Shown here piece after piece: positions 1 to 64,000 of a DNA stretch of 64,000 nt (the stretch's first letter is position 1; every line of letters begins with the position of its first letter). The DNA comes from Cryptosporangium phraense (GTDB taxonomy: Bacteria; Actinomycetota; Actinomycetes; Mycobacteriales; Cryptosporangiaceae). The stretch is from the NCBI RefSeq assembly GCF_006912135.1, contig NZ_VIRS01000009.1, positions 186,001-250,000 on the forward strand, given 5' to 3'. Both the position numbers and the translations under genes were made by a program. Below the pieces are notes generated by a model, which saw only the letters and a program-made list of their open reading frames with translations, had not been told where the DNA came from and did no database searches.

Positions 1-70
1 CCGCGCTCAGCGCGGCGCGGCTGAGCGCGCCGTGAGCGGCTGCCCGCGCGGCGCCGTGGGCGCCGGCTGA
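1..70 (+). CDS. C-terminal end of an upstream gene (partial)
   Basis: An open frame enters from the left edge and stops at the TGA of bases 68-70; only 22 codons are visible, rich in Arg, Ala and Gly. The stop overlaps the ATG of the following glycosyltransferase by one base (TGATG), which suggests translational coupling and a shared operon. The product cannot be identified from this tail. Confidence 0.5.
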   Translation, partial: RAQRGAAERAVSGCPRGAVGAG

Positions 71-1491
71 TGGACGGCCTGCGGGACGCGGTGCTCGCCG
101 GCTTGGATGTGCTCGGCGTGTTCGTGCTGGTCTACTTTCTCGCGATCAACACGAGCTATCTGGTCCTCATCGGCATCGCCGCGGCCGAGTTCTCCCGCTA
201 CCTCCGCCGCCAGCCCTACCAGGGCCACGACGAGACCTACACGAGCCCGCTCACCCCGCCGGTCTCGATCCTCGTCCCGGCCTACAACGAGGAACTGAGC
301 ATCGTCGGCGCGGTCCAGGCCATGCTCGCGCTGCGCTACCCGCGCTTCGAGGTCGTCGTCATCGTCGACGGCTCGACCGACCGCACGCTCGACCGCCTCG
401 TCGACGCCTTCGACCTCGTCGAGACCCAGCGCGTGATCCCCGACGAGATCCCGACCCGGGCGACCGTCCGAGCCGTCTACGCGGCCCGTTCGGGCGGCTG
501 GCCGCTGACCGTCGTCCACAAGAACAACGGCGGGCGCGCGGACGCGCTCAACACCGCGATCAACGTGGCCCGCCACCCGTTGCTCTGCATGGTCGACGCG
601 GACTCCCTCCTCGACCCGGACGCGCTCCTCGCGGTGGCCAAGCCGTTCGCGGACGACCCGCTGCGGGTCGTGGCGACCGGAGGGGTCGTCCGGGTGGTCA
701 ACGGGTGCTCGGCGATCGCCGGCCGGATCACCGAGATCCGGACGCCGAAGGCGTGGCTGCCGCGGGTGCAGATCGCCGAGTACCTACGGGCGTTCCTCCT
801 CGGACGCACCGGGTGGTCGCGGATCGGCGGCCTGCTGGTGATCTCGGGGGCGTTCGGGCTGTTCCGGCGGGACGTGGTCGTCGACGTCGGCGGGCTCGAC
901 CCGGACTGCATCGGCGAGGACGCCGAGCTGGTCGTCCGGCTGCACCGGCGGCTGCGGGAGGTCGGACGCGATTACCGGATCGTGTTCGTGGGGGAGCCGG
1001 TGTCGTGGACCGAGGTGCCGGGCACGGTGCCGGTGCTGGGGCGGCAGCGGCGGCGGTGGCACCGCGGGCTGGTCGAGATCCTGCTCAAGCACGGCCGGAT
1101 GATGGGCAACCCGCGCTACGGCCGGATCGGGACGCTCGCGCTGCCGTACTACCTGCTGTTCGAGGCGGTGGCGCCGATCATCGAGCTGGCCGGGATCGTG
1201 CTGGTGCCGCTCGGGCTGGCGCTCGGGGTCGTGGAGCCGGTGTTCGCGCTGCAGCTGCTGTTGGTCGCCTACGGGTACGCGATCCTGGTGACGCTGACCG
1301 CGATCACGGTCGAGGAGTTCACGTTCCGCCGGTATCACCGCTGGCAGGACCTGCTCGTGATCATGCTGGCCGCGACCGCGGAGAACTTCGGCTTCCGCCA
1401 GCTCACCGCCTGGTGGCGGGTCCGAGGCGCCTGGCAGGCCCTACGACGCACCAAGTCCGACTGGGGCGTCATGACCCGGACGGGGTTCTAG
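70..1491 (+). CDS. Membrane-bound family 2 glycosyltransferase
   Basis: A 473-residue processive-type GT2 enzyme, likely polymerising or transferring sugars at the inner face of the membrane. A hydrophobic segment lies at about residues 15-40. The catalytic domain then shows VDGSTDRT (nucleotide-sugar binding, about 100), MVDADS (the DxD-type metal motif, about 175), GEDAEL (catalytic acid region, about 280) and QRRRWHRG (QxxRW acceptor motif, about 325). Two or three hydrophobic segments follow at about 360-430. The architecture resembles poly-N-acetylglucosamine or hyaluronan synthases, but the sugar cannot be deduced. It overlaps the upstream partial gene and ends 3 bp from the convergent CAP-domain gene. 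Confidence 0.88.
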   Translation: MDGLRDAVLAGLDVLGVFVLVYFLAINTSYLVLIGIAAAEFSRYLRRQPYQGHDETYTSPLTPPVSILVPAYNEELSIVGAVQAMLALRYPRFEVVVIVDGSTDRTLDRLVDAFDLVETQRVIPDEIPTRATVRAVYAARSGGWPLTVVHKNNGGRADALNTAINVARHPLLCMVDADSLLDPDALLAVAKPFADDPLRVVATGGVVRVVNGCSAIAGRITEIRTPKAWLPRVQIAEYLRAFLLGRTGWSRIGGLLVISGAFGLFRRDVVVDVGGLDPDCIGEDAELVVRLHRRLREVGRDYRIVFVGEPVSWTEVPGTVPVLGRQRRRWHRGLVEILLKHGRMMGNPRYGRIGTLALPYYLLFEAVAPIIELAGIVLVPLGLALGVVEPVFALQLLLVAYGYAILVTLTAITVEEFTFRRYHRWQDLLVIMLAATAENFGFRQLTAWWRVRGAWQALRRTKSDWGVMTRTGF

Positions 1492-1494
1492 CGC

Positions 1495-2358
1495 CTACTC
1501 GGCGCCGAACATCTGGGTCCAGTACGCGGTGCCCGACGGGTCTAAGGCGAGGCCTACTCCGATGGCCTTGGACTGGCAGTTGAGGATGTTCGCCTTGTGG
1601 CCTTCGCTGTTCATCCAGGCGTCCATCACCGCCTCGGCGGTCTTCTGGCCGAGCGCGATGTTCTCCCCGGTCGGCACCTCGTACCCGGCCGCCTTCGCGC
1701 GGTCCCACGGCGAGAGGTTCTCCGGCGTGTTGTGGGAGAAGTAGTCGCGGGCGATCATGTCCTCGCTGTGCGCCAGCGCGGCCGCGGTCAGCCGGGCGTC
1801 GGTGTGCACCGGATCGCAGCCGAACTCGGCCCTGGCCGTGTTCACCAGGTCGACGACCGCGTCCGCCTCGGTGGCCGGCCCCGGCTTGGCCAGCGTCTTC
1901 GGGGTCTCGTCGTCGCTCGGCTCGGACTCGGGGCCGTCCGACGACTCGTCGCTGCTCGGCGAGGCGTCCTCGGCCGCGCTGCTCGACGGGGCCGGTGACG
2001 CGGACGTGGTCCCGGGCGCCTTCACGGCCGGGCGCTTGGACCGGCTCGCGGTGTCGGTGCCCGACGTACCGGCGTCGGTGCTGGCCGCCGCGTCGACGGA
2101 CTCACTGGCCAAGGCGTCGGCCGCGAGCGGGGCGCCGCTGGCCGTCTCCAACGTGTCAGCTCCGGCGCGCCCGAGGTAGATCGGGATCAGCGCCCCGATC
2201 GCCACGGCCGCCAGCACGACGAGTCCCAGGACGCTCTTCGTGCTGAATCCGGCGCGTTCGCGAGTGCGGCCGCGCCCGCCGGCGGCTCGCCACGGGGTCG
2301 GACCGACTTTGTCGGCCTTCCGGTGGCGGGGTCGGTAACTGCTCCGTTGGTGCTCCAT
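1495..2358 (-). CDS. Secreted/anchored CAP-domain (SCP-like) protein
   Basis: The ATG at 2358 is preferred; a longer frame to 2457 is possible but runs into the divergent gene's promoter. The 287-residue product has a basic N-terminus and one hydrophobic segment (about 43-63), then a long Ser/Thr/Ala/Asp/Glu-rich linker. The C-terminal CAP domain (about 165-287) contains LVNTARAEFG, HSEDMIARDYFSHNTPENLSP and TGENIALG, as in the YkwD-type bacterial SCP family. Such proteins are usually extracellular and of unknown enzymatic role; the linker suggests it spans the cell wall. Confidence 0.85.
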   Translation of the reverse strand: MEHQRSSYRPRHRKADKVGPTPWRAAGGRGRTRERAGFSTKSVLGLVVLAAVAIGALIPIYLGRAGADTLETASGAPLAADALASESVDAAASTDAGTSGTDTASRSKRPAVKAPGTTSASPAPSSSAAEDASPSSDESSDGPESEPSDDETPKTLAKPGPATEADAVVDLVNTARAEFGCDPVHTDARLTAAALAHSEDMIARDYFSHNTPENLSPWDRAKAAGYEVPTGENIALGQKTAEAVMDAWMNSEGHKANILNCQSKAIGVGLALDPSGTAYWTQMFGAE

Positions 2359-2449
2359 CGGCGGCGAGCCTAAGAAGGGCACACGAGGACGCACCAGGCC
2401 CACGGCGCAACCACAAGCTCGGTTTAATGCGCGGTTAGAGTTGGCCCCC

Positions 2450-2797
2450 GTGACCACTCCCGCGAACCCGGGTCGAGACTTCGATGGTGACGTACCGCGT
2501 CAACCCGAGAACGCATCGGAAACCGAACCGGTTCGACTGACCGCGTGGATTCGTGGACGAGTCCAGGGCGTGGGCTTCCGGTGGTGGACCCGGAGCCGCG
2601 CGCTCGAGCTCGGTCTGGCCGGCTGGGCCCGGAACGCGTCCGACGGCCGGGTGGAGGTCGTCGCCGAGGGACCGCGCCGGGACTGTGACGCATTGCTGAG
2701 GCTCTTGCGCAGCAGCGAGACGCCTGGGTCAGTAGAGGACGTAATTGACCGATTCAGCCCTGCGAAAGGCGGGCTGTCGGGTTTTTCTGAGCGCTGA
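2450..2797 (+). CDS. acyP: Acylphosphatase
   Basis: It hydrolyses acyl phosphates in the cytosol. The diagnostic stretch GRVQGVGFRWWTRSRA carries the phosphate-binding loop Arg, followed by GLAGWARNASDGRVEVVAEG with the catalytic Asn. The family core is about 90 residues; this protein has an extra, probably disordered N-terminus of about 25 residues. I chose the GTG at 2450 over the TTG at 2441, although neither has a strong ribosome-binding site. Acylphosphatase just upstream of smc is a common actinomycete arrangement. Confidence 0.87.
   Translation: MTTPANPGRDFDGDVPRQPENASETEPVRLTAWIRGRVQGVGFRWWTRSRALELGLAGWARNASDGRVEVVAEGPRRDCDALLRLLRSSETPGSVEDVIDRFSPAKGGLSGFSER
2755..2786 (+). terminator. 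Possible terminator inside the acyP 3' end
   Basis: CAGCCC (2755-2760) pairs with GGGCTG (2771-2776) and is followed by a five-T run at 2782-2786. It lies within the last codons of acyP. The short stem makes this a weak call. Confidence 0.35.
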
Positions 2798-3068
2798 GCA
2801 AAAGTTTTCCGCACGAAACCCGGGGTATCGCTAAATGTGGCGGACTCCATCCCCACCGCTGGCGTGACCTAGGCCGCGTGAGCCCGTAAGCTGTTTTGCG
2901 GACCATTTCAGTGGACTGCGTGACAGGGGTTAACCGCCGCCCCAACACGTACCGGCCCTGCGATGACCAGCCCGTCAGTGGGCGCCGGTCTCGCGCCGAG
3001 GGTCGGTGTTTCGCGCGTCCACAGGTCGCCATACACACAGGCGTCGAACGCCCATACGAGGAGACACC

Positions 3069-3272
3069 ATGGCTAAGGCCCTCTTCGGCCACGTCGGCAA
3101 TGTTGCCGATGGTCGACTGCGCGACGAGGTAGTTCGGCTGCGCGGGTCGGTACGGACGTTGGAGTTCGAGATCGCTCGACTCCGCGCCGAGAACGACCGG
3201 CTCTCCGCCGAGCTCTCCGACCGCGATTCGGAGCTGAGCCGGGTGGCTGAGCTGGAGCACCAGCCCGTCTGA
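3069..3272 (+). CDS. Small coiled-coil protein upstream of smc
   Basis: The ATG at 3069 follows a GAGGAGA ribosome-binding site and gives 67 residues. An N-terminal MAKALFGHVGN block is followed by a heptad-patterned helix (about 18-62) rich in Arg, Glu and Leu, ideal for a parallel coiled coil. I recognise the type as a small actinobacterial protein of unknown function found beside smc, but have no function to offer. The roughly 270 bp before it (2798-3068) hold no gene and probably its promoter. Confidence 0.7.
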   Translation: MAKALFGHVGNVADGRLRDEVVRLRGSVRTLEFEIARLRAENDRLSAELSDRDSELSRVAELEHQPV

Positions 3273-3407
3273 CCCGGCAATTCAGCTGGGCGATCGCGGA
3301 GGGCCGCCGCACCGGCCCGTACCGACACGACCCCGACTGCGCGAGTTGCTGCTGGTGGGGAAGGTATGGTCCAGTAAACCTTCCCCCACCCGCGCCGCCG
3401 GAGAACC

Positions 3408-6400
3408 GTGCATCTCAAGAGCCTCACGCTGAGGGGCTTCAAGTCCTTCGCCTCGTCGACGACCCTGCGCTTCGAGCCGGGAATCACGTGCGTCGTCGGG
3501 CCGAACGGTTCCGGCAAGTCGAACGTCGTCGACGGAATCGCCTGGGTGCTCGGTGAGCAGGGGGCCAAGGCGCTGCGTGGCGGCAAGATGGAAGACGTCA
3601 TCTTCGCCGGTACCGCGGGCCGGGCGCCGCTCGGCCGGGCCGAGGTCACGCTGACGATCGACAACCACGACGGCGCGTTGCCGATCGAGTACACCGAGGT
3701 GTCGATCACCCGGCGTCTGTTTCGTACCGGCGACTCCGAGTACGAGATCAACGGCGATCCCTGCCGTCTGCTCGACATCCAGGAGCTGCTGTCCGACTCC
3801 GGCATCGGCCGTGAGATGCACGTCATCGTCGGCCAGGGGCAGCTCGACAGCGTCCTGCAGTCGCGTCCGGAAGATCGGCGCGGGTTCATCGAGGAGGCGG
3901 CCGGCGTCCTCAAGCACCGCAAGCGCAAAGAGAAGGCGCTGCGGAAGCTCGACGCGATGCAGGCCAACCTCACCCGGCTGACCGACCTCACCGCCGAGCT
4001 GCGGCGTCAGCTCAAGCCGCTCGGCCGGCAGGCCGAGGTCGCGCGCCGCGCGGCCGGCGTGCAGTCCGCGCTGCGCGATTCGCGCCTGCGCCTGCTCGCC
4101 GACGACCTGGTGACGCTGCGGACCGCGCTGGAACAGGACGTCGCCGACGAGGCCGCGGTGCGCACCCGCCGCACCCAGGTCGACGCCGACCTCGAGACCG
4201 ACCGGGCCCGCGAGGCCCAGCTCGACGCCGAGATGGCGGCCGACGCGCCGGTGCTGGCCCGGGCCCAAGACACCTGGTACCGGCTGTCGGCATTGCAGGA
4301 ACGTTTCCGTGGGCTGGCCCAACTGGCCGACGAGCGGCTGCGCTACCTGTCCGCCGAGCCCGAGGAGAGCCGCCCGACCCGCGACCCCGAGGCCCTGGAG
4401 CGCGAGGCCGCGGTCGTCCGCGAGCAGCACGAGGCGCTCACCGAGGCGCTCGAGGCCGATCAGGACCGGCTGGCCGAGGCCACCGAGGCCCGCGCCGAGT
4501 ACGAGCGCCGGGCCTACGACGCCGAGCGCGCCCACGTCGCCGCGATGAAGGCCGTCGCCGACCGCCGTGAGGGCCTGGCCCGCCTCACCGGGCAGGTCAA
4601 CGCGCTGCGCACCCGGGCGACCGCGGCCGAGGACGAGATCGCCCGCCTGTCGGCGTCGCTCGCCGAGGCCCGCGGCCGGGCCGACGAGGCGCAGGGCGAG
4701 CTCGACGTCGCCCAGGAGGCCGCCGAGGGGCTCGACGAGGGCGACACCGACCTGTTCGCCCGGCACGCGGCCGCCCGCGAGGAACTGGAAGCCGCCGAGG
4801 CGCGAGTCCGCGAGCTGACCCAGTCCGAGCGCGTCGCCGAGCGCGAAGCGTCGGAATGGAAGGCCCGGCAGGAAGCCCTGGCGCTCGGTCTGTCGCGAAA
4901 GGACGGCGCGGGAGCGCTGCTGGGCGCCGGAGACCACGTGCCCGGGCTGCTGGGCAGCGTCTCCGCGCTGCTGTCGGTCGAGGCCGGGTACGAGGCGGCC
5001 CTGGCGGCCGCGCTCGGCGCGCTCGCCGACGCGGTCGCGGTCGCGTCCGTGGAGTCGGCCGCGGACGCGATCGAGTGGTTGCGGTCGGCCGACGCCGGCC
5101 GCGCGACGCTGCTGGTCTCGTCCGGTCCGTCGGACTCCGACGGGCCCTGGCCGATCCTGCCGGACGGCTCCCGCTGGGCGGTCGACCTGATCAAGGTCGA
5201 CGACGACCTACGCCCGACGGTGCGGCGCGTGCTCCACCAGGTCGCGTTCGTTCCTACTCTGGACGCCGCTCGCGCGCTGATCTCGCGGGAACCGGGTGTC
5301 CGGGCCATCACGCCCGAGGGCGACGTGGTCGGCGCGCTCGAAGCCGCCGGTGGCGCCGCCCGGGCGCAGAGCGCGCTGGAGATCCAGGCCGCCGTCGACG
5401 ACGCCCGCGATCACCGGGCCGAGGCCGAGCGCCGCGGCGAACGCCTCCGGGCCCAGCTGGACGCCGCCCGCGCCGAGGCCGAGTCGCGCAAGGAGAAGGT
5501 GCGGGTCGTCGCGGCCGCGCAGAAGGAGGCCGAGGGGGCCCGGCACCAGGCCTCCCGGCGCATCGCCGAGCTGGCGGCCGCGGCCCGGTCGGCCCGGGGG
5601 GAGTCCGACCGGCTGGCCCAGGGACGGCAGCGGGCCGAGGAGGCGCGCGACAAAGACCTCGAAGGCCTGGCCGCGCTGGAGGAACGGCTGGTCGCCGCGG
5701 AGGAGACCCCGCTGGACGACGAGCCGTCGACCGACGAGCGGGACGAATTCAACGCGCTGGCCAGCCAGGCCCGGCAGAACGAGATGGAGGTCCGGCTCGC
5801 GGTCCGGACGGCCGAGGAGCGGGTGCGGTCGCTGGCCGGCCGGGCCGAGTCGCTGGAGCGGGCGGCCGCGTCCGAGCGGGCCGCCCAGGCCCGGGCGGCG
5901 GCGGCCCGGGCTTCGCGGGCCCGCGGGGCGTCGGTGGCGCGGGCCGTGTCGGGTGGCGCCCGGGTGGCGCTGGGGCGGATCGAGACGTCGCTGGTGGCCG
6001 CGGCCGACGAGCGGGACGCGGTCGCCGAGGCCCGGGTGGCCCGGGAGGCCGAGCTGACCGGCGTGCGGGCCCGGGTGCGCGAACTGGCGGCCGAGATGGA
6101 CCGCCTCACCGACGCGATGCACCGCGACGAGGTGGCCCGGGCCGAGCAGCGGATGCGGATCGAGCAACTGGAGTCCAAGGCCGCCGACGACTTCGCGATC
6201 GACGTCGACACGCTGGCCAACGAGTACGGGCCGCAGATGCCGGTGCCGCCGACCCAGGCCGAGATCGCCGAGGCCGAGAAGAACGGCGAACCACCGCCGG
6301 CCGCGCTGCCGTACCACCGCCCGACGCAGGAGAAGCGGGCCGCGAAGGCCGAGCGGGACCTGCAGCTGCTGGGCAAGGTCAACCCGCTGGCGCTGGAGGA

Positions 6401-6977
6401 GTTCGCGGCGCTGGAGGAGCGGTTCAAGTTCCTGTCGACGCAGCTCGAGGACCTGAAAGACACCCGGCGCGACCTGCTGCTGGTCGTCAAGGAGGTCGAC
6501 GACCGGATCCTCGAGGTGTTCAAGTCGGCGTTCGAGGACACTCAGCGCGAGTTCGAGATCGTGTTCCGGACGCTGTTCCCGGGCGGGGAGGGCCGGATCT
6601 TCCTGACCGACCCGGACGACCTGCTGATGACCGGTATCGAGGTGGAGGCGCGGCCGCCGGGCAAGAAGGTGAAGCGGCTGTCGCTGCTGTCGGGTGGGGA
6701 GCGGTCGCTGACCGCGGTGGCGCTGCTGGTCGCGATCTTCCGGGCCCGGCCCTCGCCGTTCTACGTGATGGACGAGGTCGAGGCGGCCCTGGACGACACC
6801 AACCTCGGGCGGTTGATCACGCTGCTGGAGCAGCTGCAGGACTCGAGCCAGCTGATCATCATCACGCACCAGAAGCGGACGATGGAGATCGCGGACGCGC
6901 TGTACGGGGTGTCGATGCGGGGGGACGGGATCACGCAGGTGATCAGCCAGCGCCTGAAGGACACGGCGACGGCTTAG
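3408..6977 (+). CDS. smc: Chromosome condensation ATPase SMC
   Basis: This 1189-residue protein is the ATPase and arm subunit of bacterial condensin, which with ScpA/ScpB compacts and segregates chromosomes. The Walker A loop GPNGSGKSN is at about residue 32; two long Ala/Glu/Arg-rich coiled-coil arms flank a hinge at about 510-640; the C-terminal head has the signature LSGGERSLTAVALL and the Walker B YVMDEVEAALDD. Length is normal. The GTG at 3408 lies 5 bp after GGAGA. Its TAG overlaps the convergent vapC stop by three bases or so. Confidence 0.97.
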   Translation: MHLKSLTLRGFKSFASSTTLRFEPGITCVVGPNGSGKSNVVDGIAWVLGEQGAKALRGGKMEDVIFAGTAGRAPLGRAEVTLTIDNHDGALPIEYTEVSITRRLFRTGDSEYEINGDPCRLLDIQELLSDSGIGREMHVIVGQGQLDSVLQSRPEDRRGFIEEAAGVLKHRKRKEKALRKLDAMQANLTRLTDLTAELRRQLKPLGRQAEVARRAAGVQSALRDSRLRLLADDLVTLRTALEQDVADEAAVRTRRTQVDADLETDRAREAQLDAEMAADAPVLARAQDTWYRLSALQERFRGLAQLADERLRYLSAEPEESRPTRDPEALEREAAVVREQHEALTEALEADQDRLAEATEARAEYERRAYDAERAHVAAMKAVADRREGLARLTGQVNALRTRATAAEDEIARLSASLAEARGRADEAQGELDVAQEAAEGLDEGDTDLFARHAAAREELEAAEARVRELTQSERVAEREASEWKARQEALALGLSRKDGAGALLGAGDHVPGLLGSVSALLSVEAGYEAALAAALGALADAVAVASVESAADAIEWLRSADAGRATLLVSSGPSDSDGPWPILPDGSRWAVDLIKVDDDLRPTVRRVLHQVAFVPTLDAARALISREPGVRAITPEGDVVGALEAAGGAARAQSALEIQAAVDDARDHRAEAERRGERLRAQLDAARAEAESRKEKVRVVAAAQKEAEGARHQASRRIAELAAAARSARGESDRLAQGRQRAEEARDKDLEGLAALEERLVAAEETPLDDEPSTDERDEFNALASQARQNEMEVRLAVRTAEERVRSLAGRAESLERAAASERAAQARAAAARASRARGASVARAVSGGARVALGRIETSLVAAADERDAVAEARVAREAELTGVRARVRELAAEMDRLTDAMHRDEVARAEQRMRIEQLESKAADDFAIDVDTLANEYGPQMPVPPTQAEIAEAEKNGEPPPAALPYHRPTQEKRAAKAERDLQLLGKVNPLALEEFAALEERFKFLSTQLEDLKDTRRDLLLVVKEVDDRILEVFKSAFEDTQREFEIVFRTLFPGGEGRIFLTDPDDLLMTGIEVEARPPGKKVKRLSLLSGGERSLTAVALLVAIFRARPSPFYVMDEVEAALDDTNLGRLITLLEQLQDSSQLIIITHQKRTMEIADALYGVSMRGDGITQVISQRLKDTATA

Positions 6978-7387
6978 ACCGAGCCGGCGGGTACCACCCA
7001 CTCGGTGGCCTGTCCGGTGACCCCGGCAATCGTGTCGAAGTCCCGGTCGTAATGCAGCACAGTCAGCCGCGCCCGCGCCGCCACGACCGCCAGCAGGAGA
7101 TCGGGGACTGATGGCGCCCGGTGGTGACCGCGCGGAACGAGGTTGCGCAGCACGCCCAACGCTTGGTCCCACACCCGCTCATCGATCGCCGTCCACGTGA
7201 ACATGGACAGGAACTCGTCTTTGAGACGCTCGTAGTCACGCCGGCTGCGTGCGCTGCGCAGGAACTCCAGCTCGGTCGCGGAACACAGTGACACCAGACC
7301 GCGGGAGAGCAGCGAATCCAGGCGGTCACGTACTGGCGCGAGGTGATAGCGCGCCAGCACGCTGGTGTCGGCGATGTACCCGGTCAT
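6974..7387 (-). CDS. vapC: PIN-domain toxin of a VapBC-type pair
   Basis: A 137-residue PIN-fold ribonuclease, expected to cleave RNA when not bound by its antitoxin. Acidic metal ligands are visible: Asp7 (YIADTSVLARY), a Glu in ATELEFL (about 41), and Asp residues in PDLLLAVVAARA and DRDFD (about 98-118). Its ATG overlaps the antitoxin TGA by four bases (ATGA), the usual coupled layout. The gene ends inside the last codons of smc on the other strand. VapC assignment is firm; target RNA unknown. Confidence 0.9.
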   Translation of the reverse strand: MTGYIADTSVLARYHLAPVRDRLDSLLSRGLVSLCSATELEFLRSARSRRDYERLKDEFLSMFTWTAIDERVWDQALGVLRNLVPRGHHRAPSVPDLLLAVVAARARLTVLHYDRDFDTIAGVTGQATEWVVPAGSV

Positions 7388-7599
7388 GCCCGGAGGCTGC
7401 GGTCGTGCTCCTCGTCGACCATGTGGGCGACCATCGGCCAGTTCGCCGGATCAGCCATGAACGCCCGCCCCCGGTCACGGGCCTCCTGGACGACCTGGCG
7501 GAAGGCAGCCTCGACGGCCTCGGCGGGTGTTCCGACCCTCATCGCACGCTGAGCGGCGTTCAGCAGCATCGGGTCGATGTCGATGGTGATCTGGGTCAT
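7384..7599 (-). CDS. vapB: Antitoxin of the VapBC-type pair
   Basis: A 71-residue protein starting at 7599 after a GAGG site. The N-terminus MTQITIDIDP is a typical ribbon strand of ribbon-helix-helix/VapB antitoxins, followed by the helix-forming AEAVEAAFRQVVQEARDRGRA. The C-terminal tail (about 48-71) is the likely toxin-binding part. It probably represses its own promoter together with VapC. Small size, order (antitoxin first) and the ATGA junction support the call more than sequence similarity does. Confidence 0.82.
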   Translation of the reverse strand: MTQITIDIDPMLLNAAQRAMRVGTPAEAVEAAFRQVVQEARDRGRAFMADPANWPMVAHMVDEEHDRSLRA

Positions 7600-7688
7600 G
7601 GGGCGCCTCCTCGGGTCGGCTTTCTGGTGTGAGGAAGCGTAACTGTCAGTGAGGGGCAGCGGCAGGGGGATTGTGGGCGCTGTGGATA

Positions 7689-7784
7689 TCAGCGGGAGGC
7701 TCGGTAGTAGTAGCCGTTCTCGTAGCAGAAGTAGTCGTCGCCGGCCGAGCCGGACTCCTCGTAGGTCTCGGTTCCGTAGCTCAT
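7689..7784 (-). CDS. 31-residue tyrosine-rich small ORF
   Basis: The ATG at 7784 follows an unusually strong ribosome-binding site (GAGGAGGAGG, about 7 bp spacing). The peptide begins MSYGTETYEESG and ends CYENGYYYRASR: seven Tyr, one Cys, one Phe, acidic in the first half and basic at the end. It lies between the phoD terminator and vapB, all on the minus strand, so it may be the first gene before vapBC or be independent. Function unknown; nothing here suggests a modifying enzyme next to it. Confidence 0.5.
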   Translation of the reverse strand: MSYGTETYEESGSAGDDYFCYENGYYYRASR

Positions 7785-7818
7785 GACTGCCTCCTCCTCG
7801 ATCCGTCGCTGACACACC

Positions 7819-7852
7819 GAGAATGACCCCGCCGAGCAGCGGGGTCGTTCTC
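7819..7852 (-). terminator. Terminator downstream of phoD
   Basis: The arms GAGAATGACCCCGC (7819-7832) and GCGGGGTCGTTCTC (7839-7852) form a 14-bp stem with one mismatch and a 6-base loop, 20 bp beyond the phoD stop codon. There is no long T run. Confidence 0.65.
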
Positions 7853-7871
7853 GTGAGCGACGTCCGGAGTG

Positions 7872-9575
7872 TTAGCTGAGCTGCGCTCGGGCCGGGAACG
7901 GCGCGATCGGTTCCGCGGTCGTGTCGTCCCGCCACGACAGCGGCGTCTGGTTCACCGTCGCCAGGCGCGGCGCGCTGCCCGGCGTCCGCAAGGCGCGTTC
8001 GAGACTGAACCTCGCCACCCGCCCATCGATCACCAGAGTGCCGAGCTCGTTGCCGTAGAACGGACCGGCGAGCCGGTCCCACCGCACGGCGGACTTCTTC
8101 ACCTTGGCCCAGCGGGCCAACGGCCGCGCGATCGCGGCCGCCGTGCGGCTCCACCCGATCGTGAACCCGACCTTGATCGCCTGCGGAACCGTCTGGTGCA
8201 CCGGCGACACGACGAGTTGGTACACCGGCACCGACCCCGGCGGGTCGAACGACGCCTTGGCCACGTACGCGTGGTGGACGTCCCCGGAGAGCACGCTGAT
8301 GCTGGCCGGCTTCGGCCCCCGCTCACCCCGCGAGACCTCGGCCAGCAGCTCCCCGAGCCGCTCGAACGACTGCGCGAACGCGCCCCAGTGCTCCAGGTCG
8401 GCCGCGCGGCGCACGACCTCGCCGAACTTGGCCATCCGCGGGCCGCGCGAGCCCGCGCAGATCGCCTCGTTCCAGTTCTCGATGTGGTGGATCGCCCACG
8501 GCAACAACCACGGCAACGACGACGCGATGAGCAGGTGGTCGTAGTCGCCCTCGAACTGCTCGGCGAGCCAGGCGAACTCGGCGTCGCTGATCATCGTCCG
8601 CTCGGTCGGGGTCAGGACGCGCCCGCAGCGGGTGTCGACGACCACGACCCGGGTGCGCCCGTAGTCGATCGTGTAGCTCCAGCGCATGCCGGCCGCGTCC
8701 TGGTCGCCGTCGACCTCGCCGTCCGCGGTCTCGGCCAGCTTCTCCAGCATCGGAGCGGCGTCGACACCGGCGTCGCCGGCGGCCCGGACCGCGAGCCACA
8801 TCGGGTCGGTCGCCAGGGCGGCCGGGGAGAGATTCCCTAAGTGCTGGTACACCCAGTAGCTGGTCAGGCCGCCGATGATGCGGTCGCGCCACCAGGAGGT
8901 GGCCTCGATGTCCCGCCGCCATTCGTACGAGGTGTTCCAGTCGTCCCGGACGTCGTGGTCGTCGAAGATCATCGCGCTCGGCACGTTCGCGAGCAGCCAG
9001 CGGATGTCGGGGTCGCTCCACGACTCGGAGTAGAGCGCGGTGTACTCCTCGTAGTCCGCGACCTCGAGGAACGGCGGCGCGTCGACCGGTCGCCGGGACC
9101 TGATGTACTCCTGCGTCTTCGGCGACGTGCTGTCGGCGTACACCTGGTCGCCGAGCAGCAGGACGGCGTCGGGCCAGCGGTCGGGCTCCTGGGTCGCCAT
9201 CCGCTGGGAGTAGGTGTCGAGCGCGTCGGGCTCGTAGCCGAGCTGCTCGAGCGCGTCCGGGGTGGCGTGCCGGCAGGACCCGAAGATCAGCCGCTGCGGC
9301 CGATCGGGGTCGAGCGTCCGCAGGAGCGACGGCGGGTAGTTCGAGCCCGGTTGCGGCCAGACGAGGTGGTCGTCGAGCGTGACCTGGTACTCCTGCTGGG
9401 AGCCCGGCTCCAGGCCGTCGACCACCACCAACGCGTAGTGGTGGCCGTGCACCTCGAACGTGCGGGCCCGGCGTCCCAGCACGTCGACTTCGCAGGCCGT
9501 GTCGGTCTCCACCCACACGGTCACGCTGGTCTCGGTGACGTGCCGCAGCACCGGACCCAGTTCGAGCTCAGCCAT
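7872..9575 (-). CDS. PhoD-like metallophosphatase / phosphodiesterase
   Basis: A 567-residue protein of the alkaline phosphatase D superfamily. Metal-site motifs are visible: FGSCRH (about 110), LLGDQVYADS (about 143), FDDHDVRDDW (about 205) and SGDVHHAYVA (about 425). An N-terminal beta-sandwich domain (about 1-100) precedes the catalytic part. No secretion signal is seen with the chosen start (ATG at 9575, AAGGA upstream); a start at 9593 is also possible. Unlike Tat-exported PhoD it is therefore probably cytoplasmic. It is divergent from ftsY. Confidence 0.85.
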   Translation of the reverse strand: MAELELGPVLRHVTETSVTVWVETDTACEVDVLGRRARTFEVHGHHYALVVVDGLEPGSQQEYQVTLDDHLVWPQPGSNYPPSLLRTLDPDRPQRLIFGSCRHATPDALEQLGYEPDALDTYSQRMATQEPDRWPDAVLLLGDQVYADSTSPKTQEYIRSRRPVDAPPFLEVADYEEYTALYSESWSDPDIRWLLANVPSAMIFDDHDVRDDWNTSYEWRRDIEATSWWRDRIIGGLTSYWVYQHLGNLSPAALATDPMWLAVRAAGDAGVDAAPMLEKLAETADGEVDGDQDAAGMRWSYTIDYGRTRVVVVDTRCGRVLTPTERTMISDAEFAWLAEQFEGDYDHLLIASSLPWLLPWAIHHIENWNEAICAGSRGPRMAKFGEVVRRAADLEHWGAFAQSFERLGELLAEVSRGERGPKPASISVLSGDVHHAYVAKASFDPPGSVPVYQLVVSPVHQTVPQAIKVGFTIGWSRTAAAIARPLARWAKVKKSAVRWDRLAGPFYGNELGTLVIDGRVARFSLERALRTPGSAPRLATVNQTPLSWRDDTTAEPIAPFPARAQLS

Positions 9576-9680
9576 TCGTTCATCATCCTTCATCCCGGCA
9601 TCGACCGGATGACCGCCGGGTGAGCGGTTGCTGTGGAGCCACGACGACGAAGGAAGCACGGGTCTGACAGGATTCGTGTC

Positions 9681-10826
9681 ATGGAGTACCTGATCCTCGG
9701 AGCAGTCCTGCTCGTCGTCCTGATCGGCGCGGGCATCGGGCTGCTGGTTCCGCGTCGCCGCGGGCGCATCGACCTGCCCCCGGTGACCCCGGGCCAAGTC
9801 GCCGACGAGGTGTCGGGCGGCACCGACACGCTGGCGCCTCCGGAACCGGAAGAGGCGCAGGTCGTCGAGCCGGCTCCGCCGGCGCTCGACGTCCCGGAGC
9901 CGACCGCGGGTCGGTTGGTCCGCCTACGCTCCCGGCTCTCCCGGTCGCAGAACGCGCTCGGCCGCGGCCTGCTGACCCTCCTCTCCCGCGATCACCTCGA
10001 CGAGGACGATTGGGAAGAGGTCGAAGACACCCTGATCACGGCCGACGTCGGAGTCGCCGCCACGACCGAGATCGTCGAGCGGCTGCGCGAGCGGACCCGG
10101 GTACTGGGCACGCGTGACCCGTCGGAGTTGCGGGCGTTGCTGGCCGAGGAGTTGATCGCGGCGATCGGGGCGGACGCCGACCGGTCGCTGCACACGGCGC
10201 CGCACGAGGATCGTCCGGCGGTGCTGCTGATGGTCGGCGTGAACGGGGTCGGCAAGACCACGACCTGCGGAAAGGTCGCGCGGGTGCTGGTCGCCGACGG
10301 CCGCACGGTGCTGCTCGGCGCGGCCGACACGTTCCGGGCCGCGGCCGCCGATCAGCTGCAGACCTGGGGCGAGCGGGTCGGCGCCGAGACCGTGCGCGGC
10401 CCCGAAGGTGCCGACCCCGCTTCGGTGGCGTTCGATGCAGTTCGGCAGGGAATTGCGGCGAAGGTGGATACCGTGCTCGTAGACACCGCCGGCCGGTTGC
10501 AGAACAAGGTGGGCCTCATGGATGAGCTCGGCAAGGTCAAGCGGGTGATCGAGAAGAACGGGCCGGTCGACGAGACCCTGCTCGTGCTCGACGCCACCAC
10601 CGGTCAGAACGGGTTGCTGCAGGCCCGGGTGTTCACCGAGGTCGTCGACGTCACCGGCGTGGTGCTGACGAAGCTCGACGGCACCGCGAAGGGCGGCATC
10701 GTCATCTCCGTCCAGCGCGAGCTCGGGATCCCGGTGAAGCTGATCGGGCTGGGCGAGGGTCCGGACGATCTGGCTCCGTTCGAGCCGGCCGCGTTCGTCG
10801 ATGCGCTCCTCGGCGAGGCAGCGTGA
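9681..10826 (+). CDS. ftsY: Signal recognition particle receptor FtsY
   Basis: This 381-residue GTPase docks SRP-ribosome complexes at the membrane. The start gives an N-terminal hydrophobic anchor (about 3-24), as in actinobacterial FtsY, then an acidic A region and the NG domain. GTPase motifs: GVNGVGKTTT (G1), DTFRAAAADQL (I-box/G2), DTAGRLQNK (G3), TKLDGTAKGG (G4/G5). The SRP partner Ffh lies at 26,104 in this window. The final TGA overlaps the next gene's GTG. Confidence 0.96.
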   Translation: MEYLILGAVLLVVLIGAGIGLLVPRRRGRIDLPPVTPGQVADEVSGGTDTLAPPEPEEAQVVEPAPPALDVPEPTAGRLVRLRSRLSRSQNALGRGLLTLLSRDHLDEDDWEEVEDTLITADVGVAATTEIVERLRERTRVLGTRDPSELRALLAEELIAAIGADADRSLHTAPHEDRPAVLLMVGVNGVGKTTTCGKVARVLVADGRTVLLGAADTFRAAAADQLQTWGERVGAETVRGPEGADPASVAFDAVRQGIAAKVDTVLVDTAGRLQNKVGLMDELGKVKRVIEKNGPVDETLLVLDATTGQNGLLQARVFTEVVDVTGVVLTKLDGTAKGGIVISVQRELGIPVKLIGLGEGPDDLAPFEPAAFVDALLGEAA

Positions 10827-11611
10827 CCCAACAGGAGATCCCGCTCGAGGGCGGCAGCGTCAGCACGGTCGTCCGGGTCGGTGACACCGTCCGCCGGACG
10901 GCCGGCCCGTGGACGCCGGCCGTGCACGCGCTGCTGCGTCACCTCGAGGCGGTGGGGTTCACCGGTGCACCCCGCGCTTTCGGTATCGACGAGAAGGGCC
11001 GCGAGGTCCTCTCGTATCTCGACGGCGAGACCGGCGAGTACCCGCTGAAGCCGCACTGGACGACTGACGAGGCGCTGGTCACGGTCGCGACGATGCTGCG
11101 GCTGTTCCACGATGCGCAGGCCGGGTTCGTGCCGCCGCCGGGCACCCGCTGGCGGAGTTTCGGGCCGCCGCCGCCCGACACCGAGGTGATCTGTCACCAC
11201 GACGCGGCGCCGCACAACGTCGTCTGGCGGCCGGACGGGACGCTGGCGATGATCGACTTCGATCTCTCGTCGCCCGGGGCGCGGATCTACGACGTGGCGT
11301 ACTCGGCCTGGACGTGGGTGCCCCTGTTCTCGGATCGCGATTCGCGGACGCTCGGCTGGCGGCACCCCGACCGGCCGCGGCGGCTCCGCCTGTTCGCGGA
11401 CGCGTACGGGCTGACGCCGCGGGACCGGGCTCGGCTGGTGCGGACGATAAGGACGCGGATCGTCGATCACATCGAGGGGATCCGGCGGATGGCGGAGGCG
11501 GGGGAGCCGGCTTTCGTGCGGATCGTGCAGAAGGGTCACCTGAAGCGTCCGGTGCGGGATCTGCGCCTGATCGACCACGAGCGTCATCTGTTGGAACACG
11601 CTCTGCGCTAG
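10823..11611 (+). CDS. Aminoglycoside phosphotransferase-like kinase
   Basis: A 262-residue protein of the APH/choline kinase fold. The catalytic loop HHDAAPHNVVW matches HxDxxxxN and IDFD matches the Mg-binding DxD-type motif. A small N-terminal lobe holds VSTVVRVGDTVRRT and the hinge region. The substrate is unknown; most chromosomal members are not resistance enzymes. GTG at 10823 overlaps the ftsY stop (GTGA), so it is translated from the ftsY transcript. Confidence 0.82.
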   Translation: MTQQEIPLEGGSVSTVVRVGDTVRRTAGPWTPAVHALLRHLEAVGFTGAPRAFGIDEKGREVLSYLDGETGEYPLKPHWTTDEALVTVATMLRLFHDAQAGFVPPPGTRWRSFGPPPPDTEVICHHDAAPHNVVWRPDGTLAMIDFDLSSPGARIYDVAYSAWTWVPLFSDRDSRTLGWRHPDRPRRLRLFADAYGLTPRDRARLVRTIRTRIVDHIEGIRRMAEAGEPAFVRIVQKGHLKRPVRDLRLIDHERHLLEHALR

Positions 11612-11637
11612 GCCCGGCGCGGTCTGGGTGGCAGAGC

Positions 11638-12126
11638 TCAGCGAATCGGGCGGCGCTTGAACCAGCGGCGGATGGGGGCCTTCGGCTCGCGGGCTTCCAG
11701 TTCCTCGCGGGCCAGGTCGGGGAGCTCGTTCGCGGCCCGGAGGTGGTGGGCGAAGGCCAGCCCGTCGGCGTAGGAACCGGCCGGTGGGCGGCCGGCGGCC
11801 CACTGGACGAACCGGGGCAGGTAGGCCGGGCCGAGGCTGCCCGCGAGCAGGGGCCAGGCCTTCCCCACTTCGCCGGCCCGCTTGCGCAGCAGCGCTCGCC
11901 GGGCGGCGTCCACCCGGGTCGCGTCGAAGCCCGAGGGCAACGGGCCGCCGGCCACGAGGGCCGCCACCAGAGCGGCCTGCGCCACCCCAAGGGCCGCCAC
12001 ACCACCCGCCCCTTCCTCAGCGCCCCCGCCCGCGGTGCCTCCCGCACCCACCCCAGCGTCTTCGGCCGCCGGGTGGGCCGCAGTGTCTGCATCCGTGGTG
12101 CCCCTCGGGGCGGAATCGTGGGTCAT
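11638..12126 (-). CDS. SCO6045-like partner protein of DUF692
   Basis: A 162-residue protein with an Ala/Gly/Glu-rich low-complexity N-terminus (about 1-50). The C-terminal helical region contains ATRVDAARRALLRKRAGEV, AWPLLAGSLG and a very basic end, RRWFKRRPIR. I recall this C-terminal region from small proteins encoded directly after DUF692 enzymes in actinomycetes. By position it may play the partner role that MbnC and TglI play for their DUF692 enzymes, though I see no clear homology. The ATG overlaps the DUF692 stop (ATGA). Confidence 0.7.
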   Translation of the reverse strand: MTHDSAPRGTTDADTAAHPAAEDAGVGAGGTAGGGAEEGAGGVAALGVAQAALVAALVAGGPLPSGFDATRVDAARRALLRKRAGEVGKAWPLLAGSLGPAYLPRFVQWAAGRPPAGSYADGLAFAHHLRAANELPDLAREELEAREPKAPIRRWFKRRPIR

Positions 12127-12965
12127 CGGGGGTGGGCGGCGGTGGCGCCGGCCTTCACGGCGGCGGCGATCGACGTCAGTTCGGCTCTCAGTTCCTCGGC
12201 CGGCGGGTACGCGCCGTCTCGTTCGAGCAGCCAGCCGGCTGGGGTGACCCGCTCGGACAGCGCGGTCACCAACTCCAGCACCTCCGGCGGGACGGCGTCC
12301 GTGTGGGTGTCGTGATAGAGCCCCTCGTGCTCGCGTCCGCCCGCCACGTGCACGTACGCCACCCGATCGAGCGGCAACCGGTCTAGCAGCGCCAGCGGAT
12401 CGTGGCCCCGGTTCCTCGCATTCGCGTAGACGTTCGCGATGTCCAGCAGCAGCAGTGCGCCGGTGCGGTCCAGTACCGCGGTGAGGAAGTCGGCCTCGTC
12501 GTACTCGTCGTCGGGCCAGTCGAACAGCGCGGCGATCGGCTCCAGCGCCAGCGGCACGTCGAGTTCCGCGACCGTGCGCGCGTAGTTCGCGACCAGCGCG
12601 TCCACCGCCGCGCGGGTCCGCGGCACCGGGAGCAGATGACCCGCCTCGACGTCCCCGGCGCGGACGAACGCGATGTGCTCGCTCACCAGCGGAGCGTCCA
12701 CCAGAGCGGCGCAGGCGGCCAGGTGGCGCACGCGCTCGGCCGACACCGGCTCGGCCCCGCCGAGGGAGAGCCGGACGCCGTGCGGCACGACGGTCACCCG
12801 GCGCTCGCGCAGCCCGGCCAGAGGCCCGGAGAGCGGGCCGTGTGGGTGCAGGCCCTCGGCGACGACCTCGACGAACCGCAGCCCCGGCAGGTCGGCGACG
12901 ATCCCGGCGATCTCCGGCCGCCATCCGACGCCCACCCCGAGATCAGGAAGCACGACCCACCACAC
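12123..12965 (-). CDS. DUF692 enzyme (multinuclear non-heme iron oxygenase family)
   Basis: A 280-residue TIM-barrel protein of the DUF692 family, whose studied members MbnB and TglH use iron clusters to rework Cys residues in peptides. The family start LGVGVGWRPEIA is followed by likely metal-ligand segments: VPHGVRLSLGG (about 60), LVSEHIAFV (about 93), LALEPIAALFDWPDDEYDEADFL (Glu/Asp, about 140), LDIANVYANARN (about 175), YVHVAGGREHEG (about 205) and DTHTDAVPPEV (about 222). GTG at 12965 was taken; GTG at 12953 is equally possible. The gene lies directly downstream of two Cys/Gly-tailed membrane proteins. Confidence 0.85.
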   Translation of the reverse strand: MWWVVLPDLGVGVGWRPEIAGIVADLPGLRFVEVVAEGLHPHGPLSGPLAGLRERRVTVVPHGVRLSLGGAEPVSAERVRHLAACAALVDAPLVSEHIAFVRAGDVEAGHLLPVPRTRAAVDALVANYARTVAELDVPLALEPIAALFDWPDDEYDEADFLTAVLDRTGALLLLDIANVYANARNRGHDPLALLDRLPLDRVAYVHVAGGREHEGLYHDTHTDAVPPEVLELVTALSERVTPAGWLLERDGAYPPAEELRAELTSIAAAVKAGATAAHPR

Positions 12966-13005
12966 CCTTCACCACAGCCGTACCCTCCGCCACATCCTCG
13001 ACGGA

Positions 13006-13917
13006 TCAGCCACCACATCCGCCCCCGCCCCCGCAGCTCGACCCGCCCCCGCAGCTCGATCCGCTCGAGCACGACGACCCGCTGTCGACGTACGACGACC
13101 CGCCGCTCGACGCGGCCGCTATCCGGTGCAGCTCGGCCTCGGCCGCGAACGCCGGGTCCGCGGCCATCAGCGCCGCGGTGCCCCAGAGCGCGACGCCCAT
13201 CGCGGCCCCGCCCGCGCCGTACGCGGCCCAGGACGGCGACAGCTTCGGATCCAGGTGCTCGTGCTGCCGGGTCGCCGCCCGGACGACCGACGCCCCGGCC
13301 GCGGTGCGACCCGGCGGGCGGCGCAGGACGAACCACGCCAGGACCGCCGCGGCCGCGACGAGCAGCAGGCCCAGGTAGAAGACCGGCTTGCCGCGCTCCA
13401 TCCCGATCCAGTACCGGACCAGGCCCAGCGCGAGCACCGGCAGCATGATCAGCCCGGCGGCCCGGTAGTTCGTCCGCTGGGCGTCGGACAGCACCAGGCC
13501 GGCGTCGGCCAGGGAACGGCGGGTCTTCTCCACCGCGGACCGGACGCGGGAGTCCTCGGTCAGCGGCCCGACGTGCCGCTTACCGCCACTGATCGCCCGC
13601 CGGACGGCGGCCTCCACCGGAGGCAGATCCTTGGGCGACTTCCCGACGGCCGTCACCCCGCCGCGCTTGGCCGCGCCGACGAGACGCCGGGCTCGCAGCC
13701 CGGAGACCGCGGCCTGCACCACCCGAGCCGGCCCACCGGCCAGATAGGCCAGCGCAAACGGATCGGTCACGGCCGAGCCGGCCGACGACCCACGCGCGAT
13801 ACCCCGCCGCACCGCGACGGTCAGCACGACCGCGGCCACGATCAGCACCCCGTAGCCGAGCAGGAACGTGGGCCCGGAGATGCCCCAGGTGTCACCCGGC
13901 GCCGCTAGCCCCCGCAT
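13006..13917 (-). CDS. TIGR04222-type membrane protein with Cys/Gly-rich tail (copy 2)
   Basis: A 303-residue membrane protein, tandem paralogue of the next gene upstream. The conserved start AAPGDTWGISGPTFL precedes the first transmembrane segment (about 20-38). A cytoplasmic stretch holds LAYLAGGPARVVQAAVSGLRARRLV, two hydrophobic segments lie near 150-190, and DPAFAAEAELHRI leads to a C-terminal tail of Ser, Gly and about six Cys ending GGGSSCGGGGGCGG. The ATG at 13917 lies 13 bp inside the upstream paralogue. Function unknown; the tail is a plausible substrate for the DUF692 enzyme 40 bp downstream. Confidence 0.82.
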   Translation of the reverse strand: MRGLAAPGDTWGISGPTFLLGYGVLIVAAVVLTVAVRRGIARGSSAGSAVTDPFALAYLAGGPARVVQAAVSGLRARRLVGAAKRGGVTAVGKSPKDLPPVEAAVRRAISGGKRHVGPLTEDSRVRSAVEKTRRSLADAGLVLSDAQRTNYRAAGLIMLPVLALGLVRYWIGMERGKPVFYLGLLLVAAAAVLAWFVLRRPPGRTAAGASVVRAATRQHEHLDPKLSPSWAAYGAGGAAMGVALWGTAALMAADPAFAAEAELHRIAAASSGGSSYVDSGSSCSSGSSCGGGSSCGGGGGCGG

Positions 13918-14834
13918 CCGCCACCCCCGCACCCGCCACCGCCGCAGCTCGACCCGCCCGAGCACGACGACGAACTGCTGCACGACGACCCACCACTGTC
14001 GACGTACGACCCGGACGAGTTGGCCGCGGCCGCCTGCCGGATCTGGGCCTCGGCCGCGAACGCCGGGTCGGCCGCGATCAGCGACGCGGTACCGAACAGC
14101 GCGACGCCCAGCGCGGCCCCGCCCGCGCCGTACGCGGCCCACGACGGGTTGTACGACGGCTGGAGGTGCGAGTTGCGCGACGACTCGGCGCGGATGGTCT
14201 CGCGCACCGCCCGGCCGCTCAGCGGCGCCGGTTGGCGGAGCAGGAAGAGCTGCGCCAGCCCGAGGAAGACCAGCAGGAACAGCAGGTTGCTGATCGGCTT
14301 GCCGTTGGCGGAGCCGGCGAGGGCCCGCAGGACGCCGAGCGCGATCACCGGCGCCACCAGCAGGCCGACGAGCCGGAACGTCGTGCGCTGCGAGGCCGAC
14401 AGGAACAGACCGTCGAGCTCCAGCCGGGTGCGCAGCGGCTCGATCGTGGACACCACGCCGGGGTCCTTGGCGATGGTCCAGACCCGGGTGCAACCGTTCC
14501 CGATCGCGTGGTGGACGGCGAGCTCGACCGGGTGCAGGCCGCTGGTCGACCAGCTGCGGACCGTGACGCCCCCGCCGGAGACCGCGTCGACGAGCCCACG
14601 GGCCCGCAGACCGGCGATGGCCGCCTCGACGACCCGGTTCACCCCGCCGCTGAGTAACGCGAGTGCGAACGGATCGGACACCGGCCGGGCCGCCCCGCCC
14701 GCCCGGCCTCGGCTGATTCCCCGCCGTAGCAGCAGCGTGAGCCCGATCGCCGCGACACCGAGGACCGTCAGCCCGAACAGGAACGTCGGACCGGGGATGC
14801 CCCAGGTGTCACCGGGAGCCGCGAGGGTCTTCAT
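13905..14834 (-). CDS. TIGR04222-type membrane protein with Cys/Gly-rich tail (copy 1)
   Basis: A 309-residue protein starting at ATG 14834 behind GGAGG. It shares with copy 2 the opening LAAPGDTWGI, the first transmembrane helix, FALALLSGGVNRVVEAAIAGLRARGLV, two further membrane segments (about 160-200), SWAAYGAGGAALGVALFGTA and DPAFAAEA. The tail runs through Ser/Cys clusters to GGGCGGGGCGG. The two copies clearly arose by duplication. It starts 26 bp inside the channel-like gene, so the operon is tightly coupled. Confidence 0.82.
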   Translation of the reverse strand: MKTLAAPGDTWGIPGPTFLFGLTVLGVAAIGLTLLLRRGISRGRAGGAARPVSDPFALALLSGGVNRVVEAAIAGLRARGLVDAVSGGGVTVRSWSTSGLHPVELAVHHAIGNGCTRVWTIAKDPGVVSTIEPLRTRLELDGLFLSASQRTTFRLVGLLVAPVIALGVLRALAGSANGKPISNLLFLLVFLGLAQLFLLRQPAPLSGRAVRETIRAESSRNSHLQPSYNPSWAAYGAGGAALGVALFGTASLIAADPAFAAEAQIRQAAAANSSGSYVDSGGSSCSSSSSCSGGSSCGGGGCGGGGCGG

Positions 14835-16767
14835 CGGGCGCCTCCACCGCGTCGCCGGCCCGGCGGTTGTGATCCCGGGCCTCCTGCTGCCCGAGGATCG
14901 CACGCACCACCGACAACTGGCTCCAACGTGTCGGTACGGCGACACGGTCGGACCGCCACCGACCGGCCAACCGGCCCGACCCCGGCCCGAACCGACGCCC
15001 GGCCGGCGCGCCGTTCACCCCCGGCTCCGACCGAGCCGGAGCCGGGGGCGAAGCCGGAGCCGGACCAGGAGAGGGGCCCGCTCCGGTCCGCAGCAGAACC
15101 TCGGCCAACCCCGACCGGGTAGCCACCAGCAGCACCGTGTCACCGGCCGCGAGTTCGGCGTCCGGCGACGGGCTCCAGGTCAGCACCCGGGTCCGCCCCC
15201 TGGAGCGCTCCTGCGCGAACACCCGGACCCGGCCGCTCACCTCCAAGGCCCGCAGCGGCCGGCCGTCGGCCGGCGAACCCGCGCCGACCGGCACCTCGGC
15301 CACCAGCAGCACCCGGCGTCCGTGCCCGATCGCGGCCTTCACCTCGCGTCCGAGCATCGCGGCCAGGAACACCGGTGCGGCCGCCGCCGAGACCGAGAGC
15401 GAGACCGCCTGGGGGAGTGCGCCGGTGATCCGGTCGGACAGGTCCTGGTCGAACAGCCGCAGGACGATCCGGACGTCCTGGTCGAGCGCCCAGACCGCCA
15501 GCCCCACCTCGACGTTCGCGGTGTCGTCGTCGGTGGCCGCGACGACGCTCCGGGCCCGGTGGGCCCGGGCCGCGTACAGCGTGTGCTCGTCGCTGGCGTC
15601 CCCCCGCACGATCGGGACGCCCAGCCGGCGGGCGAGCCCGGCGTCCGGCGACGTGTCGATGCCCACCACCGGGACGCCGGAAGCGCGCAGCTGCTCGACC
15701 ATCCGCACCCCGATCGTCCCCAGCCCGCACACCACGACGTGGCCGGAGATCGAGCCGACCGGCGGACCGAGCGCGCCCGACAGCCGGCTGCCGAGCAGAT
15801 CGTCGATCGCGAACGCGGTGATCAGCGCGATCAGGACGACGCCGGCCAGCATCGACCCGGCGACGAACAGCGTGACCCCGGTGCCCGACCCCTCGACGCC
15901 GTCCGGCGCCCCGGTCGTCAGCGTCGAGACCATGTTGTAGAACGCGTCCAGCCAGCTCATCCCCAGGCCGCTGCGGCGCAGCACGATCGTGCCCACCACG
16001 ACCAGCGCGCACAGCCCGGCCAGCGCCCACCGCAGCCGTCCGCTGGCCCAGCCGGTGACCGTGCCCGGCCAGTTCATCCGGAGCCGGCGCCGAGCCGGCG
16101 GCACGATCCGGAGCGCGGGGGCCCCGAGCACCAGTTCGGCGTCCGGCACGTCCCGGTCGGGGAGCAGCTCGGTGCCCTCCGGCTCCGAGCGGTCGGGCCG
16201 GGCCAGCACGACCAGAGGCGCCCCCGCGACCGTGTCCGGCGGCCCGGCGTTGAGCGTCCGGCCGCCGATCTCGATCAGCTGCTGCCCGTCGCCGAGCGCG
16301 GCGTCGACGAACGACGGCGCGGCGATCAGCGACGACGACAACACCGAGCAGTTCGGCCGGAAGAGTGCCTCGACCCGGGCGGCCAGCTTCTCGTCGTACA
16401 TCCGGATCACCAGCCGGACCGAGCCGTTGAGCTCGCGCCCGGAGAGTGCGGCGTGCAGGTTGGCGGCGTCCTCCTCGTAGAGCAGCACGAGAACGGCGGC
16501 CGCCCCGACCCCGGCCGCCTTCAGCACGGCCTTGTCGCGGCCGGATCCGACCAGGATCCGGGCCCCGGCCCGGCGCAGGTGCGCGACGAACGGACCCTCG
16601 TCGTCCTCGACGACGACGGTCACCCATCCCGGGGGTAGACCGTCACCGCGTGTAGTCCTCCCGGTCGCGATGTCCTCGAGCCGGCCCAGGTCCTCGACGA
16701 GTCGCGTGGCCAGCGCGTCGGATCCGACCAGGACGATCGGAGAGTGCGTACGTAGTAACTCCGGCAA
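14809..16767 (-). CDS. RCK/TrkA-N domain channel-like membrane protein
   Basis: A 652-residue protein: an N-terminal Rossmann/RCK-like domain (about 9-200), two hydrophobic segments around a pore-like NMVSTLTTGAPDG (about 250-320), then a second TrkA-N domain (GHVVVCGLGTIGVRMVEQL, about 345) with a TrkA-C-like region to about 570 and a Pro/Arg-rich tail. The arrangement resembles CASTOR/POLLUX-type ion channels. The selectivity filter lacks the GYG of potassium channels, so the ion is uncertain. It is first in the operon that continues into the TIGR04222 and DUF692 genes. Confidence 0.75.
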   Translation of the reverse strand: MPELLRTHSPIVLVGSDALATRLVEDLGRLEDIATGRTTRGDGLPPGWVTVVVEDDEGPFVAHLRRAGARILVGSGRDKAVLKAAGVGAAAVLVLLYEEDAANLHAALSGRELNGSVRLVIRMYDEKLAARVEALFRPNCSVLSSSLIAAPSFVDAALGDGQQLIEIGGRTLNAGPPDTVAGAPLVVLARPDRSEPEGTELLPDRDVPDAELVLGAPALRIVPPARRRLRMNWPGTVTGWASGRLRWALAGLCALVVVGTIVLRRSGLGMSWLDAFYNMVSTLTTGAPDGVEGSGTGVTLFVAGSMLAGVVLIALITAFAIDDLLGSRLSGALGPPVGSISGHVVVCGLGTIGVRMVEQLRASGVPVVGIDTSPDAGLARRLGVPIVRGDASDEHTLYAARAHRARSVVAATDDDTANVEVGLAVWALDQDVRIVLRLFDQDLSDRITGALPQAVSLSVSAAAAPVFLAAMLGREVKAAIGHGRRVLLVAEVPVGAGSPADGRPLRALEVSGRVRVFAQERSRGRTRVLTWSPSPDAELAAGDTVLLVATRSGLAEVLLRTGAGPSPGPAPASPPAPARSEPGVNGAPAGRRFGPGSGRLAGRWRSDRVAVPTRWSQLSVVRAILGQQEARDHNRRAGDAVEAPDEDPRGSR

Positions 16768-16863
16768 GTCGGCTCCAGTCCCGGTTTCTGGGCGTCATTG
16801 CCCGGGATAGTACGGATTTCTGCAGGTCAGCGCGCCGCGACCGGCAAACGTCGCCGCGAAGAG

Positions 16864-16900
16864 TTAACTGGCAAGAAACACAGCGTCACGAGCAAGAAAC
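16864..16900 (+). promoter_or_regulatory. Double GlnR operator of the amtB operon
   Basis: Two copies of the actinobacterial GlnR half-box GTnAC-n6-GaAAC stand in tandem: TTAAC-TGGCAA-GAAAC (16864-16879) and the perfect GTCAC-GAGCAA-GAAAC (16885-16900), offset by 21 bp. They lie about 120 bp before the amtB start, where GlnR activates ammonium transport under nitrogen limitation. Confidence 0.85.
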
Positions 16901-17018
16901 TCGTCGGAACGCCCGTCGAAACGTCGTCCCAGCACGCTTGCCCCGACGCAGACACGAGGGTCACCGGCCCTCCACCCACTGCGGTGACCCCCACATCAGT
17001 TCCTTCGGAAGGAGGGGC

Positions 17019-18383
17019 ATGGAAGAGCTCCAGAAGGCGGTCGAAGCTGCTGCCGCCAGCGCAAACGCTGCGTGGCTACTCGCAGCCAGCGCACTCGTGC
17101 TGTTCATGACGCCCGGCCTCGCGTTCTTCTACGGCGGCATGACCCGTGCCAAGTCCGTGCTCAACATGATCATGATGAGCTTCGGCTCGATCGCCGTGGT
17201 CTCGATCCTCTGGGTCATCTACGGCTACTCCCTCGCCTTCGACGACGACGCGTTCGGCGGCCTCGTCGGTGGCCTGGGCAAGATCGGCCTGAAGGGCGTC
17301 ATCACCGACGTCCCCGGTGCCCTTCCCGAAACGATCTTCTCCGCGTTCCAGCTGATGTTCGCGATCATCACGGTCGCGCTGATCTCCGGTGCGATCGCCG
17401 ACCGGGCCAAGTTCGGCGCGTGGATGGTCTTCGCCGGTGTCTGGGCGACGATCGTCTACTTCCCGGTCGCGCACTGGGTGTTCGCGTTCGACAGCGACAC
17501 CGCCAAGGGTGGCTGGATCGCCAACCAGCTCGGCGCGCTCGACTTCGCCGGTGGAACAGCGGTCCATATCAACGCGGGTTCCGCCGGTCTGGCGCTGGCG
17601 TTGGTGCTCGGCAAGCGTAAGGGCTGGCCGAAGGAGTCGTTCAAGCCGCACAACCTGCCGCTGGTGCTGCTGGGCGCGGGCATCCTGTGGTTCGGCTGGT
17701 TCGGCTTCAACGCCGGTTCGGCCGTGGCCGCGAACAACCTCGCCGGCGTCGCGTTCATCAACACCCAGGTCGCGACCGCTTCCGCGCTCGCCGGCTGGCT
17801 GATCGTCGAGAAGATCCGCGACAAGCACGCGACGACGCTGGGCGCGGCGTCCGGTGCGGTCGCCGGTCTGGTCGCGATCACCCCGGCCTGTGGCTCGGTC
17901 AACCCGGTCGGTGCGGTCATCCTCGGTGTCCTCGCCGGTGCGATCTGCGCCCTGGCCGTGGGCCTGAAGTACCGCTTCGGCTTCGACGACTCGCTCGACG
18001 TCGTCGGCGTCCACCTGGTCGGCGGTCTGTTCGGGTCGCTGATCATCGGTCTGCTGGCCACCGAGACCGTCACCGGCGGCGCCAACGGCCTGTTCTACGG
18101 CGGCGGCTTCTCCCAGCTGGGCAAGCAGGCCATCGCGGCCTTCGCGGTCCTCGCCTACTCGTTCGTGCTCACGTACATCATCGGCTTCATCATCGACAAG
18201 ACGATGGGCTTCCGGGTGGACGAGGAGACCGAGATCGAGGGCATCGACACCGGAGTTCACGCCGAGTCCGCGTACGACTTCGTGTCGGGCAGCAGCACGC
18301 GCTCGACGATCATCGGTGGTGCCGCTCCGGCTGGTATCAACGACCAGAGCGTCCGCGAAGCGGCGCCGGCCGGTAAGGAGTAG
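17019..18383 (+). CDS. amtB: Ammonium transporter
   Basis: A 454-residue Amt/MEP channel for ammonium uptake. It is hydrophobic throughout (about 11 membrane helices), with FMTPGLAFFYGGMTRAKSVLN (first helices), DFAGGTAVHINAGSAGLA (the twin-His pore region), LGAGILWFGWFGFNAGSA and VHLVGGLFGSL (second pore His). The ATG at 17019 follows GGAGGGGC. GlnK, its usual gate, starts 6 bp after the stop, and the GlnR boxes upstream indicate nitrogen control. Confidence 0.96.
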   Translation: MEELQKAVEAAAASANAAWLLAASALVLFMTPGLAFFYGGMTRAKSVLNMIMMSFGSIAVVSILWVIYGYSLAFDDDAFGGLVGGLGKIGLKGVITDVPGALPETIFSAFQLMFAIITVALISGAIADRAKFGAWMVFAGVWATIVYFPVAHWVFAFDSDTAKGGWIANQLGALDFAGGTAVHINAGSAGLALALVLGKRKGWPKESFKPHNLPLVLLGAGILWFGWFGFNAGSAVAANNLAGVAFINTQVATASALAGWLIVEKIRDKHATTLGAASGAVAGLVAITPACGSVNPVGAVILGVLAGAICALAVGLKYRFGFDDSLDVVGVHLVGGLFGSLIIGLLATETVTGGANGLFYGGGFSQLGKQAIAAFAVLAYSFVLTYIIGFIIDKTMGFRVDEETEIEGIDTGVHAESAYDFVSGSSTRSTIIGGAAPAGINDQSVREAAPAGKE

Positions 18384-21027
<2,644 letters not shown>

Positions 21028-21039
21028 ACGGTCCGAAGA

Positions 21040-21066
21040 GGCCGGTGGGAGACCACCGGCCTTTTT
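21040..21066 (+). terminator. Rho-independent terminator of amtB-glnK-glnD
   Basis: A perfect 9-bp stem, GGCCGGTGG / CCACCGGCC, with loop GAGA and five T directly after, 12 bp beyond the glnD stop. It closes the nitrogen operon before the tetR promoter. Confidence 0.9.
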
Positions 21067-21070
21067 GGTC

Positions 21071-21116
21071 TTGACGGTTTTACTCATCTAGGTAATTCTT
21101 TACTCATGCGAGTAAA
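21071..21116 (+). promoter_or_regulatory. tetR promoter with palindromic operators
   Basis: TTGACG (21071-21076) and TAATTC (21093-21098) form a plausible promoter with 16-bp spacing, which puts transcription start at or next to the ATG at 21106, i.e. a leaderless mRNA. A perfect palindrome TTTACTCatgcGAGTAAA (21099-21116) covers the start codon, and a related TTTACTCatctaGGTAA (21079-21095) covers the -10/-35 spacer. These are likely binding sites for the TetR protein itself. Confidence 0.65.
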
Positions 21117-21714
21117 CGAAGATCGACAGACGCCGGCCGCGCTGGCGCGCCGAGCACAAATCATCGATTCGGCGATCGTCGCGATCGCCGAACTGGGCTA
21201 CGCCCGGGCATCGTTCGGGCGGATCGCCGAGCACGCGGGCATCAGCAGCACGCGGCTGATCTCCTACCACTTCGACGACAAGCACGAGCTCATGCGCGCG
21301 GTCGCCCAGGCCGTGCTGGCCCGGGCCGCGGAGTACATGGTTCCGCGCATCGAGGCCGCCGACGGCCGCCGCGAGGCCCTGGCCGAGTACATCCGGGCGA
21401 ACCTCGCGTTCATCGAGGAGCACCCGGCGCACATCCGGGCGCTGATCGAGATCGCGTCCAACGCGCGCACCGACGACGGCACCCCGCTGCTCGCGGCCGA
21501 GGGCGAGGACCCCGCGGTCCTGCTGCTGGCCGCCGAGTTCCGGGCCGGTCAGCAGGCCGGCGAGTTCCGGACGTTCGACCCGCTGGTGATGGCGCGCACG
21601 GTCCGGGCCGCGATCGACGCGTCGGCCGGTCGGGCCGAGAACGCGCCCGCCTACGCCGACGAACTGGTCACGCTCTTCGACCTGGCGACCCGCCCCCGAC
21701 CGGAGGAGTCGTGA
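21106..21714 (+). CDS. TetR-family transcriptional regulator
   Basis: A 202-residue repressor. The N-terminal helix-turn-helix domain (about 14-60) reads AQIIDSAIVAIAELGYARAS ... GISSTRLISYHFDDKHELM; the C-terminal ligand domain is helical and variable. It is the first gene of a coupled set with the membrane protein and FAD monooxygenase downstream, whose expression it probably controls together with its own through the palindromes over its start. Ligand unknown. Confidence 0.9.
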   Translation: MRVNEDRQTPAALARRAQIIDSAIVAIAELGYARASFGRIAEHAGISSTRLISYHFDDKHELMRAVAQAVLARAAEYMVPRIEAADGRREALAEYIRANLAFIEEHPAHIRALIEIASNARTDDGTPLLAAEGEDPAVLLLAAEFRAGQQAGEFRTFDPLVMARTVRAAIDASAGRAENAPAYADELVTLFDLATRPRPEES

Positions 21715-22367
21715 TCACGATGACCCAGGCCAAGTCCACCCCCGCTCCCGGTCGCCGGGCGATGCTCGTCGCGCTCGGTCTCGATCTCGTCGCTCCGCTC
21801 GTCGTCTTCTACGGCTTACGGGCGGCGGGCGTCGACCAGTGGTGGGCGCTGCTCGCCTCGGCCGCCGTCCCGGCCGTGGTCATCGCGGCCCGCTTCGTCC
21901 GCCACCGGCGGCTCGACTTCGGCGCGCTGTTCGCGCTGACGTTGGTCGGGGCCGGGCTCGTCCTCTCCGCGCTCAGCGGCAACCCGCGCGCGCTACTCGT
22001 CCGCGACGCCTGGCTGTGGGTCGTCGGCGGCGTCGCCGGGCTCTGGCTGATCGCCTCGTGCTTCTATGGCCGGCCCGGCCTGTTCACGCTGTTCCGGTCG
22101 TTCCTGGTGACGCGGTACGGCGCGGAGCGGGTCGCGGTCTTCGAAGCCCGCTGGGACGTGGAAGCGAAGTTCCGGCACGACATGCGCGTGATCACGCTGG
22201 TCTGGGGTCTCGCGCTCACGCTCAACGCCGTCGTCACGGTGTTCATCGCCTACCTGGCGCCGATCGACGTCGCCGGCGGTGCGATGAACGTGGTGTGGCC
22301 GGCCATCGCGGTGCCGCTCTGGATCTTCCACATCGCCTACACGAGGAAGCAGGGCCTCCGGGCCTGA
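21711..22367 (+). CDS. VC0807-like membrane protein
   Basis: A 218-residue protein with about six hydrophobic segments. It resembles VC0807-family/septation-A-like membrane proteins: LGLDLVAPLVVFYGLRAAGVD near the start, RLDFGALFALTLVGAGLVLS in the middle. GTG at 21711 overlaps the tetR TGA (GTGA); ATG at 21720 is an alternative. In such families the protein often sits beside its TetR regulator. Transport substrate, if any, is unknown. Confidence 0.72.
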   Translation: MITMTQAKSTPAPGRRAMLVALGLDLVAPLVVFYGLRAAGVDQWWALLASAAVPAVVIAARFVRHRRLDFGALFALTLVGAGLVLSALSGNPRALLVRDAWLWVVGGVAGLWLIASCFYGRPGLFTLFRSFLVTRYGAERVAVFEARWDVEAKFRHDMRVITLVWGLALTLNAVVTVFIAYLAPIDVAGGAMNVVWPAIAVPLWIFHIAYTRKQGLRA

Positions 22368-22378
22368 GGGAGGTCGAC

Positions 22379-23779
22379 ATGGATGCCCAGGTCATCGTCG
22401 CCGGCGCCGGTCCCACCGGGCTGCTGCTGGCCACCGAACTCGAACGGGCCGGTGCCTCGGTGATCGTGCTCGAGCGGCTCGCGGGCCGCACCGGCCAGTC
22501 GAAGGCACTGTCTCTCCAACCCCGGTCGGCCGAGGTCCTGCACTCGCGCGGCCTGCTCGTCTCGGCCGGGGAGCTCATCCCGGCCGGCCACTTCGCCGGG
22601 CTGCCGGTCCGGCTCGACTACTCTCCGCTGCCGACCCGGTTCCCGTATCAGGTCGGCGTCCCGCAGGCCCGGGTCGAGGACCTGCTCGAGGCCCGGTTGA
22701 CCGTTCCGGTGCGCTACGGCCACGACGTCGTCGACGTCGATCAGGACGACGACGGGGTCACCGTGCACACGGACCGCGGGCCGCTCCGGGCGTCGTACCT
22801 GGTGGGCTGCGACGGGGGCCGGAGCACGGTGCGGAAGCTGCTCGGGGTCCCGTTTCCCGGGCGCGATCCGCGGGTCTCCGGGGTCGTCGCCGACGTCACG
22901 CTGGTCGACCCGGCCGGGCGGGCCCCGGCGAGTTGGGACCTGCCCTCGCTGGTGCCGATCGACGGCGCCGTGCTGACGCTGCTGCCGCTCGACGGCGGGG
23001 TGTTCCGGCTGCTGACCGCCGGTCCGGAGCAGCAGGGAACCGATCGGGACGACCCGGTGACGGCCGACGAGATCACCCGGGCGCTGGACCGGGCCTACGG
23101 TGGTTCGCCGCGGCTCGGGGAGATCCGCTGGGCGAGCCGGTTCAGCGACACGACCCGGCAGGCCGAGACGTACCGGGCCGGGCGGGTGCTGCTGGCCGGC
23201 GACGCGGCCCACGTCCACTCGCCGACCGGCGGCCAGGGCTTGAATCTCGGCCTGCAGGACGCGTTCAACCTCGGCTGGAAGCTGGCCGCGACGGTCCGGG
23301 GCACCGCGCCGGCCGGGCTGCTCGACACGTACTCCGCCGAACGGCACCCGGTGGCCGCCGAGGTGCTGGCGAACACGCAGGCCCAGGCCGTGCTCATGGT
23401 GCCCGACCCGGACGTGGCGGCACTGCGCGGAGTGTTCCAGGACCTCCTGCGCGTGCCCGGCGCCAACCGGCACCTGGCCGGACGGATCAGCGGGATCGAC
23501 GTCCGCTACGAGCCCGGACGCCACCCGCTGGTGGGGGCGCGGATGCCCGACCTCGATCTGGAAGCCGACGGGTCACCGACGACCGTGGCCGGCCTGCTGC
23601 ACGACGGGCAGCCGCTCCTGCTGCGCTTCGACGGGGGCGACCTCGGCGCGGTCCTCGTCCGGCCCGACGGGCACGTCGCCTGGGCAGTGGACGCCGGTGA
23701 GCGCGACGAAGAGGGGCTGGCCGCGGCCACCGAGCGCTGGTTCGGGACGCCTCAGCCGGCCCGGAACGTGCGCCGGTAG
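22379..23779 (+). CDS. FAD-dependent aromatic monooxygenase
   Basis: A 466-residue flavoprotein hydroxylase of the PheA/TfdB/rifampicin-monooxygenase type. It shows the Rossmann dinucleotide motif VAGAGPTGLLLATELERAG (about 6), the DG motif VGCDGGRSTVRK (about 142) and the GD motif GDAAHVHSPTGGQGLNLG (about 276). A shortened thioredoxin-like C-terminal domain follows. It would hydroxylate an aromatic substrate with NAD(P)H and O2. Sited behind tetR and before an exporter, it may serve in detoxification; substrate unknown. Its end overlaps the convergent glxA-like gene by 28 bp. Confidence 0.88.
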   Translation: MDAQVIVAGAGPTGLLLATELERAGASVIVLERLAGRTGQSKALSLQPRSAEVLHSRGLLVSAGELIPAGHFAGLPVRLDYSPLPTRFPYQVGVPQARVEDLLEARLTVPVRYGHDVVDVDQDDDGVTVHTDRGPLRASYLVGCDGGRSTVRKLLGVPFPGRDPRVSGVVADVTLVDPAGRAPASWDLPSLVPIDGAVLTLLPLDGGVFRLLTAGPEQQGTDRDDPVTADEITRALDRAYGGSPRLGEIRWASRFSDTTRQAETYRAGRVLLAGDAAHVHSPTGGQGLNLGLQDAFNLGWKLAATVRGTAPAGLLDTYSAERHPVAAEVLANTQAQAVLMVPDPDVAALRGVFQDLLRVPGANRHLAGRISGIDVRYEPGRHPLVGARMPDLDLEADGSPTTVAGLLHDGQPLLLRFDGGDLGAVLVRPDGHVAWAVDAGERDEEGLAAATERWFGTPQPARNVRR

Positions 23780-24714
23780 GCGTTGGGGCTCGTCCCCACC
23801 GAGGTCGCGAAGTGCTGGCGCAGTGACGCGGTCGTGCCGAAACCGGAGCGGTGGGCGATCCGGTCGACCGGCAGATCGGTCTCCTCGAGCAGCTGGCGGG
23901 CCCGATCGACGCGCAGCGCGGTGAGCCAGGGCCCGAAGCTCTGCCCGGTCTCCTGCCGGAACCGCCGGGTGAACGTCCGGACGCTCATTCCGGCGTGCGC
24001 GGCCAGCGCGTCCAGGTCGAGGGGCTCGTCCAGGTGCTCCAGCGCCCAGGCCCGGGTCGGCCCGGTCGACGCGTCGGACTGCGGCGGTATCGGCCGCTCG
24101 ACGAACTGGGCCTGGCCGCCGTCGCGCCAGGGCGGGGCGACGCAGCGGCGGGCGGCGCGGTTCGCGACCTCGCTGCCGAAGTCGCGCCGGACCAGGTGCA
24201 GGCACAGGTCGATGCCCGCGGCCACTCCGGCCGAGGTCGCGATCGCGCCTTCGTCGATGAACAGCACGTCCGGGTCGAGCTCGACGTCCGGGTACCGGGC
24301 GCGGAAGTTCTCGGCCCAGAGCCAGTGGGTGGTGGCCCGGCGGCCGTCGAGCAGTCCGGCCGCGGCCAGCACGAACGCGCCGGTGCAGATGCTCGCGACC
24401 CGGGCGCCGCGGGCCGCGGCCGCGCGAATCGCGTCCAGCGCCTCGGCCGGGTACGCGCGGGTCCCCGCGGTCGCCCCGCGGACGCCGGGGATGAGCACGG
24501 TGTCGGCGGTCTCGGTCTCCTCCAGGCCGAACTTCGGCGCGATCGCGTACCCGGCCGTCGTGTCGATCGGTGCGGCCCCGGGCGAGCAGACGTGGACGCT
24601 GTAGAGGCGCCGGTCGTCCTCCCGGCGGGCCGCGCTGAAGACCTGGCCGGGGATGCCGACGTCGAACGGCACGGCGTCGTCGAGAGCCACGACAGCGATG
24701 CGGTGAAGCGACAT
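23752..24714 (-). CDS. GlxA-family (DJ-1/PfpI + AraC) transcriptional regulator
   Basis: A 320-residue protein with an amidase-like DJ-1/PfpI domain (about 1-170; elbow ASICTGAFVLAAAGLLDGR) and a C-terminal AraC/XylS helix-turn-helix domain (about 220-318; AAHAGMSVRTFTRRFRQETG and GTSPNAYRRTF). Such proteins are usually activators responding to small ligands. It is divergent from the MFS gene, with about 70 bp between, so control of that gene is likely. Confidence 0.9.
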   Translation of the reverse strand: MSLHRIAVVALDDAVPFDVGIPGQVFSAARREDDRRLYSVHVCSPGAAPIDTTAGYAIAPKFGLEETETADTVLIPGVRGATAGTRAYPAEALDAIRAAAARGARVASICTGAFVLAAAGLLDGRRATTHWLWAENFRARYPDVELDPDVLFIDEGAIATSAGVAAGIDLCLHLVRRDFGSEVANRAARRCVAPPWRDGGQAQFVERPIPPQSDASTGPTRAWALEHLDEPLDLDALAAHAGMSVRTFTRRFRQETGQSFGPWLTALRVDRARQLLEETDLPVDRIAHRSGFGTTASLRQHFATSVGTSPNAYRRTFRAG

Positions 24715-24784
24715 GGCCGAATTCTTGCACAGGATGTCCTTCGGGCCACTGGTTGGAAGCCCGGGCGTCGGTGACGCTGAGGGC

Positions 24785-26089
24785 GTGGTCAACACCCGCA
24801 AGATCCATCGCGCCTGGCTGGTCGCCGGCGTCGCGTTCATCGCTCTGGTCGGCGCGGCCGCGTTCCGGGCCGCGCCGAGCGTGCTCATCCTGCCGCTGCA
24901 GCAGGAGTTCGGCTGGTCGACGGCCGACATCTCGCTCGCGGTCACGGTCAACCTCGTGCTGTTCGGGCTCACCGCGCCGTTCGCGGCCGCGCTGATCCAG
25001 AAGCTCGGCCTGCGCTGGGTCACCGCGGCCGCGCTGCTGCTGGTCGCGGCCGGTGCGGCGGCCACGGTCGGGATGACCGCCCGCTGGCAGCTCGTGCTCT
25101 GCTGGGGCGTCCTGGTCGGGCTGGGCACCGGATCGATGGCGCTCGTGTTCGCGGCCAGCGTGGCCGACCGCTGGTTCGTCGCCCGCCGGGGCCTGGTCAT
25201 CGGCGTCCTCACCGCGGGCAGCGCCACCGGGCAGCTGATCTTCCTGCCGCCGATCGCCGCGCTGGCCGACTCCCAGGGCTGGCGGGCCGCCTCGCTGGCC
25301 ATCGCCGCCTGCGCGCTGGCGGTGGTTCCGCTGGTGGTCCTGTTCCTGCGTGACGCGCCCGAGGACGTCGGGCTGACTCGGTACGGCACCGACGAGCCGA
25401 GCCCGGAACGGCCGAGCACCGGAGCGGCCCGGTCGGCGTTCGCCGGGCTCGCCACCGGCGTCCGCAGTGGGACTTTCTGGCTGTTGGTCGGCGGGTTCGC
25501 GATCTGCGGAGCGTCGTCCAACGGGTTGGTGGGAACCCACCTCGTACCGGCGGCGCACGACCACGGGCTGCCTACGACGGCGGCCGCGAGCCTGCTCGCG
25601 GTCATCGGGATCTTCGACATCGTCGGGACGATCGCGTCCGGCTGGCTGACCGACCGGTACGACCCGCGGCTGCTCCTGCTGGCCTACTACGGGCTGCGCG
25701 GAGCGTCGTTGCTGCTGCTCCCGGCGTTGCTGCCGTCGCTGGGGCACGGGGTGGGGCCGTCGATGCTGGTGTTCATCGTGTTCTACGGGCTGGACTGGGT
25801 GGCCACCGTGCCGCCGACCGTCGCGCTGGCCCGGCAGACGTTCGGCGCCCAGGCGCCGGTGGTCTTCGGCTGGATCTTCGCGTCGCACCAGCTCGGGGCG
25901 GCCCTGATGGCGTCGGGTGCGGGCTGGATCCGCGACACGTTCGGCACCTACACGCCGGCCTGGTACGCGGCCGGTGCGCTGTGCCTTCTCGCCGCCACTC
26001 TCTCGGTCGGCGTCGGACGTGGTAGCGGGGCGGCTACGCTCAAGGGGAAGGATCTGAGCCCTGCCGTCAGCGCTGCGGCCGCCACCTGA
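24785..26089 (+). CDS. Major facilitator superfamily transporter
   Basis: A 434-residue MFS protein with about 12 membrane helices. The first loops contain APSVLILPLQQEFGWSTADIS, and the cytoplasmic loop after helix 2 is short. The OFA/oxalate-formate-like tone (GWSxADIS, GSMALVFAASVADRWF) suggests a carboxylate or drug transporter. The GTG at 24785 (VVNTRKIHRAW) gives the usual start just before helix 1. Divergent from the GlxA-like regulator and 14 bp before ffh. Confidence 0.86.
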   Translation: MVNTRKIHRAWLVAGVAFIALVGAAAFRAAPSVLILPLQQEFGWSTADISLAVTVNLVLFGLTAPFAAALIQKLGLRWVTAAALLLVAAGAAATVGMTARWQLVLCWGVLVGLGTGSMALVFAASVADRWFVARRGLVIGVLTAGSATGQLIFLPPIAALADSQGWRAASLAIAACALAVVPLVVLFLRDAPEDVGLTRYGTDEPSPERPSTGAARSAFAGLATGVRSGTFWLLVGGFAICGASSNGLVGTHLVPAAHDHGLPTTAAASLLAVIGIFDIVGTIASGWLTDRYDPRLLLLAYYGLRGASLLLLPALLPSLGHGVGPSMLVFIVFYGLDWVATVPPTVALARQTFGAQAPVVFGWIFASHQLGAALMASGAGWIRDTFGTYTPAWYAAGALCLLAATLSVGVGRGSGAATLKGKDLSPAVSAAAAT

Positions 26090-26103
26090 GTTCGTGAGGA
26101 CCG

Positions 26104-27636
26104 ATGTTCGACACGCTTTCCGACCGGCTCTCCGCCGTCTTCACTTCGCTTCGCTCGAAGGGGCGTCTGACCGACGCCGATCTCGACAAGTCCATGCGGG
26201 AAATCCGGGTGGCGCTGCTCGAGGCGGACGTCGCACTGCCGGTCGTGAAGGCGTTCACCCAGTCGGTGAAGAACCGGGCCCGCGGCTCCGAGGTGCACCA
26301 GGCGCTGAACCCGGCCCAGCAGGTCGTCAAGATCGTCAACGAGGAGCTCATCGGCATCCTCGGTGGCGAGACCCGGCGGCTGCGCTACGCCAAGACGCCG
26401 CCGACCGTGATTCTGCTGGCCGGTCTGCAGGGTGCCGGTAAGACGACGCTGGCCGGCAAGCTCGCGCTCTGGCTGCGCAAGCAGGGGCACACGCCGATCC
26501 TGGTGGCCGCCGACCTCCAGCGCCCGAACGCGGTGCAGCAGCTCCAGGTCGTCGGGCAGCGGGCCGGCGTCGAGGTGTTCGCGCCCGAGCCGGGTAGCGG
26601 CGTCGGCGACCCGGTGAAGGTGGCCCGCGACTCGATCGAGTTCGCTCGTCGGCAGCAGCACGACATCGTCGTCGTCGACACCGCCGGTCGGCTCGGTATC
26701 GACGCCGACATGATGGCCCAGGCCGTTGCGATCCGGGACGCGGTGCAGCCGGACGAGATCCTGTTCGTCGTCGACGCGATGGTCGGTCAGGACGCGGTCA
26801 ACACGGCCCAGGCGTTCAAGGACGGCGTCGGGTTCGACGGCGTCGTGCTGACCAAGCTGGACGGTGACGCCCGCGGTGGTGCCGCGCTCTCCGTGCGGCA
26901 CATCACCGGCGAGCCGATCATGTTCGCGTCCTCGGGCGAGAAGCTCGAGGACTTTGACGTCTTCCACCCCGACCGGATGGCGTCCCGCATCCTCGGCATG
27001 GGCGACATGCTGACGCTCATCGAGCAGGCCGAAGGCGTGTTCGACGCCGAGCAGCAGCAGCGCATGAGCGAGAAGATGCTCGGCGAGGGCGACTTCACGC
27101 TCGACGACTTCCTCGAGCAGATGGTCGCGGTCAAGAAGATGGGCCCGATCAGCAACGTGCTCGGGATGCTGCCCGGCATGAACCAGATGAAGGGCCAGCT
27201 CGACAACCTCGACGACAAGCACTTCGACCGGGTCGCCGCGGTGATCCGCTCGATGACGCCGCTGGAGCGCCAAGACCCGAAGATCATCAACGGGTCGCGC
27301 CGGCTGCGTATCGCGAACGGGTCGGGCACCACCGTCACCGACGTGAACCAGCTGGTCGAGCGGTTCTTCGAGGCGCGCAAGATGATGCGCCAGATGTCGA
27401 GCCAGCTCGGGTTCGGCGGCGGGATGCGCCGGGGTGGCTCGTCGAAGAAGGGCAAGGGCAAGAAGGGGCGCAAGGGCGGGGGCGGTGGCGGTCGTCCGCG
27501 TCAGCAGCTGCCCGGTGGGTTCCCGGGCGGGTTCCCGGGGGCCCTGCCGGCCGAGCCGCCGGCCGCGGCGCCGGAGGCCCTGCCTGGCGGGTTCGAGATG
27601 CCGAAGATCGACTTCTCCAAGCTGCCCAAAAAATGA
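26104..27636 (+). CDS. ffh: Signal recognition particle protein Ffh
   Basis: A 510-residue SRP54 homologue that binds 4.5S RNA and signal sequences and delivers ribosomes to FtsY. N domain, then G-domain motifs GLQGAGKTT, DLQRPNAVQQL, DTAGRLGID and TKLDGDARGG. The methionine-rich M domain is at about 300-445 (MRQMSSQLGF, GMLPGMNQMKG). The C-terminus carries an unusually long Lys/Gly run and a Gly/Pro-rich tail with repeated GGFPG. It ends in an ATGA overlap with the next gene. Confidence 0.96.
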   Translation: MFDTLSDRLSAVFTSLRSKGRLTDADLDKSMREIRVALLEADVALPVVKAFTQSVKNRARGSEVHQALNPAQQVVKIVNEELIGILGGETRRLRYAKTPPTVILLAGLQGAGKTTLAGKLALWLRKQGHTPILVAADLQRPNAVQQLQVVGQRAGVEVFAPEPGSGVGDPVKVARDSIEFARRQQHDIVVVDTAGRLGIDADMMAQAVAIRDAVQPDEILFVVDAMVGQDAVNTAQAFKDGVGFDGVVLTKLDGDARGGAALSVRHITGEPIMFASSGEKLEDFDVFHPDRMASRILGMGDMLTLIEQAEGVFDAEQQQRMSEKMLGEGDFTLDDFLEQMVAVKKMGPISNVLGMLPGMNQMKGQLDNLDDKHFDRVAAVIRSMTPLERQDPKIINGSRRLRIANGSGTTVTDVNQLVERFFEARKMMRQMSSQLGFGGGMRRGGSSKKGKGKKGRKGGGGGGRPRQQLPGGFPGGFPGALPAEPPAAAPEALPGGFEMPKIDFSKLPKK

Positions 27637-28001
27637 CCCTCGTGGTCGACGGCGCCAACGTCGTCGGCTCGGTTCCCGACGGGTGGTGGCGTGACCGGCG
27701 CGGGGCGGCCACCCGGCTGCGCGACGCGCTGGTACCCGTCGCGGCGGCCGGCCTGCCCGGGCTGCCCGGCCCGGTGCGCGTCGTGCTGGTCGTCGAGGGT
27801 GCAGCGCGGGGCGTCGCCGCGGTCGACGGCGTCGAGGTGGTGTCGGCGCCGGGGTCCGGCGACGACACGATCGTCGAGGTGGCCGCGGCCGCGGTCGCGG
27901 ACGGCCCGGCCTGGGTGGTGACCGCCGACCGCGGGCTCCGCGAGCGCGTCCGGGCGGTCGGGGCCGACGTGCTCGGCCCCCGGTCGGTGCCGCGGAAGTG
28001 A
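27633..28001 (+). CDS. Small NYN/PIN-like nuclease-fold protein
   Basis: A 122-residue protein with LVVDGANVVGS at the N-terminus, a middle GSGDDTIVEVA and VVTADRGLRERV near the end: the acidic pattern of NYN/PIN-like RNase domains, as in YacP. An RNA-processing role is therefore inferred, not shown. The ATG overlaps the ffh stop by four bases, so it is cotranslated with SRP protein. Confidence 0.7.
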   Translation: MTLVVDGANVVGSVPDGWWRDRRGAATRLRDALVPVAAAGLPGLPGPVRVVLVVEGAARGVAAVDGVEVVSAPGSGDDTIVEVAAAAVADGPAWVVTADRGLRERVRAVGADVLGPRSVPRK

Positions 28002-28137
28002 ACGGCGGGTGACTCCCGATCGAACGGTCTGACCAGCGGTTACCCCGCTGCGTGGGTGCTCCGTGACCGCTCGGTAGCGTGGCGGCGGCCGGGTGATCTC
28101 TCCCGGTTCGTGGCGCGATGCGAACGGAGGCGCACGC

Positions 28138-29931
28138 GTGTCCAGGAGGCTGTGGCCCTGGGTCGCCGGTGGGGTCGGTGCGGTGCTCGCCGCGACCGCG
28201 GGTTTCGCGGGCGTGCGGATGGCCGCCGACGACGACGGGCGGGCCTGCGGAGAGCGGACGGTGCGGATCACGGTCGCCGCCGCGCTCGATCAGGCGCCCG
28301 CATTACAGACGATCGCCGACAACTGGCAGCGCACCGGGCCGACGGTGGCCGGTGCCTGCCCGGACGTCCGGATCATCGCGACGCGGTCGGCCGAGGTGGC
28401 GGCGAACCTCGGCGAGATCGAGGCGGCCGGAGGGTCGGCCGATTCGGCCGACGAGCGGCCCGAGCCGCTGTCACCGTCCGAGTCGGCCGCGGCCGCGGCG
28501 GCCGAGGTGGTCTCCGCGTCCAAGCGGCCGACGATCTGGGCGCCGGACTCCCGGGCCTGGGCCGAGCTGGCCAGCACCCGCCCGGACGCGGCCGCGCTGC
28601 TGCCCGAGGGCGCGCCCAGCGTCGCGGTCTCGCCGGTGGTCATCGCGGCCGCGAAGGGCGCCGAGGCCGCGCTCGGCGGGCCGTCGGCGGTCTCCTGGCC
28701 GGGCGTGCTGCGACGGATCGCGGCCGGCCGCGGGACGCTGCGGCTCGGGATGACCGACCCCACCGAGTCCACCGCCGCCCTGCTGACGCTGATGTCGCTG
28801 GCCGACGCGAACGGCGACGGCACGTCGTCGCCGGCCGAGATCGCCGGACCGCTGGCCCTCGAGCGGACGACCCGCACCTACGCGGTGGGCGTGGACGCGC
28901 TGGCCGCGCAGATGTGGCCGGGCGAGTGGGCCGGGAGCGCGACCGGGTCCCGGCTGTCGCTGTTCCCGGCGACCGAGCAGGAGATCCTGCGGCTGGCCCG
29001 AATCAAGGGCACGCCGCCGCTCGTCCCGCTGTACCCGGCCGAGGGCGTCGCCGTGGCCGACCACCCGTTCTACGTGCTCGACGGGGCCTGGGTCACGGCC
29101 GACCAGCGTGCCGTCGCCACCGCGTTCCGGGACGTCGTCCTGGGTAGCGCGGGCCGGGCCGCGTACGGCGCGGCCGGGTTCCGGGACCGGGACGGGACGC
29201 TCGGCGCGCTCGCCTCCGTGCCGCTGACCGCGGGCGCCCCGCTGACCGCGGAGCCGCGCACCCGGGCGTTACCGGACGTGGCCACGCTGACCGGCGTCCT
29301 CGTGCGCTGGCGGGCGCTGCGCCGGCCGGCGAACGTGATCGCCGCGGTCGACACGTCCGGCTCGATGACCGAGAAGGTGCCGGGTCTGCCGATCACCAAG
29401 CTCGACGCGTTCCGTCAGGCCGGCATCCAGGCGGTGCGGCTGTTCAACGACCGGTCGCGGCTCGGGTTGTGGGAGTTCTCCTCGAACCTGTCGGGAACGC
29501 GCGACTACCGCGTGGTGGTGCCGGTCCGGACGATGGCCGAGCAGGTCGGGCCGGTGTCCCAGCGGGAGACGATCGTCGCCGCCACCAACCGCCTACGACC
29601 GCACAGCGCGACCGGGCTCTACGACACGATCGACGCCGCCTACCGCGCCGTGCAGGGCAGCTGGCGGCCCGACCAGCAGAACATCCTGGTCGTGATGACC
29701 GACGGCCGGAACGAGGACCGGACCGGGCTGAGCCTGCCCCAGTTGCTCGCCCGGCTGCGGTCGACGATGACGCCCGCGAAGCCGATCACGGTGCTGGCCA
29801 TCGCCTACGGCTCCGGCGCCGACGTCGAGGCGCTGCAGCGGGTGACGGCGGTGACCGGCGGCCGGACGTTCGTCTCGCGCAATCCGGCCGACATCGGTGC
29901 GGTCCTGCTGTCCGCGATGGTCAACCGGTAG
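28138..29931 (+). CDS. Membrane-anchored solute-binding and VWA-domain protein
   Basis: A 597-residue protein. GTG at 28138 follows GGAGG by 7 bp and gives a signal/anchor segment (about 5-28). Residues about 40-370 look like an extracellular solute-binding domain (periplasmic binding type). A C-terminal von Willebrand A domain (about 390-595) has the MIDAS motif AAVDTSGSMTEK and VVMTDGRNED. Substrate-binding plus VWA fusions are frequent in actinobacteria; role unknown, presumably outside the membrane. Confidence 0.82.
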   Translation: MSRRLWPWVAGGVGAVLAATAGFAGVRMAADDDGRACGERTVRITVAAALDQAPALQTIADNWQRTGPTVAGACPDVRIIATRSAEVAANLGEIEAAGGSADSADERPEPLSPSESAAAAAAEVVSASKRPTIWAPDSRAWAELASTRPDAAALLPEGAPSVAVSPVVIAAAKGAEAALGGPSAVSWPGVLRRIAAGRGTLRLGMTDPTESTAALLTLMSLADANGDGTSSPAEIAGPLALERTTRTYAVGVDALAAQMWPGEWAGSATGSRLSLFPATEQEILRLARIKGTPPLVPLYPAEGVAVADHPFYVLDGAWVTADQRAVATAFRDVVLGSAGRAAYGAAGFRDRDGTLGALASVPLTAGAPLTAEPRTRALPDVATLTGVLVRWRALRRPANVIAAVDTSGSMTEKVPGLPITKLDAFRQAGIQAVRLFNDRSRLGLWEFSSNLSGTRDYRVVVPVRTMAEQVGPVSQRETIVAATNRLRPHSATGLYDTIDAAYRAVQGSWRPDQQNILVVMTDGRNEDRTGLSLPQLLARLRSTMTPAKPITVLAIAYGSGADVEALQRVTAVTGGRTFVSRNPADIGAVLLSAMVNR

Positions 29932-29947
29932 GGCATATTCGGGAACC

Positions 29948-31024
29948 GTGACGGCACTTCATCTGCGGGGCGTGGTACTGCCGGACGACGTCGAGCGGGA
30001 CGTCTGGGTCGTCGGCGGCCGGCTGACGTTCGAACCGGTGCCCGGGGCGTCCACGGTGGCGTCGGGCGGGTTCCTGCTGCCCGGGCTCGTCGACGCGCAC
30101 TGCCACCCGGGGATCGCGCCGGGTGGCCCGGTGACCGAGGTCGCCGAGGCCAAGCGGCTCGCGCTGATCGACCGGGACGCCGGCGTGCTGACGATCCGCG
30201 ACGCGGGTTCGCCGATCGACTACCGCGAGCTCGACGACGACCCCGACATGCCCCGGCTGATCCGGGCCGGCCGGCACCTCGCCCCGCCGCGCCGGTACAT
30301 GCCGGGCCTGGCCGTCGAGTGCACGCCGGCCGAGTTCGTGGCGCAGGCCGCGGTGCAGGCCAGGGCCGGGCACGGCTGGATCAAGATCGTCGGCGACTGG
30401 ATCGACCGCGGTGCCGGTGACCTCGGCCCGACCTACGACGATTCGACGTTCGCGGCCGCCGTCGCCGCGGCCCACGACGCCGGGGCCCGGGTCGCCGTGC
30501 ACACGTTCAGCGAGGCGGCCCTGCCCGGACTGGTCGCGGCCGGCGTCGACTCGATCGAGCACGGCACCGGCCTGTCGCTGGACCTGATCGACGACCTGGC
30601 CTCGCGGGGAACGGCCCTGGTGCCGACGATGACGAACATCCTGACGTTCAGCGACATCGCCGAGAAGGCCCAGCCGAAGTTCCCGGAGTACGCCGAGCAC
30701 ATGCGTCGGCTGCAGGCCGGCTTCCCGGCCGTGGTGCGGGCCGCGTACGAGGCCGGCGTGCCGATCTACGTGGGCACCGACGCCGGCGGGGGAGTGGCCC
30801 ACGGCCTGGCCGCCTCCGAGATGCTGCTGCTGGCCGACGCCGGGATGTCGCCGCTGGACGTGCTGGCGGCCGGCTCCTGGGGCGCCCGCGAGTGGCTCGG
30901 CCTGCCCGGCCTGGAAGAGGGCGGCCTGGCCGACATCTGCGTCTACCCGGAGGACCCCCGCCAGGACCTCGGCGTGCTGAAGGCTCCCACCCGGATGGTC
31001 CTCCGGGGCCGGGTCATCGCCTGA
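29948..31024 (+). CDS. Amidohydrolase family protein
   Basis: A 358-residue metal-dependent hydrolase. Metal motifs: LVDAHCHPG (about 45), KIVGDW (likely Lys/Asp region, about 145), VHTFSEAALPG (about 185), SIEHGTG (about 205) and GTDAGGG (about 282, catalytic Asp). The layout resembles imidazolonepropionase/prolidase-like amidohydrolases. Substrate unknown. Start GTG 29948 is 16 bp after the VWA gene. Confidence 0.85.
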   Translation: MTALHLRGVVLPDDVERDVWVVGGRLTFEPVPGASTVASGGFLLPGLVDAHCHPGIAPGGPVTEVAEAKRLALIDRDAGVLTIRDAGSPIDYRELDDDPDMPRLIRAGRHLAPPRRYMPGLAVECTPAEFVAQAAVQARAGHGWIKIVGDWIDRGAGDLGPTYDDSTFAAAVAAAHDAGARVAVHTFSEAALPGLVAAGVDSIEHGTGLSLDLIDDLASRGTALVPTMTNILTFSDIAEKAQPKFPEYAEHMRRLQAGFPAVVRAAYEAGVPIYVGTDAGGGVAHGLAASEMLLLADAGMSPLDVLAAGSWGAREWLGLPGLEEGGLADICVYPEDPRQDLGVLKAPTRMVLRGRVIA

Positions 31025-31044
31025 AGCCCCTAAGATGCATGCCC

Positions 31045-32457
31045 ATGGCCAAGGCTCCTGTTCTCACCCCGCAGGGTGAGGACTTTCCCCGGTGGTACCA
31101 GGACGTGATCGCGAAGGCCGAGTTGGCCGACAACGGGCCGGTCCGCGGCACGATGGTGATCCGACCGACCGGGTACGCGCTGTGGGAACGGATGCAGCGC
31201 GAGATGGACGACCGCATCAAGGCGGCCGGCGCCCAGAACGCGTACTTCCCGCTCTTCATCCCGGAGTCCTACCTCCGCAAGGAGGCCGAGCACGTCGAGG
31301 GCTTCAGCCCCGAGCTCGCGGTCGTCACCCACGCCGGCGGCAAGCAGCTCGAGGAACCGGTCGTCGTCCGCCCCACCTCCGAGACGATCATCAACGCGTC
31401 GTTCTCGAAGTGGGTCCAGTCGTACCGCGACCTGCCGCTGCTGGTGAACGCGTGGGCGAACGTCGTGCGCTGGGAGATGCGCCCCCGGGTGTTCCTGCGC
31501 ACGACCGAGTTCCTCTGGCAGGAGGGCCACACCTGCCACGCGACCCAGGACGACGCCCGCGCCTACGCCCGCGGGATCCTGCACGGCGCGTACGAGGACT
31601 TCATGGTCAACGTCCTCGCGATGCCGGTCGTCGTCGGCCGGAAGACGGCCCGCGAGCGGTTCGCCGGCGCGATCAACACGATGACGCTCGAAGGCATGAT
31701 GCGCGACGGCAAGGCCCTCCAGATGGGCACCAGTCACGAGCTCGGCCAGAACTTCGCCAAGGCGTTCGACGTGCAGTACTTGTCCGCCGAGGGCCAGCGC
31801 GAGTACGTCTGGCAGACGTCCTGGGGTACGTCCACCCGCATGGTCGGCGGGCTGATCATGGGCCACGGCGACGACAACGGGCTGCGGCTGCCGCCCCGGC
31901 TCGCCCCGACCCAGGCCGTCGTCATGGTGGTGAAGGACGGCGAGGGCGTCGGTGAGGCGTCGGCCAAGCTCGTCGCCGAGTTGCGCGGGGCGGGCGTCCG
32001 CGTCGCTCTGGACGACCGGACCGACACCCCGTTCGGTCGGCGCGCCGTCGACGCCGAGCTCAAGGGCGTCCCCATTCGGGTGGAGGTCGGTCCGCGCGAC
32101 CTGGCGGAAGGGAACGTGACCCTGGTCCGGCGGATCCCGGGGACGAAGACCCCGACGGCGGTGGGGGCGACCGCGACCGCGGTCACGGCGGCGCTGGTCG
32201 AAGACCAGCAGGCCCTCTACGACGAGGCGCTCGCGCGCCGCGAGGACCGGACCGCGGACGTGACGACGGTCGAGGACGCGATCGACGCGGCCGCCACCGG
32301 GTGGGCGCGTATCCCCTGGGCGACGCTCGCCGAGGGCGGCGAGGCCCGGCTGGCCCAGGAGGCGATCACGGTCCGGTGCCTGATCCGCGCGGACGGGTCG
32401 GTGCCGGAGTCGGACACCGAAGCAGACGTGGTCGCGGTCGTCGGCCGGTCGTACTGA
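31045..32457 (+). CDS. proS: Prolyl-tRNA synthetase
   Basis: A 470-residue class II synthetase of the short, archaeal/eukaryote-like ProRS type (no editing insert). N-terminal APVLTPQGEDFPRWYQDVI; motif 2 region FLRTTEFLWQEGHTCHA; RPTSETIINASFSKWVQSYR for proline/ATP binding; anticodon-binding domain from about 300; C-terminal zinc-type domain remnant. ATG 31045 was preferred over ATG 31039, with no clear ribosome-binding site for either. TGA overlaps the following ATG by one base. Confidence 0.95.
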   Translation: MAKAPVLTPQGEDFPRWYQDVIAKAELADNGPVRGTMVIRPTGYALWERMQREMDDRIKAAGAQNAYFPLFIPESYLRKEAEHVEGFSPELAVVTHAGGKQLEEPVVVRPTSETIINASFSKWVQSYRDLPLLVNAWANVVRWEMRPRVFLRTTEFLWQEGHTCHATQDDARAYARGILHGAYEDFMVNVLAMPVVVGRKTARERFAGAINTMTLEGMMRDGKALQMGTSHELGQNFAKAFDVQYLSAEGQREYVWQTSWGTSTRMVGGLIMGHGDDNGLRLPPRLAPTQAVVMVVKDGEGVGEASAKLVAELRGAGVRVALDDRTDTPFGRRAVDAELKGVPIRVEVGPRDLAEGNVTLVRRIPGTKTPTAVGATATAVTAALVEDQQALYDEALARREDRTADVTTVEDAIDAAATGWARIPWATLAEGGEARLAQEAITVRCLIRADGSVPESDTEADVVAVVGRSY

Positions 32458-33137
32458 TGCCGTTCGAGCCGGGCCGGACCGCGCTGGTCCGGCACTGCCG
32501 GGGTGGCCTGATCCAGGCGGTCCGGCCGTGCCTGGTCGTCTCCGACGACGCCGACGGCGTGCTGCTCTGGCTGCCCCGGGACACGCCGACGCGGACCTCG
32601 CTGTTCGCCGACGGACGCCCGGTGCGTGACGTGCCGCTGGAGGAGCGCTTCACCCGGCCCTGGCACACCGGGCCGGGCGTCTGGAGCGGTACCAGCGTGC
32701 TCGAGTGGATCCCGCCGGGCGAACCCTGGCACACCGTGTACTGGTTCTTCGACGGCGCCGGCCGGTTCCGGAACTGGTACGTGAACGTCGAGACGCCTCC
32801 GGTTCGCTGGTCGGGCGGCTTCGACTCGGACGACCTGGAGCTGGACGTCGTCGTCGCCCCGGACCGGTCGTGCGTCCTGAAGGACGAGGACGAGCTGGAG
32901 GCGGCGGTGGCGGCCGGGGACCTGTCGGCGCGCGTCGCCGAGCGGACCCGGCTGGAGGCGTCGGCGGCGATCGACGCGGCCACCGCGGGCCGCCCGCCGT
33001 TCGACGGCCGCTGGACCGATTTCCGGCCGGACCCGGCCTGGCCGCGCCCGCAGCTCCCGGCCGACTGGGACCATCCAGTGGTCTCGACGTCGGCCGAAGG
33101 CCGATTCGGAGCATCGGCCGCGGATCTGGCAGAATAG
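32457..33137 (+). CDS. DUF402 domain protein
   Basis: A 226-residue protein. The DUF402 core (about 60-180) holds WHTVYWFFDGAGRFRNWYVNVETPP and DSDDLELDVVV, then an acidic helix with DEDELEAAVAAGDLSAR. Family members include nucleoside di/triphosphatases and RNA-binding FAU-1-like proteins; the conserved Asp/Glu set supports a phosphatase role but does not prove it. Coupled to proS by a TGATG overlap. Confidence 0.8.
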   Translation: MPFEPGRTALVRHCRGGLIQAVRPCLVVSDDADGVLLWLPRDTPTRTSLFADGRPVRDVPLEERFTRPWHTGPGVWSGTSVLEWIPPGEPWHTVYWFFDGAGRFRNWYVNVETPPVRWSGGFDSDDLELDVVVAPDRSCVLKDEDELEAAVAAGDLSARVAERTRLEASAAIDAATAGRPPFDGRWTDFRPDPAWPRPQLPADWDHPVVSTSAEGRFGASAADLAE

Positions 33138-33268
33138 GCGGCTGAACTGACCATCGTGTGGGCCCTCTATCCCAACTCACGGTGTTCGGTCCGCCGGGTC
33201 GGCGCACCATAGTCCCCACGTGGCGTCGGCGGCCCATCCCGTACTGAAACCCAGGAGCATCCACACCA

Positions 33269-33700
33269 GTGGCCACCAAGATCAAGTTGCTGCGCCTCGG
33301 AAAGATCCGCGCGCCGCACTACCGCATCGTCGTCGCCGACGCCCGCACCAAGCGCGACGGACGGGTCATCGAGACGATCGGTAAGTACCACCCGAAGGAA
33401 GACCCGAGCTTCATCGAGGTCGACTCCGACCGGGCGCAGTACTGGCTCGGCGTCGGCGCGCAGCCGACCGAGGCCGTCGCGGCGATCCTCCGGGTCACCG
33501 GCGACTGGCAGAAGCACAAGGGCGAGGCCGCCCCGCCGCCGATGAAGGTCGCGGCGCCGAAGGCCGACAAGAAGGAGATCTTCAACGAGGTGGCCCGTGC
33601 CGCGGCCGACGGTGCCCCCGTCGCCGACGCGACCACCCCGAAGAAGAAGGCCGCCAAGAAGGCGGACGCCGACGACGCAGCGGCTCCTGCGGAGTCCTGA
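33269..33700 (+). CDS. rpsP: Ribosomal protein bS16
   Basis: A 143-residue small-subunit protein; the core (about 1-85) has [21 protein letters not shown] and [16 protein letters not shown]. The remainder is an Ala/Lys/Asp-rich extension typical of actinobacteria. GTG start behind AGGAG. It opens the rpsP-khpA-rimM-trmD-rplS operon; the 130 bp before it (33138-33268) presumably carry the promoter. Confidence 0.96.
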
Positions 33701-33701
33701 C

Positions 33702-33941
33702 GTGGTCCTGCCCGCAGCGCTGGAACACCTCGTCCGGGGCATCGTCGACAACCCGGACGACGTCCGGGTCGACCTGGTGCACGGGCGCCGGGGCAAGGTG
33801 CTCGAGGTTCGGGTCCACCCGGAGGATCTCGGCAAGGTGATCGGCCGCAACGGCCGTACCGCGAAGGCTCTGCGCCAGGTGGTCGCCGGTATCGGTGGCC
33901 GCGGGGTGCGGGTCGACGTGGTCGAGACCGACCTGCGCTGA
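33702..33941 (+). CDS. khpA: KH-domain RNA-binding protein
   Basis: A 79-residue KH-type protein with the GxxG-like loop GKVIGRNGRTAKALRQVV. It binds RNA with KhpB in other bacteria and affects translation and cell division. GTG 33702 lies directly after the rpsP stop; rimM follows 4 bp later. Confidence 0.92.
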   Translation: MVLPAALEHLVRGIVDNPDDVRVDLVHGRRGKVLEVRVHPEDLGKVIGRNGRTAKALRQVVAGIGGRGVRVDVVETDLR

Positions 33942-33944
33942 CCC

Positions 33945-34451
33945 ATGCAGCTGGTGGTGGGGCGGGTCGGTCGTGCCCACGGCATCCGCGGCGACGTGTT
34001 CGTCGAGGTCCGTACCGACGATCCGGATGATCGGTTCGCGGAGGGGTCGGTGCTGGCCACCGACCCCGCCGACGCCGGTCCGCTGACGGTCTCGGACGCC
34101 CGGTGGCACTCCGGCAAGCTCGTGGTGCACTTCTCCGGGTTCGACGACCGGAACGCCGGCGAGCGGCTGAGGGGCGTACTGCTGGTCGTCGATTCCGACG
34201 ACCTGCCCCCGTCGGACGATCCGGACGAGTTCCACGACTACGAACTGGTGGGGCTTTCCGCCTTCACCGTGTCGGGCGCTGCTCTCGGATCGGTCGTGGA
34301 CGTGGTGCACAGCGCCGCGGGCGAGATCCTCGTGCTCTCGGTCGACGGGGCCGAGCGGCTGGTGCCGTTCGTCCGGGAGATGGTGCCGACCATCGACGTG
34401 CCCGGCGGCCGGGTCGTGATCGACCCGCCGGAGGGGCTGTTCGAGCTGTGA
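33945..34451 (+). CDS. rimM: 16S rRNA processing protein RimM
   Basis: A 168-residue 30S assembly factor. N-terminal RimM domain [22 protein letters not shown]; the C-terminal PRC-barrel-like part holds [11 protein letters not shown] and [20 protein letters not shown]. Overlaps the trmD start by four bases. Confidence 0.95.
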
Positions 34452-35212
34452 AGATCGACGTCGTTTCGATCTTCCCGGGGTACCTGGCCCCGCTGCGGGA
34501 GTCGTTGATCGGCAAGGCCGTCTCGCGCGGCCTCATCGAGGTCGGGGTGCACGACCTGCGGACCTGGACGTCGGACGTCCACCGGACGGTGGACGACTCG
34601 CCGTACGGCGGCGGCCCCGGGATGCTGATGCGCCCGGAGCCGTGGGGCCTGGCCCTGGACGCGCTGGCTCCTCTCGGGGGGCCGCAGCCGCGGCTGGTGG
34701 TCCCGACGCCCGCCGGCCGTCCGTTCACCCAGGCGTTGGCTCGCGAGCTCTCGGCCGAGCCCTGGTTGCTGTTCGCCTGCGGACGCTACGAGGGCATCGA
34801 TTCGCGGGTGGCCGCGTATGCCGCCGACCGGATGGTGGTCGACGAGGTCAGCCTCGGCGACTACGTGCTGGCCGGCGGTGAGGTCGCGGTACTGGTGATG
34901 GTGGAGGCGATCGGGCGGCTGCTCCCCGGCGTGCTGGGGAACGCGGCCTCGCACGAGCAGGACTCGTTCTCCGACGGCCTGCTCGAGGGCCCGGCCTACA
35001 CGCGTCCGGAAGTGTGGCGGGGTCTTCCGGTGCCGGAGGTGCTGCTGTCCGGGCACCACGCGGGGATCGCCCGCTGGCGCCGGGACGAGTCGCTCCGGCG
35101 CACGGCGCAACGGCGTCCGGAGTTGCTGGGCGCGGTTTCGCTGGATGACGCGGATCGTGCCGTGCTGGAGCAAGCCGGGTTTCCGGTTACTCCAAAAGAT
35201 GTGGCACAGTAG
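34448..35212 (+). CDS. trmD: tRNA (guanine-37-N1) methyltransferase
   Basis: A 254-residue SPOUT methyltransferase that methylates G37 to prevent frameshifting. Motifs: [31 protein letters not shown] and [20 protein letters not shown], which forms the knot binding SAM. GTG 34448 is shared with the rimM stop. Confidence 0.96.
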
Positions 35213-35286
35213 GAGAGTTGCCGCTGACGTCTACGGCGTTTCAGCGTGCCTGAATTCTTTTGACGACGAGGAAAGCGAAGTCCGCG

Positions 35287-35643
35287 ATGAACACCCTGGA
35301 TGAACTGGACGCCGCGACGCTGCGTTCCGACATCCCGGCCTTCCGGCCCGGCGACACCCTCAAGGTGCACGTGCGGGTCGTCGAGGGCAACCGGTCCCGT
35401 ATCCAGGTGTTCCAGGGTGCGGTGATCCGGCGGCAGGGTTCCGGCGCCCGCGAGACCTTCACGGTCCGCAAGGTCAGCTTCGGTGTCGGCGTGGAGCGCA
35501 CCTTCCCGGTGCACACCCCGGTCATCGAGAAGATCGAGGTCGTCACCAGGGGTGACGTCCGGCGCGCCAAGCTCTACTACCTCCGTGGTCTGCGCGGCAA
35601 GGCCGCCAAGATCAAGGAGAAGCGCGAGACGGCTGGAGCCTGA
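35287..35643 (+). CDS. rplS: Ribosomal protein bL19
   Basis: A 118-residue large-subunit protein: [32 protein letters not shown] and [20 protein letters not shown] 35287 is chosen; a TTG 27 bp earlier lies nearer a GAGG-like site and cannot be excluded. It sits 74 bp after trmD. Confidence 0.95.
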
Positions 35644-35670
35644 GTCGGCTGACTCCGTCGATACGGCGGC

Positions 35671-37074
35671 GTGACGACGCCCGATCGGTACGGCCGCTCC
35701 GATTCCGGAGCGGCCGACGATCATTTCGACGAGCTGGCTCGTCGGCTCGGGCGTAGTCAGCGTCAGAACCCGTCTCGTCCGACCCCCGCGGGTCGTGACG
35801 GGTCGGGTTCTTTGATCTGGCCCGGTGGTCCGGTGCCCGCTGCCCGCGAACCGGTCGCCGGTGAACACAACGGCCCCTCGGGCCGTGATTCGGGTGTGGG
35901 AAGAATGGGCGGCGTTGAGCACCTTCCGGACGATCGCTACGGCCGACGTCCGGACGGTCGGCCGTCCGGTGGCAGACCGGCCGGCGGGGGCCGGCGGCGT
36001 CCGGATCCGTATTACGACCCGTATGCGGACGCTCCGCGCTCGCCGGTCGACGGGTACGCGCCGCGATACCAGGAGCCGTCTCATCGGCCCGAGGACGACT
36101 CGGCGTATTACCGGGAGACTTACGGCCAGCCGCGGCCCACTTCGTCGGCCTCGTCGTCGTCAGGCGGGTCGTCGGCGGCCGATCGGGCCGGTGGCCGCCA
36201 CCGCGCCGGAGCGCGGCCGTACGCGGGGGCGGCGTCGAGCCGCAACCGTCGCCGGGCGCTGCCGCTCTGGCAGGAGATCCCGCTCCTGCTGATCATCGCG
36301 TTCGTGCTCGCGACCGTGATCAAGACGTTCGTGGTCCAGGCGTTCTTCATTCCGTCCGGTTCGATGGAGCGGACGCTGCTGGTCAGCGACCGGGTGCTGG
36401 TCAACAAGTTCGTCTACGACCTGCGTGAGCCGCGCCGGGGCGAGGTCGTGGTGTTCCGGGGCACCGACTCGTGGGTGCCGGAGAACGCCGTCCCCACGAA
36501 CACCGGCACTCTGGCGACGGCCGGGCGGATGCTCGGCGGGCTGGTCGGAGCCGCACCGCCGGACGAGAAGGACTTCGTCAAGCGGGTGATCGGTGTCGGC
36601 GGCGACACCGTGCAGTGCTGCGACAAGAACGGCCGGGTCCAGGTCAACGGCGTCTCGCTGGTCGAGCCGTACGTGTTCGAGGACAACACGCTCGACGAGC
36701 GTCAGTTCGGGCCGGTGAAGGTGCCCGCGGGCCGGCTGTTCATGATGGGCGACCACCGGGCCGCGTCCGCGGACTCGCGGGTGTACCTGTCCGACCAGTG
36801 GCGGGGGACGATCCCGGTCAACGCGGTGATCGGGCAGGCCTACGCGACCGCGTGGCCGATCTCCCGTTGGAGTTTGCTGCAAACTCCCGATACTTTCAGC
36901 AATGTTCCGACTGCGCTGGGTGAGCCTGGCCGAGTGGCCCCTCGACCCACCGGAGCAGGGGCTTTGCTGGTCTTCCCGCTGCTGTTCGGGCCGTTCGGGG
37001 CGGTCGGTGCCGGACGTGCCCCCAGGTGGCTGTTGCGCCCAGATTCGCTCCGACACCGTAGGCTGCGTAGGTGA
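35671..37074 (+). CDS. lepB: Signal peptidase I with long N-terminal extension
   Basis: A 467-residue leader peptidase. Residues 1 to about 200 form a Gly/Pro/Arg/Asp-rich disordered region, then a membrane helix (about 205-226) and the catalytic domain: PSGSMERTLL (Ser about 231), FVKRVIGVGGD (Lys about 304) and GDHRAASADSR. After it comes an extra tail with a hydrophobic stretch (about 430-450) not needed by the family. It cleaves signal peptides on the outer face. The TGA overlaps the ATG of a second signal peptidase. Confidence 0.92.
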   Translation: MTTPDRYGRSDSGAADDHFDELARRLGRSQRQNPSRPTPAGRDGSGSLIWPGGPVPAAREPVAGEHNGPSGRDSGVGRMGGVEHLPDDRYGRRPDGRPSGGRPAGGGRRRPDPYYDPYADAPRSPVDGYAPRYQEPSHRPEDDSAYYRETYGQPRPTSSASSSSGGSSAADRAGGRHRAGARPYAGAASSRNRRRALPLWQEIPLLLIIAFVLATVIKTFVVQAFFIPSGSMERTLLVSDRVLVNKFVYDLREPRRGEVVVFRGTDSWVPENAVPTNTGTLATAGRMLGGLVGAAPPDEKDFVKRVIGVGGDTVQCCDKNGRVQVNGVSLVEPYVFEDNTLDERQFGPVKVPAGRLFMMGDHRAASADSRVYLSDQWRGTIPVNAVIGQAYATAWPISRWSLLQTPDTFSNVPTALGEPGRVAPRPTGAGALLVFPLLFGPFGAVGAGRAPRWLLRPDSLRHRRLRR

Positions 37075-37688
37075 TGCCCGAGACCTCCCGTCGGAAACAG
37101 CGGTCATTCTGGGTCGAACTGCCGATCCTTCTTCTCGTCGCGGTGATCGTCGCCGTGCTGGTTCGGACGTTCCTGGTACAGACCTTCTACATCCCGTCCG
37201 GATCGATGGAGACCACGCTCCTGATCAACGACCGGGTGCTGGTGAACAAGATGGTTTATCGCTTCCGCGAGCCGCGGCGGGGCGAGGTCGTCGTGTTCGT
37301 GCCGCCGAAGCAGTGGGACGCCGGCCCGAGCAAGGACGACTACATCAAGCGCGTGGTCGCGGTCGGCGGCGACAAGGTCGTGTGCTGTGACGCGTCCGGC
37401 AAGATCACGATCAACGGCCGTCCGCTGAACGAGGACTACCTGTACGAGGACGACGTGCCGTCGTCGCAGCCGTTCGACGTGACGGTGCCCACCGGGCGGT
37501 TGTTCGTGCTGGGGGACCATCGGTCGGCGTCGGCCGACTCGCGGTTCCACCCGGATTATCAGTCGGGGACGATCCCGGTCGACGCCGTGGTGGGGCGGGC
37601 GTTCGTGATTTTCTGGCCGTTCGGGCACATGGCGACGCTTCCGGTGCCGAAGGGGTACGAGGCGATTCCTGCTCCGTCGGGTGGCTGA
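37074..37688 (+). CDS. lepB: Signal peptidase I (second, short copy)
   Basis: A 204-residue enzyme of normal length: one N-terminal membrane helix (about 14-34), PSGSMETTLL (catalytic Ser), YIKRVVAVGGD (catalytic Lys) and GDHRSASADSRFH. Tandem lepB copies in this locus are standard in actinomycetes. ATG 37074 is used; a GTG directly before it is possible. Overlaps the Nudix gene by 8 bp. Confidence 0.93.
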   Translation: MPETSRRKQRSFWVELPILLLVAVIVAVLVRTFLVQTFYIPSGSMETTLLINDRVLVNKMVYRFREPRRGEVVVFVPPKQWDAGPSKDDYIKRVVAVGGDKVVCCDASGKITINGRPLNEDYLYEDDVPSSQPFDVTVPTGRLFVLGDHRSASADSRFHPDYQSGTIPVDAVVGRAFVIFWPFGHMATLPVPKGYEAIPAPSGG

Positions 37689-38268
37689 GCAGTCGTTCGA
37701 TCGGGAACGGCCCGTCGCCGGGCGTCCGCATGAGGACGCTCGGCCGCTGACGGCCGGGAGCGCTCCGCCGGGCGGGGCGCCGGCGCGGCCGTGGCGGTTG
37801 TCGGGGCGGTTGCTCGTTCTCGATCCGCAGGATCGACTGCTGCTCGTTCGCTCCCGGGATCCGGGCTACCCGGAGCTGGGCGAGTGGTGGGAGGTCCCGG
37901 GCGGCGGCGTGGACCCGGGCGAGACCACGGTCGAGGCCGCACTGCGCGAGCTGCGCGAGGAGACCGGCGTCGCCCTGGAGCCGTCCACCGTGGGACCGGC
38001 CGTCTGGGAGCTCGAGATGACCTACCTCTGGCTGGGCCGTCGGCGCTGGGCGAGGCAGGCGATCCACCTGGCCCGGCCGTCGGGAACGCCCGAGCCGGTC
38101 TCCGAGGTGCACTACACGCCGGAGGAACAGGACACGTTCCTCGCCGCCGAATGGGTGCCGGTCTCCGCGTTGGAGCGGGTGCGGACGTTCCCGGACGGGG
38201 TCGGGTCGGGGCTGGCGGCGCTGGCCGCCGGGACGTCGATCGACACCGGGTTCGCGGTCTGGTGCTGA
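37681..38268 (+). CDS. Nudix hydrolase
   Basis: A 195-residue protein with a complete Nudix box, GGGVDPGETTVEAALRELREETGV, at about 79-101. The substrate is a nucleoside diphosphate derivative but cannot be specified. An N-terminal 35 residues are probably disordered. GTG 37681 overlaps lepB. A short Gly-rich stretch and 90 bp separate it from a second Nudix gene. Confidence 0.88.
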   Translation: MAEQSFDRERPVAGRPHEDARPLTAGSAPPGGAPARPWRLSGRLLVLDPQDRLLLVRSRDPGYPELGEWWEVPGGGVDPGETTVEAALRELREETGVALEPSTVGPAVWELEMTYLWLGRRRWARQAIHLARPSGTPEPVSEVHYTPEEQDTFLAAEWVPVSALERVRTFPDGVGSGLAALAAGTSIDTGFAVWC

Positions 38269-38357
38269 GCCGGGTGACCTCGGACGGAGCCGGGGGCGGC
38301 ACCGGCGGAGCCGGGGGCGGCACCGAGTTGCCGGACACGGACTAGGCTCAGGTGCCG

Positions 38358-38840
38358 ATGGACGAAGCGATCGCGCGGCGGGCAGCCCGAGTTCTCGTGC
38401 TCGACGGCAGCCGGGTTCTGCTGTTCCGCTGCATCAGCGCACACCGGCCGGAAGACGGCCCCTGGTGGATCACCCCCGGCGGGGGTCTGGAAGCGGACGA
38501 GGACGTCCGCACGGGCGCGGTCCGCGAACTGCAGGAGGAGACCGGCCTGCTCGTGGACCCGGCCGACTTCGAAGGCCCGGTCTTCGAGGAGGAGATCTCC
38601 TACCCGACGACGAACGGCACCCAGCGTCAGCGGCAGCAGTACTTCGTGCTCCGGCGGGCCGAGTTCGAGATCGATCGCGGCGCCCAGACCGACTGGGAGC
38701 GTGAGTTCATGGGCGAGGCGCGCTGGTGGACCAGCACCGAACTGCGGGCGACCCCGGAGACGGTCTACCCTCCGAACCTTGCCGATCTGCTCGACGGGCT
38801 CGAGGCCGACCTGCTCGACGGGCTCGAGAAGGAGGCCTGA
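38358..38840 (+). CDS. Nudix hydrolase (second)
   Basis: A 160-residue protein with the Nudix box GGGLEADEDVRTGAVRELQEETGL (the E and G spacing is kept). Its C-terminus contains a duplicated LLDGLE, made by an 18-bp direct repeat. ATG 38358 is preferred to GTG 38352. Distinct from the neighbouring Nudix gene, not a recent duplicate. Two bases separate it from rnhB. Confidence 0.86.
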   Translation: MDEAIARRAARVLVLDGSRVLLFRCISAHRPEDGPWWITPGGGLEADEDVRTGAVRELQEETGLLVDPADFEGPVFEEEISYPTTNGTQRQRQQYFVLRRAEFEIDRGAQTDWEREFMGEARWWTSTELRATPETVYPPNLADLLDGLEADLLDGLEKEA

Positions 38841-38842
38841 CC

Positions 38843-39550
38843 GTGCTCGTGCCCCCGCGGGCCGTCGTCCGCCGCGACGGCGGTCTGTACGCGCTGGAAC
38901 GGACGCTGCGCCGGCGCGGTTTCGCCCGGGTCGCCGGCGCCGACGAGGCCGGTCGTGGCGCCTGCGCCGGTCCGCTGGTCGTCGCCGCGGCGATCCTGCC
39001 GCCCGGGCCGCGCGGTGAGGTGCCGGGCCTGGCCGACTCCAAGCTGCTGACCCCGGCCGCCCGCGAGCGCGTCTACGACGAGGTCCTGAAGCGGGCCGAG
39101 GCGTTCTCGGTGGTGGTCGTGCCCCCGGGCGAGGTCGACAGCCGTGGCCTGCACCGCAGCAACATCGACGCGATGCGCCGGTCGGTCGAACAGCTCTCGG
39201 TCCGGCCCGACTACATGCTCACCGACGGGTTCAGCGTCGCCGGGCTCGGGCTGCCCGGCCTGGCCGTCTGGAAGGGCGACCGGGTGGCCGCCTGCATCGC
39301 CGCGGCGAGCGTCCTGGCCAAGGTGACGCGGGACCGGATCATGACCGAGTTGCACGAGACATATCCGTGTTATGACTTCGCCCAGCACAAGGGCTACGTG
39401 ACCGCGTCGCACGCGGAGGCGCTCGCGCTGCACGGCCCGTGTCCCGAGCACCGGATGTCGTACGCGAACGTCGCAGCGGTGGGACGCGGGGCTGGCGCTC
39501 TGGTGCCGGTGGCGGTGAGCCACAATGGTCTGGTGGAGGACGAAGTATGA
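38843..39550 (+). CDS. rnhB: Ribonuclease HII
   Basis: A 235-residue nuclease that removes ribonucleotides and RNA primers from DNA. Motifs: VAGADEAGRGACAGPLV (catalytic Asp-Glu), DSKLL, YMLTDGF (third acid), KGDRVAACIAAASVLAKVTRD and KGYVTASHAEAL. GTG 38843 fits the GGAGG upstream. ATGA overlap with the next gene. Confidence 0.94.
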   Translation: MLVPPRAVVRRDGGLYALERTLRRRGFARVAGADEAGRGACAGPLVVAAAILPPGPRGEVPGLADSKLLTPAARERVYDEVLKRAEAFSVVVVPPGEVDSRGLHRSNIDAMRRSVEQLSVRPDYMLTDGFSVAGLGLPGLAVWKGDRVAACIAAASVLAKVTRDRIMTELHETYPCYDFAQHKGYVTASHAEALALHGPCPEHRMSYANVAAVGRGAGALVPVAVSHNGLVEDEV

Positions 39551-39870
39551 GCGCTGAGGATCTCGAGAAGTACGAGACCGAGATGGAGCTGCAGCTCTAT
39601 CGCGAGTACCGCGACATCGTCCGCCAGTTCTCCTACGTCGTGGAGACCGAGCGTCGCTTCTACCTGGCGAACTCGGTCGACCTGCAGGTGCGCAACGCCG
39701 ACGGCGAGGTGTACTTCGAGGTCGCGATGTCCGACGCCTGGGTCTGGGACATGTACCGGCCGGCTCGGTTCGTGAAGAACGTCCGGGTCGTGACGTTCAA
39801 GGACGTCAACGTCGAGGAGCTCGACAAGCCCGACATCTCGCTGCCGGGCGGCGGTTCGTTCGGTTCCTGA
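39547..39870 (+). CDS. DUF2469 protein
   Basis: A 107-residue acidic protein: MSAEDLEKYETEMELQLYRE, FSYVVETERRFYLANSVDL, YFEVAMSDAWVWDMYRPARFV. A strictly actinobacterial family always found after rnhB; function unknown. Coupled to rnhB by ATGA. Confidence 0.9.
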   Translation: MSAEDLEKYETEMELQLYREYRDIVRQFSYVVETERRFYLANSVDLQVRNADGEVYFEVAMSDAWVWDMYRPARFVKNVRVVTFKDVNVEELDKPDISLPGGGSFGS

Positions 39871-39888
39871 TCGGGGTACGGCAGGGCC

Positions 39889-40161
39889 ATGGACGAGAAC
39901 TCGTACGCGGACGGCCCGCCGCCGACCATGCCGTCGGAAGCCCGCACCGGGGCCGTCGAGCAGGCCGATCCGGTGGACGCTTCGGCCGATGGCGCCGGCG
40001 GGGTGCCGCCGGGCACCGCGCCGGAGGTGGAAGCCGCGCTCGGGACGTCCGAGTCGCTGAAGCCGGTGGACGGGGTGCACACGCCGGACATCGGGCCCGG
40101 CGGCGAGGACATCGACACGGCCGAGTGGCCGCTGGCCGGCAGGCCGGACGCGGCGCGCTAG
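39889..40161 (+). CDS. Acidic low-complexity hypothetical protein
   Basis: A 90-residue protein rich in Ala, Asp, Glu, Gly and Pro, starting at ATG 39889 and with no recognisable domain. Codon third-position GC fits a coding sequence, but support is weak. Its last 11 codons lie in the first unit of a 49-bp tandem duplication. Confidence 0.5.
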   Translation: MDENSYADGPPPTMPSEARTGAVEQADPVDASADGAGGVPPGTAPEVEAALGTSESLKPVDGVHTPDIGPGGEDIDTAEWPLAGRPDAAR

Positions 40162-40227
40162 CGGCGGCTCAGTCGGCGCCGCTGGCCGGCAGGCCGGACG
40201 CGGCGCGCTAGCGACGGCTCAGTCGGC
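40129..40227. repeat. 49-bp tandem duplication between convergent genes
   Basis: Bases 40129-40177 recur at 40179-40227 with a single difference (G to A at the 36th position or so) and a 1-bp spacer. The unit carries the C-terminal codons and stop of the plus-strand gene and reaches the stop region of the minus-strand gene. Recent duplication is likely. Confidence 0.9.
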
Positions 40228-40743
40228 CGGCATCTCCAGGGGAGTCGCCAGGTCGGCGTGGGCGTACGTGGCGAACGACTCGTACAGCTCCTCGAACTTG
40301 AGCAGGGCGGCGACGAACTCCTGCTCGCGGTCGGCGTCGCGGGGCGCGCGGGAGAGCCGTGCGGCGTAGTAGTTCACGGTCGGGACGTGCATGAGCAGGT
40401 CGCTCAGCCTCCTGGAGGCCTCCGGGCCGCCGTGGGCCGACACCCCGGCCAGCAGCGGTGCCGACCGCTCGATGTCCGGCGGCAGGAACTCGGCGTTCTC
40501 GCCCCGGCCGACCTTGCCGTACTCCAGCCGGGCGGCGTCCGCGTACTCGAGTGCGCCGGTGTAGGCGTCCCGGCGTTCGTCCTCCCGGGCCATCAGCACG
40601 GCCTGCCGATGGCCCGCGGTGATCACCTCGGAGATCTGACGATGGCCCCGGCGGGCGATTCCGATCGCGGTCGCCGCGCCCAGCACCGCGACCAGCAGGC
40701 ACACCCCGGCGACGGTGCCCAGCGAGACCCATTCGTCCGTCAT
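40219..40743 (-). CDS. Hypothetical single-pass membrane protein
   Basis: A 174-residue protein with an N-terminal membrane helix (about 6-30; VAGVCLLVAVLGAATAIGIA) and a soluble helical domain rich in Arg, Ala and Glu (RLEYGKVGRG, LMHVPTVNYYAARLSRAPRD). I recognise no family. ATG 40743 has no evident ribosome-binding site; upstream sequence is relatively AT-rich, so a leaderless message is possible. The 175 bp up to yraN (40744-40918) hold both promoters. Confidence 0.62.
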   Translation of the reverse strand: MTDEWVSLGTVAGVCLLVAVLGAATAIGIARRGHRQISEVITAGHRQAVLMAREDERRDAYTGALEYADAARLEYGKVGRGENAEFLPPDIERSAPLLAGVSAHGGPEASRRLSDLLMHVPTVNYYAARLSRAPRDADREQEFVAALLKFEELYESFATYAHADLATPLEMPAD

Positions 40744-40918
40744 AGTCTGTAAGAGTAATAAGTCCGTTCTGTTTCTCCTGGTCGGTACCACCGCACGGGG
40801 TGGCGTGCCGTGATCCACAGGCCGTGTGGTTGTCCCCAGGGCGCGGATTCTGGGTTCTTTCGATCGGCCGGGGCGGCGACTCTGAACGCCGTCCGCAGGC
40901 GATCGGAGGGCACTGACC

Positions 40919-41275
40919 ATGGGGGCGAAAGAAGCCGTCGGCGCGTACGGCGAGCGGGTGGCCGTCCGGCACCTGCAGCAGGCCGGTCTGGTCGTGCTCG
41001 ACCGGAACTGGCGCTGTTCCGACGGCGAGCTCGACATCGTCGCCCGCGACGGTGACACGCTGGTGTTCTGCGAGGTCAAGACCAGGCGCAGCGACGCCTA
41101 CGGCGTCCCCGCCGAGGCGGTGGTGGCGGCCAAGGTCCTCCGTCTCCGGCGGCTGGCCGCGCAGTGGATCCGCGCGTCCGGGGTCCATCCCGACGTCGTG
41201 CGGTTCGACGTGGTGAGCGTCCGGCCCCAGCAGGCCGGCGCCGCCCACGTCGAGCACCTGCGCGGGGCGTTCTGA
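40919..41275 (+). CDS. yraN: YraN/UPF0102 nuclease-like protein
   Basis: A 118-residue protein of the UPF0102 family, restriction-endonuclease-like fold: GAYGERVAVRHLQQAGLVVLDRNW, DGELDIVARDGDTLVFCEVKTR. Usually encoded just before comM and dprA and suspected to act on DNA. GGAGGG precedes the ATG; the TGA overlaps the comM ATG. Confidence 0.93.
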   Translation: MGAKEAVGAYGERVAVRHLQQAGLVVLDRNWRCSDGELDIVARDGDTLVFCEVKTRRSDAYGVPAEAVVAAKVLRLRRLAAQWIRASGVHPDVVRFDVVSVRPQQAGAAHVEHLRGAF

Positions 41276-41526
41276 TGGCCGGGTTCGCGCGGGCGCTCGC
41301 CGTCGGCCTGCACGGCGTCCACGGGCGGGTCGTCGAGGTGGAGGCGCATCTGGCCCAGGGGTTACCCGGGCTGGTGATCACCGGGCTCCCGGACGCGGCG
41401 GTGGTCCAGGCCCGCGATCGCGTCCGGGCCGCGGTGCTGCATTCCGGGCAGCGCTGGCCCGACCAGCGGATCACGGTCGGGCTCGGTCCGGCCTGGCTCC
41501 CGAAGCACGGGACGAACTTCGACCTC
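41275..41526 (+). pseudogene. comM: comM (yifB) truncated by the mobile element
   Basis: The N-terminal 84 codons of the Mg-chelatase-like ATPase ComM are intact: MAGFARALAVGLHGVHGRVV, LPGLVITGLPDAAVVQARDRVRAAV and LPKHGTNFDLA. Intact homologues continue after NFDLA/NFDLP into a helix with the P-loop beyond. Here identity ends at about base 41526, and the frame runs through unrelated sequence to a stop at 41646. Known ComM is a helicase-like branch-migration factor in recombination; it must be lost unless the element excises. The remainder should lie past the right edge. Confidence 0.85.
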
Positions 41527-41582
41527 GCGAAAGTCAGTATGGCCCGTGTTTATCGGGCGCAGCTTAGAGGGAGGTGGCACCT

Positions 41583-41669
41583 ATGTCGCGATACGGTTCA
41601 CCGATCACACCGTCATACGCGCTCGCGAAGGAGCAATCGTGGGTAGGGCACCAGGCTTCGCCGCCCTGA
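41583..41669 (+). CDS. Possible 28-residue leader peptide before hicA
   Basis: ATG 41583 follows a strong GGGAGGTGG site and opens 28 codons (MSRYGSPITPSYALAKEQSW...), overlapping the hicA start in another frame. It might couple or attenuate hicA translation. It could equally be chance; no family is known. Confidence 0.25.
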   Translation: MSRYGSPITPSYALAKEQSWVGHQASPP

Positions 41670-41887
41670 GCGCGCGCAAGCTACGCCGCCTCCTGGAGCG
41701 CGAGCTTGGCTATGAAGTTGTTCGGACCACAGGGTCTCACCGACGGCTGCGATCACCTGGTCGGCCTGACCTCACGTTTTCGTTCCATGACGGTGACACT
41801 GTCGGCGCATCCCTTGTGCGAACTATTCTCGTGAGGCAGGTCGGACTGACCCTCGAGGAAGCGCAGGAGGTGGCTAGTCGTGCCTGA
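41639..41887 (+). CDS. hicA: HicA-type mRNA interferase toxin
   Basis: An 82-residue double-stranded-RNA-binding-fold toxin: ARKLRRLLERELGYEVVRTTGSHRRLRSPGRP with the catalytic His in GSH, and GTLVRTILRQVGL-like LVRTILVRQVGLTLEE. GTG 41639 has AAGGAG six bases upstream. It overlaps the antitoxin gene by 8 bp. It would stabilise the element; an upstream extension to about 41546 is possible in frame but less likely. Confidence 0.85.
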   Translation: MGRAPGFAALSARKLRRLLERELGYEVVRTTGSHRRLRSPGRPDLTFSFHDGDTVGASLVRTILVRQVGLTLEEAQEVASRA

Positions 41888-42488
41888 AACCATCCACCTC
41901 CTTGTGACCGATGAGGGCGACGACGGCTGGTCTGCCCAGTCACCCCAGCTTCCTGGGTTCGTGATGGGCCGACAGACCGTGAGTGAGCTACGAGCGGATC
42001 TTCCGGGCGCTCTTCGCTTCGCCGGCGCTCCGGCGGGCCCTGTTGAGGTCCACACCACGCGTCGGTTTGTGACTCCCGAGGGTGGGGAGTACCTCATTCG
42101 CGTAGCCGAGGATCGCTATCGAGCTGACCGTCTCGAGGTTGCGTGGCGTCTCGCCCGGGTGATGAGCACTGAGCAGCGGCACGCAATGATGAGCGTTCTA
42201 GCCACACCGACCGGAGAAGTCTCAATCGTTTGCGCAGTCCCGTCCGACACTCTTGGCTGGTTCACCGAGCAACTGTTCGACGAGAATGATGCCCTGGTCT
42301 TGGCTGCGGCTATCGGTGACCAGGACGTGTTCACGACGCAGCTCACCAGCGAGACCGATCGCGTGGGGAGTTCCGGATGGACGACTTTCGAGGCGCGAGG
42401 ATGGACGAAAGCCACCACCCTTAGCGAGGTCATGCAGTCAATACAGATCGGGGATCCAGCCGAGTTGATGCTCGTAGCCTCTCGTTGA
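41880..42488 (+). CDS. hicB: HicB-like antitoxin with long C-terminal extension
   Basis: A 202-residue protein. Residues 1 to about 50 match the HicB partial RNase H fold (LVTDEGDDGWSAQSPQLPGF, TVSELRADLPGAL). The remaining 150 residues are unlike the usual short ribbon-helix-helix or HTH tail and are not recognised; they contain ASP-rich and mixed beta segments (TGEVSIVCAVPSDTLGWF). GTG 41880 overlaps hicA. Antitoxin role is inferred from position and the N-terminal domain. Confidence 0.7.
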   Translation: MPETIHLLVTDEGDDGWSAQSPQLPGFVMGRQTVSELRADLPGALRFAGAPAGPVEVHTTRRFVTPEGGEYLIRVAEDRYRADRLEVAWRLARVMSTEQRHAMMSVLATPTGEVSIVCAVPSDTLGWFTEQLFDENDALVLAAAIGDQDVFTTQLTSETDRVGSSGWTTFEARGWTKATTLSEVMQSIQIGDPAELMLVASR

Positions 42489-42521
42489 GGCGCTGTGGCG
42501 GTCGCTGACGGCCGCACGACA

Positions 42522-42591
42522 GAGCCCCGGTTGTCCGGTGACCGCCGGGGCTTGTTTCTGCCGCGAGGACGGACTGAGCGCTCTGCGTGCG
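42522..42591 (+). terminator. Terminator module, repeat copy 1
   Basis: GAGCCCCGG ... CCGGGGCTTGTTTCTG forms a stem of about 8 bp with a T-rich end, 35 bp after the hicB-like stop. About 70 bp here, including the tail CTGCCGCGAGG..GACTGAG, recur imperfectly at 42994-43061. Confidence 0.7.
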
Positions 42592-42646
42592 CCGCCACTC
42601 GACGCCGGCCTGACCGTTGCCACTGCGGCATCGGCACAATGGCGCA

Positions 42647-42922
42647 ATGAGGAAACCCAACCCGCTGTCGTGCACCATCTACGCGGGCTCTTTGACATGG
42701 TCCGGCGCGCTGACCGTCGCGGCCATCGACGAGATCCTCGACTACCTGCGTAGCGGAACGGCGTCTGGTCGCATGCTGGAATTGCCGCCCGAAGACGCCT
42801 ATACGGAAAATCCAGGCGGTTACCAGAACTATAAGACGGGCACCGACTACACCTACCTGCGATGGGACGCCATCGACGGGATCAAGGTTCGTGCCCGTGG
42901 GGAGGATCAGTGGCCGGCGTGA
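42647..42922 (+). CDS. Hypothetical protein flanked by repeated terminators
   Basis: A 91-residue protein from ATG 42647 with no good ribosome-binding site. Features: a mixed N-terminus (SCTIYAGSLTWSGALTVAAIDEILDYLRSG) and a Tyr/Asn/Thr-rich centre (YTENPGGYQNYKTGTDYTYL). No family recognised. It lies between two copies of the same terminator module, as if it were a mobile or inserted cassette. Confidence 0.5.
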   Translation: MRKPNPLSCTIYAGSLTWSGALTVAAIDEILDYLRSGTASGRMLELPPEDAYTENPGGYQNYKTGTDYTYLRWDAIDGIKVRARGEDQWPA

Positions 42923-42993
42923 GATGCCCGGCTGCTGCCCGGATGGCTGCCGCCAGAGCGTGACTCGGCTGCGCGTCCAAAGCTGCAAACGAC

Positions 42994-43061
42994 GAGCCCT
43001 GGTAGTCCAGTGACGGCCTGGGCTGTTTCTGCCGGGGGGACCGACTGAGGCTTCGCGTGCG
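42994..43061 (+). terminator. Terminator module, repeat copy 2
   Basis: GAGCCCTGG ... CCTGGGCTGTTTCTG repeats the architecture of 42522-42591: stem, GTTTCTGCC, then GACTGAG and GCGTGCG. The stem has one mismatch. It follows the 42647 gene by about 70 bp. Confidence 0.65.
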
Positions 43062-43094
43062 TCAGGGAGTCGACCCTATGTAAGATCCCTACTT

Positions 43095-43472
43095 ATGGAC
43101 GATGAGAAGGCTGAGGCGCGGGCCGAGCCCGTCGTCGGCGAACTTCGCGTCACCGTCGCGGTTGCGACGGTTCTGCGCGTGTTCACCGACGACATCGCCG
43201 AACCGCGCTACGGCTACGAGCTGATGGGGCTGACCAGTTTCGCGAGCGGAAAGCTGTATCCGATCCTCGCCCGTCTGGAAGCCGCAGGTTGGATCGAAGG
43301 AAGTTTCGAGGACATCGACAAGGCCGCAGAGGGTAGGCCGCCGCGGAAGCAGTACACCTTGACGCCGGGCGGCGTGCGCGCAGCGCGCCAGGCTCTGGCA
43401 GAACTGCACCAGCAACTTGCGCCGAAGACGCCGTTCGTAGGCTGGCCGAAGCCTGCGGGAGGACGAGGGTGA
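43095..43472 (+). CDS. PadR-family transcriptional regulator
   Basis: A 125-residue winged-helix protein: YGYELMGLTSFASGKLYPILARLEAAGWIEG and GRPPRKQYTLTPGGVRAARQAL, the PadR core. TATGTAAGAT at 43077-43086 could be a -10, making the message nearly leaderless (start ATG 43095). It overlaps a membrane-protein gene by four bases (GTGA), a frequent PadR pairing. Confidence 0.88.
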   Translation: MDDEKAEARAEPVVGELRVTVAVATVLRVFTDDIAEPRYGYELMGLTSFASGKLYPILARLEAAGWIEGSFEDIDKAAEGRPPRKQYTLTPGGVRAARQALAELHQQLAPKTPFVGWPKPAGGRG

Positions 43473-43933
43473 AGGTCGCACTGACGGTCCTCGTGTTCGT
43501 ATTCGTTCTCGGGGGCACCACTGCGCTCGGGGACTTGCTCAGCGAGGAGATACGCGGCCGGCTGGACCGTCTGCCGTTCGCGGTGCTGCGGCTGGCCGCG
43601 CGTCGGGTTCCGCAGCCGACGCGGGCGGAGCGTGTCCGAGAATGGGAGGGCGAGCTCTACGAGGTACTGCGTGGCGCCGAGGCGCTTCCGGTGACCCGGC
43701 TGTGGAAGGGGGTGCGGTACTCGTTCGGCCTGGTCTACGCGGCACCGGCCATCACTGCCGCCCTGGAACTCAAACCCGTGTCTACTCCTCCCGCACGTGG
43801 CGCGCGAACTCCTCACGTCACCCCGGAGAGTCGTCGCAGTGTCTTAACTGTGATGGATATCCTAATATCCACTAGCGTGGCAATTATGGCCATAATTGTC
43901 GTATTTTTGGGAATTTGGCAGACTCTATCGTGA
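43469..43933 (+). CDS. Two-segment membrane protein next to PadR
   Basis: A 154-residue protein: an N-terminal membrane helix (about 3-22), a basic middle with RVREWEGELYEVL, a central hydrophobic stretch, and a C-terminal helix (ILISTSVAIMAIIVVFLGIW). The last 90 bp are distinctly AT-rich compared with the rest. Unknown function; regulated by or working with the PadR protein. The following 43934-44078 hold no gene. Confidence 0.65.
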   Translation: MKVALTVLVFVFVLGGTTALGDLLSEEIRGRLDRLPFAVLRLAARRVPQPTRAERVREWEGELYEVLRGAEALPVTRLWKGVRYSFGLVYAAPAITAALELKPVSTPPARGARTPHVTPESRRSVLTVMDILISTSVAIMAIIVVFLGIWQTLS

Positions 43934-44078
43934 TGACAACATCCGACGCCTGCGTGTGGCGGCCGGAGTCGCCCTGACGCACGTCACAGCCCCGACTAGT
44001 TCGGAAGGACCGGCCGGGTGGTCCGCTCAGCTGCGACGAGCCGCTACCGCGGGAAGTTCCGCAAGCGCTGATCAACGA

Positions 44079-44120
44079 CGAAGCCCCCTACTGTCCCAAC
44101 TGGGACGGTAGGGGGCTTCG
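44079..44120. terminator. Bidirectional terminator between convergent genes
   Basis: CGAAGCCCCCTACTGTCCCA pairs with TGGGACGGTAGGGGGCTTCG almost perfectly (one mismatch), forming a long stem with a tiny loop. It serves the PadR operon on plus and the XRE operon on minus, ending 25 bp from the XRE stop. Confidence 0.85.
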
Positions 44121-44144
44121 TGCTGTCGCCAACTGGCGACACGG

Positions 44145-44999
44145 TTACTCGGCGGCCAACGCCTCACGAGCCAACCGGGCGAGAAGCGCGCGTGCGTCGT
44201 CGCCGGTGAGCGCCGACGCCCATACCCGCTCAGCGAGCGCAACGTACCGCGCCACGGTCTCGGGGTCGCTCACCCAGGCTTCACCGAAGCTGTGCTCGAG
44301 CTGTACCAGCGACGGCTCCCCGTCGCTGCGGTCAAGAAGCAGATTCGCGTCGCTGATCAGCAGCCCCGCCGGCGCCCCACCCAACGGGAGTATGCCGACG
44401 TTCACGCCCTCGAGCTGGGACAGCTGCGAGATCCGGTCGTACTGAGCCGCCATGCCGCGCGGACCGAGCACCGGTTCCCGTAGATCCGCCTCGCTCGCCA
44501 TGAGCCGGAACTCTTTGTCGCCCTTGAAGAGGATGGCGCTGCGCTCCGTCCGCGTGGCCACGCTCCTCGGGATGTCCCGAGTGTCGGTGTCGTCGGCGAG
44601 GCGGGTGATCGCCGCCATGTAGTCGGCGGTCTGCAGAAGTCCAGGAACCCCGCGGGTGATGCTGACCAGCAGGCGTGCCGATGCTTCGATCTCGGCGTAG
44701 CCCTTCTCCTGCTCGTCTGCACGATCGAGACTGAAGTTCTCCACCGTTGCCGAGTGAGCCTCATTGGCTAGCTTCCTCAGCACCTCGCGAGCGGCCTCAT
44801 CGGCGCCGACTGCCTTGGCCCACTGCTCGATCTCGGGAAGCGACAGGAGTGAACGGCCCGTTTCCACGCGCGAGACCCTCGCGTTGCTCAGTCCCGTCCG
44901 TTCGGCTACCTCTCGATGAGAGAGGCCGGCGAGCGTGCGGAGCTTCTTCAGCTCCGTTCCGAGGGGGAGCCATCGCGGGGTCTGCGGTTGTGGGGACAT
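44145..44999 (-). CDS. XRE-family regulator with DUF5753 domain
   Basis: A 284-residue regulator. The helix-turn-helix (about 12-70) reads LGTELKKLRTLAGLSHREVAERTGLSNARVSRVETGRS; the C-terminal DUF5753 domain has VPGLLQTADYMAAI, RTERSAIL and GLLISDANLLLDR. These are abundant in actinomycete mobile elements, often beside DUF397 or DUF6879 partners. It ends the three-gene minus operon that begins at 45796. Confidence 0.9.
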   Translation of the reverse strand: MSPQPQTPRWLPLGTELKKLRTLAGLSHREVAERTGLSNARVSRVETGRSLLSLPEIEQWAKAVGADEAAREVLRKLANEAHSATVENFSLDRADEQEKGYAEIEASARLLVSITRGVPGLLQTADYMAAITRLADDTDTRDIPRSVATRTERSAILFKGDKEFRLMASEADLREPVLGPRGMAAQYDRISQLSQLEGVNVGILPLGGAPAGLLISDANLLLDRSDGEPSLVQLEHSFGEAWVSDPETVARYVALAERVWASALTGDDARALLARLAREALAAE

Positions 45000-45023
45000 C
45001 GGTGGGCGCTCCTTGTTGGGTGG

Positions 45024-45563
45024 CTACGCGCTGCGCGGCAGCGTGTCGATGGCGGCAATGAAGTCGTTGAGCGGCGTGGCTTCCCCCCACGCTCTGGCCG
45101 CCGCGTGCACGTAGGTCTGAACCAGGCGGCTGTCGGCGACGACCTGGTCGTCGACGTAGCGCCCTTCGGGGTCGTAGTGCACGACAACGACGGCCGGGTG
45201 GTCGGTCTCGCCGTCGAAGATCCACAGGTCTTCGGCGTGCGAGCTTGGGCCGACGAGCAGCCGTATCTCTTCGCCGAGCACCGCCGATTCCTGGTACGCC
45301 GCCACCTCCCACGCCGTGTAAGGCGTGACTGGTAGTTCGACGATCCGGAGCCGCTGCCAGCGCTTCCCGTCGAGGGAAGTGCGGGCGAGGTGAGCGGCCC
45401 ATTCGGAGGTGCGTACCGAGAAGCCCGGCCGCGCGGGGCGGCCGGGCTTCCAGGCGGCGATCGCGTCGGCGTCCTCGTCGTTCACGTACTGCTGCCTCGC
45501 CTCGATGCGAAGCGCGCTGTCCGTGAAGGTCTCGAGGAGCCGGTCGAGGTCGTCTTCGGTCAC
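45024..45563 (-). CDS. DUF6879 family protein
   Basis: A 179-residue protein: VTEDDLDRLLETFTDSALRIEAR, PARPGFSVRTSEWAAHLART, RLRIVELPVTPYTAWEVAAY, DLWIFDGETDHPAVVVVHYD. I recognise DUF6879, a partner family of XRE/DUF5753 regulators; its biochemical role is not established. GTG 45563 overlaps the upstream small gene by 4 bp. Confidence 0.78.
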   Translation of the reverse strand: MTEDDLDRLLETFTDSALRIEARQQYVNDEDADAIAAWKPGRPARPGFSVRTSEWAAHLARTSLDGKRWQRLRIVELPVTPYTAWEVAAYQESAVLGEEIRLLVGPSSHAEDLWIFDGETDHPAVVVVHYDPEGRYVDDQVVADSRLVQTYVHAAARAWGEATPLNDFIAAIDTLPRSA

Positions 45564-45796
45564 AGACGCCCCGCTGCTCGTAGGGCGTCGACGGCGTCGG
45601 CGAGGTACGCGGCCGAGATGCGGCTGGTGGTCTCGCCTTCGTCGGTCTCCACGTCGGTGATGGCGCCCTGGACGATGAGGTCGCCGCTGCCGTCCTCCGG
45701 GTCGATGACCTTGGGGCAGCTCTTGCTCGGGCACGGCTCTCCGCTGATTACGCGCACAGTGACCAGCTCCCTGCTGTCGGGTGTGTCGCTGATCAT
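45560..45796 (-). CDS. Small protein heading the DUF6879-XRE operon
   Basis: A 78-residue protein with ATG 45796 behind GGAG; a start at 45823 is possible. Contains ISGEPCPSKSCPKVIDPEDGSGDLIVQG with a Cys pair, and ETTSRISAAYLADAVDALRAAGRL. Possibly a third member of the regulatory set; family not recognised. ATGA/GTGA-type overlap with DUF6879. Confidence 0.65.
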   Translation of the reverse strand: MISDTPDSRELVTVRVISGEPCPSKSCPKVIDPEDGSGDLIVQGAITDVETDEGETTSRISAAYLADAVDALRAAGRL

Positions 45797-45842
45797 GCTT
45801 AGCGCTCCGCTCTGCTGCGTCAACTAGCGGAAGAGATCTTGC

Positions 45843-45878
45843 GCTACAGGTTGCTACATTGCCCTGCATGCAGCTACA
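45843..45878. promoter_or_regulatory. Helically phased GCTACA repeats in a divergent promoter
   Basis: GCTACA occurs at 45843, 45853 and 45873, i.e. 10 and 20 bp apart, on one face of the helix, with a TGCATGCA palindrome at 45865-45872 in the middle. It lies between the minus XRE operon and the plus string of small genes, the right place for XRE binding. Confidence 0.55.
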
Positions 45879-45981
45879 TTTATGGGGCCGAGAACGTTCC
45901 TGGCCGGTGGCTCCCGGAAGGGTTTCCCCTGCTCAGAGCACCTTCGGACAACGAGAGAGAACGTTCCGACGGGAGGTCGCA

Positions 45982-46290
45982 GTGGAGCAGAACAGCGTCA
46001 GCCGAATCTGCCCCAGCTGCGGCTGTAGCGAGCCGGCCGTCACCTTCTACGCGACCGGCGCCGAGTGCCGGGGCTGCAAGCGGCAGCGCTCCAAGCGCAA
46101 CCGGATGCATGCGGCTCAGCGGCTCCTGAACGCGGAACGGCTCCTCGTCGACGCTCTTGCTCACCTTGCAGGTGAGCCCGCGCGGAAACCGCGACAGCGC
46201 GGATCCCAGACAGCGAAAAGGGGCCGGACGGCGATTGCAGCGCCGGCCAGCCCCTCGACCCATCTCCTCATCACCCAGGAGCAGTCGTGA
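45982..46290 (+). CDS. Small zinc-ribbon protein
   Basis: A 102-residue protein from GTG 45982 after GGGAGG. The N-terminus has CPSCGCSEPAVTFYATGAECRGCKRQRSKRNR, a CxxC...CxxC metal-binding ribbon followed by a very basic segment, so nucleic-acid binding is likely. First gene of the coupled plus-strand string. Confidence 0.68.
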   Translation: MEQNSVSRICPSCGCSEPAVTFYATGAECRGCKRQRSKRNRMHAAQRLLNAERLLVDALAHLAGEPARKPRQRGSQTAKRGRTAIAAPASPSTHLLITQEQS

Positions 46291-46628
46291 CTCAGATTCT
46301 GTCGCACAACCCGGAAACCGTCGACTCCGCCCCGCTGTGCCAGCGGTGGTGCAACACCCACCAGCACATCGACTACGCCGATGGCGGTAGCGAGGGCTTT
46401 TGCCGCGGCGTGCACGCCACGCAGCATGGCCAGTTCACCGTCGTCACCGATCTGAACAGCGGCTCCTACATCATCCACCCCGGCCGCCCGGCCGAGGTCG
46501 ACGCCAACGACCCCGGCTACGCGATCGTCACGGTCACGCCCGAAGGACGCGACAGCGTCGTGCATCAGGGCCCGATCGACGAACTGACTGCCCTGGCGGC
46601 TGCCCTAACCGCGGCGGTGGCCCTGTGA
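46287..46628 (+). CDS. DUF6907-like protein (paralogue 1)
   Basis: A 113-residue protein: APLCQRWCNTHQHIDYADGGSEGFCRGVH, then SYIIHPGRPAEVDAN and VVHQGPIDELTALAAALTAA. The C-x-x-W-C-x-x-H start and helical end recur in the next two genes. DUF6907 is my best label; function unknown. Overlaps both neighbours by four bases. Confidence 0.68.
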   Translation: MTQILSHNPETVDSAPLCQRWCNTHQHIDYADGGSEGFCRGVHATQHGQFTVVTDLNSGSYIIHPGRPAEVDANDPGYAIVTVTPEGRDSVVHQGPIDELTALAAALTAAVAL

Positions 46629-46963
46629 CCGCTGAGGTGTTCGACCTCAACCCGCTACTGCACCCGTCATGGTGTGACCGCACGCACGGAGTAGCGGACG
46701 ACTGCGGGCAGCCCTGGGTTCCGCACAGCGCCACGTTCGAGGTGCCCATCGACGACACCGACCGCAGCGCCGTGGTGTGGGTCGACTCGTGCGAGGACAG
46801 CGCGCCGCGCCTTCGTGTCGGTTTCGATAGGCCTGACTGCAACGGAGAGATCTTCCGCTACGACGGTATGCCCGTCGGCGGCGATATGGAGATGGCCGAA
46901 GCTGCGGCGCTTGCGGTCGCGTTGCAGCGGGCGACCGATGCTGTTGCCGGACGGGTGGCCTGA
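46625..46963 (+). CDS. DUF6907-like protein (paralogue 2)
   Basis: A 112-residue protein: LLHPSWCDRTHGVADDCGQPW, then RSAVVWVDSCEDSAPRLRVGF and AAALAVALQRATDAV. Same WC-x-x-x-H opening, central beta strands and closing helix as its neighbours, with a single Cys retained. GTG 46625. Confidence 0.68.
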   Translation: MTAEVFDLNPLLHPSWCDRTHGVADDCGQPWVPHSATFEVPIDDTDRSAVVWVDSCEDSAPRLRVGFDRPDCNGEIFRYDGMPVGGDMEMAEAAALAVALQRATDAVAGRVA

Positions 46964-47298
46964 TGACCGCCTCCGTTCTCGACCCTGCGATCCTTATCTG
47001 CCCTACCTGGTGCTCGCAGGAGCACGGCGTCGAGACCGACGGCACCGATGTGTGGGTGACGCACGGCTGCACCGTGGAAGTCGAAGTTGGCTCCACGAGC
47101 CGTTGCATCGTCGTGTGGGTCAACGCGACCAACACCGACCAGCCCAGCTTTGCCCTTGGCTCCGACCGGCTTGACTGCCGTGGAGGGGTAGCCCGCTACG
47201 ACGATCTCCCCGGGCCCTGCCTGGACGCCGACGAAGCCGCAGCCCTGCAGGCCGCGCTGTCCGGCGCGATGGCCCTCGTCCACGGGGAGCCGTCATGA
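46963..47298 (+). CDS. DUF6907-like protein (paralogue 3)
   Basis: A 111-residue protein: ICPTWCSQEHGVETDGTDVWVTHGCTVEVEV and VVWVNATNTDQP, ending DEAAALQAALSGAMALVHG. Closest to paralogue 2. Its ATG shares one base with the preceding TGA; its TGA overlaps the sigma-like gene. Confidence 0.68.
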   Translation: MTASVLDPAILICPTWCSQEHGVETDGTDVWVTHGCTVEVEVGSTSRCIVVWVNATNTDQPSFALGSDRLDCRGGVARYDDLPGPCLDADEAAALQAALSGAMALVHGEPS

Positions 47299-47855
47299 GC
47301 TGCGCCTTGGCCGGCGTTCCGTTCGTCGATGTCTACCTCGAGCACCGGGGTTGGATCACCCGCTACGTCGCTTCGCGGGTGATGGAGTACTACGCCGTCG
47401 AGGACCTGGTTCAGGAGACTTTCCTGCGGGCGCTGGCGCAGTCCGGCGACTACGACGGAACCGTCGACGGCATCGGATCGTGGCTCACGGGGCGTGCTGC
47501 CTGCGCGGTCGGGGACTACGTCCTCGACCGCCGGGCGTACCTGCGGGCCGGCCACGAGGTGCACCGGCAACTCAGACTTCCCGCGCCAGTCCCGTACCGG
47601 CGACTCGTCGCCAAGGGTGAGCGCCAGTTCCCTGCTCCGCCGTTGCTCGCGCCGCGCCTACCGCTGCGTGCTGACCTGGCCGTGGCTTTGTCGCGACTGC
47701 CGGAGACGCAGCGCCGCACGATCCAGCTGCGGTTCCTGGAGGGACTCACGCTGGATGTCTGCGCCGACCTGCTCGGCGTCAAGCAGATCACCATCGTCCG
47801 CCGCCAGCGGCAGGCGCTCGCAGCGCTCCGCTCGTCTACGGCGGTGGCGTCATGA
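47295..47855 (+). CDS. Sigma-70-like protein (regions 2 and 4)
   Basis: A 186-residue protein resembling ECF sigma factors: region 2 with RGWITRYVASRVMEYYAVEDLVQETFLRAL (about 18-50) and region 4 with LSRLPETQRRTIQLRFLEGLTLDVCADLLGVKQITIVRRQRQAL (about 130-180). The linker between is long and Arg/Pro-rich. It could redirect RNA polymerase to element promoters. No anti-sigma factor is evident next to it. Confidence 0.75.
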   Translation: MSCALAGVPFVDVYLEHRGWITRYVASRVMEYYAVEDLVQETFLRALAQSGDYDGTVDGIGSWLTGRAACAVGDYVLDRRAYLRAGHEVHRQLRLPAPVPYRRLVAKGERQFPAPPLLAPRLPLRADLAVALSRLPETQRRTIQLRFLEGLTLDVCADLLGVKQITIVRRQRQALAALRSSTAVAS

Positions 47856-48232
47856 GCGACATCCGCGACGTTGCTGTTCCGATCGTGCAGGCTGCGCTCG
47901 CCGACAAGTACCTGCCGAACCGGGCCGCGCGCGAAGCGGGCCAGTTCGTCGTCGAGGAACTGATCGCCGCGGAGCTCCTCGAGCTGCCCGACGGTTTCGA
48001 GGTCGAGGACTTCGTCAGTCCGATCGTGGCCGCACCTGTTCCCGGCGAAGAGGAGTTGCGCCAGACCGAGCGCGCCCGGGTGGCCCGCAGGGTCTGGGAG
48101 TTCTACACCGATCCCGCGCGATGGCCGCAGCGTGCACAGGACACCACGGGCGAGTTTCGTCAGGGCTGGCTGTTTGCGCTGGAAGAGCTAACTCGAATGT
48201 TCGACGCTGGCGCTTTCGGCGGTAACCACTGA
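47852..48232 (+). CDS. Hypothetical acidic protein between two sigma-like genes
   Basis: A 126-residue protein of unknown family: VPIVQAALADKYLPNRAAREAGQFVVEELIAAEL, then acidic stretches and ARRVWEFYTDPARWPQ. The position between two sigma-like proteins raises an anti-sigma or accessory role as a hypothesis only. Overlaps both neighbours. Confidence 0.6.
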   Translation: MSDIRDVAVPIVQAALADKYLPNRAAREAGQFVVEELIAAELLELPDGFEVEDFVSPIVAAPVPGEEELRQTERARVARRVWEFYTDPARWPQRAQDTTGEFRQGWLFALEELTRMFDAGAFGGNH

Positions 48233-48651
48233 TGGCCGGCATCGGAACCATCGGCCGGCTCTCCGAGGCTCTGGCCCGTCTCACTCCGGAGCAGCGCCGC
48301 ACGGTCCACCTCACGGGCTTCGAGGGCTTCAGCCACGAACTGGTGGCGATGCTCACGGGCTTGTCCGTTGCCGAGGTCCGCCGCGACCGGGCGCAGGCGC
48401 TGGCCGCGCTCGGCGCCCAGCGGATCCTCCGAGACGACCTGGACCTGCCCGAGCCGGCTACTGCATCGACTGAGCCCACCGAGGGCCAGGTGTGGGAGCC
48501 GCTCGTCGACGACGCCGCCGCGGCGAAGGCCGGTCGCATCACGGTCATCGAGGTCGACGGCCGAGACCTGTACGTCCGCGACACCAGCGGATCCCTGCAA
48601 CTAATCACCGCCGACCGGCTGCGGGCCGGCTACTGGATGCGGAGCGCGTGA
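48232..48651 (+). CDS. Sigma region-4-like DNA-binding protein
   Basis: A 139-residue protein. Residues about 8-60 match sigma region 4 (LARLTPEQRRTVHLTGFEGFSHELVAMLTGLSVAEVRRDRAQALAAL); no region 2 is present. The rest is a small beta-rich domain with ITVIEVDGRDLYVRDTSGSLQLI. It may be a sigma-derived regulator rather than a working sigma factor. Confidence 0.7.
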   Translation: MAGIGTIGRLSEALARLTPEQRRTVHLTGFEGFSHELVAMLTGLSVAEVRRDRAQALAALGAQRILRDDLDLPEPATASTEPTEGQVWEPLVDDAAAAKAGRITVIEVDGRDLYVRDTSGSLQLITADRLRAGYWMRSA

Positions 48652-48836
48652 TGCCGGACTTCTACTGCACGTACTGCCCCGACAGCTCGGGCGTGCGGGC
48701 CGTGTTCGAGATCCACGCGGTCGCGCGCGGCGGACGTAGCGACGGCGCCGAGTACACGGCTTACGGCTGTGACGAGCATGCCCAGGAGGCGTTCGACCAC
48801 GGCGCCACGCTCGAGCGGCTCGGCGGTGAACGGTGA
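48651..48836 (+). CDS. Small Cys/His protein
   Basis: A 61-residue protein: FYCTYCPDSSGVRAVF and YGCDEHAQEAF. The CxxC plus C-x-x-H pattern suggests one zinc site. Unknown family; single-base overlap with each neighbour. Confidence 0.6.
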   Translation: MPDFYCTYCPDSSGVRAVFEIHAVARGGRSDGAEYTAYGCDEHAQEAFDHGATLERLGGER

Positions 48837-49090
48837 TGGCCACCGCGACCGCCGACCGCCGAATCCTGACCGTCCCGTCGTGGGCCACGACCGTGGGCTG
48901 CTTCTACATCGAAAACCCCGGCCGACACGAAGGCCGTGTCGAGGTCGGCAGCGAGACGGTCGCCACCATGACGGCCCGGTCGATCTCGGCCAGCACCCAG
49001 CTCGGGCGCCGCGTCCACGTGTTCGACGATCACGGTCGCTCGACCGGCTACGCCCTCGACGGCGAATGGCACCCGGCGGTGACGCGATGA
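48836..49090 (+). CDS. Hypothetical protein in the small-gene string
   Basis: An 84-residue protein (ATG 48836; a GTG three bases earlier is possible) with beta-strand pattern: LTVPSWATTVGCFYIENPGRHEGRVEVG, LGRRVHVFDDHGRSTGYALDG. No family recognised. Confidence 0.55.
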   Translation: MATATADRRILTVPSWATTVGCFYIENPGRHEGRVEVGSETVATMTARSISASTQLGRRVHVFDDHGRSTGYALDGEWHPAVTR

Positions 49091-49242
49091 AGCGCCGCCA
49101 CCTGGCCCTGGCCGTCGTCTCGATGACGTTCTCGTTCATCGGCATCCGCGCCGAGAGCCCCGCGATCTCCATCGGCTGCGGCCTGGTCGCCCTGGTGACC
49201 GGCGTCGTCTTCGGTGTCCGCGTCCTGAAGGACAGCCGATGA
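49087..49242 (+). CDS. 51-residue membrane peptide
   Basis: A very short protein with two hydrophobic segments (LALAVVSMTFSFIGI and ISIGCGLVALVTGVVFGV) and basic ends. It overlaps the neighbouring genes (ATGA). Unknown function; it belongs to a run of small membrane genes before the transfer genes. Confidence 0.55.
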   Translation: MKRRHLALAVVSMTFSFIGIRAESPAISIGCGLVALVTGVVFGVRVLKDSR

Positions 49243-49346
49243 GCGACCGCCACATCACGGCCGACGAGCAGCGCGGCCAAACCGTCAAGGACGCCGACGG
49301 CAACCGAACCCCACTCACCGACCACACCCGGAAGGCGAAGCAATGA
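49239..49346 (+). CDS. 35-residue hydrophilic peptide
   Basis: ATG 49239 to TGA 49344-49346: a charged peptide (MSDRHITADEQRGQTVKDAD...) with no hydrophobic part. Support comes only from its four-base overlaps with both neighbours, which keep the coupled string unbroken. Confidence 0.45.
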   Translation: MSDRHITADEQRGQTVKDADGNRTPLTDHTRKAKQ

Positions 49347-49582
49347 TGTCCCACTTCCTGCGCTGGTACTGGAAGCCCCTCCTGATCGGCTCGGCGCTCA
49401 TCGCGTTCGGGCTCTACGTCCCGGACAGCGTCGCCACGGTGCTGGCCACCTCGAGCAGCCAGGTCGGAACGCTGCGGCGCTTCTTCGTCCTGTTCGGTGT
49501 CTTCGCGATCCTCGTCGACCCGGCTGCCCTGACCCTCGGCGCCGCCTGGCGTCGCCTCGTGAAGGCCCGGAGCGCGTCATGA
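49343..49582 (+). CDS. Small membrane protein
   Basis: A 79-residue protein with two membrane segments (LLIGSALIAFGLYV and RRFFVLFGVFAILVDPAALTLG) and a basic end. ATG 49343 or 49346. Overlaps both neighbours by four bases. Confidence 0.58.
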   Translation: MMSHFLRWYWKPLLIGSALIAFGLYVPDSVATVLATSSSQVGTLRRFFVLFGVFAILVDPAALTLGAAWRRLVKARSAS

Positions 49583-49854
49583 CCGTCGTCCGCCACGAGC
49601 CGAGCACCGCCGTCGTGCCGGTCGCCACGCCTACCGCCCCGGTTCGGCTGCTCGACGTCGCGGTCCGCCCGCTGGCCGCGGTCCCGGAGATCCTGCGCCG
49701 GCCGAGCAACTGGCCCGCCGCGGTCGTCGGCCTGGCCGCACTGACCGTGCTCGTCGGTACGGGCCTGGTCGCCGCATTGCACAGCTGGTGGGCGCTGCTC
49801 ACCGCCGTGCTGTTCCTGTACCTCGCGGTCTCCGCGATCCGGACCACCGCGTAA
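49579..49854 (+). CDS. Small membrane protein
   Basis: A 91-residue protein: a Val/Pro/Thr-rich N-terminus (about 1-40), then two hydrophobic helices (WPAAVVGLAALTVLVGTGLV and WWALLTAVLFLYLAVSA). The last member of the overlapping string; 22 bp separate it from the DUF2637 gene. Confidence 0.6.
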   Translation: MTVVRHEPSTAVVPVATPTAPVRLLDVAVRPLAAVPEILRRPSNWPAAVVGLAALTVLVGTGLVAALHSWWALLTAVLFLYLAVSAIRTTA

Positions 49855-49876
49855 CCCACAACCTCTGAACGGAGGC

Positions 49877-50824
49877 ATGACCGTGACCACCCCCATCAAC
49901 GTCAAGAGCGTTGAACGTGCCGGGCGCGCAGTGAACGGCGCCCTCTGGGTGGTGTTCGCGCTCGTCGCGTACTTCTCGGCCGGCAACGTCTTCGAGCTCG
50001 CCCGTAACCACGACACACCCTGGTACGTGGCGTGGGTCCTCGCGCCGATCGTCGACGTCGCCCTGTTCGCCGCGTTCAACGGCGACGCCTTCCTGGCGCG
50101 GATAGGCGTCCACCTCGGGTTCGGGTGGCCGACGATCCTCCGGATCTTCACCGGGGGCGCCACGTGGCTGCTGAACACCTGGCAGTCGCTGGGCGTTGCC
50201 GGCCCGGCCGATCCGACCGGAATCGTTCTGCATTCCATTCCACCGATCGTGCTGGTTTTCCTCGCCGAATCGGCCCCGGTGTATCGGGCCGCTTTCTCGC
50301 GGGCGCTCTCGATGGCGCTCGATAAGGAAGCGGAATCCCGCGCCGGGATCGAGGCGGAAAAGCAGGCGATCGCCGATCACTACGAGGCGCGGATCGCCGA
50401 TATCGAATTGCGCCACCGCGCCGACATCGAACGTCTCGAAGTGGCTTTGGAGCGGGCCCGCCTGCGGGCCGCGAAGCCGTCTGGTCGCCGGACCGACCAG
50501 ACGACGAGGCCGGGCGACCAGAACCGCGACCAGGCGGACCTGGTCGGAGGCGACCAGAAGACCGACCAGGTTCCGGTCGGGGGCGGCGACCAGAAGACCG
50601 ACCAGACGCTGGCCCGGTCGGACGACGAGGTCGCGTCTGCGCTCTGGACGGCATGGCAGGCAGAGGTCATCCGCACCGGCAAGGGCCTCTCGCGCTACCG
50701 AGTCGAGACCGACGGCAAGTGCGCCAAGCGTCAGGCACTTCGGGTCATTGCGCTCCTGGAAGCCCAGATGCCGTCAAACGCCACCGACGCCCCGAATGAC
50801 CGAACCAGTGAGGAGGTCCGATGA
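49877..50824 (+). CDS. DUF2637/Spd-like membrane protein with DQ repeats
   Basis: A 315-residue protein. Four membrane segments occupy about 18-140 (LWVVFALVAYFSAGNVFELAR, VAWVLAPIVDVALFAAF), as in DUF2637 proteins tied to plasmid spread. A coiled coil follows (about 150-200), then a Gly/Asp/Gln repeat region (about 205-245) and a helical domain at the end. GGAGG before ATG 49877. In conjugative plasmids such Spd proteins aid intramycelial transfer with TraB. Confidence 0.72.
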   Translation: MTVTTPINVKSVERAGRAVNGALWVVFALVAYFSAGNVFELARNHDTPWYVAWVLAPIVDVALFAAFNGDAFLARIGVHLGFGWPTILRIFTGGATWLLNTWQSLGVAGPADPTGIVLHSIPPIVLVFLAESAPVYRAAFSRALSMALDKEAESRAGIEAEKQAIADHYEARIADIELRHRADIERLEVALERARLRAAKPSGRRTDQTTRPGDQNRDQADLVGGDQKTDQVPVGGGDQKTDQTLARSDDEVASALWTAWQAEVIRTGKGLSRYRVETDGKCAKRQALRVIALLEAQMPSNATDAPNDRTSEEVR

Positions 50825-51033
50825 CGTCCCAGCGGCAGCGCCGCAACACCGATTCATGGCGGCGCCGGATCAGTGACCGCCTTCGCGAAGCCACCACGCC
50901 GATGGCCACCGCTTACGTCTGGTGGCAGGAACTCCGCCGGGTCGCCCGCGACCCCCACGACCCCGTGTGGACCGAGCTCGAACGTCTGCTGCGGCAGCGG
51001 GCCCGGGAGAGGGGTGATCGTCGCGCTGCGTGA
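50821..51033 (+). CDS. Small basic protein
   Basis: A 70-residue Arg-rich protein: QRQRRNTDSWRRRISDRLREAT, AYVWWQELRRVARDPHDPVW, ERLLRQRARERG. Net charge is strongly positive, so DNA binding is possible. No known family. Overlaps the DUF2637 gene by four bases and ends at the direct-repeat region. Confidence 0.55.
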   Translation: MTSQRQRRNTDSWRRRISDRLREATTPMATAYVWWQELRRVARDPHDPVWTELERLLRQRARERGDRRAA

Positions 51034-51034
51034 G

Positions 51035-51067
51035 TTTCACTCCGCAGTTTCACTCGAAGTTTTACTC
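51035..51067. repeat. Three 8-bp direct repeats TTT(C/T)ACTC
   Basis: TTTCACTC at 51035 and 51048, and TTTTACTC at 51060, spaced 13 and 12 bp, in the 121-bp gene-free gap 51034-51154 before the transfer-region membrane gene. The size and location recall TraB-recognition repeats or replication iterons, but identity with either is not shown. Confidence 0.5.
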
Positions 51068-51154
51068 CGCGCGGGGCCCCAAGCCCGGTGGGCGCTGGGC
51101 GCGTGCGCGCGAGGACCGATCGTAACAGACCGTCAAGCAGACAAAGGAGACACA

Positions 51155-51625
51155 ATGAGTATCGGAGGCGGCATCACGCTCGCCGCCGGGGTGTTCGCGC
51201 TGATCGCGGCCGTGCTGTTCCACGGCTTCCCCAAGCCGCAGAAGTGGCCGAAGTCGATCCCGTGGCCGGCGCCCTGGTTCACCCTCGTGCTCGTCATCGG
51301 CGGAACCATCGGCGTGCTGTCCGGTGGCATCGGCGCCTGGCTCAACCGCACGATCACCTCGGTCGTCTCGTGGGCGTCGGACTCGTTCGTCGCCAGTTGG
51401 ACCGGGGTCGGGCTCGCCGCGATCATCGGCGGGCTGATCCTCGTGTTCCTCATCAAGCGGATCGCGAAGAAGGAGTACGACACCACGACCCTCGGTCTCG
51501 GCGCGGCCCTCCCGATCTTCGGTGTGGCCATCCCCGGGGCGATCGGGTCGGCCGTCGCGCTGTGCCTGTCCGCCATCGCCGGCGGCGTCGGGTCGGCCGT
51601 CGCCGCCGCGTTCGGGGTGGGGTGA
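51155..51625 (+). CDS. Polytopic membrane protein of the transfer region
   Basis: A 156-residue protein with about four hydrophobic helices (ITLAAGVFALIAAVLF, WFTLVLVIGGTIGVLSGGI, GVGLAAIIGGLILVFLI, and a Gly/Ala-rich last one). AAAGGAG precedes the ATG. Likely an inner-membrane component of the conjugation module; no homologue identified. Confidence 0.65.
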   Translation: MSIGGGITLAAGVFALIAAVLFHGFPKPQKWPKSIPWPAPWFTLVLVIGGTIGVLSGGIGAWLNRTITSVVSWASDSFVASWTGVGLAAIIGGLILVFLIKRIAKKEYDTTTLGLGAALPIFGVAIPGAIGSAVALCLSAIAGGVGSAVAAAFGVG

Positions 51626-51629
51626 CCAG

Positions 51630-51851
51630 ATGACCCGACCAGGCCCCGACCAGACTCCGGACCAGAACCCCGACCAGGTCGGCGACCAGACTCCGGACCA
51701 GAACCCCGACCAGGTCGGCGACCAGACCGACCAGAAGTCTGACCAGACGAGCGACCAGACGCCGAACAAGTCATGGCTGTTCCTGCTCGGAGTCGCCATT
51801 CTGACCGCTGTTCTGTGCGTCCTCGCGCGGCGGATCGGGTGGTGGTGGTAA
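51630..51851 (+). CDS. DQ-repeat single-pass membrane protein
   Basis: A 73-residue protein: an N-terminal region (about 1-45) built almost wholly of DQ-containing tri- to tetrapeptides, then one membrane helix (WLFLLGVAILTAVLCVLARRI). The repeats resemble those of the DUF2637 protein at 49877. TAA overlaps the next ATG by one base. Confidence 0.62.
   Translation: MTRPGPDQTPDQNPDQVGDQTPDQNPDQVGDQTDQKSDQTSDQTPNKSWLFLLGVAILTAVLCVLARRIGWWW
51648..51719 (+). repeat. Perfect 36-bp tandem duplication in the DQ-repeat gene
   Basis: Bases 51648-51683 are repeated exactly at 51684-51719. The 36-bp length keeps the frame and doubles a 12-residue DQ block. Confidence 0.9.
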
Positions 51852-52936
51852 TGCTGCTGCTCATTATCGGGCTGGTCGCAGCCGCCTATTGCCTGCGCGC
51901 CGGATATCGCGACGCGAAAGCCACCGCTAACCGCGTCTGGACGGGCCACAAAGAGCGCGTCGCGAATTGGGCCAAGGGCGTCGAGCCCAAGCCGTCCAAC
52001 GCCGGTAAGCGCGCCGGAATCGCCGCCGCCGCGATCGGCACCGCGGCATGGCTCGGGCTGCGGGCCTTCTTCGCGGGCGTGAAGGAGGCATGGCCGGACG
52101 GCATGGACGCCGGGGCCCGGTGGGCGAGCCGACGCGGATGGGTCGACCCGGCCGGGGCTTCCCGCCGCGGCGGCCGGCACCACGCCCCAGACTCCGGCGA
52201 CGAGGACTACGACGACGAGACGAGCACGGTCCACAACGACCACGCAGACTGCACGCCGCCCGGCTGCGGACGGCCCGGCTGTCCTGCGCACCGGTCGTGG
52301 GCGTGGGCCTGCAACCGCTGCGGAGCGGGTGGTGGTGGTTTCCACACCGAGTGGGCGGCCCAGAACGCCCAGAGCAGCCACAGCTGTCCGCCGCCCCCGC
52401 GGGAGCCCAACCCCGAGAACAACGGGTCGCGCGTCGACTGGACGTGCGCCCAGTGCGGCGCCACCGAGACCGGTTACGACTCGCTCGCCGCCGTCCGGGC
52501 CCGCCACAACTGTCCCTACCGAGAAGCACGACCCGACGCGAAGAAGGAGAACCCCATGGCCGCTGAGACCACCGTCGAATCCCTGATCAACGAAACCACC
52601 ACCGAGCAGACCGAGGCGACTGCCGCGGTCGACCAGGCCACCGAAGCCGCGAACCACGCGGCCCAGCGGACCACCGCGTCGAACGCGCGAGTGGACGCGG
52701 CCACCGCCAGCCGGTTCGGGTCGGACGTCACCGGGCCGCTCACCACCGTCGCCGACGCGCAGCAGGCCTACAAGGACCTCTGCGACCAGGCCGCCGTCGC
52801 GGCCCAGACCGTCGTGGACGCCACCACGCAGTGCCTGGCGGCCCTGCAGAAGCACCGCAGCGTCGGCGAAGCCGCGGAAGCCCTCGAGGGTGGCCGCGAC
52901 TCGATGGCCGACCGCGACGCCTACGCCACCGCCTGA
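51851..52936 (+). CDS. Membrane protein with double zinc-ribbon-like segment
   Basis: A 361-residue protein: N-terminal membrane helix (about 1-16), a second hydrophobic patch (about 58-75), a Cys-rich centre with CTPPGCGRPGCPAH, CNRCGAGGGG and CAQCGATETGYDS, then an Ala/Thr/Gln-rich helical C-terminal half. ATG 52556, with a strong GAAGGAG site, opens the last 125 residues in the same frame, so a second shorter product is possible. Function unknown; probably transfer associated. Confidence 0.62.
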   Translation: MLLLIIGLVAAAYCLRAGYRDAKATANRVWTGHKERVANWAKGVEPKPSNAGKRAGIAAAAIGTAAWLGLRAFFAGVKEAWPDGMDAGARWASRRGWVDPAGASRRGGRHHAPDSGDEDYDDETSTVHNDHADCTPPGCGRPGCPAHRSWAWACNRCGAGGGGFHTEWAAQNAQSSHSCPPPPREPNPENNGSRVDWTCAQCGATETGYDSLAAVRARHNCPYREARPDAKKENPMAAETTVESLINETTTEQTEATAAVDQATEAANHAAQRTTASNARVDAATASRFGSDVTGPLTTVADAQQAYKDLCDQAAVAAQTVVDATTQCLAALQKHRSVGEAAEALEGGRDSMADRDAYATA

Positions 52937-52957
52937 CCCCGCACCAACCCCTCGACC

Positions 52958-52990
52958 GCGAGCGGCGTCCACTCTCCGGGCGCCGCTCGC
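52958..52990 (+). terminator. Hairpin before the TraB-like gene
   Basis: GCGAGCGGCG (52958-52967) and CGCCGCTCGC (52981-52990) make a perfect 10-bp stem. No T run follows, so it may be a weak terminator or an attenuator ahead of the translocase gene (start 53018). Confidence 0.5.
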
Positions 52991-53017
52991 GCTATCTCCG
53001 AAAGGAACCTCCGCGCG

Positions 53018-55099
53018 ATGAAGCTTCCGTTCCGACGCCGGCCCCAGGGGCTCGGGTCGATGCCCGCCGGTAAGCCGTGGCGGAAGACCCGGGCGATCTG
53101 GCGAACCGGTAAGCGGGTGTACCGCCTCGGCCGTTGGACCTGGCGTAAGGGCTGGGCCTGGCGCCGGATGCTCGGCCCCCTCTACGTCGCCAACAGCCTC
53201 GCCTTGCTGGCCCTCCTGCTGCACGTCACCAGCGGCCCGGCGGTCGGCGCCCGCACCGCGGCGGTGCTGTGGGCACCCGTAGGCCTGTGGGTCGCTTGGC
53301 GGCTGCACCGCAACGACCTGGCCCGGCTGGTGCTGCGCCGGCTCGGCCTCGAGATCGACAGCCCGAACACGCCCCGCTGGATGCAGGTCGTCCAGACGCT
53401 CGTCCCCGGCAAGGGCGGTTCGTGGCGTCCGTTCGACCACGCCGTGCTGTGGGCCTGGTCGGTGTACACCCTCAGCGGCCTGTGGCTGATCGTCGCGACC
53501 GCGTGGACGCCGGGCCCGCCGATGTTCCCCGGCGTGTGGCTGGTGATCCTGATCGGCTGCTGGTTCAAGTGGCGCCACCACCACCGGGTGCGCCCGCCCG
53601 AGGACGTGCCGGTCGAGGAACGCCGGCAGATCTGGAACACGAAGGTCGCCAAGAGCGGCGGCGCGATCCCGGCGTCCACGCTCGGCGTCATCGAGGACAT
53701 CGTCGCCGACGGCGAGGTCGTCGGCTGGACCGCGCTCGGCGAGCTCGACGACGAGTCGGCACTGACCTGCTCCGAGGCGATCGGCGACAAGAACCGCCGG
53801 CGGATCGTGAAGGCCTACCGGACCGGCCGGTCCAACGTGGCGCTCGAGCCTGCCGACGGCGACGAGGAGCACCTGTTCCGGGTGTCGATGTTCTCCGTCG
53901 ACCCGCTGGAGAAGGTCCAGCACTGGGGTGGGCCGGCTGCGACGTTCGACCCGGCGACCGGGTTGATGCGGATCGGCCGGTACCGCGACGGGCAGCCCAT
54001 GATGTACCGCTGGTACCGGCCCGGGTTCGGCCCGGTGTTCGACCTGCTGTACGGCACCACGGGCGGCGGCAAGTCCGAGACGGAGAACATGCTCCTGGGG
54101 ACCGAGCGGGTCACCGAGTTCATGTCCTCGTTCGTCATCGATGCCCAGTACGGGCAGTCGCTGCCGGACTGGAAGAAGAACACGCACGGCTTCGCCAAGT
54201 CCGCCGAGCAGGGCGTCTATCTGCTCGAGGCGCTCACCGCGGAGATGTACGCCCGCAACGAGTACCTCGCCGACGTCCAGTGGATCGACGACCATGGTCG
54301 CGAGCGCGAGGGCGTGAGCTCGTTCGACCCGCTGCGTCACTGGGGCCCGGCCCGCATCGGCGAACAGGACCTCAGCCTGATCTGCGTGACCGTCGCCGAA
54401 GCCGGTGCCGTGCTCGCGATCCCGCGGGCCGTCGAGTGCCTCGAGGAGCTCTCGGAGATGTCCCGCAAGTGCGGGTTCAAGCTGCGGCTGGACCTGCAGG
54501 GGGTGCTGCTCGACCAGCTGCGGTCGCGACGGATCCGCAAGATGCTGCTCGGCGGAAACCTGCTCGGGTTCCGGTCGAACGATCCGCTCGACGGCAGCGT
54601 CAGCGGGTTCGGCCGGCAGTCCTCGGTCGACCCGGCGACGATCCCCGCCGAGTTCCCGTCCGGGGCCACGACCGCAGGCATGCTGTACATGCTCGGCTCG
54701 GGCGCCCGGGCCTGCGCGGGCCGTACTGACCTGACGCCGGATGCGTTCGGGTTGGCGACCGCCGGCGAGCTGTCGCCGTTCACCGCGTTGTCCCCGGCGC
54801 TGCAGGACTGGCTGGACGATAAGCCGGGCGCCCGCGGACCCGCGGCCAGCAGCAAGCCGGGACGTGAGCGCCTGACGGTGGTTCCGAAGGCCGAGCCGGA
54901 CAAGAAGCAGCTGGTGCTGAAAGCCATCACCGAACTGGGGCAGGCCGCCACGGGTGCGATCGCACAGCACGCGAACGTGAAGCTGTCGACGACCTCGAAG
55001 GCGCTGAAGGAGTTCGCCGACGAGAACCCGCCGAAGGTCGAGAGCGTCGGCTACGGCGAGTGGCGGGTGCTGACCGAGGTTGCCGAGACCGCTTCTTGA
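53018..55099 (+). CDS. FtsK/SpoIIIE-like (TraB-type) DNA translocase
   Basis: A 693-residue protein. A basic N-terminus leads into two membrane segments (about 55-90) and another pair (about 150-180). The motor domain starts near 300, with Walker A YGTTGGGKSE at about 346. A C-terminal winged-helix-like part (about 625-670; KQLVLKAITELGQAATGAIAQH) would read the DNA recognition repeats. In actinomycetes TraB alone pumps double-stranded DNA between mycelia. The canonical Walker B could not be placed with certainty (see findings). Confidence 0.85.
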   Translation: MKLPFRRRPQGLGSMPAGKPWRKTRAIWRTGKRVYRLGRWTWRKGWAWRRMLGPLYVANSLALLALLLHVTSGPAVGARTAAVLWAPVGLWVAWRLHRNDLARLVLRRLGLEIDSPNTPRWMQVVQTLVPGKGGSWRPFDHAVLWAWSVYTLSGLWLIVATAWTPGPPMFPGVWLVILIGCWFKWRHHHRVRPPEDVPVEERRQIWNTKVAKSGGAIPASTLGVIEDIVADGEVVGWTALGELDDESALTCSEAIGDKNRRRIVKAYRTGRSNVALEPADGDEEHLFRVSMFSVDPLEKVQHWGGPAATFDPATGLMRIGRYRDGQPMMYRWYRPGFGPVFDLLYGTTGGGKSETENMLLGTERVTEFMSSFVIDAQYGQSLPDWKKNTHGFAKSAEQGVYLLEALTAEMYARNEYLADVQWIDDHGREREGVSSFDPLRHWGPARIGEQDLSLICVTVAEAGAVLAIPRAVECLEELSEMSRKCGFKLRLDLQGVLLDQLRSRRIRKMLLGGNLLGFRSNDPLDGSVSGFGRQSSVDPATIPAEFPSGATTAGMLYMLGSGARACAGRTDLTPDAFGLATAGELSPFTALSPALQDWLDDKPGARGPAASSKPGRERLTVVPKAEPDKKQLVLKAITELGQAATGAIAQHANVKLSTTSKALKEFADENPPKVESVGYGEWRVLTEVAETAS

Positions 55100-55102
55100 T
55101 TG

Positions 55103-55129
55103 CAGGCGGGGAATCTCCCCGCCTGTTTT
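55103..55129 (+). terminator. Rho-independent terminator after the translocase gene
   Basis: CAGGCGGGGA / TCCCCGCCTG is a perfect 10-bp stem with a three-base loop, followed by TTTT, four bases past the stop codon. Confidence 0.9.
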
Positions 55130-55166
55130 CCCACTACGGCCTACAGGCCAGGAAGTAGCTACCGCC

Positions 55167-55355
55167 ATGCCCAAAAGCCCCTACGAGGGCCAGATGGAAG
55201 TCATCTGCCCTGAGTGCGGACTCCGAGCCCACATCGTTAACCGTCTTGAAGACGGCATCTTGGCCATCGGTGCCCACACCGATCCGGCGAAGCCCATCGC
55301 CGAAGCCGAATGCCCCGGTGGTGGGCGGCCCATCACCGGCATCCCGGATTTCTGA
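55167..55355 (+). CDS. Small zinc-ribbon-like protein
   Basis: A 62-residue protein: EVICPECGLRAHIVNRLEDG and EAECPGGGRPI. The CxxC and a further Cys suggest a metal site. ATG 55167 has only a weak ribosome-binding site. Unknown family. Confidence 0.55.
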   Translation: MPKSPYEGQMEVICPECGLRAHIVNRLEDGILAIGAHTDPAKPIAEAECPGGGRPITGIPDF

Positions 55356-55366
55356 GGAGGCCCGGG

Positions 55367-55786
55367 ATGAACAGAGGGGGGACGTTCGCCGCGGCCGGGT
55401 TCGCACTGCTGGCCGGGCACCAGGCCGGGGATCACCTGGTGCAGACCGACCATCAGGCCCAACACAAAGCCAGCGACGGCGCGAAGGGCTGGCGGGCCAT
55501 GGCGGGGCATGTCGCGTCGTACACGGCGTGCCAGGCGGTGGCGCTCGCGGGGTTGTCCGCGGCCGGCGTGAAGCTGCGCCCGTCGCGCGCACTGGCCGCT
55601 CTGGCGGTTTCGGCGGGGACGCACGCGTTCATCGACCGTCGCTGGCCGGTCGTGTGGTGGCAGGACCGCACCGGGTCGGGGCCGTTCGTGCGGCTCGCGG
55701 ATCACGGCATTAACGGGGCGTACCTGTCGGATCAGGCCGCGCATGTGGTGTGCCTGTATGTGGCGGCTCTGGTCGCGGCGGCCTGA
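55367..55786 (+). CDS. DUF3307-like membrane protein
   Basis: A 139-residue protein with AAGFALLAGHQAGDHLVQTDHQAQHKAS near the start, like the DUF3307 motif (D-x-V-x-Q-T-D), then several hydrophobic segments and HAFIDRRWPVVWWQDRTG. Such genes occur in actinomycete phages and elements. Function unknown. Confidence 0.65.
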   Translation: MNRGGTFAAAGFALLAGHQAGDHLVQTDHQAQHKASDGAKGWRAMAGHVASYTACQAVALAGLSAAGVKLRPSRALAALAVSAGTHAFIDRRWPVVWWQDRTGSGPFVRLADHGINGAYLSDQAAHVVCLYVAALVAAA

Positions 55787-55861
55787 CCCGGCCCGGCGTT
55801 GCACGAACCTCGCGTCGTGCAGCAGCCGAGCCGGGGACAGTCCCCGGCGGAAGGGATCGAC

Positions 55862-56002
55862 ATGAGCAACGACAACCACGGCGCGCGGACGCACGGCCGG
55901 AACAGTGCCGCCCACGAGGGAACGGTGACGGGCGGCATCACGATCGGCGGCGGCAAGGTCCAGGTCGGCGACGGCAAGTCGGGCGAGACCAAGTCGAAGT
56001 AG
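55862..56002 (+). CDS. 46-residue Gly/Lys-rich peptide
   Basis: ATG 55862 follows GGAAGGG. The peptide has a His/Asn-rich start and TVTGGITIGGGKVQVGDGKSG, no hydrophobic part. A small hairpin (CCGGGGA / TCCCCGG, 55831-55847) precedes the ribosome-binding site and a terminator follows. Function unknown. Confidence 0.5.
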   Translation: MSNDNHGARTHGRNSAAHEGTVTGGITIGGGKVQVGDGKSGETKSK

Positions 56003-56009
56003 CCGGTTG

Positions 56010-56036
56010 GGCGGCGCCACCAAGGCGCCGCCTTAT
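56010..56036 (+). terminator. Terminator after the Gly-rich peptide gene
   Basis: GGCGGCGCC and GGCGCCGCC form a perfect 9-bp stem with a five-base loop (accaa), followed by TTAT. Confidence 0.75.
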
Positions 56037-56074
56037 CGATGACCCCCACCCATCCGGACAGAAAGGCATTACGC

Positions 56075-56389
56075 ATGTCCAACGGAACCCCGACGACGGT
56101 CGAGAAGCCCGCGACGTGGATCGTCATCGCCGCATTTGGCGACCAGATGGTCGTCGACCCCGAGAAGAACCTGCGGGACCTGGCGGTCATCCAGGACCGC
56201 GCCACGAGGGAGAGCCGCCGCCAGTTGCGACTCGCCGTCGTCCGTGACGACTCCGACAACCCCGACGAGAATCGGGCGCAGATGTGGCTGCTCGACAACT
56301 CTAAGGTCGACCAGGTCGAGGCCGCTCTCGCCGAAGCGAAGGAACTCGCCGACACCCTCAACCGGGCGCTCGGCCAGGTGATGCGATGA
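56075..56389 (+). CDS. Hypothetical soluble protein
   Basis: A 104-residue protein, ATG 56075 after AAAGG: WIVIAAFGDQMVVDPEKNLRDLAVIQD, then RRQLRLAVVRDDSDNPDENR and a closing helix VEAALAEAKELADTLNRALGQ. No family recognised. Confidence 0.6.
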   Translation: MSNGTPTTVEKPATWIVIAAFGDQMVVDPEKNLRDLAVIQDRATRESRRQLRLAVVRDDSDNPDENRAQMWLLDNSKVDQVEAALAEAKELADTLNRALGQVMR

Positions 56390-56402
56390 CGCGGTAGAAG
56401 GC

Positions 56403-56825
56403 ATGTCGTGGACCTGCGATAACGGGCACCTGAACCCCGACGGGACCGCGGTGTGTACCTACCCGCCACGTGTCCCGGACCCCGACGACCCCCATCACGA
56501 GCAGGGTCTGCAGCCGTGGCCGATGTGCCCCTCCCGCAGGGAATGCCACATCGTCGGCTGCGAACGCCGCGACACCCGGCTCTACATCGACGGCGCCCGC
56601 TGCCGGGAGCACGCTCCTGACCAGCGACTGCACGACGCCGGACAGCCGAACCAGACGTCAGCGCGAACCTGTACCCATGCGCGGGCAGCTGAGATCCTGG
56701 CGCTGATCGAACGCGAGGGCCACACCTGGACGCGCGTTCGGGATCCGATTACGCAACAGCGGTTGCCCCGGCCGATTCCGGCTCGCAAGCCTGTGCCACC
56801 GAAGCGGCCTCATCGAACCGACTAG
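56403..56825 (+). CDS. Cys/His-rich hypothetical protein
   Basis: A 140-residue protein with several metal-like clusters: WTCDNGHLNPDGTAVC, PMCPSRRECHIVGCERR, GARCREHAPDQRLH, RTCTHARAAE. It ends in a Pro/Arg/Lys-rich tail. Nucleic-acid or protein binding is plausible; unknown family. The next 400 bp (56826-57226) contain two terminator hairpins and no gene. Confidence 0.6.
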   Translation: MSWTCDNGHLNPDGTAVCTYPPRVPDPDDPHHEQGLQPWPMCPSRRECHIVGCERRDTRLYIDGARCREHAPDQRLHDAGQPNQTSARTCTHARAAEILALIEREGHTWTRVRDPITQQRLPRPIPARKPVPPKRPHRTD

Positions 56826-56839
56826 TCCACCCACCCGCC

Positions 56840-56877
56840 GGCCTCGTCTCCCCTTCGGGGGAGGCGGGGCCCTTTTT
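56840..56877 (+). terminator. Terminator with TTCG loop
   Basis: CTCCCC-TTCG-GGGGAG, extended by GC-rich arms, followed by TTTTT at 56873-56877, 15 bp after the Cys/His-rich gene. Confidence 0.85.
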
Positions 56878-57094
56878 CGTGCCCGGGGGTAGCCGGTACC
56901 ACCGCTGCGCCCTGGAAACGCGCGTCAGCGGCCTTCTCCGGGGGCTGCGAGAGGGCCGCTGAGCGTTCGTGTCCGCCGGGTGCCGGGAAGCTCGACGGAC
57001 CGCCGATGAGCGTAGAGCAGGCAGCACAGCGGGCGGGACCACCCTTCCGAGGCCATCTACAGGCCGACCGGTACCCCGGTGATGGCCGCCCGCA

Positions 57095-57126
57095 CGCCCC
57101 CCACTCCCTTAGGGGGTCGGGGCGCT
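57095..57126 (+). terminator. Second hairpin in the 56.8-57.2 kb gap
   Basis: CGCCCCCCACTCCC / GGGGGTCGGGGCG with loop TTAG, then CTTTCTT. It ends whatever transcript runs through the gap; no gene is seen between it and the terminator at 56840. Confidence 0.65.
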
Positions 57127-57226
57127 TTCTTCCCTAGGTGGATGAGCAACGAGGTGAATCCGTCCTGCCGTCGTTCGACTGACGCGAGGCTTACGGGGAC
57201 CACTGCGGATCAAACTGGGGGTACCC

Positions 57227-57850
57227 ATGATCGACCCGGAGGAGTGGGCATGGCAGACGGCAAAGGTCCCGGTGCAGGCCTGCGACGGCACTCCGCTGCG
57301 ATCAGGAGGAGTGCGCCACATGCTGCCCGCCGGCGCGGCGCTCCGGATGCACGGATCCCAGGCCGAGGACTATCGGGAAACGCCGCCCGGGGTCATCGAA
57401 CCGATCGACGTCCAGCCGTTCCTGGAGGCTATCTCGGCGGTGTACTTCGGCTGCGGGCCCTGCGAGGAGCGGCATGTGTCCGTGATCGCCAACGATCCGG
57501 TCCTGACAACCCACGTAATCGGAGTCGCCCTCGAGGCGCTCGGCGCGGACACCGCTACTGCAGAGGCAGTCTGCAACCGGTTTGGCGCACCCGGAGATGT
57601 CATCGCCCTGGTCTTACGCAACTACGGACCGCGGGCGGCTGTCGACGTCGCCAAAGCGGCCGACCCGGGAAGTCGCCGTCAAGCGGTCATCCGCGCGGTG
57701 TACACCGTTATGCCAGTGAATTGGCTGCGGAACGCGGTGAGCGCTGTCCCGGGGTTTGGCCAGCACGGTCGGCGGCTCGGGGACCAGGAAGTACTCGACG
57801 GCTACCGAGGGGACTATCCAGTTCCCGATGATCGGCTAGCTGGCGAGTGA
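57227..57850 (+). CDS. Hypothetical protein (207 residues)
   Basis: Starts at ATG 57227. Notable parts: DPEEWAWQTAKVPVQACDG, a central PFLEAISAVYFGCGPCEERHVSV with CGPC, and EALGADTATAEAVCNRFGAPGDVIALVLRNYG. No membrane segment. The Cys pair could be redox active, but I recognise no fold. Convergent with the HTH gene at 57900. Confidence 0.58.
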   Translation: MIDPEEWAWQTAKVPVQACDGTPLRSGGVRHMLPAGAALRMHGSQAEDYRETPPGVIEPIDVQPFLEAISAVYFGCGPCEERHVSVIANDPVLTTHVIGVALEALGADTATAEAVCNRFGAPGDVIALVLRNYGPRAAVDVAKAADPGSRRQAVIRAVYTVMPVNWLRNAVSAVPGFGQHGRRLGDQEVLDGYRGDYPVPDDRLAGE

Positions 57851-57899
57851 CATCTGCAGAGAGCTGCGCGACCCTTCAGGGGGCCTGCGGCGCTCTGGG

Positions 57900-58151
57900 T
57901 TAGCTCGTGGTGGGCAGGGGCCGGTTGGCCGGGCGGTTGTTCTTGCGGGCGTCGCCGGCGCCGTACTGCTTGGCGATCCGTCCGACGGTGTTGCGGTGAA
58001 GGCCAGCGATCTCGGCGATCTCGGCTACGGGGATGGGGGCTTCGACGGCCGCGGCGATGGCCTGGCCGACGCGCTCGTCGAGCTCGGCGGTGACGCGTTG
58101 GCGCTCGGCGAGGAGTGCGCGGAGTTGGGTGCGGGCTTCATCGGGTGTCAT
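57900..58151 (-). CDS. Helix-turn-helix regulator
   Basis: An 83-residue protein with a coiled N-terminal helix (ARTQLRALLAERQRVTAELDERV) and a recognition part, VAEIAEIAGLHRNTVGRIAKQYG. ATG 58151 is used; ATG 58181 would add ten residues. Divergent from a 51-residue gene with four TTGCA motifs between, so it probably represses both. Confidence 0.75.
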   Translation of the reverse strand: MTPDEARTQLRALLAERQRVTAELDERVGQAIAAAVEAPIPVAEIAEIAGLHRNTVGRIAKQYGAGDARKNNRPANRPLPTTS

Positions 58152-58161
58152 GTTCAGAGGA

Positions 58162-58223
58162 TTGCATATCTGGGGTTGCATCTCTAGATCGCTCCTTGCT
58201 ACGTTTGCACTATCAAAGTTGCA
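58162..58223. promoter_or_regulatory. Paired TTGCA operators between divergent genes
   Basis: TTGCA stands at 58162 and 58176, and again at 58205 and 58219: two pairs, each with 14-bp spacing, one beside each start codon. Likely sites for the HTH protein at 57900, and part of both promoters. Confidence 0.55.
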
Positions 58224-58238
58224 ATCCTAAGGAGCCAC

Positions 58239-58394
58239 ATGAACGCCGACCTGTACGCCGCAGCCCGCGCCGAAGTCGCTGCCCAGCTCGCCGAGCACGA
58301 AGAGATGCGGCAGCGCCGGATCCAGTGGGCCAAGGAAGACGGCGACTGGGCCGAGCTCGCCCGACTCACCGGCGGCGACATCGGCTTCGACTGA
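58239..58394 (+). CDS. 51-residue charged protein
   Basis: ATG 58239 after AAGGAG (7-bp spacing): MNADLYAAARAEVAAQLAEH, then EEMRQRRIQWAKEDGDWAEL and an acidic end. Largely helical. The excellent ribosome-binding site and the operator pair support it as a real gene. Function unknown; possible partner of the divergent regulator. Confidence 0.62.
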   Translation: MNADLYAAARAEVAAQLAEHEEMRQRRIQWAKEDGDWAELARLTGGDIGFD

Positions 58395-58404
58395 ACGGCC
58401 CCTC

Positions 58405-58427
58405 GGCCCCGCCGCGGCGGCGGGGCC
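58405..58427. terminator. GC hairpin after the 51-residue gene
   Basis: GGCCCCGCC and GGCGGGGCC pair perfectly over 9 bp with a five-base loop, 10 bp after the stop. No T run. Confidence 0.55.
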
Positions 58428-58508
58428 GGCTAAGCGCAGCGAACCGACAGAATGTGTCCACGGTCTATGGGTCCGGGCACTCGCCGTCTGGTCTGCTCGA
58501 GCAAGGCG

Positions 58509-58588
58509 AAGCCCTCGCCGCGACAGGTGGGGGCGAGGGCTGGCAGGCACCCATGCCGGGAAGCGCGGGGTGCCGTAACCGCAGCGTA
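58509..58588 (-). repeat. 3'-end module, copy A (tag plus terminator)
   Basis: On minus: a tag complementary to GCCGGGAAGCGCGGGGT (58556-58588 region), then a 10-bp stem (AGCCCTCGCC / GGCGAGGGCT). It starts 59 bp after the 58647 gene's stop and matches copy B at 60044-60129. Confidence 0.75.
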
Positions 58589-58646
58589 CCCACGGAGTAT
58601 GAGCTGCGATGGTCCCGGAATGGTGGTCACCGCTTCCCGGCGTCGG

Positions 58647-58850
58647 CTACCTCGAGAGCGTTGAGACCTCGATCTCGGGCAGCGGGCGCTCGACGGGACG
58701 ACCGATGTACCACCAGGCGCCGGATGCGATCCGCGCTGTCTCGCGCTCGCCGGTCATCAGCACGATCTGGCCATCGCCGGTCACGGCGTACTGATCGGCA
58801 TCGAAGTGGAGCTCACGTCCGCTGTTCAGCATGACTTCGTAGGTGGCCAT
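58647..58850 (-). CDS. Small beta-rich hypothetical protein
   Basis: A 67-residue protein, ATG 58850 behind GGAGGACG: MATYEVMLNSGRELHFDADQ, YAVTGDGQIVLMTGERETARI, WWYIGRP. Alternating hydrophobic pattern of a small beta domain. Function unknown. The repeated tag/terminator module follows it. Confidence 0.65.
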   Translation of the reverse strand: MATYEVMLNSGRELHFDADQYAVTGDGQIVLMTGERETARIASGAWWYIGRPVERPLPEIEVSTLSR

Positions 58851-59206
58851 GACGTCCTCCCTGAGGGCCCGAATGCCTGCCCAATCGGTATGGCGACCGG
58901 CGAGGTGAGAGATCGGCAGCGAGCTTCTCAGTGGCCCGGGAGCGTGCCCTTGAGCGCCTAGAGCCGGGCAGGCTAAGGCTGACCACTGCATGCTGGGCCC
59001 GCTCGGCGTCGGGCGTTGTTTCAAGTGAAACGATCCCCGACGGCATTGGGGCGATGAAGCCGTCGGCGAGGAGGCGGTCGACGTCCTCGGCGATCGTCTC
59101 GGGTGGCAGCTTGGCTGTCGGCGTAGATCGTGTGGGCCGTGTAGCCATGCGGCGCCGGGGTGCGCACCGTCACGGCCGGCACGGTCACGACGTACCGCGG
59201 CCCCAC
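58813..59206 (-). pseudogene. Probable frameshifted small gene
   Basis: From GTG 59206 one frame reads GPRYVVTVPAVTVRTPAPHG ... HTIYADS; a second frame then continues KLPPETIAEDVDRLLADGFIAPM. Dropping one C near 59114 joins them into a smooth protein (YADS-KLPPET). Either a real frameshift mutation or a sequencing error is present. The end of the second frame beyond about 59030 is not convincing. Confidence 0.4.
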
Positions 59207-59273
59207 CCGCTAAAGGACGCAAAGCGCATAGCGGCAGAGTGGATGCCCGCGACCGGTGCCGTCTGATCGCGAC

Positions 59274-59948
59274 TCAGACGGCGTCTCCGGCATCCTTCGG
59301 CCGGATCGCACCGGACCTGATGGGCTCGTCAGCTCGAACTTTGTCTACGAGATCCCGCCATGGCAGCAGGAAGGCGCTGCGGTTCGGTAGACGCGTGATC
59401 CAGCCGTACAGCGAGTTCGGGAGCTTGTTCAGCTCCGGGCCATGAACGTCGACCACCTCGCCAGTGACGGCGTAAACGAGCGCTTTGTACAGGTTGATCG
59501 GGCCACTGCCTGAGTAGCCCCAGCCGAAGGTCGCGCGATCGACGGACACTGCGGCTAGCGGCAAGATTGGCCCGCTGCCGTAGCGGAGGAATGGCCAACC
59601 GTCGCCGCCCTCGATCGCCGTGGCGTGCGTGGCCCGTTCGTCAGATCTGAGGACCGGCCAGAGGAGACGTATCTGATCGGCACCGTAGGCACGCTGCTTG
59701 TGCGCGACCAATGTGCCGGCCGCATCCCGAAACCACCCTGCCACCTGCTCTGCTTCGCTAGTGAACTCGGACAACCTCCCGACGGTGAACCGGGCTGCGT
59801 CGGAATTGAGTGTGTGGATCGCTTCGGCCAGATCGATGTCGCCGATGTCGACCGGAGCCAAAGCCCCGAAGTAGTCGCGAGTAATGCGGCTGTCGAGCTC
59901 GAGGGTGTGGCCGGCGTTCCGAGAGCCGTCCAGCGTTGGTATGAACAT
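59274..59948 (-). CDS. Hypothetical protein (224 residues)
   Basis: ATG 59948. Parts: MFIPTLDGSRNAGHTLELDS, HTLNSDAARFTVGRLSEFTSEAEQVAGWFRDAAG, SGSGPINLYKALVYAVTGEVVDV. Soluble, mixed alpha/beta; no known domain or membrane helix. The repeat copy B and its terminator lie upstream, so it has its own transcript. Confidence 0.62.
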   Translation of the reverse strand: MFIPTLDGSRNAGHTLELDSRITRDYFGALAPVDIGDIDLAEAIHTLNSDAARFTVGRLSEFTSEAEQVAGWFRDAAGTLVAHKQRAYGADQIRLLWPVLRSDERATHATAIEGGDGWPFLRYGSGPILPLAAVSVDRATFGWGYSGSGPINLYKALVYAVTGEVVDVHGPELNKLPNSLYGWITRLPNRSAFLLPWRDLVDKVRADEPIRSGAIRPKDAGDAV

Positions 59949-60043
59949 CTGCCAATGCTGACCGGTTACCTACTCGGAGCGTCGCGTGAATCGGCGAAGC
60001 CTCACTGGCAAAGGCATCGGCACTGACTGAGCGAAGACATGGT

Positions 60044-60129
60044 GAAGCCCTCGTCCCGACGACTTGGGGGACGAGGGCTTCGCTGGCGCCCAGTTGCCGG
60101 GAAGCGCGGGGTCGCCGTAATCGCAGCGT
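60044..60129 (-). repeat. 3'-end module, copy B (tag plus terminator)
   Basis: Minus-strand terminator GAAGCCCTCGTCCC / GGGGACGAGGGCTTC preceded by the tag region 60094-60129, which is nearly identical to copy A (58556-58588) apart from one inserted base and one substitution. It lies 62 bp beyond the stop of the 60191 gene, the same geometry as copy A. Confidence 0.78.
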
Positions 60130-60190
60130 GTCCCCGCATTGCGCGCGGCGACGGCCAAAGCTCGGGGGCCACACAGTTCGGGGGCAGTCG

Positions 60191-60565
60191 CTACCTGCGA
60201 GGCTCCTTGCGGATCCCGCAGCGAGGGTTGAACCCGTCGTTCTCTGCGACTGGAAACCCGGCGAGGTAGCAGGCGACGATGAACGCGCCGTTGGTGACGT
60301 AGCCGGCACCGTCGCGTTCCATGACGTGCTTCCAGTGGTACGACGAGGCCGCGCCACTGAACGTCTTCCGTGGCTCGCGGGTCGAGGTGAGCCAGTCGCG
60401 GGCGGCTTCCACTTCCTCGAGACGGACCCCGCGAAGCGGCTCGGCCATGACCGCCTCGTAGCGGTCTTTCGGGCTGCCGTTGCCGCGGCCGACACCGTGA
60501 GCGTTCAGCAGAGGATGCTCGTCGAGGATGCGCTGGACCTGGTCTGCGGTGATCGGCTCAGTCAT
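60191..60565 (-). CDS. Hypothetical protein
   Basis: A 124-residue protein, ATG 60565: TADQVQRILDEHPLLNAHGVGRG, EEVEAARDWLTSTREPRKTF, SSYHWKHVMERDGAGYVTNGAFIVACYLAGF. Charged N-terminal helix and a partly hydrophobic end. Overlaps the upstream gene by 8 bp, suggesting coupling. Unknown family. Confidence 0.62.
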   Translation of the reverse strand: MTEPITADQVQRILDEHPLLNAHGVGRGNGSPKDRYEAVMAEPLRGVRLEEVEAARDWLTSTREPRKTFSGAASSYHWKHVMERDGAGYVTNGAFIVACYLAGFPVAENDGFNPRCGIRKEPRR

Positions 60566-60875
60566 GCCGCGAATGATCCCGTGATTGGCTTCCAATGTTG
60601 GGGGATCGGCGACCTGAACGCATCGCCATCTCGACTGCCTCGTAAGTGCCGGACGCTACTCCCGGCAGCGTCCACGGGTCGTACTCCTCCTCTGCCGGCG
60701 CCATCGCGCTTTCGATCGCGTCGAGCATGCTCGCCGGCGCTGGATCGCCCGGTCGGCGAGCGGGCGGGCGGCGCATACCCGCCCGCTCCTGCGTCCGTGG
60801 GGGCGCCGAGGCTGGCGTTCCCATGGCCGCAGCGATGGCCTCGGTCATCGATGGACGTTGACGGTTGGTGCTCAT
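60558..60875 (-). CDS. Disordered hypothetical protein
   Basis: A 105-residue protein rich in Ala, Pro and Arg, with two similar segments (SMTEAIAAAMGTPA and SMLDAIESAMAPAE), which may be a repeated short helix. No fold recognised. Coupled to the next gene on the minus strand. Confidence 0.55.
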   Translation of the reverse strand: MSTNRQRPSMTEAIAAAMGTPASAPPRTQERAGMRRPPARRPGDPAPASMLDAIESAMAPAEEEYDPWTLPGVASGTYEAVEMAMRSGRRSPNIGSQSRDHSRHD

Positions 60876-60912
60876 CTCGTGGTTCCTCTCGTTGTGAATG
60901 AGGCGCCTCCGA

Positions 60913-61695
60913 TTACCGGCAACCCCGGGATTGCTTCCAGCGGGGCGACACACCCAGTCGATTTGCCTCCCACGCGACGAGCGCCGTATCGAGCGGGTGC
61001 CGATCGGCCGTCACACGCAGGGCCCAGAACAGGCCGTCAGAGCAGCGCCACGCCGCGTCCTCGGCGTTCAGCAAGGCCTCGGTCTGCCGGATCATCGTGA
61101 GCTCGGATGCGGCCTGCTCTGGGGTGTAGTGCGCCCGCAGCGGCTCGACCGGGATCTTCGCCATGTCGGCGATCAGCCGGTACGCCGACCGGCGTGCGTC
61201 ATCAGCCGCGAACGCGACCTGCCCCCGCAACCAATAAGCGCGAGCCAGAGCCGCGTCCATCCGTCGCTTCCGCCGGCGCAGCCCAGCTGGGGTGTCCTCA
61301 CGCAGACTCCCGCCGGCAGCCTCCATGAGGCGCTCGGCGATCGGGTCCGACTCGAGGTGGTTCAAGCCGAACGCCAACGCCCGCAGCGTGTTCGGCCGTG
61401 GCCGCAACTGCCCGCACTCCAGGCGTTCGATCGTCGTCCTGTGCACCGTCGAACGAACGGCCAACGCTCGCCGTGACAAGCCCCGCTGTGCTCGCTCGGC
61501 CCGGAGGGTGGCCCCGAGCGTGGCGACCAGGCGGGCGCGCTCCTCCGGTGGCACCTGCGCACGGACGAATAACCGGTTGCTGCTACCTCGCCCGTTCAAC
61601 GCCTGCCCGCGCGCGAGGCCACCCGCCGGGTTGCCGTCACTTATCGATGTCTCGCGCGGGCGCGTTTTGGGGGTTGGACCGGTCGAACCTGTCAC
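60913..61695 (-). CDS. XRE-family helix-turn-helix regulator
   Basis: A 260-residue protein from GTG 61695, which overlaps the upstream TGA (GTGA). A disordered N-terminus of about 45 residues precedes the HTH (about 55-110): LGATLRAERAQRGLSRRALAVRSTVHRTTIERLECGQ. The remainder is helical, with YTPEQAASELTMIRQTEAL. A shorter start near 61554 would still keep the HTH. Confidence 0.75.
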   Translation of the reverse strand: MTGSTGPTPKTRPRETSISDGNPAGGLARGQALNGRGSSNRLFVRAQVPPEERARLVATLGATLRAERAQRGLSRRALAVRSTVHRTTIERLECGQLRPRPNTLRALAFGLNHLESDPIAERLMEAAGGSLREDTPAGLRRRKRRMDAALARAYWLRGQVAFAADDARRSAYRLIADMAKIPVEPLRAHYTPEQAASELTMIRQTEALLNAEDAAWRCSDGLFWALRVTADRHPLDTALVAWEANRLGVSPRWKQSRGCR

Positions 61696-62003
61696 GCGGG
61701 CCGGTCCGGCTGGTCGTCGGCGAAAGCTCGGTCGCCGATGGCTTCGCCCCAGAGTTGGCGTTCCCGGTGGGTGTTCGGGGATCCGATACCGCGGCGGAGT
61801 CGGTCGTCGCGGTCCGCTTTCGCCTTGCCTCGGGTCCATTGCTTGATGAGGGCGAGGCGTTCGGCCGGTGGCATGTCGGTGAGGCCGTGCAGGTCGGGGA
61901 GGCCGGAGTAGTCCGGCGCGGGGCTGCCGGGGTGGTTCCGTCGCCGGTGTGGTGTTCGGCTGGTCTTGGCGTTCGGCTGGCCGGCCGGTTCGGGTGCTTC
62001 CAT
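61692..62003 (-). CDS. Small Pro/Arg-rich protein
   Basis: A 103-residue protein, ATG 62003 after GAGGGG: a disordered basic N-terminus, then LPDLHGLTDMPPAERLALIKQWTRGKAKADRDDRLRRG. The helical part may bind DNA or a partner. No family known. Translationally coupled to the XRE gene. Confidence 0.6.
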   Translation of the reverse strand: MEAPEPAGQPNAKTSRTPHRRRNHPGSPAPDYSGLPDLHGLTDMPPAERLALIKQWTRGKAKADRDDRLRRGIGSPNTHRERQLWGEAIGDRAFADDQPDRPA

Positions 62004-62066
62004 GGGTACCCCTCGTTCATGGGTCCCGGCCCGCGCCCCGGAGTAGTGGGGCGCGGGCCGGCTGGT

Positions 62067-62741
62067 TCAGCGGATGATGCGGTCGAGGCCGAACTGGTCG
62101 GGGACGTCGTCGGAAGCCAGGACGCTTTCGTATTCGTCGGACCAGGCGGGGGCGCCGCCGTTGCGGTCGCGTTCGTTCTGCAGGGCCCGGCGGAGGGCGT
62201 GGGCGAGGAGCGCGGCGGGCTCGACGGGCCGGTAGGCGCGTTTCCCTTCGCTGGTGTCTGTGACGAGGACGGAGCCGCGGTGGAGGTGGGTGTCGGGCAG
62301 CCCGTAGGGGGTGAGTTTCTCGCCGTGCTGGGTGGCTTGCGCGGCGGCTTCCTGGTTGCGGGTCATGAGTTCGGTCAGCGTGGTGTTGCGGGCTTCGGCG
62401 GCGGCGTAGAGCGTCTCGAGGGCGCGGACGGCGTCGTCGGTGGCTATCTGTACTTCGGAGGCCTGGGTGGCGTGGAAAGCGCGGACGTCGTTGCCGAGCT
62501 GCCGGTAGTGCTCGGCGCGGGCCCGGGTGTCGCGGCGGTCGCGGCCGGCGATGGCGTTCTGGACGGCCGCGGTAGCCCGGCGGAGGGTGTCGCTGGCGCG
62601 GTGGAACAGGTCGTCGTCGACCTGGGGGTCGGTGCCGGCGCGGCGCTCGAGGTCGCTGACGACGAGCTGGGCGGCGTCGCGCTCCTGTTCGGCGAGGCGG
62701 ACGGCTTCGTCGGCGTCGATGGTTGGGGTGTCGGTGGGCAT
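62067..62741 (-). CDS. Coiled-coil hypothetical protein
   Basis: A 224-residue, mostly helical protein: DEAVRLAEQERDAAQLVVSDLERR, AEHYRQLGNDVRAFHATQASEVQ, ETLYAAAEARNTTLTELMTRNQEAAAQ, then SVLVTDTSEGKRAYRPVEPAALLAHALRRAL. Probably structural or scaffolding; unknown family. A perfect terminator lies upstream, so it starts a separate transcript. Confidence 0.62.
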   Translation of the reverse strand: MPTDTPTIDADEAVRLAEQERDAAQLVVSDLERRAGTDPQVDDDLFHRASDTLRRATAAVQNAIAGRDRRDTRARAEHYRQLGNDVRAFHATQASEVQIATDDAVRALETLYAAAEARNTTLTELMTRNQEAAAQATQHGEKLTPYGLPDTHLHRGSVLVTDTSEGKRAYRPVEPAALLAHALRRALQNERDRNGGAPAWSDEYESVLASDDVPDQFGLDRIIR

Positions 62742-62813
62742 GTGGTGCTCCTGTTCGGGGTGTTCGGTGCCGGGTGGCCCGGCGATACGATTGGGGTCGG
62801 GTTACGGGCCCGT

Positions 62814-62848
62814 GGCCGCTGACGACGCTTGGATGTTCGTCAGCGGCC
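62814..62848. terminator. Terminator between minus-strand operons
   Basis: GGCCGCTGACGA (62814-62825) and TCGTCAGCGGCC (62837-62848) are perfectly complementary over 12 bp with an 11-base loop, 9 bp past the XRE stop at 62857. Confidence 0.8.
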
Positions 62849-62856
62849 TCGTCGTT

Positions 62857-63132
62857 TCAGACGTCAGGTTGTGGGGCGTGGTCGCCGAGTTGTTCGACCC
62901 AGTGGGCGAGCAGGGCGGCGCTGTGGTTGGGTGCGATGCCGCGGGCGATCTGGCGCAGCTGGGTGTAGGTCGATGCGCGGTGGCCGGTTTCGATGTCGGC
63001 GAGGGTGACCGGCGGTAGACCGATTTGCCGCGCGAGGTGGACGAGGGGCATGCCGCCGTGCCGGGCCCGGTAGTCGAGCAGGTGGTTGCCGATGACGGCC
63101 GCTCTGGCGTCCTGGGCGACGGGCCGTGTCAT
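62857..63132 (-). CDS. Small XRE-type DNA-binding protein
   Basis: A 91-residue protein: IGNHLLDYRARHGGMPLVHLARQIGLPPVTLADIETGHRASTYTQLRQIARGI, a Cro/C1-type HTH, with HSAALLAHWVEQLGDHAP at the end. ATG 63132 overlaps the metallopeptidase stop (ATGA). Confidence 0.78.
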   Translation of the reverse strand: MTRPVAQDARAAVIGNHLLDYRARHGGMPLVHLARQIGLPPVTLADIETGHRASTYTQLRQIARGIAPNHSAALLAHWVEQLGDHAPQPDV

Positions 63133-63764
63133 GCGCTCACCTCGGCGGGGATGCGGCCGGTGCCGTTGCAATGCGGGCAGGGTTCGCCGCGCGGCTCGGC
63201 CGCGGGTGGGTGGTAGGCGCCGAGGTAGTAGTCGGCGGGCCGGACGTTGTGCGGCCACTGGGCGGCTCGGGGTAGGTCGCTGCCGTTGCGATTGCGAGCG
63301 ACGACAGTGGCCAGACCGAGGACGGCGCCGATGTCGTTCGCGCGAGTGGCGAAGTGGGGTCCATGCCCGTGGTAGGCGGGCTCGTCGACGCCGGTGACCT
63401 CGGCGCCCTCCTGGTGGAGCATCTCGTGAAGGAGGACGTCGTCGACGAATAGACGGCGGCCGGCGATGGGCCCGGACAGTCGCGGATGCGTCCCGGTTAA
63501 GAGGGACGGCCGAATGCGGATCTCCAGCCGCGAGCCCCACGATGAGGCGTAGCAGCACTGACCGTAGGTCGCCGGCCGCGACGGCTCGGTCAGGGTCACA
63601 TAGGGCTCGAGAAGGCGGCCACCGAAGAACCGCGCGTTCATGTTGTGCCAGTGGTCCCGCAGACGCAGCAGCATCCCGCGGTTGGGTTCCTCGGCGTGCT
63701 GCTCGACCCAGGCCCAGTAGTCGCGGCGGTGCGCGACGACGACCTCGGCGATCTCGACAGGCAC
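63129..63764 (-). CDS. SprT-like zinc metallopeptidase
   Basis: A 211-residue protein from GTG 63764 (AAGGAG upstream). The zinc site LLHEMLHQEGAEV (HExxH) with HGPHFATRANDIG supplying the third ligand, plus NARFFGGRLLEPYVTL, match the SprT/SprT-like family. A late CPHCNGTGRIP is a likely zinc ribbon. Eukaryotic SPRTN digests DNA-protein crosslinks; the role in mobile elements is unknown. Confidence 0.82.
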   Translation of the reverse strand: MPVEIAEVVVAHRRDYWAWVEQHAEEPNRGMLLRLRDHWHNMNARFFGGRLLEPYVTLTEPSRPATYGQCCYASSWGSRLEIRIRPSLLTGTHPRLSGPIAGRRLFVDDVLLHEMLHQEGAEVTGVDEPAYHGHGPHFATRANDIGAVLGLATVVARNRNGSDLPRAAQWPHNVRPADYYLGAYHPPAAEPRGEPCPHCNGTGRIPAEVSA

Positions 63765-63798
63765 GATCTGTGGTCTCCTTGTTCTCGGTTGAGGGTTG

Positions 63799-63831
63799 GT
63801 CGGCCCGGGACGTGCGCCGTCCCGGGCCGAC
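63799..63831 (-). terminator. Strong terminator upstream of the SprT-like gene
   Basis: GTCGGCCCGGGACG and CGTCCCGGGCCGAC make a perfect 14-bp stem with loop TGCGC, 2 bp past the stop of the partial gene at the window end. Confidence 0.85.
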
Positions 63832-63832
63832 A

Positions 63833-64000
63833 TCACTGCTGAACGGGATCCGGCAGGTCGCCCACGAGCTCGGGCGCATAGCGGGACAGCCGGGCGAACT
63901 GCCACAGGGCAGCGTCGAGTTCGCGTTTCGCGATAGCCGCCTCGAGCGCGATCGTCGCGAGGGTGTCGAGGACCGCCTCAGGGTGATCCGGGAGTTCTTC
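63833..64000 (-). CDS. Partial gene at the right edge
   Basis: Fifty-five codons read to a TGA at 63835-63833: EELPDHPEAVLDTLATIALEAA ... LWQFARLSRYAPELVGDLPDP. A helical C-terminal end, no identity. The N-terminus lies beyond the window. Confidence 0.6.
   Translation of the reverse strand, partial: EELPDHPEAVLDTLATIALEAAIAKRELDAALWQFARLSRYAPELVGDLPDPVQQ

Follow-up and report, generated by a model that had tools for sequence, protein, structure and literature searches.

The window, a stretch of 64,000 nucleotides from Cryptosporangium phraense, carries five consecutive genes on its minus strand, which encode a TrkA-like protein, two TIGR04222 membrane proteins (proteins 1 and 2), an MNIO enzyme and a small partner protein (Table 1). 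The TrkA-like gene overlaps that of protein 1 by 26 nt, the genes of proteins 1 and 2 overlap by 13 nt, and the MNIO and partner genes share 4 nt (ATGA); the only gap in the run is the 40 bp between the end of protein 2 and the beginning of the MNIO. These coordinates, and the matches to TIGR04222 and PF05114 above cut-off, confirm the arrangement described in the initial annotation, in which the genes for two Cys/Gly-tailed membrane proteins, a DUF692 enzyme and a small partner follow one another with overlaps or with gaps of no more than 40 bp. The C-terminal tails of the two TIGR04222 proteins end in ...SSCSSSSSCSGGSSCGGGGCGGGGCGG and ...SSCSSGSSCGGGSSCGGGGGCGG. A scan of the locus for promoters and terminators found nothing.

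Table 1. Features of the locus in the window.
Feature	Position	Strand	Basis
TrkA_N/TrkA_C K-channel-like protein gene	14809..16767	-	PF02254 and PF02080 matches; outside the conserved cassette
TIGR04222 membrane protein 1 (P0001), 309 aa, Cys/Gly-tailed putative substrate	13905..14834	-	TIGR04222 119.3 bits, cut-off 43
Protein 1 Cys/Gly/Ser tail (GGSSCSSSSSCSGGSSCGGGGCGGGGCGG), 5 Cys	13908..13994	-	Translation, tail census
TIGR04222 membrane protein 2 (P0002), 303 aa, Cys/Gly-tailed putative substrate	13006..13917	-	TIGR04222 160.3 bits, cut-off 43; AlphaFold2 model
Protein 2 Cys/Gly/Ser tail (SGSSCSSGSSCGGGSSCGGGGGCGG), 4 Cys	13009..13083	-	Translation; pLDDT <50 at 273-296 and 300-303
MNIO (DUF692, MbnB/TglH/ChrH family) enzyme	12123..12965	-	PF05114 256.4 bits; conserved residues
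MNIO partner (P0004), PME-type-2-like, 162 aa; helical DUF2063/MbnC-like part without full RRE	11638..12126	-	Model nearest TglI/MbnC; family co-occurrence and fusion with MNIO

Relatives of the TrkA-like gene were not found at the other loci examined; we therefore place it outside the conserved cassette and have rejected it as a component of the system. The source genome encodes a single MNIO and three TIGR04222 proteins. The third of these, encoded on a different contig, lacks both a Cys tail and a nearby MNIO.

The enzyme and its partner

The match of the enzyme to PF05114, for which the cut-off is 25 bits, covers positions 1-261 of the 263 in the domain and establishes that it belongs to this family. 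Residues H62, H97, E142, D175, N178, H206, D219, H221 and E248 are invariant among 17 relatives and, where aligned, are mostly common to 3bww and 8hci; these conserved His, Glu, Asp and Asn residues are presumably the iron ligands. The closest NCBIfam models are those of BufB and HvfB. The enzyme nevertheless scores below every equivalog cut-off (BufB, 174.9 bits against 310; HvfB, 151.5 against 360; ApyH, 98.8 against 400; ChrH, 54.3 against 600; MbnB, 20.4 against 325).

The partner, P0004, matched no Pfam or NCBIfam family. The Pfam family DUF2063, which marks PME-type 1 (DUF2063-RRE) partners, was not matched by P0004 and was matched weakly by 2 of 35 relatives (best E 0.018). Its predicted structure is helical (pLDDT 83.5), and the PDB chains that aligned best with it were those of TglI (8hi7_A, Z 5.5 over 112 residues; 8hci_A, Z 5.2) and MbnC (7dz9, Z 4.7), as compared with Z scores of 3.7 or less for unrelated chains; Foldseek E-values for the model, taken alone, fell short of significance (3.9 to 9.9), and the matches listed did not include 3dee. 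With its position directly after the MNIO, its lack of a DUF2063 signature and its TglI-like fold, P0004 corresponds to a PME-type 2 partner as described by Antoine et al. (2025).

A set of 395 genomes of the class was searched for TIGR04222, PF05114 and the partner family, and the surrounding DNA was read. The partner family was present in 88 of 95 genomes with an MNIO, while elsewhere in this search it gave one marginal match only. All 70 assessable TIGR04222-MNIO loci have it, fused to the MNIO in 38 cases, as a separate gene in 31 and as a weak match in one (G315); at one further locus, which a contig end cuts, its presence could not be assessed. When the 80 MNIOs nearest to that of the window were considered, 79 had the partner. 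The partner family occurs almost only beside MNIOs or fused to them. In the published analysis, HHpred revealed PME-type 2 partners for at least 10% of TIGR04222 clusters, and many clusters were apparently partnerless (Antoine et al., 2025; PMC12452194). Our data suggest that the clusters published as partnerless mostly do have a partner, which was overlooked because it is divergent or fused.

Tail cysteines and the presence of the enzyme

The search of 395 genomes listed 150 TIGR04222 matches; for 80 of these an MNIO is found no more than 10 kb away, in every case on the same strand. Among the matches listed, a Cys/Gly tail is present on 55 of the 80 MNIO-adjacent proteins as compared with 5 of the 70 non-adjacent ones (Fisher p 1e-15), where simple thresholds decided what counted as a tail and contig ends truncate some of the frames. 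The association is sharper when only Gly/Ser-rich tails are compared: all 58 of those beside an MNIO contain at least three Cys, as do 7 of 16 where the MNIO is elsewhere in the genome and 2 of 18 in genomes that lack an MNIO. Both exceptions in the last group have an explanation. The Cys tail in G183 was rejected as a wrong-frame artefact, while that in G079 is followed by 140 bases to the contig end, with an MNIO-matching ORF at the edge. Gly-rich tails alone can occur without the enzyme; Cys inside such tails almost always accompanies an MNIO. The initial annotation had proposed a survey of strict co-occurrence across genomes, and its expectation was borne out in that tailed proteins do not regularly occur without DUF692.

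A second sample consisted of the 80 GTDB-representative MNIOs nearest to that of the window, picked on enzyme similarity alone, with hosts in Micromonospora, Actinoplanes, Actinomadura and other actinomycetes. A TIGR04222 gene was found at 72 of the 72 loci having upstream DNA, about 70 of them Cys-tailed; at the eight loci without one, the MNIO match begins ~60 bases or less from a contig end. In 129 tails, most Cys are followed directly by Gly-Gly (455 occurrences), and the modal spacing is 6. Phylogenetically independent contrasts were in the expected direction (2.2 versus 0.2), although too few for significance, because tail and enzyme are strongly co-inherited.

These comparisons bear directly on the idea of an incidental grouping, in which a GC-rich, low-complexity tail happens to lie among unrelated neighbours. 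Gly/Ser-rich, GC-rich tails are indeed common on TIGR04222 and DUF2207 proteins without an MNIO. Nevertheless, strand and adjacency are conserved across many genera, the opposite-strand control gave Cys/Gly-tail ORFs at only 0 of 80 and 1 of 90 loci, Gly-rich tails of this sort contain almost no Cys in MNIO-less genomes, and the MNIO and partner genes can be fused. We regard an incidental grouping as refuted by the comparative data and give it almost no weight.

The Cys tail is also found on proteins other than TIGR04222. Within one family (f21), some MNIO loci have no TIGR04222 match. Seven carriers at these loci are short (83-119 aa) and have a single N-terminal helix, with 0-1 K/R before it and 4-8 after it; two further carriers, each about 440 aa long, lack a TM segment and are soluble. 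Those of the carriers that were scanned against Pfam gave no match. On a tree of the MNIOs, Cys-tailed TIGR04222 proteins are widespread, and the other carriers appear at two separate places with the tail kept. It is the tail, rather than the carrier domain, that goes with the enzyme.

On the same tree, one Streptomyces clade has lost the Cys tail. Among its 17 entries no Cys-tailed ORF was found near the MNIO, while the MNIO, the partner and mostly the TIGR04222 protein are retained, so that the MNIO may have another role there. The TIGR04222 proteins of this clade have in common a CxxxC pair in the first helix.

Enzyme that persists without the tail, together with a Cys pair elsewhere in the neighbouring protein, would fit a reading in which the MNIO acts on some other substrate and the tail stays unmodified and serves to bind metal or to dock, for example by supplying iron or holding the enzyme at the membrane. 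Three observations make such a reading improbable. The cassette showed no further conserved gene containing Cys; across lineages, only TIGR04222 and the partner recur prominently beside the MNIO on its strand, with tail Cys tracking the MNIO; and characterised MNIOs mostly act on adjacently encoded Cys peptides (PMC12452194, PMC13097082). We consider it highly probable that the tail is the substrate of the MNIO. The genomic data thus give good support to the proposal in the initial annotation that full-size membrane proteins have their tails modified by the DUF692 enzyme, with the qualification that there are carriers other than TIGR04222 and that the TIGR04222 proteins of the Streptomyces clade have no Cys tail.

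The side of the membrane on which the tail lies

In the published analysis the TIGR04222 tail was placed in the periplasm (PMC12452194). The first helix of P0001 and P0002 (residues 19-33) is not preceded by a basic N-terminus, and in the aligned TIGR04222 proteins basic residues number 0.5 before the first helix, 3.4 after it and 5.3 after the third. DUF2207_C, a Pfam family that 22 of 38 aligned TIGR04222 proteins match weakly, is a relative of the TIGR04222 domain (hhalign probability 92, E 5.5e-7); in DUF2207 proteins, the order is signal peptide, exported domain, TM helix and then DUF2207_C. Taken together, the kinship with DUF2207_C, the charge bias and the existence of single-helix and soluble carriers lead us to place the tail, contrary to the published account, on the cytoplasmic side, where the enzyme is; we think this placing likely.

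A likeness of the TIGR04222 fold to GPP34/Vps74 was also considered (Z 5.3-6.6, one weak Pfam hit), but we treat it as a lead, because helical bundles reach such Z scores by chance; kinship with DUF2207_C is better supported. Foldseek with the TIGR04222 model gave no significant match.

The AlphaFold2 model of protein 2 (pLDDT 85) has a disordered tail, preceded by a fourth hydrophobic segment (residues 231-253) whose mean hydropathy reaches 1.47. Short broken helices interrupt this segment in the model, and 27 of the 59 Cys-tailed homologues have K or R within it; a fourth TM helix before the tail is therefore unsupported as a general feature. By eye, a signal-peptidase-like AFAAEA follows the segment in both window proteins. 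We rejected it as a signal-peptidase site, since in homologues the segment is part of the soluble domain.

If the tail were exported, as in the published variant, it would have to be modified before translocation and would then chelate metal outside the cell, like a membrane-anchored bufferin, or be released as a RiPP. The predictions of Antoine et al. (2025) favour export, as do the AFAAEA motif and the lack of charge and weak hydrophobicity of residues 231-253 in Micromonospora-like members. The breaks and basic residues within that segment argue the other way, as do the homology to a domain that follows a TM helix, itself preceded by an exported N-terminal domain, and the K/R distribution about the helix of the single-TM carriers. 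We judge an exported tail unlikely, with the 231-253 segment lending some weight to a periplasmic one.

A proposed tail-modifying cassette and its relation to known systems

We favour a reading of the cassette as a whole in which tailed carriers, the MNIO and its partner serve to modify tail Cys and hold metal, and we give this reading a probability of about 0.65. The carriers at the locus, the two TIGR04222 proteins, would be anchored by one helix and a helix hairpin, presenting a soluble domain and the disordered Cys/Gly/Ser tail on the cytoplasmic face. The MNIO and the helical, TglI/MbnC-like partner would act as a complex for which the tail is the substrate, oxidising the tail Cys successively, most likely at Cys-Gly units. 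BufB/HvfB-type MNIOs put thiooxazoles on the repeated Cys of copper-binding peptides, including EGKCG repeats (PMC13097082, PMC12452194), and for bufferins an absorbance near 305 nm is reported (PMC12452194). By analogy with such bufferin- and captophorin-type MNIOs, the products here may be thiooxazole-type groups, for which we see an even chance. The modified tail might in turn hold a soft metal at the inner membrane, for example copper; that the tail serves to bind metal is put forward with slightly less assurance. The most likely mechanism is that Cys is modified iteratively, giving a tail that binds metal while tethered to the membrane, in which the chemistry and the metal are guesses. 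Metal genes were not found among the most recurrent neighbours of the cassette.

A wider proposal, which we make tentatively and hold a little short of even odds, is that the Cys/Gly tail is a portable, cytosol-facing tag. The MNIO and its partner would then modify resident proteins (TIGR04222 proteins, single-helix anchors and soluble proteins), which would be kept as tethered metallophores instead of a secreted peptide being produced. If this is true, the cassette would be a system for modifying proteins that is derived from a RiPP enzyme, and the problem of export before modification is removed.

Small peptide natural products are the setting in which MNIO enzymes are known. Should their action extend to the tails of full-size proteins retained in the cell, a RiPP enzyme would be acting as a general protein modifier. 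The survey addresses open points of the 2025 paper (the partners, the link to the MNIO and the side of the tail) sufficiently for proteins to be chosen for tests. The natural minimal substrates of 83-119 residues, which consist of one TM helix and a tail, and the soluble carriers would be especially useful for this, because they spare membrane-protein biochemistry.

The initial annotation had regarded the tails as a new class of substrate. This claim does not hold, because Antoine et al. (2025; PMC12452194) had already proposed Actinomycetota TIGR04222 proteins with Ser/Gly/Cys C-terminal regions as putative MNIO substrates; the hypothesis was therefore in print beforehand, and the locus belongs to the kind described there. 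The window shares with the published TIGR04222-MNIO clusters their proteins, gene order, Cys-rich Ser/Gly C-terminus and PME-type 2 partner. That study described a loose association, with 490 of 1372 TIGR04222 genomes lacking an MNIO. In contrast, we find a near-strict association when Cys-bearing Gly-rich tails are considered, partners that are near-universal and often fused, and a tail that is predicted to be cytoplasmic. What is new here is the near-strict tie of Cys to the enzyme, the tail on unrelated carriers and its probable inward orientation.

Bufferins and captophorins/oxazolins, made by BufB/HvfB/FonB-type MNIOs with a DUF2063-RRE partner, resemble the window in combining an MNIO with a partner, and these enzymes act on repeated Cys, many of them followed by Gly (EGKCG). 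Their precursors, however, are Sec-exported peptides and their partners are of the DUF2063 type, while the window has full-size membrane proteins and a short partner; P0001 and P0002 have none of the bufferin-precursor features (Sec signal peptide, DUF2282 or Buf2 Cys pattern) and no such Pfam or NCBIfam match. The methanobactin (MbnABC) and pearlin (TglAHI) systems also pair an MNIO with a partner, as a heterodimer, and it is TglI and MbnC that the model of the window partner most resembles. They differ in their short soluble precursor peptides and in their chemistry, and the window MNIO reaches only 20.4 bits on the MbnB model. Finally, DUF2207 membrane proteins have a C-terminal domain homologous to that of TIGR04222, with a TM hairpin and a Gly-rich tail, but they have a signal peptide, their N-terminal domain is exported, and those of their Gly-rich tails that were examined are without Cys.

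Carriers and unlinked tails

Cys/Gly(/His)-tailed proteins lacking TIGR04222 were found in nine MNIO (DUF692) operons of the class survey. At seven of these loci (L207, L210, L211, L213, L215-L217) the carriers are single-TM anchors of 83-119 aa, whose gene lies, in the examples checked, between those for MNIO and partner; at L209 and L212 they are soluble proteins of ~440 aa encoded directly upstream in the operon. Cys-tailed TIGR04222 proteins that do not adjoin an MNIO were seen at L067, L071, L076, L106, L114 and L132. Because these genomes have an MNIO elsewhere, this suggests that a single MNIO may serve several loci in one genome.

MNIO-partner fusion and the Streptomyces loci

MNIO and partner share one open frame at about half of the class-sample MNIO loci (44 of 90; L064-L221); no fusion was found among the 80 nearest relatives of the window's MNIO. 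The fusion is retained in a Streptomyces clade (L087, L115, L204 and related loci), where its neighbour is mostly a TIGR04222 protein that lacks the Cys tail. In this clade the first helix of the examined TIGR04222 proteins carries a common CxxxC pair (AC-[TA]-RLC type), which may be an alternative target.

Flanking genes and domain fold

Genes flanking the cassette in the window
Feature	Position	Strand	Remarks
K-channel/TrkA-like gene	14809-16767		overlaps first TIGR04222 gene
Ammonium transporter, PII and GlnD-like genes (ordinary)	16938-21027, downstream	plus	ORFs judged by eye

No relative of the K-channel/TrkA-like gene was seen at other loci, and its putative translational coupling to the first TIGR04222 gene may be species-specific. 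The AlphaFold2 model of the window's second TIGR04222 protein (P0002; model mb8ddcd9a3e1d) shows, over residues 46-272, a weak resemblance between its TIGR04222 domain and GOLPH3/Vps74 (GPP34), with Z of 5.3-6.6, which could be a coincidence of helical bundles.
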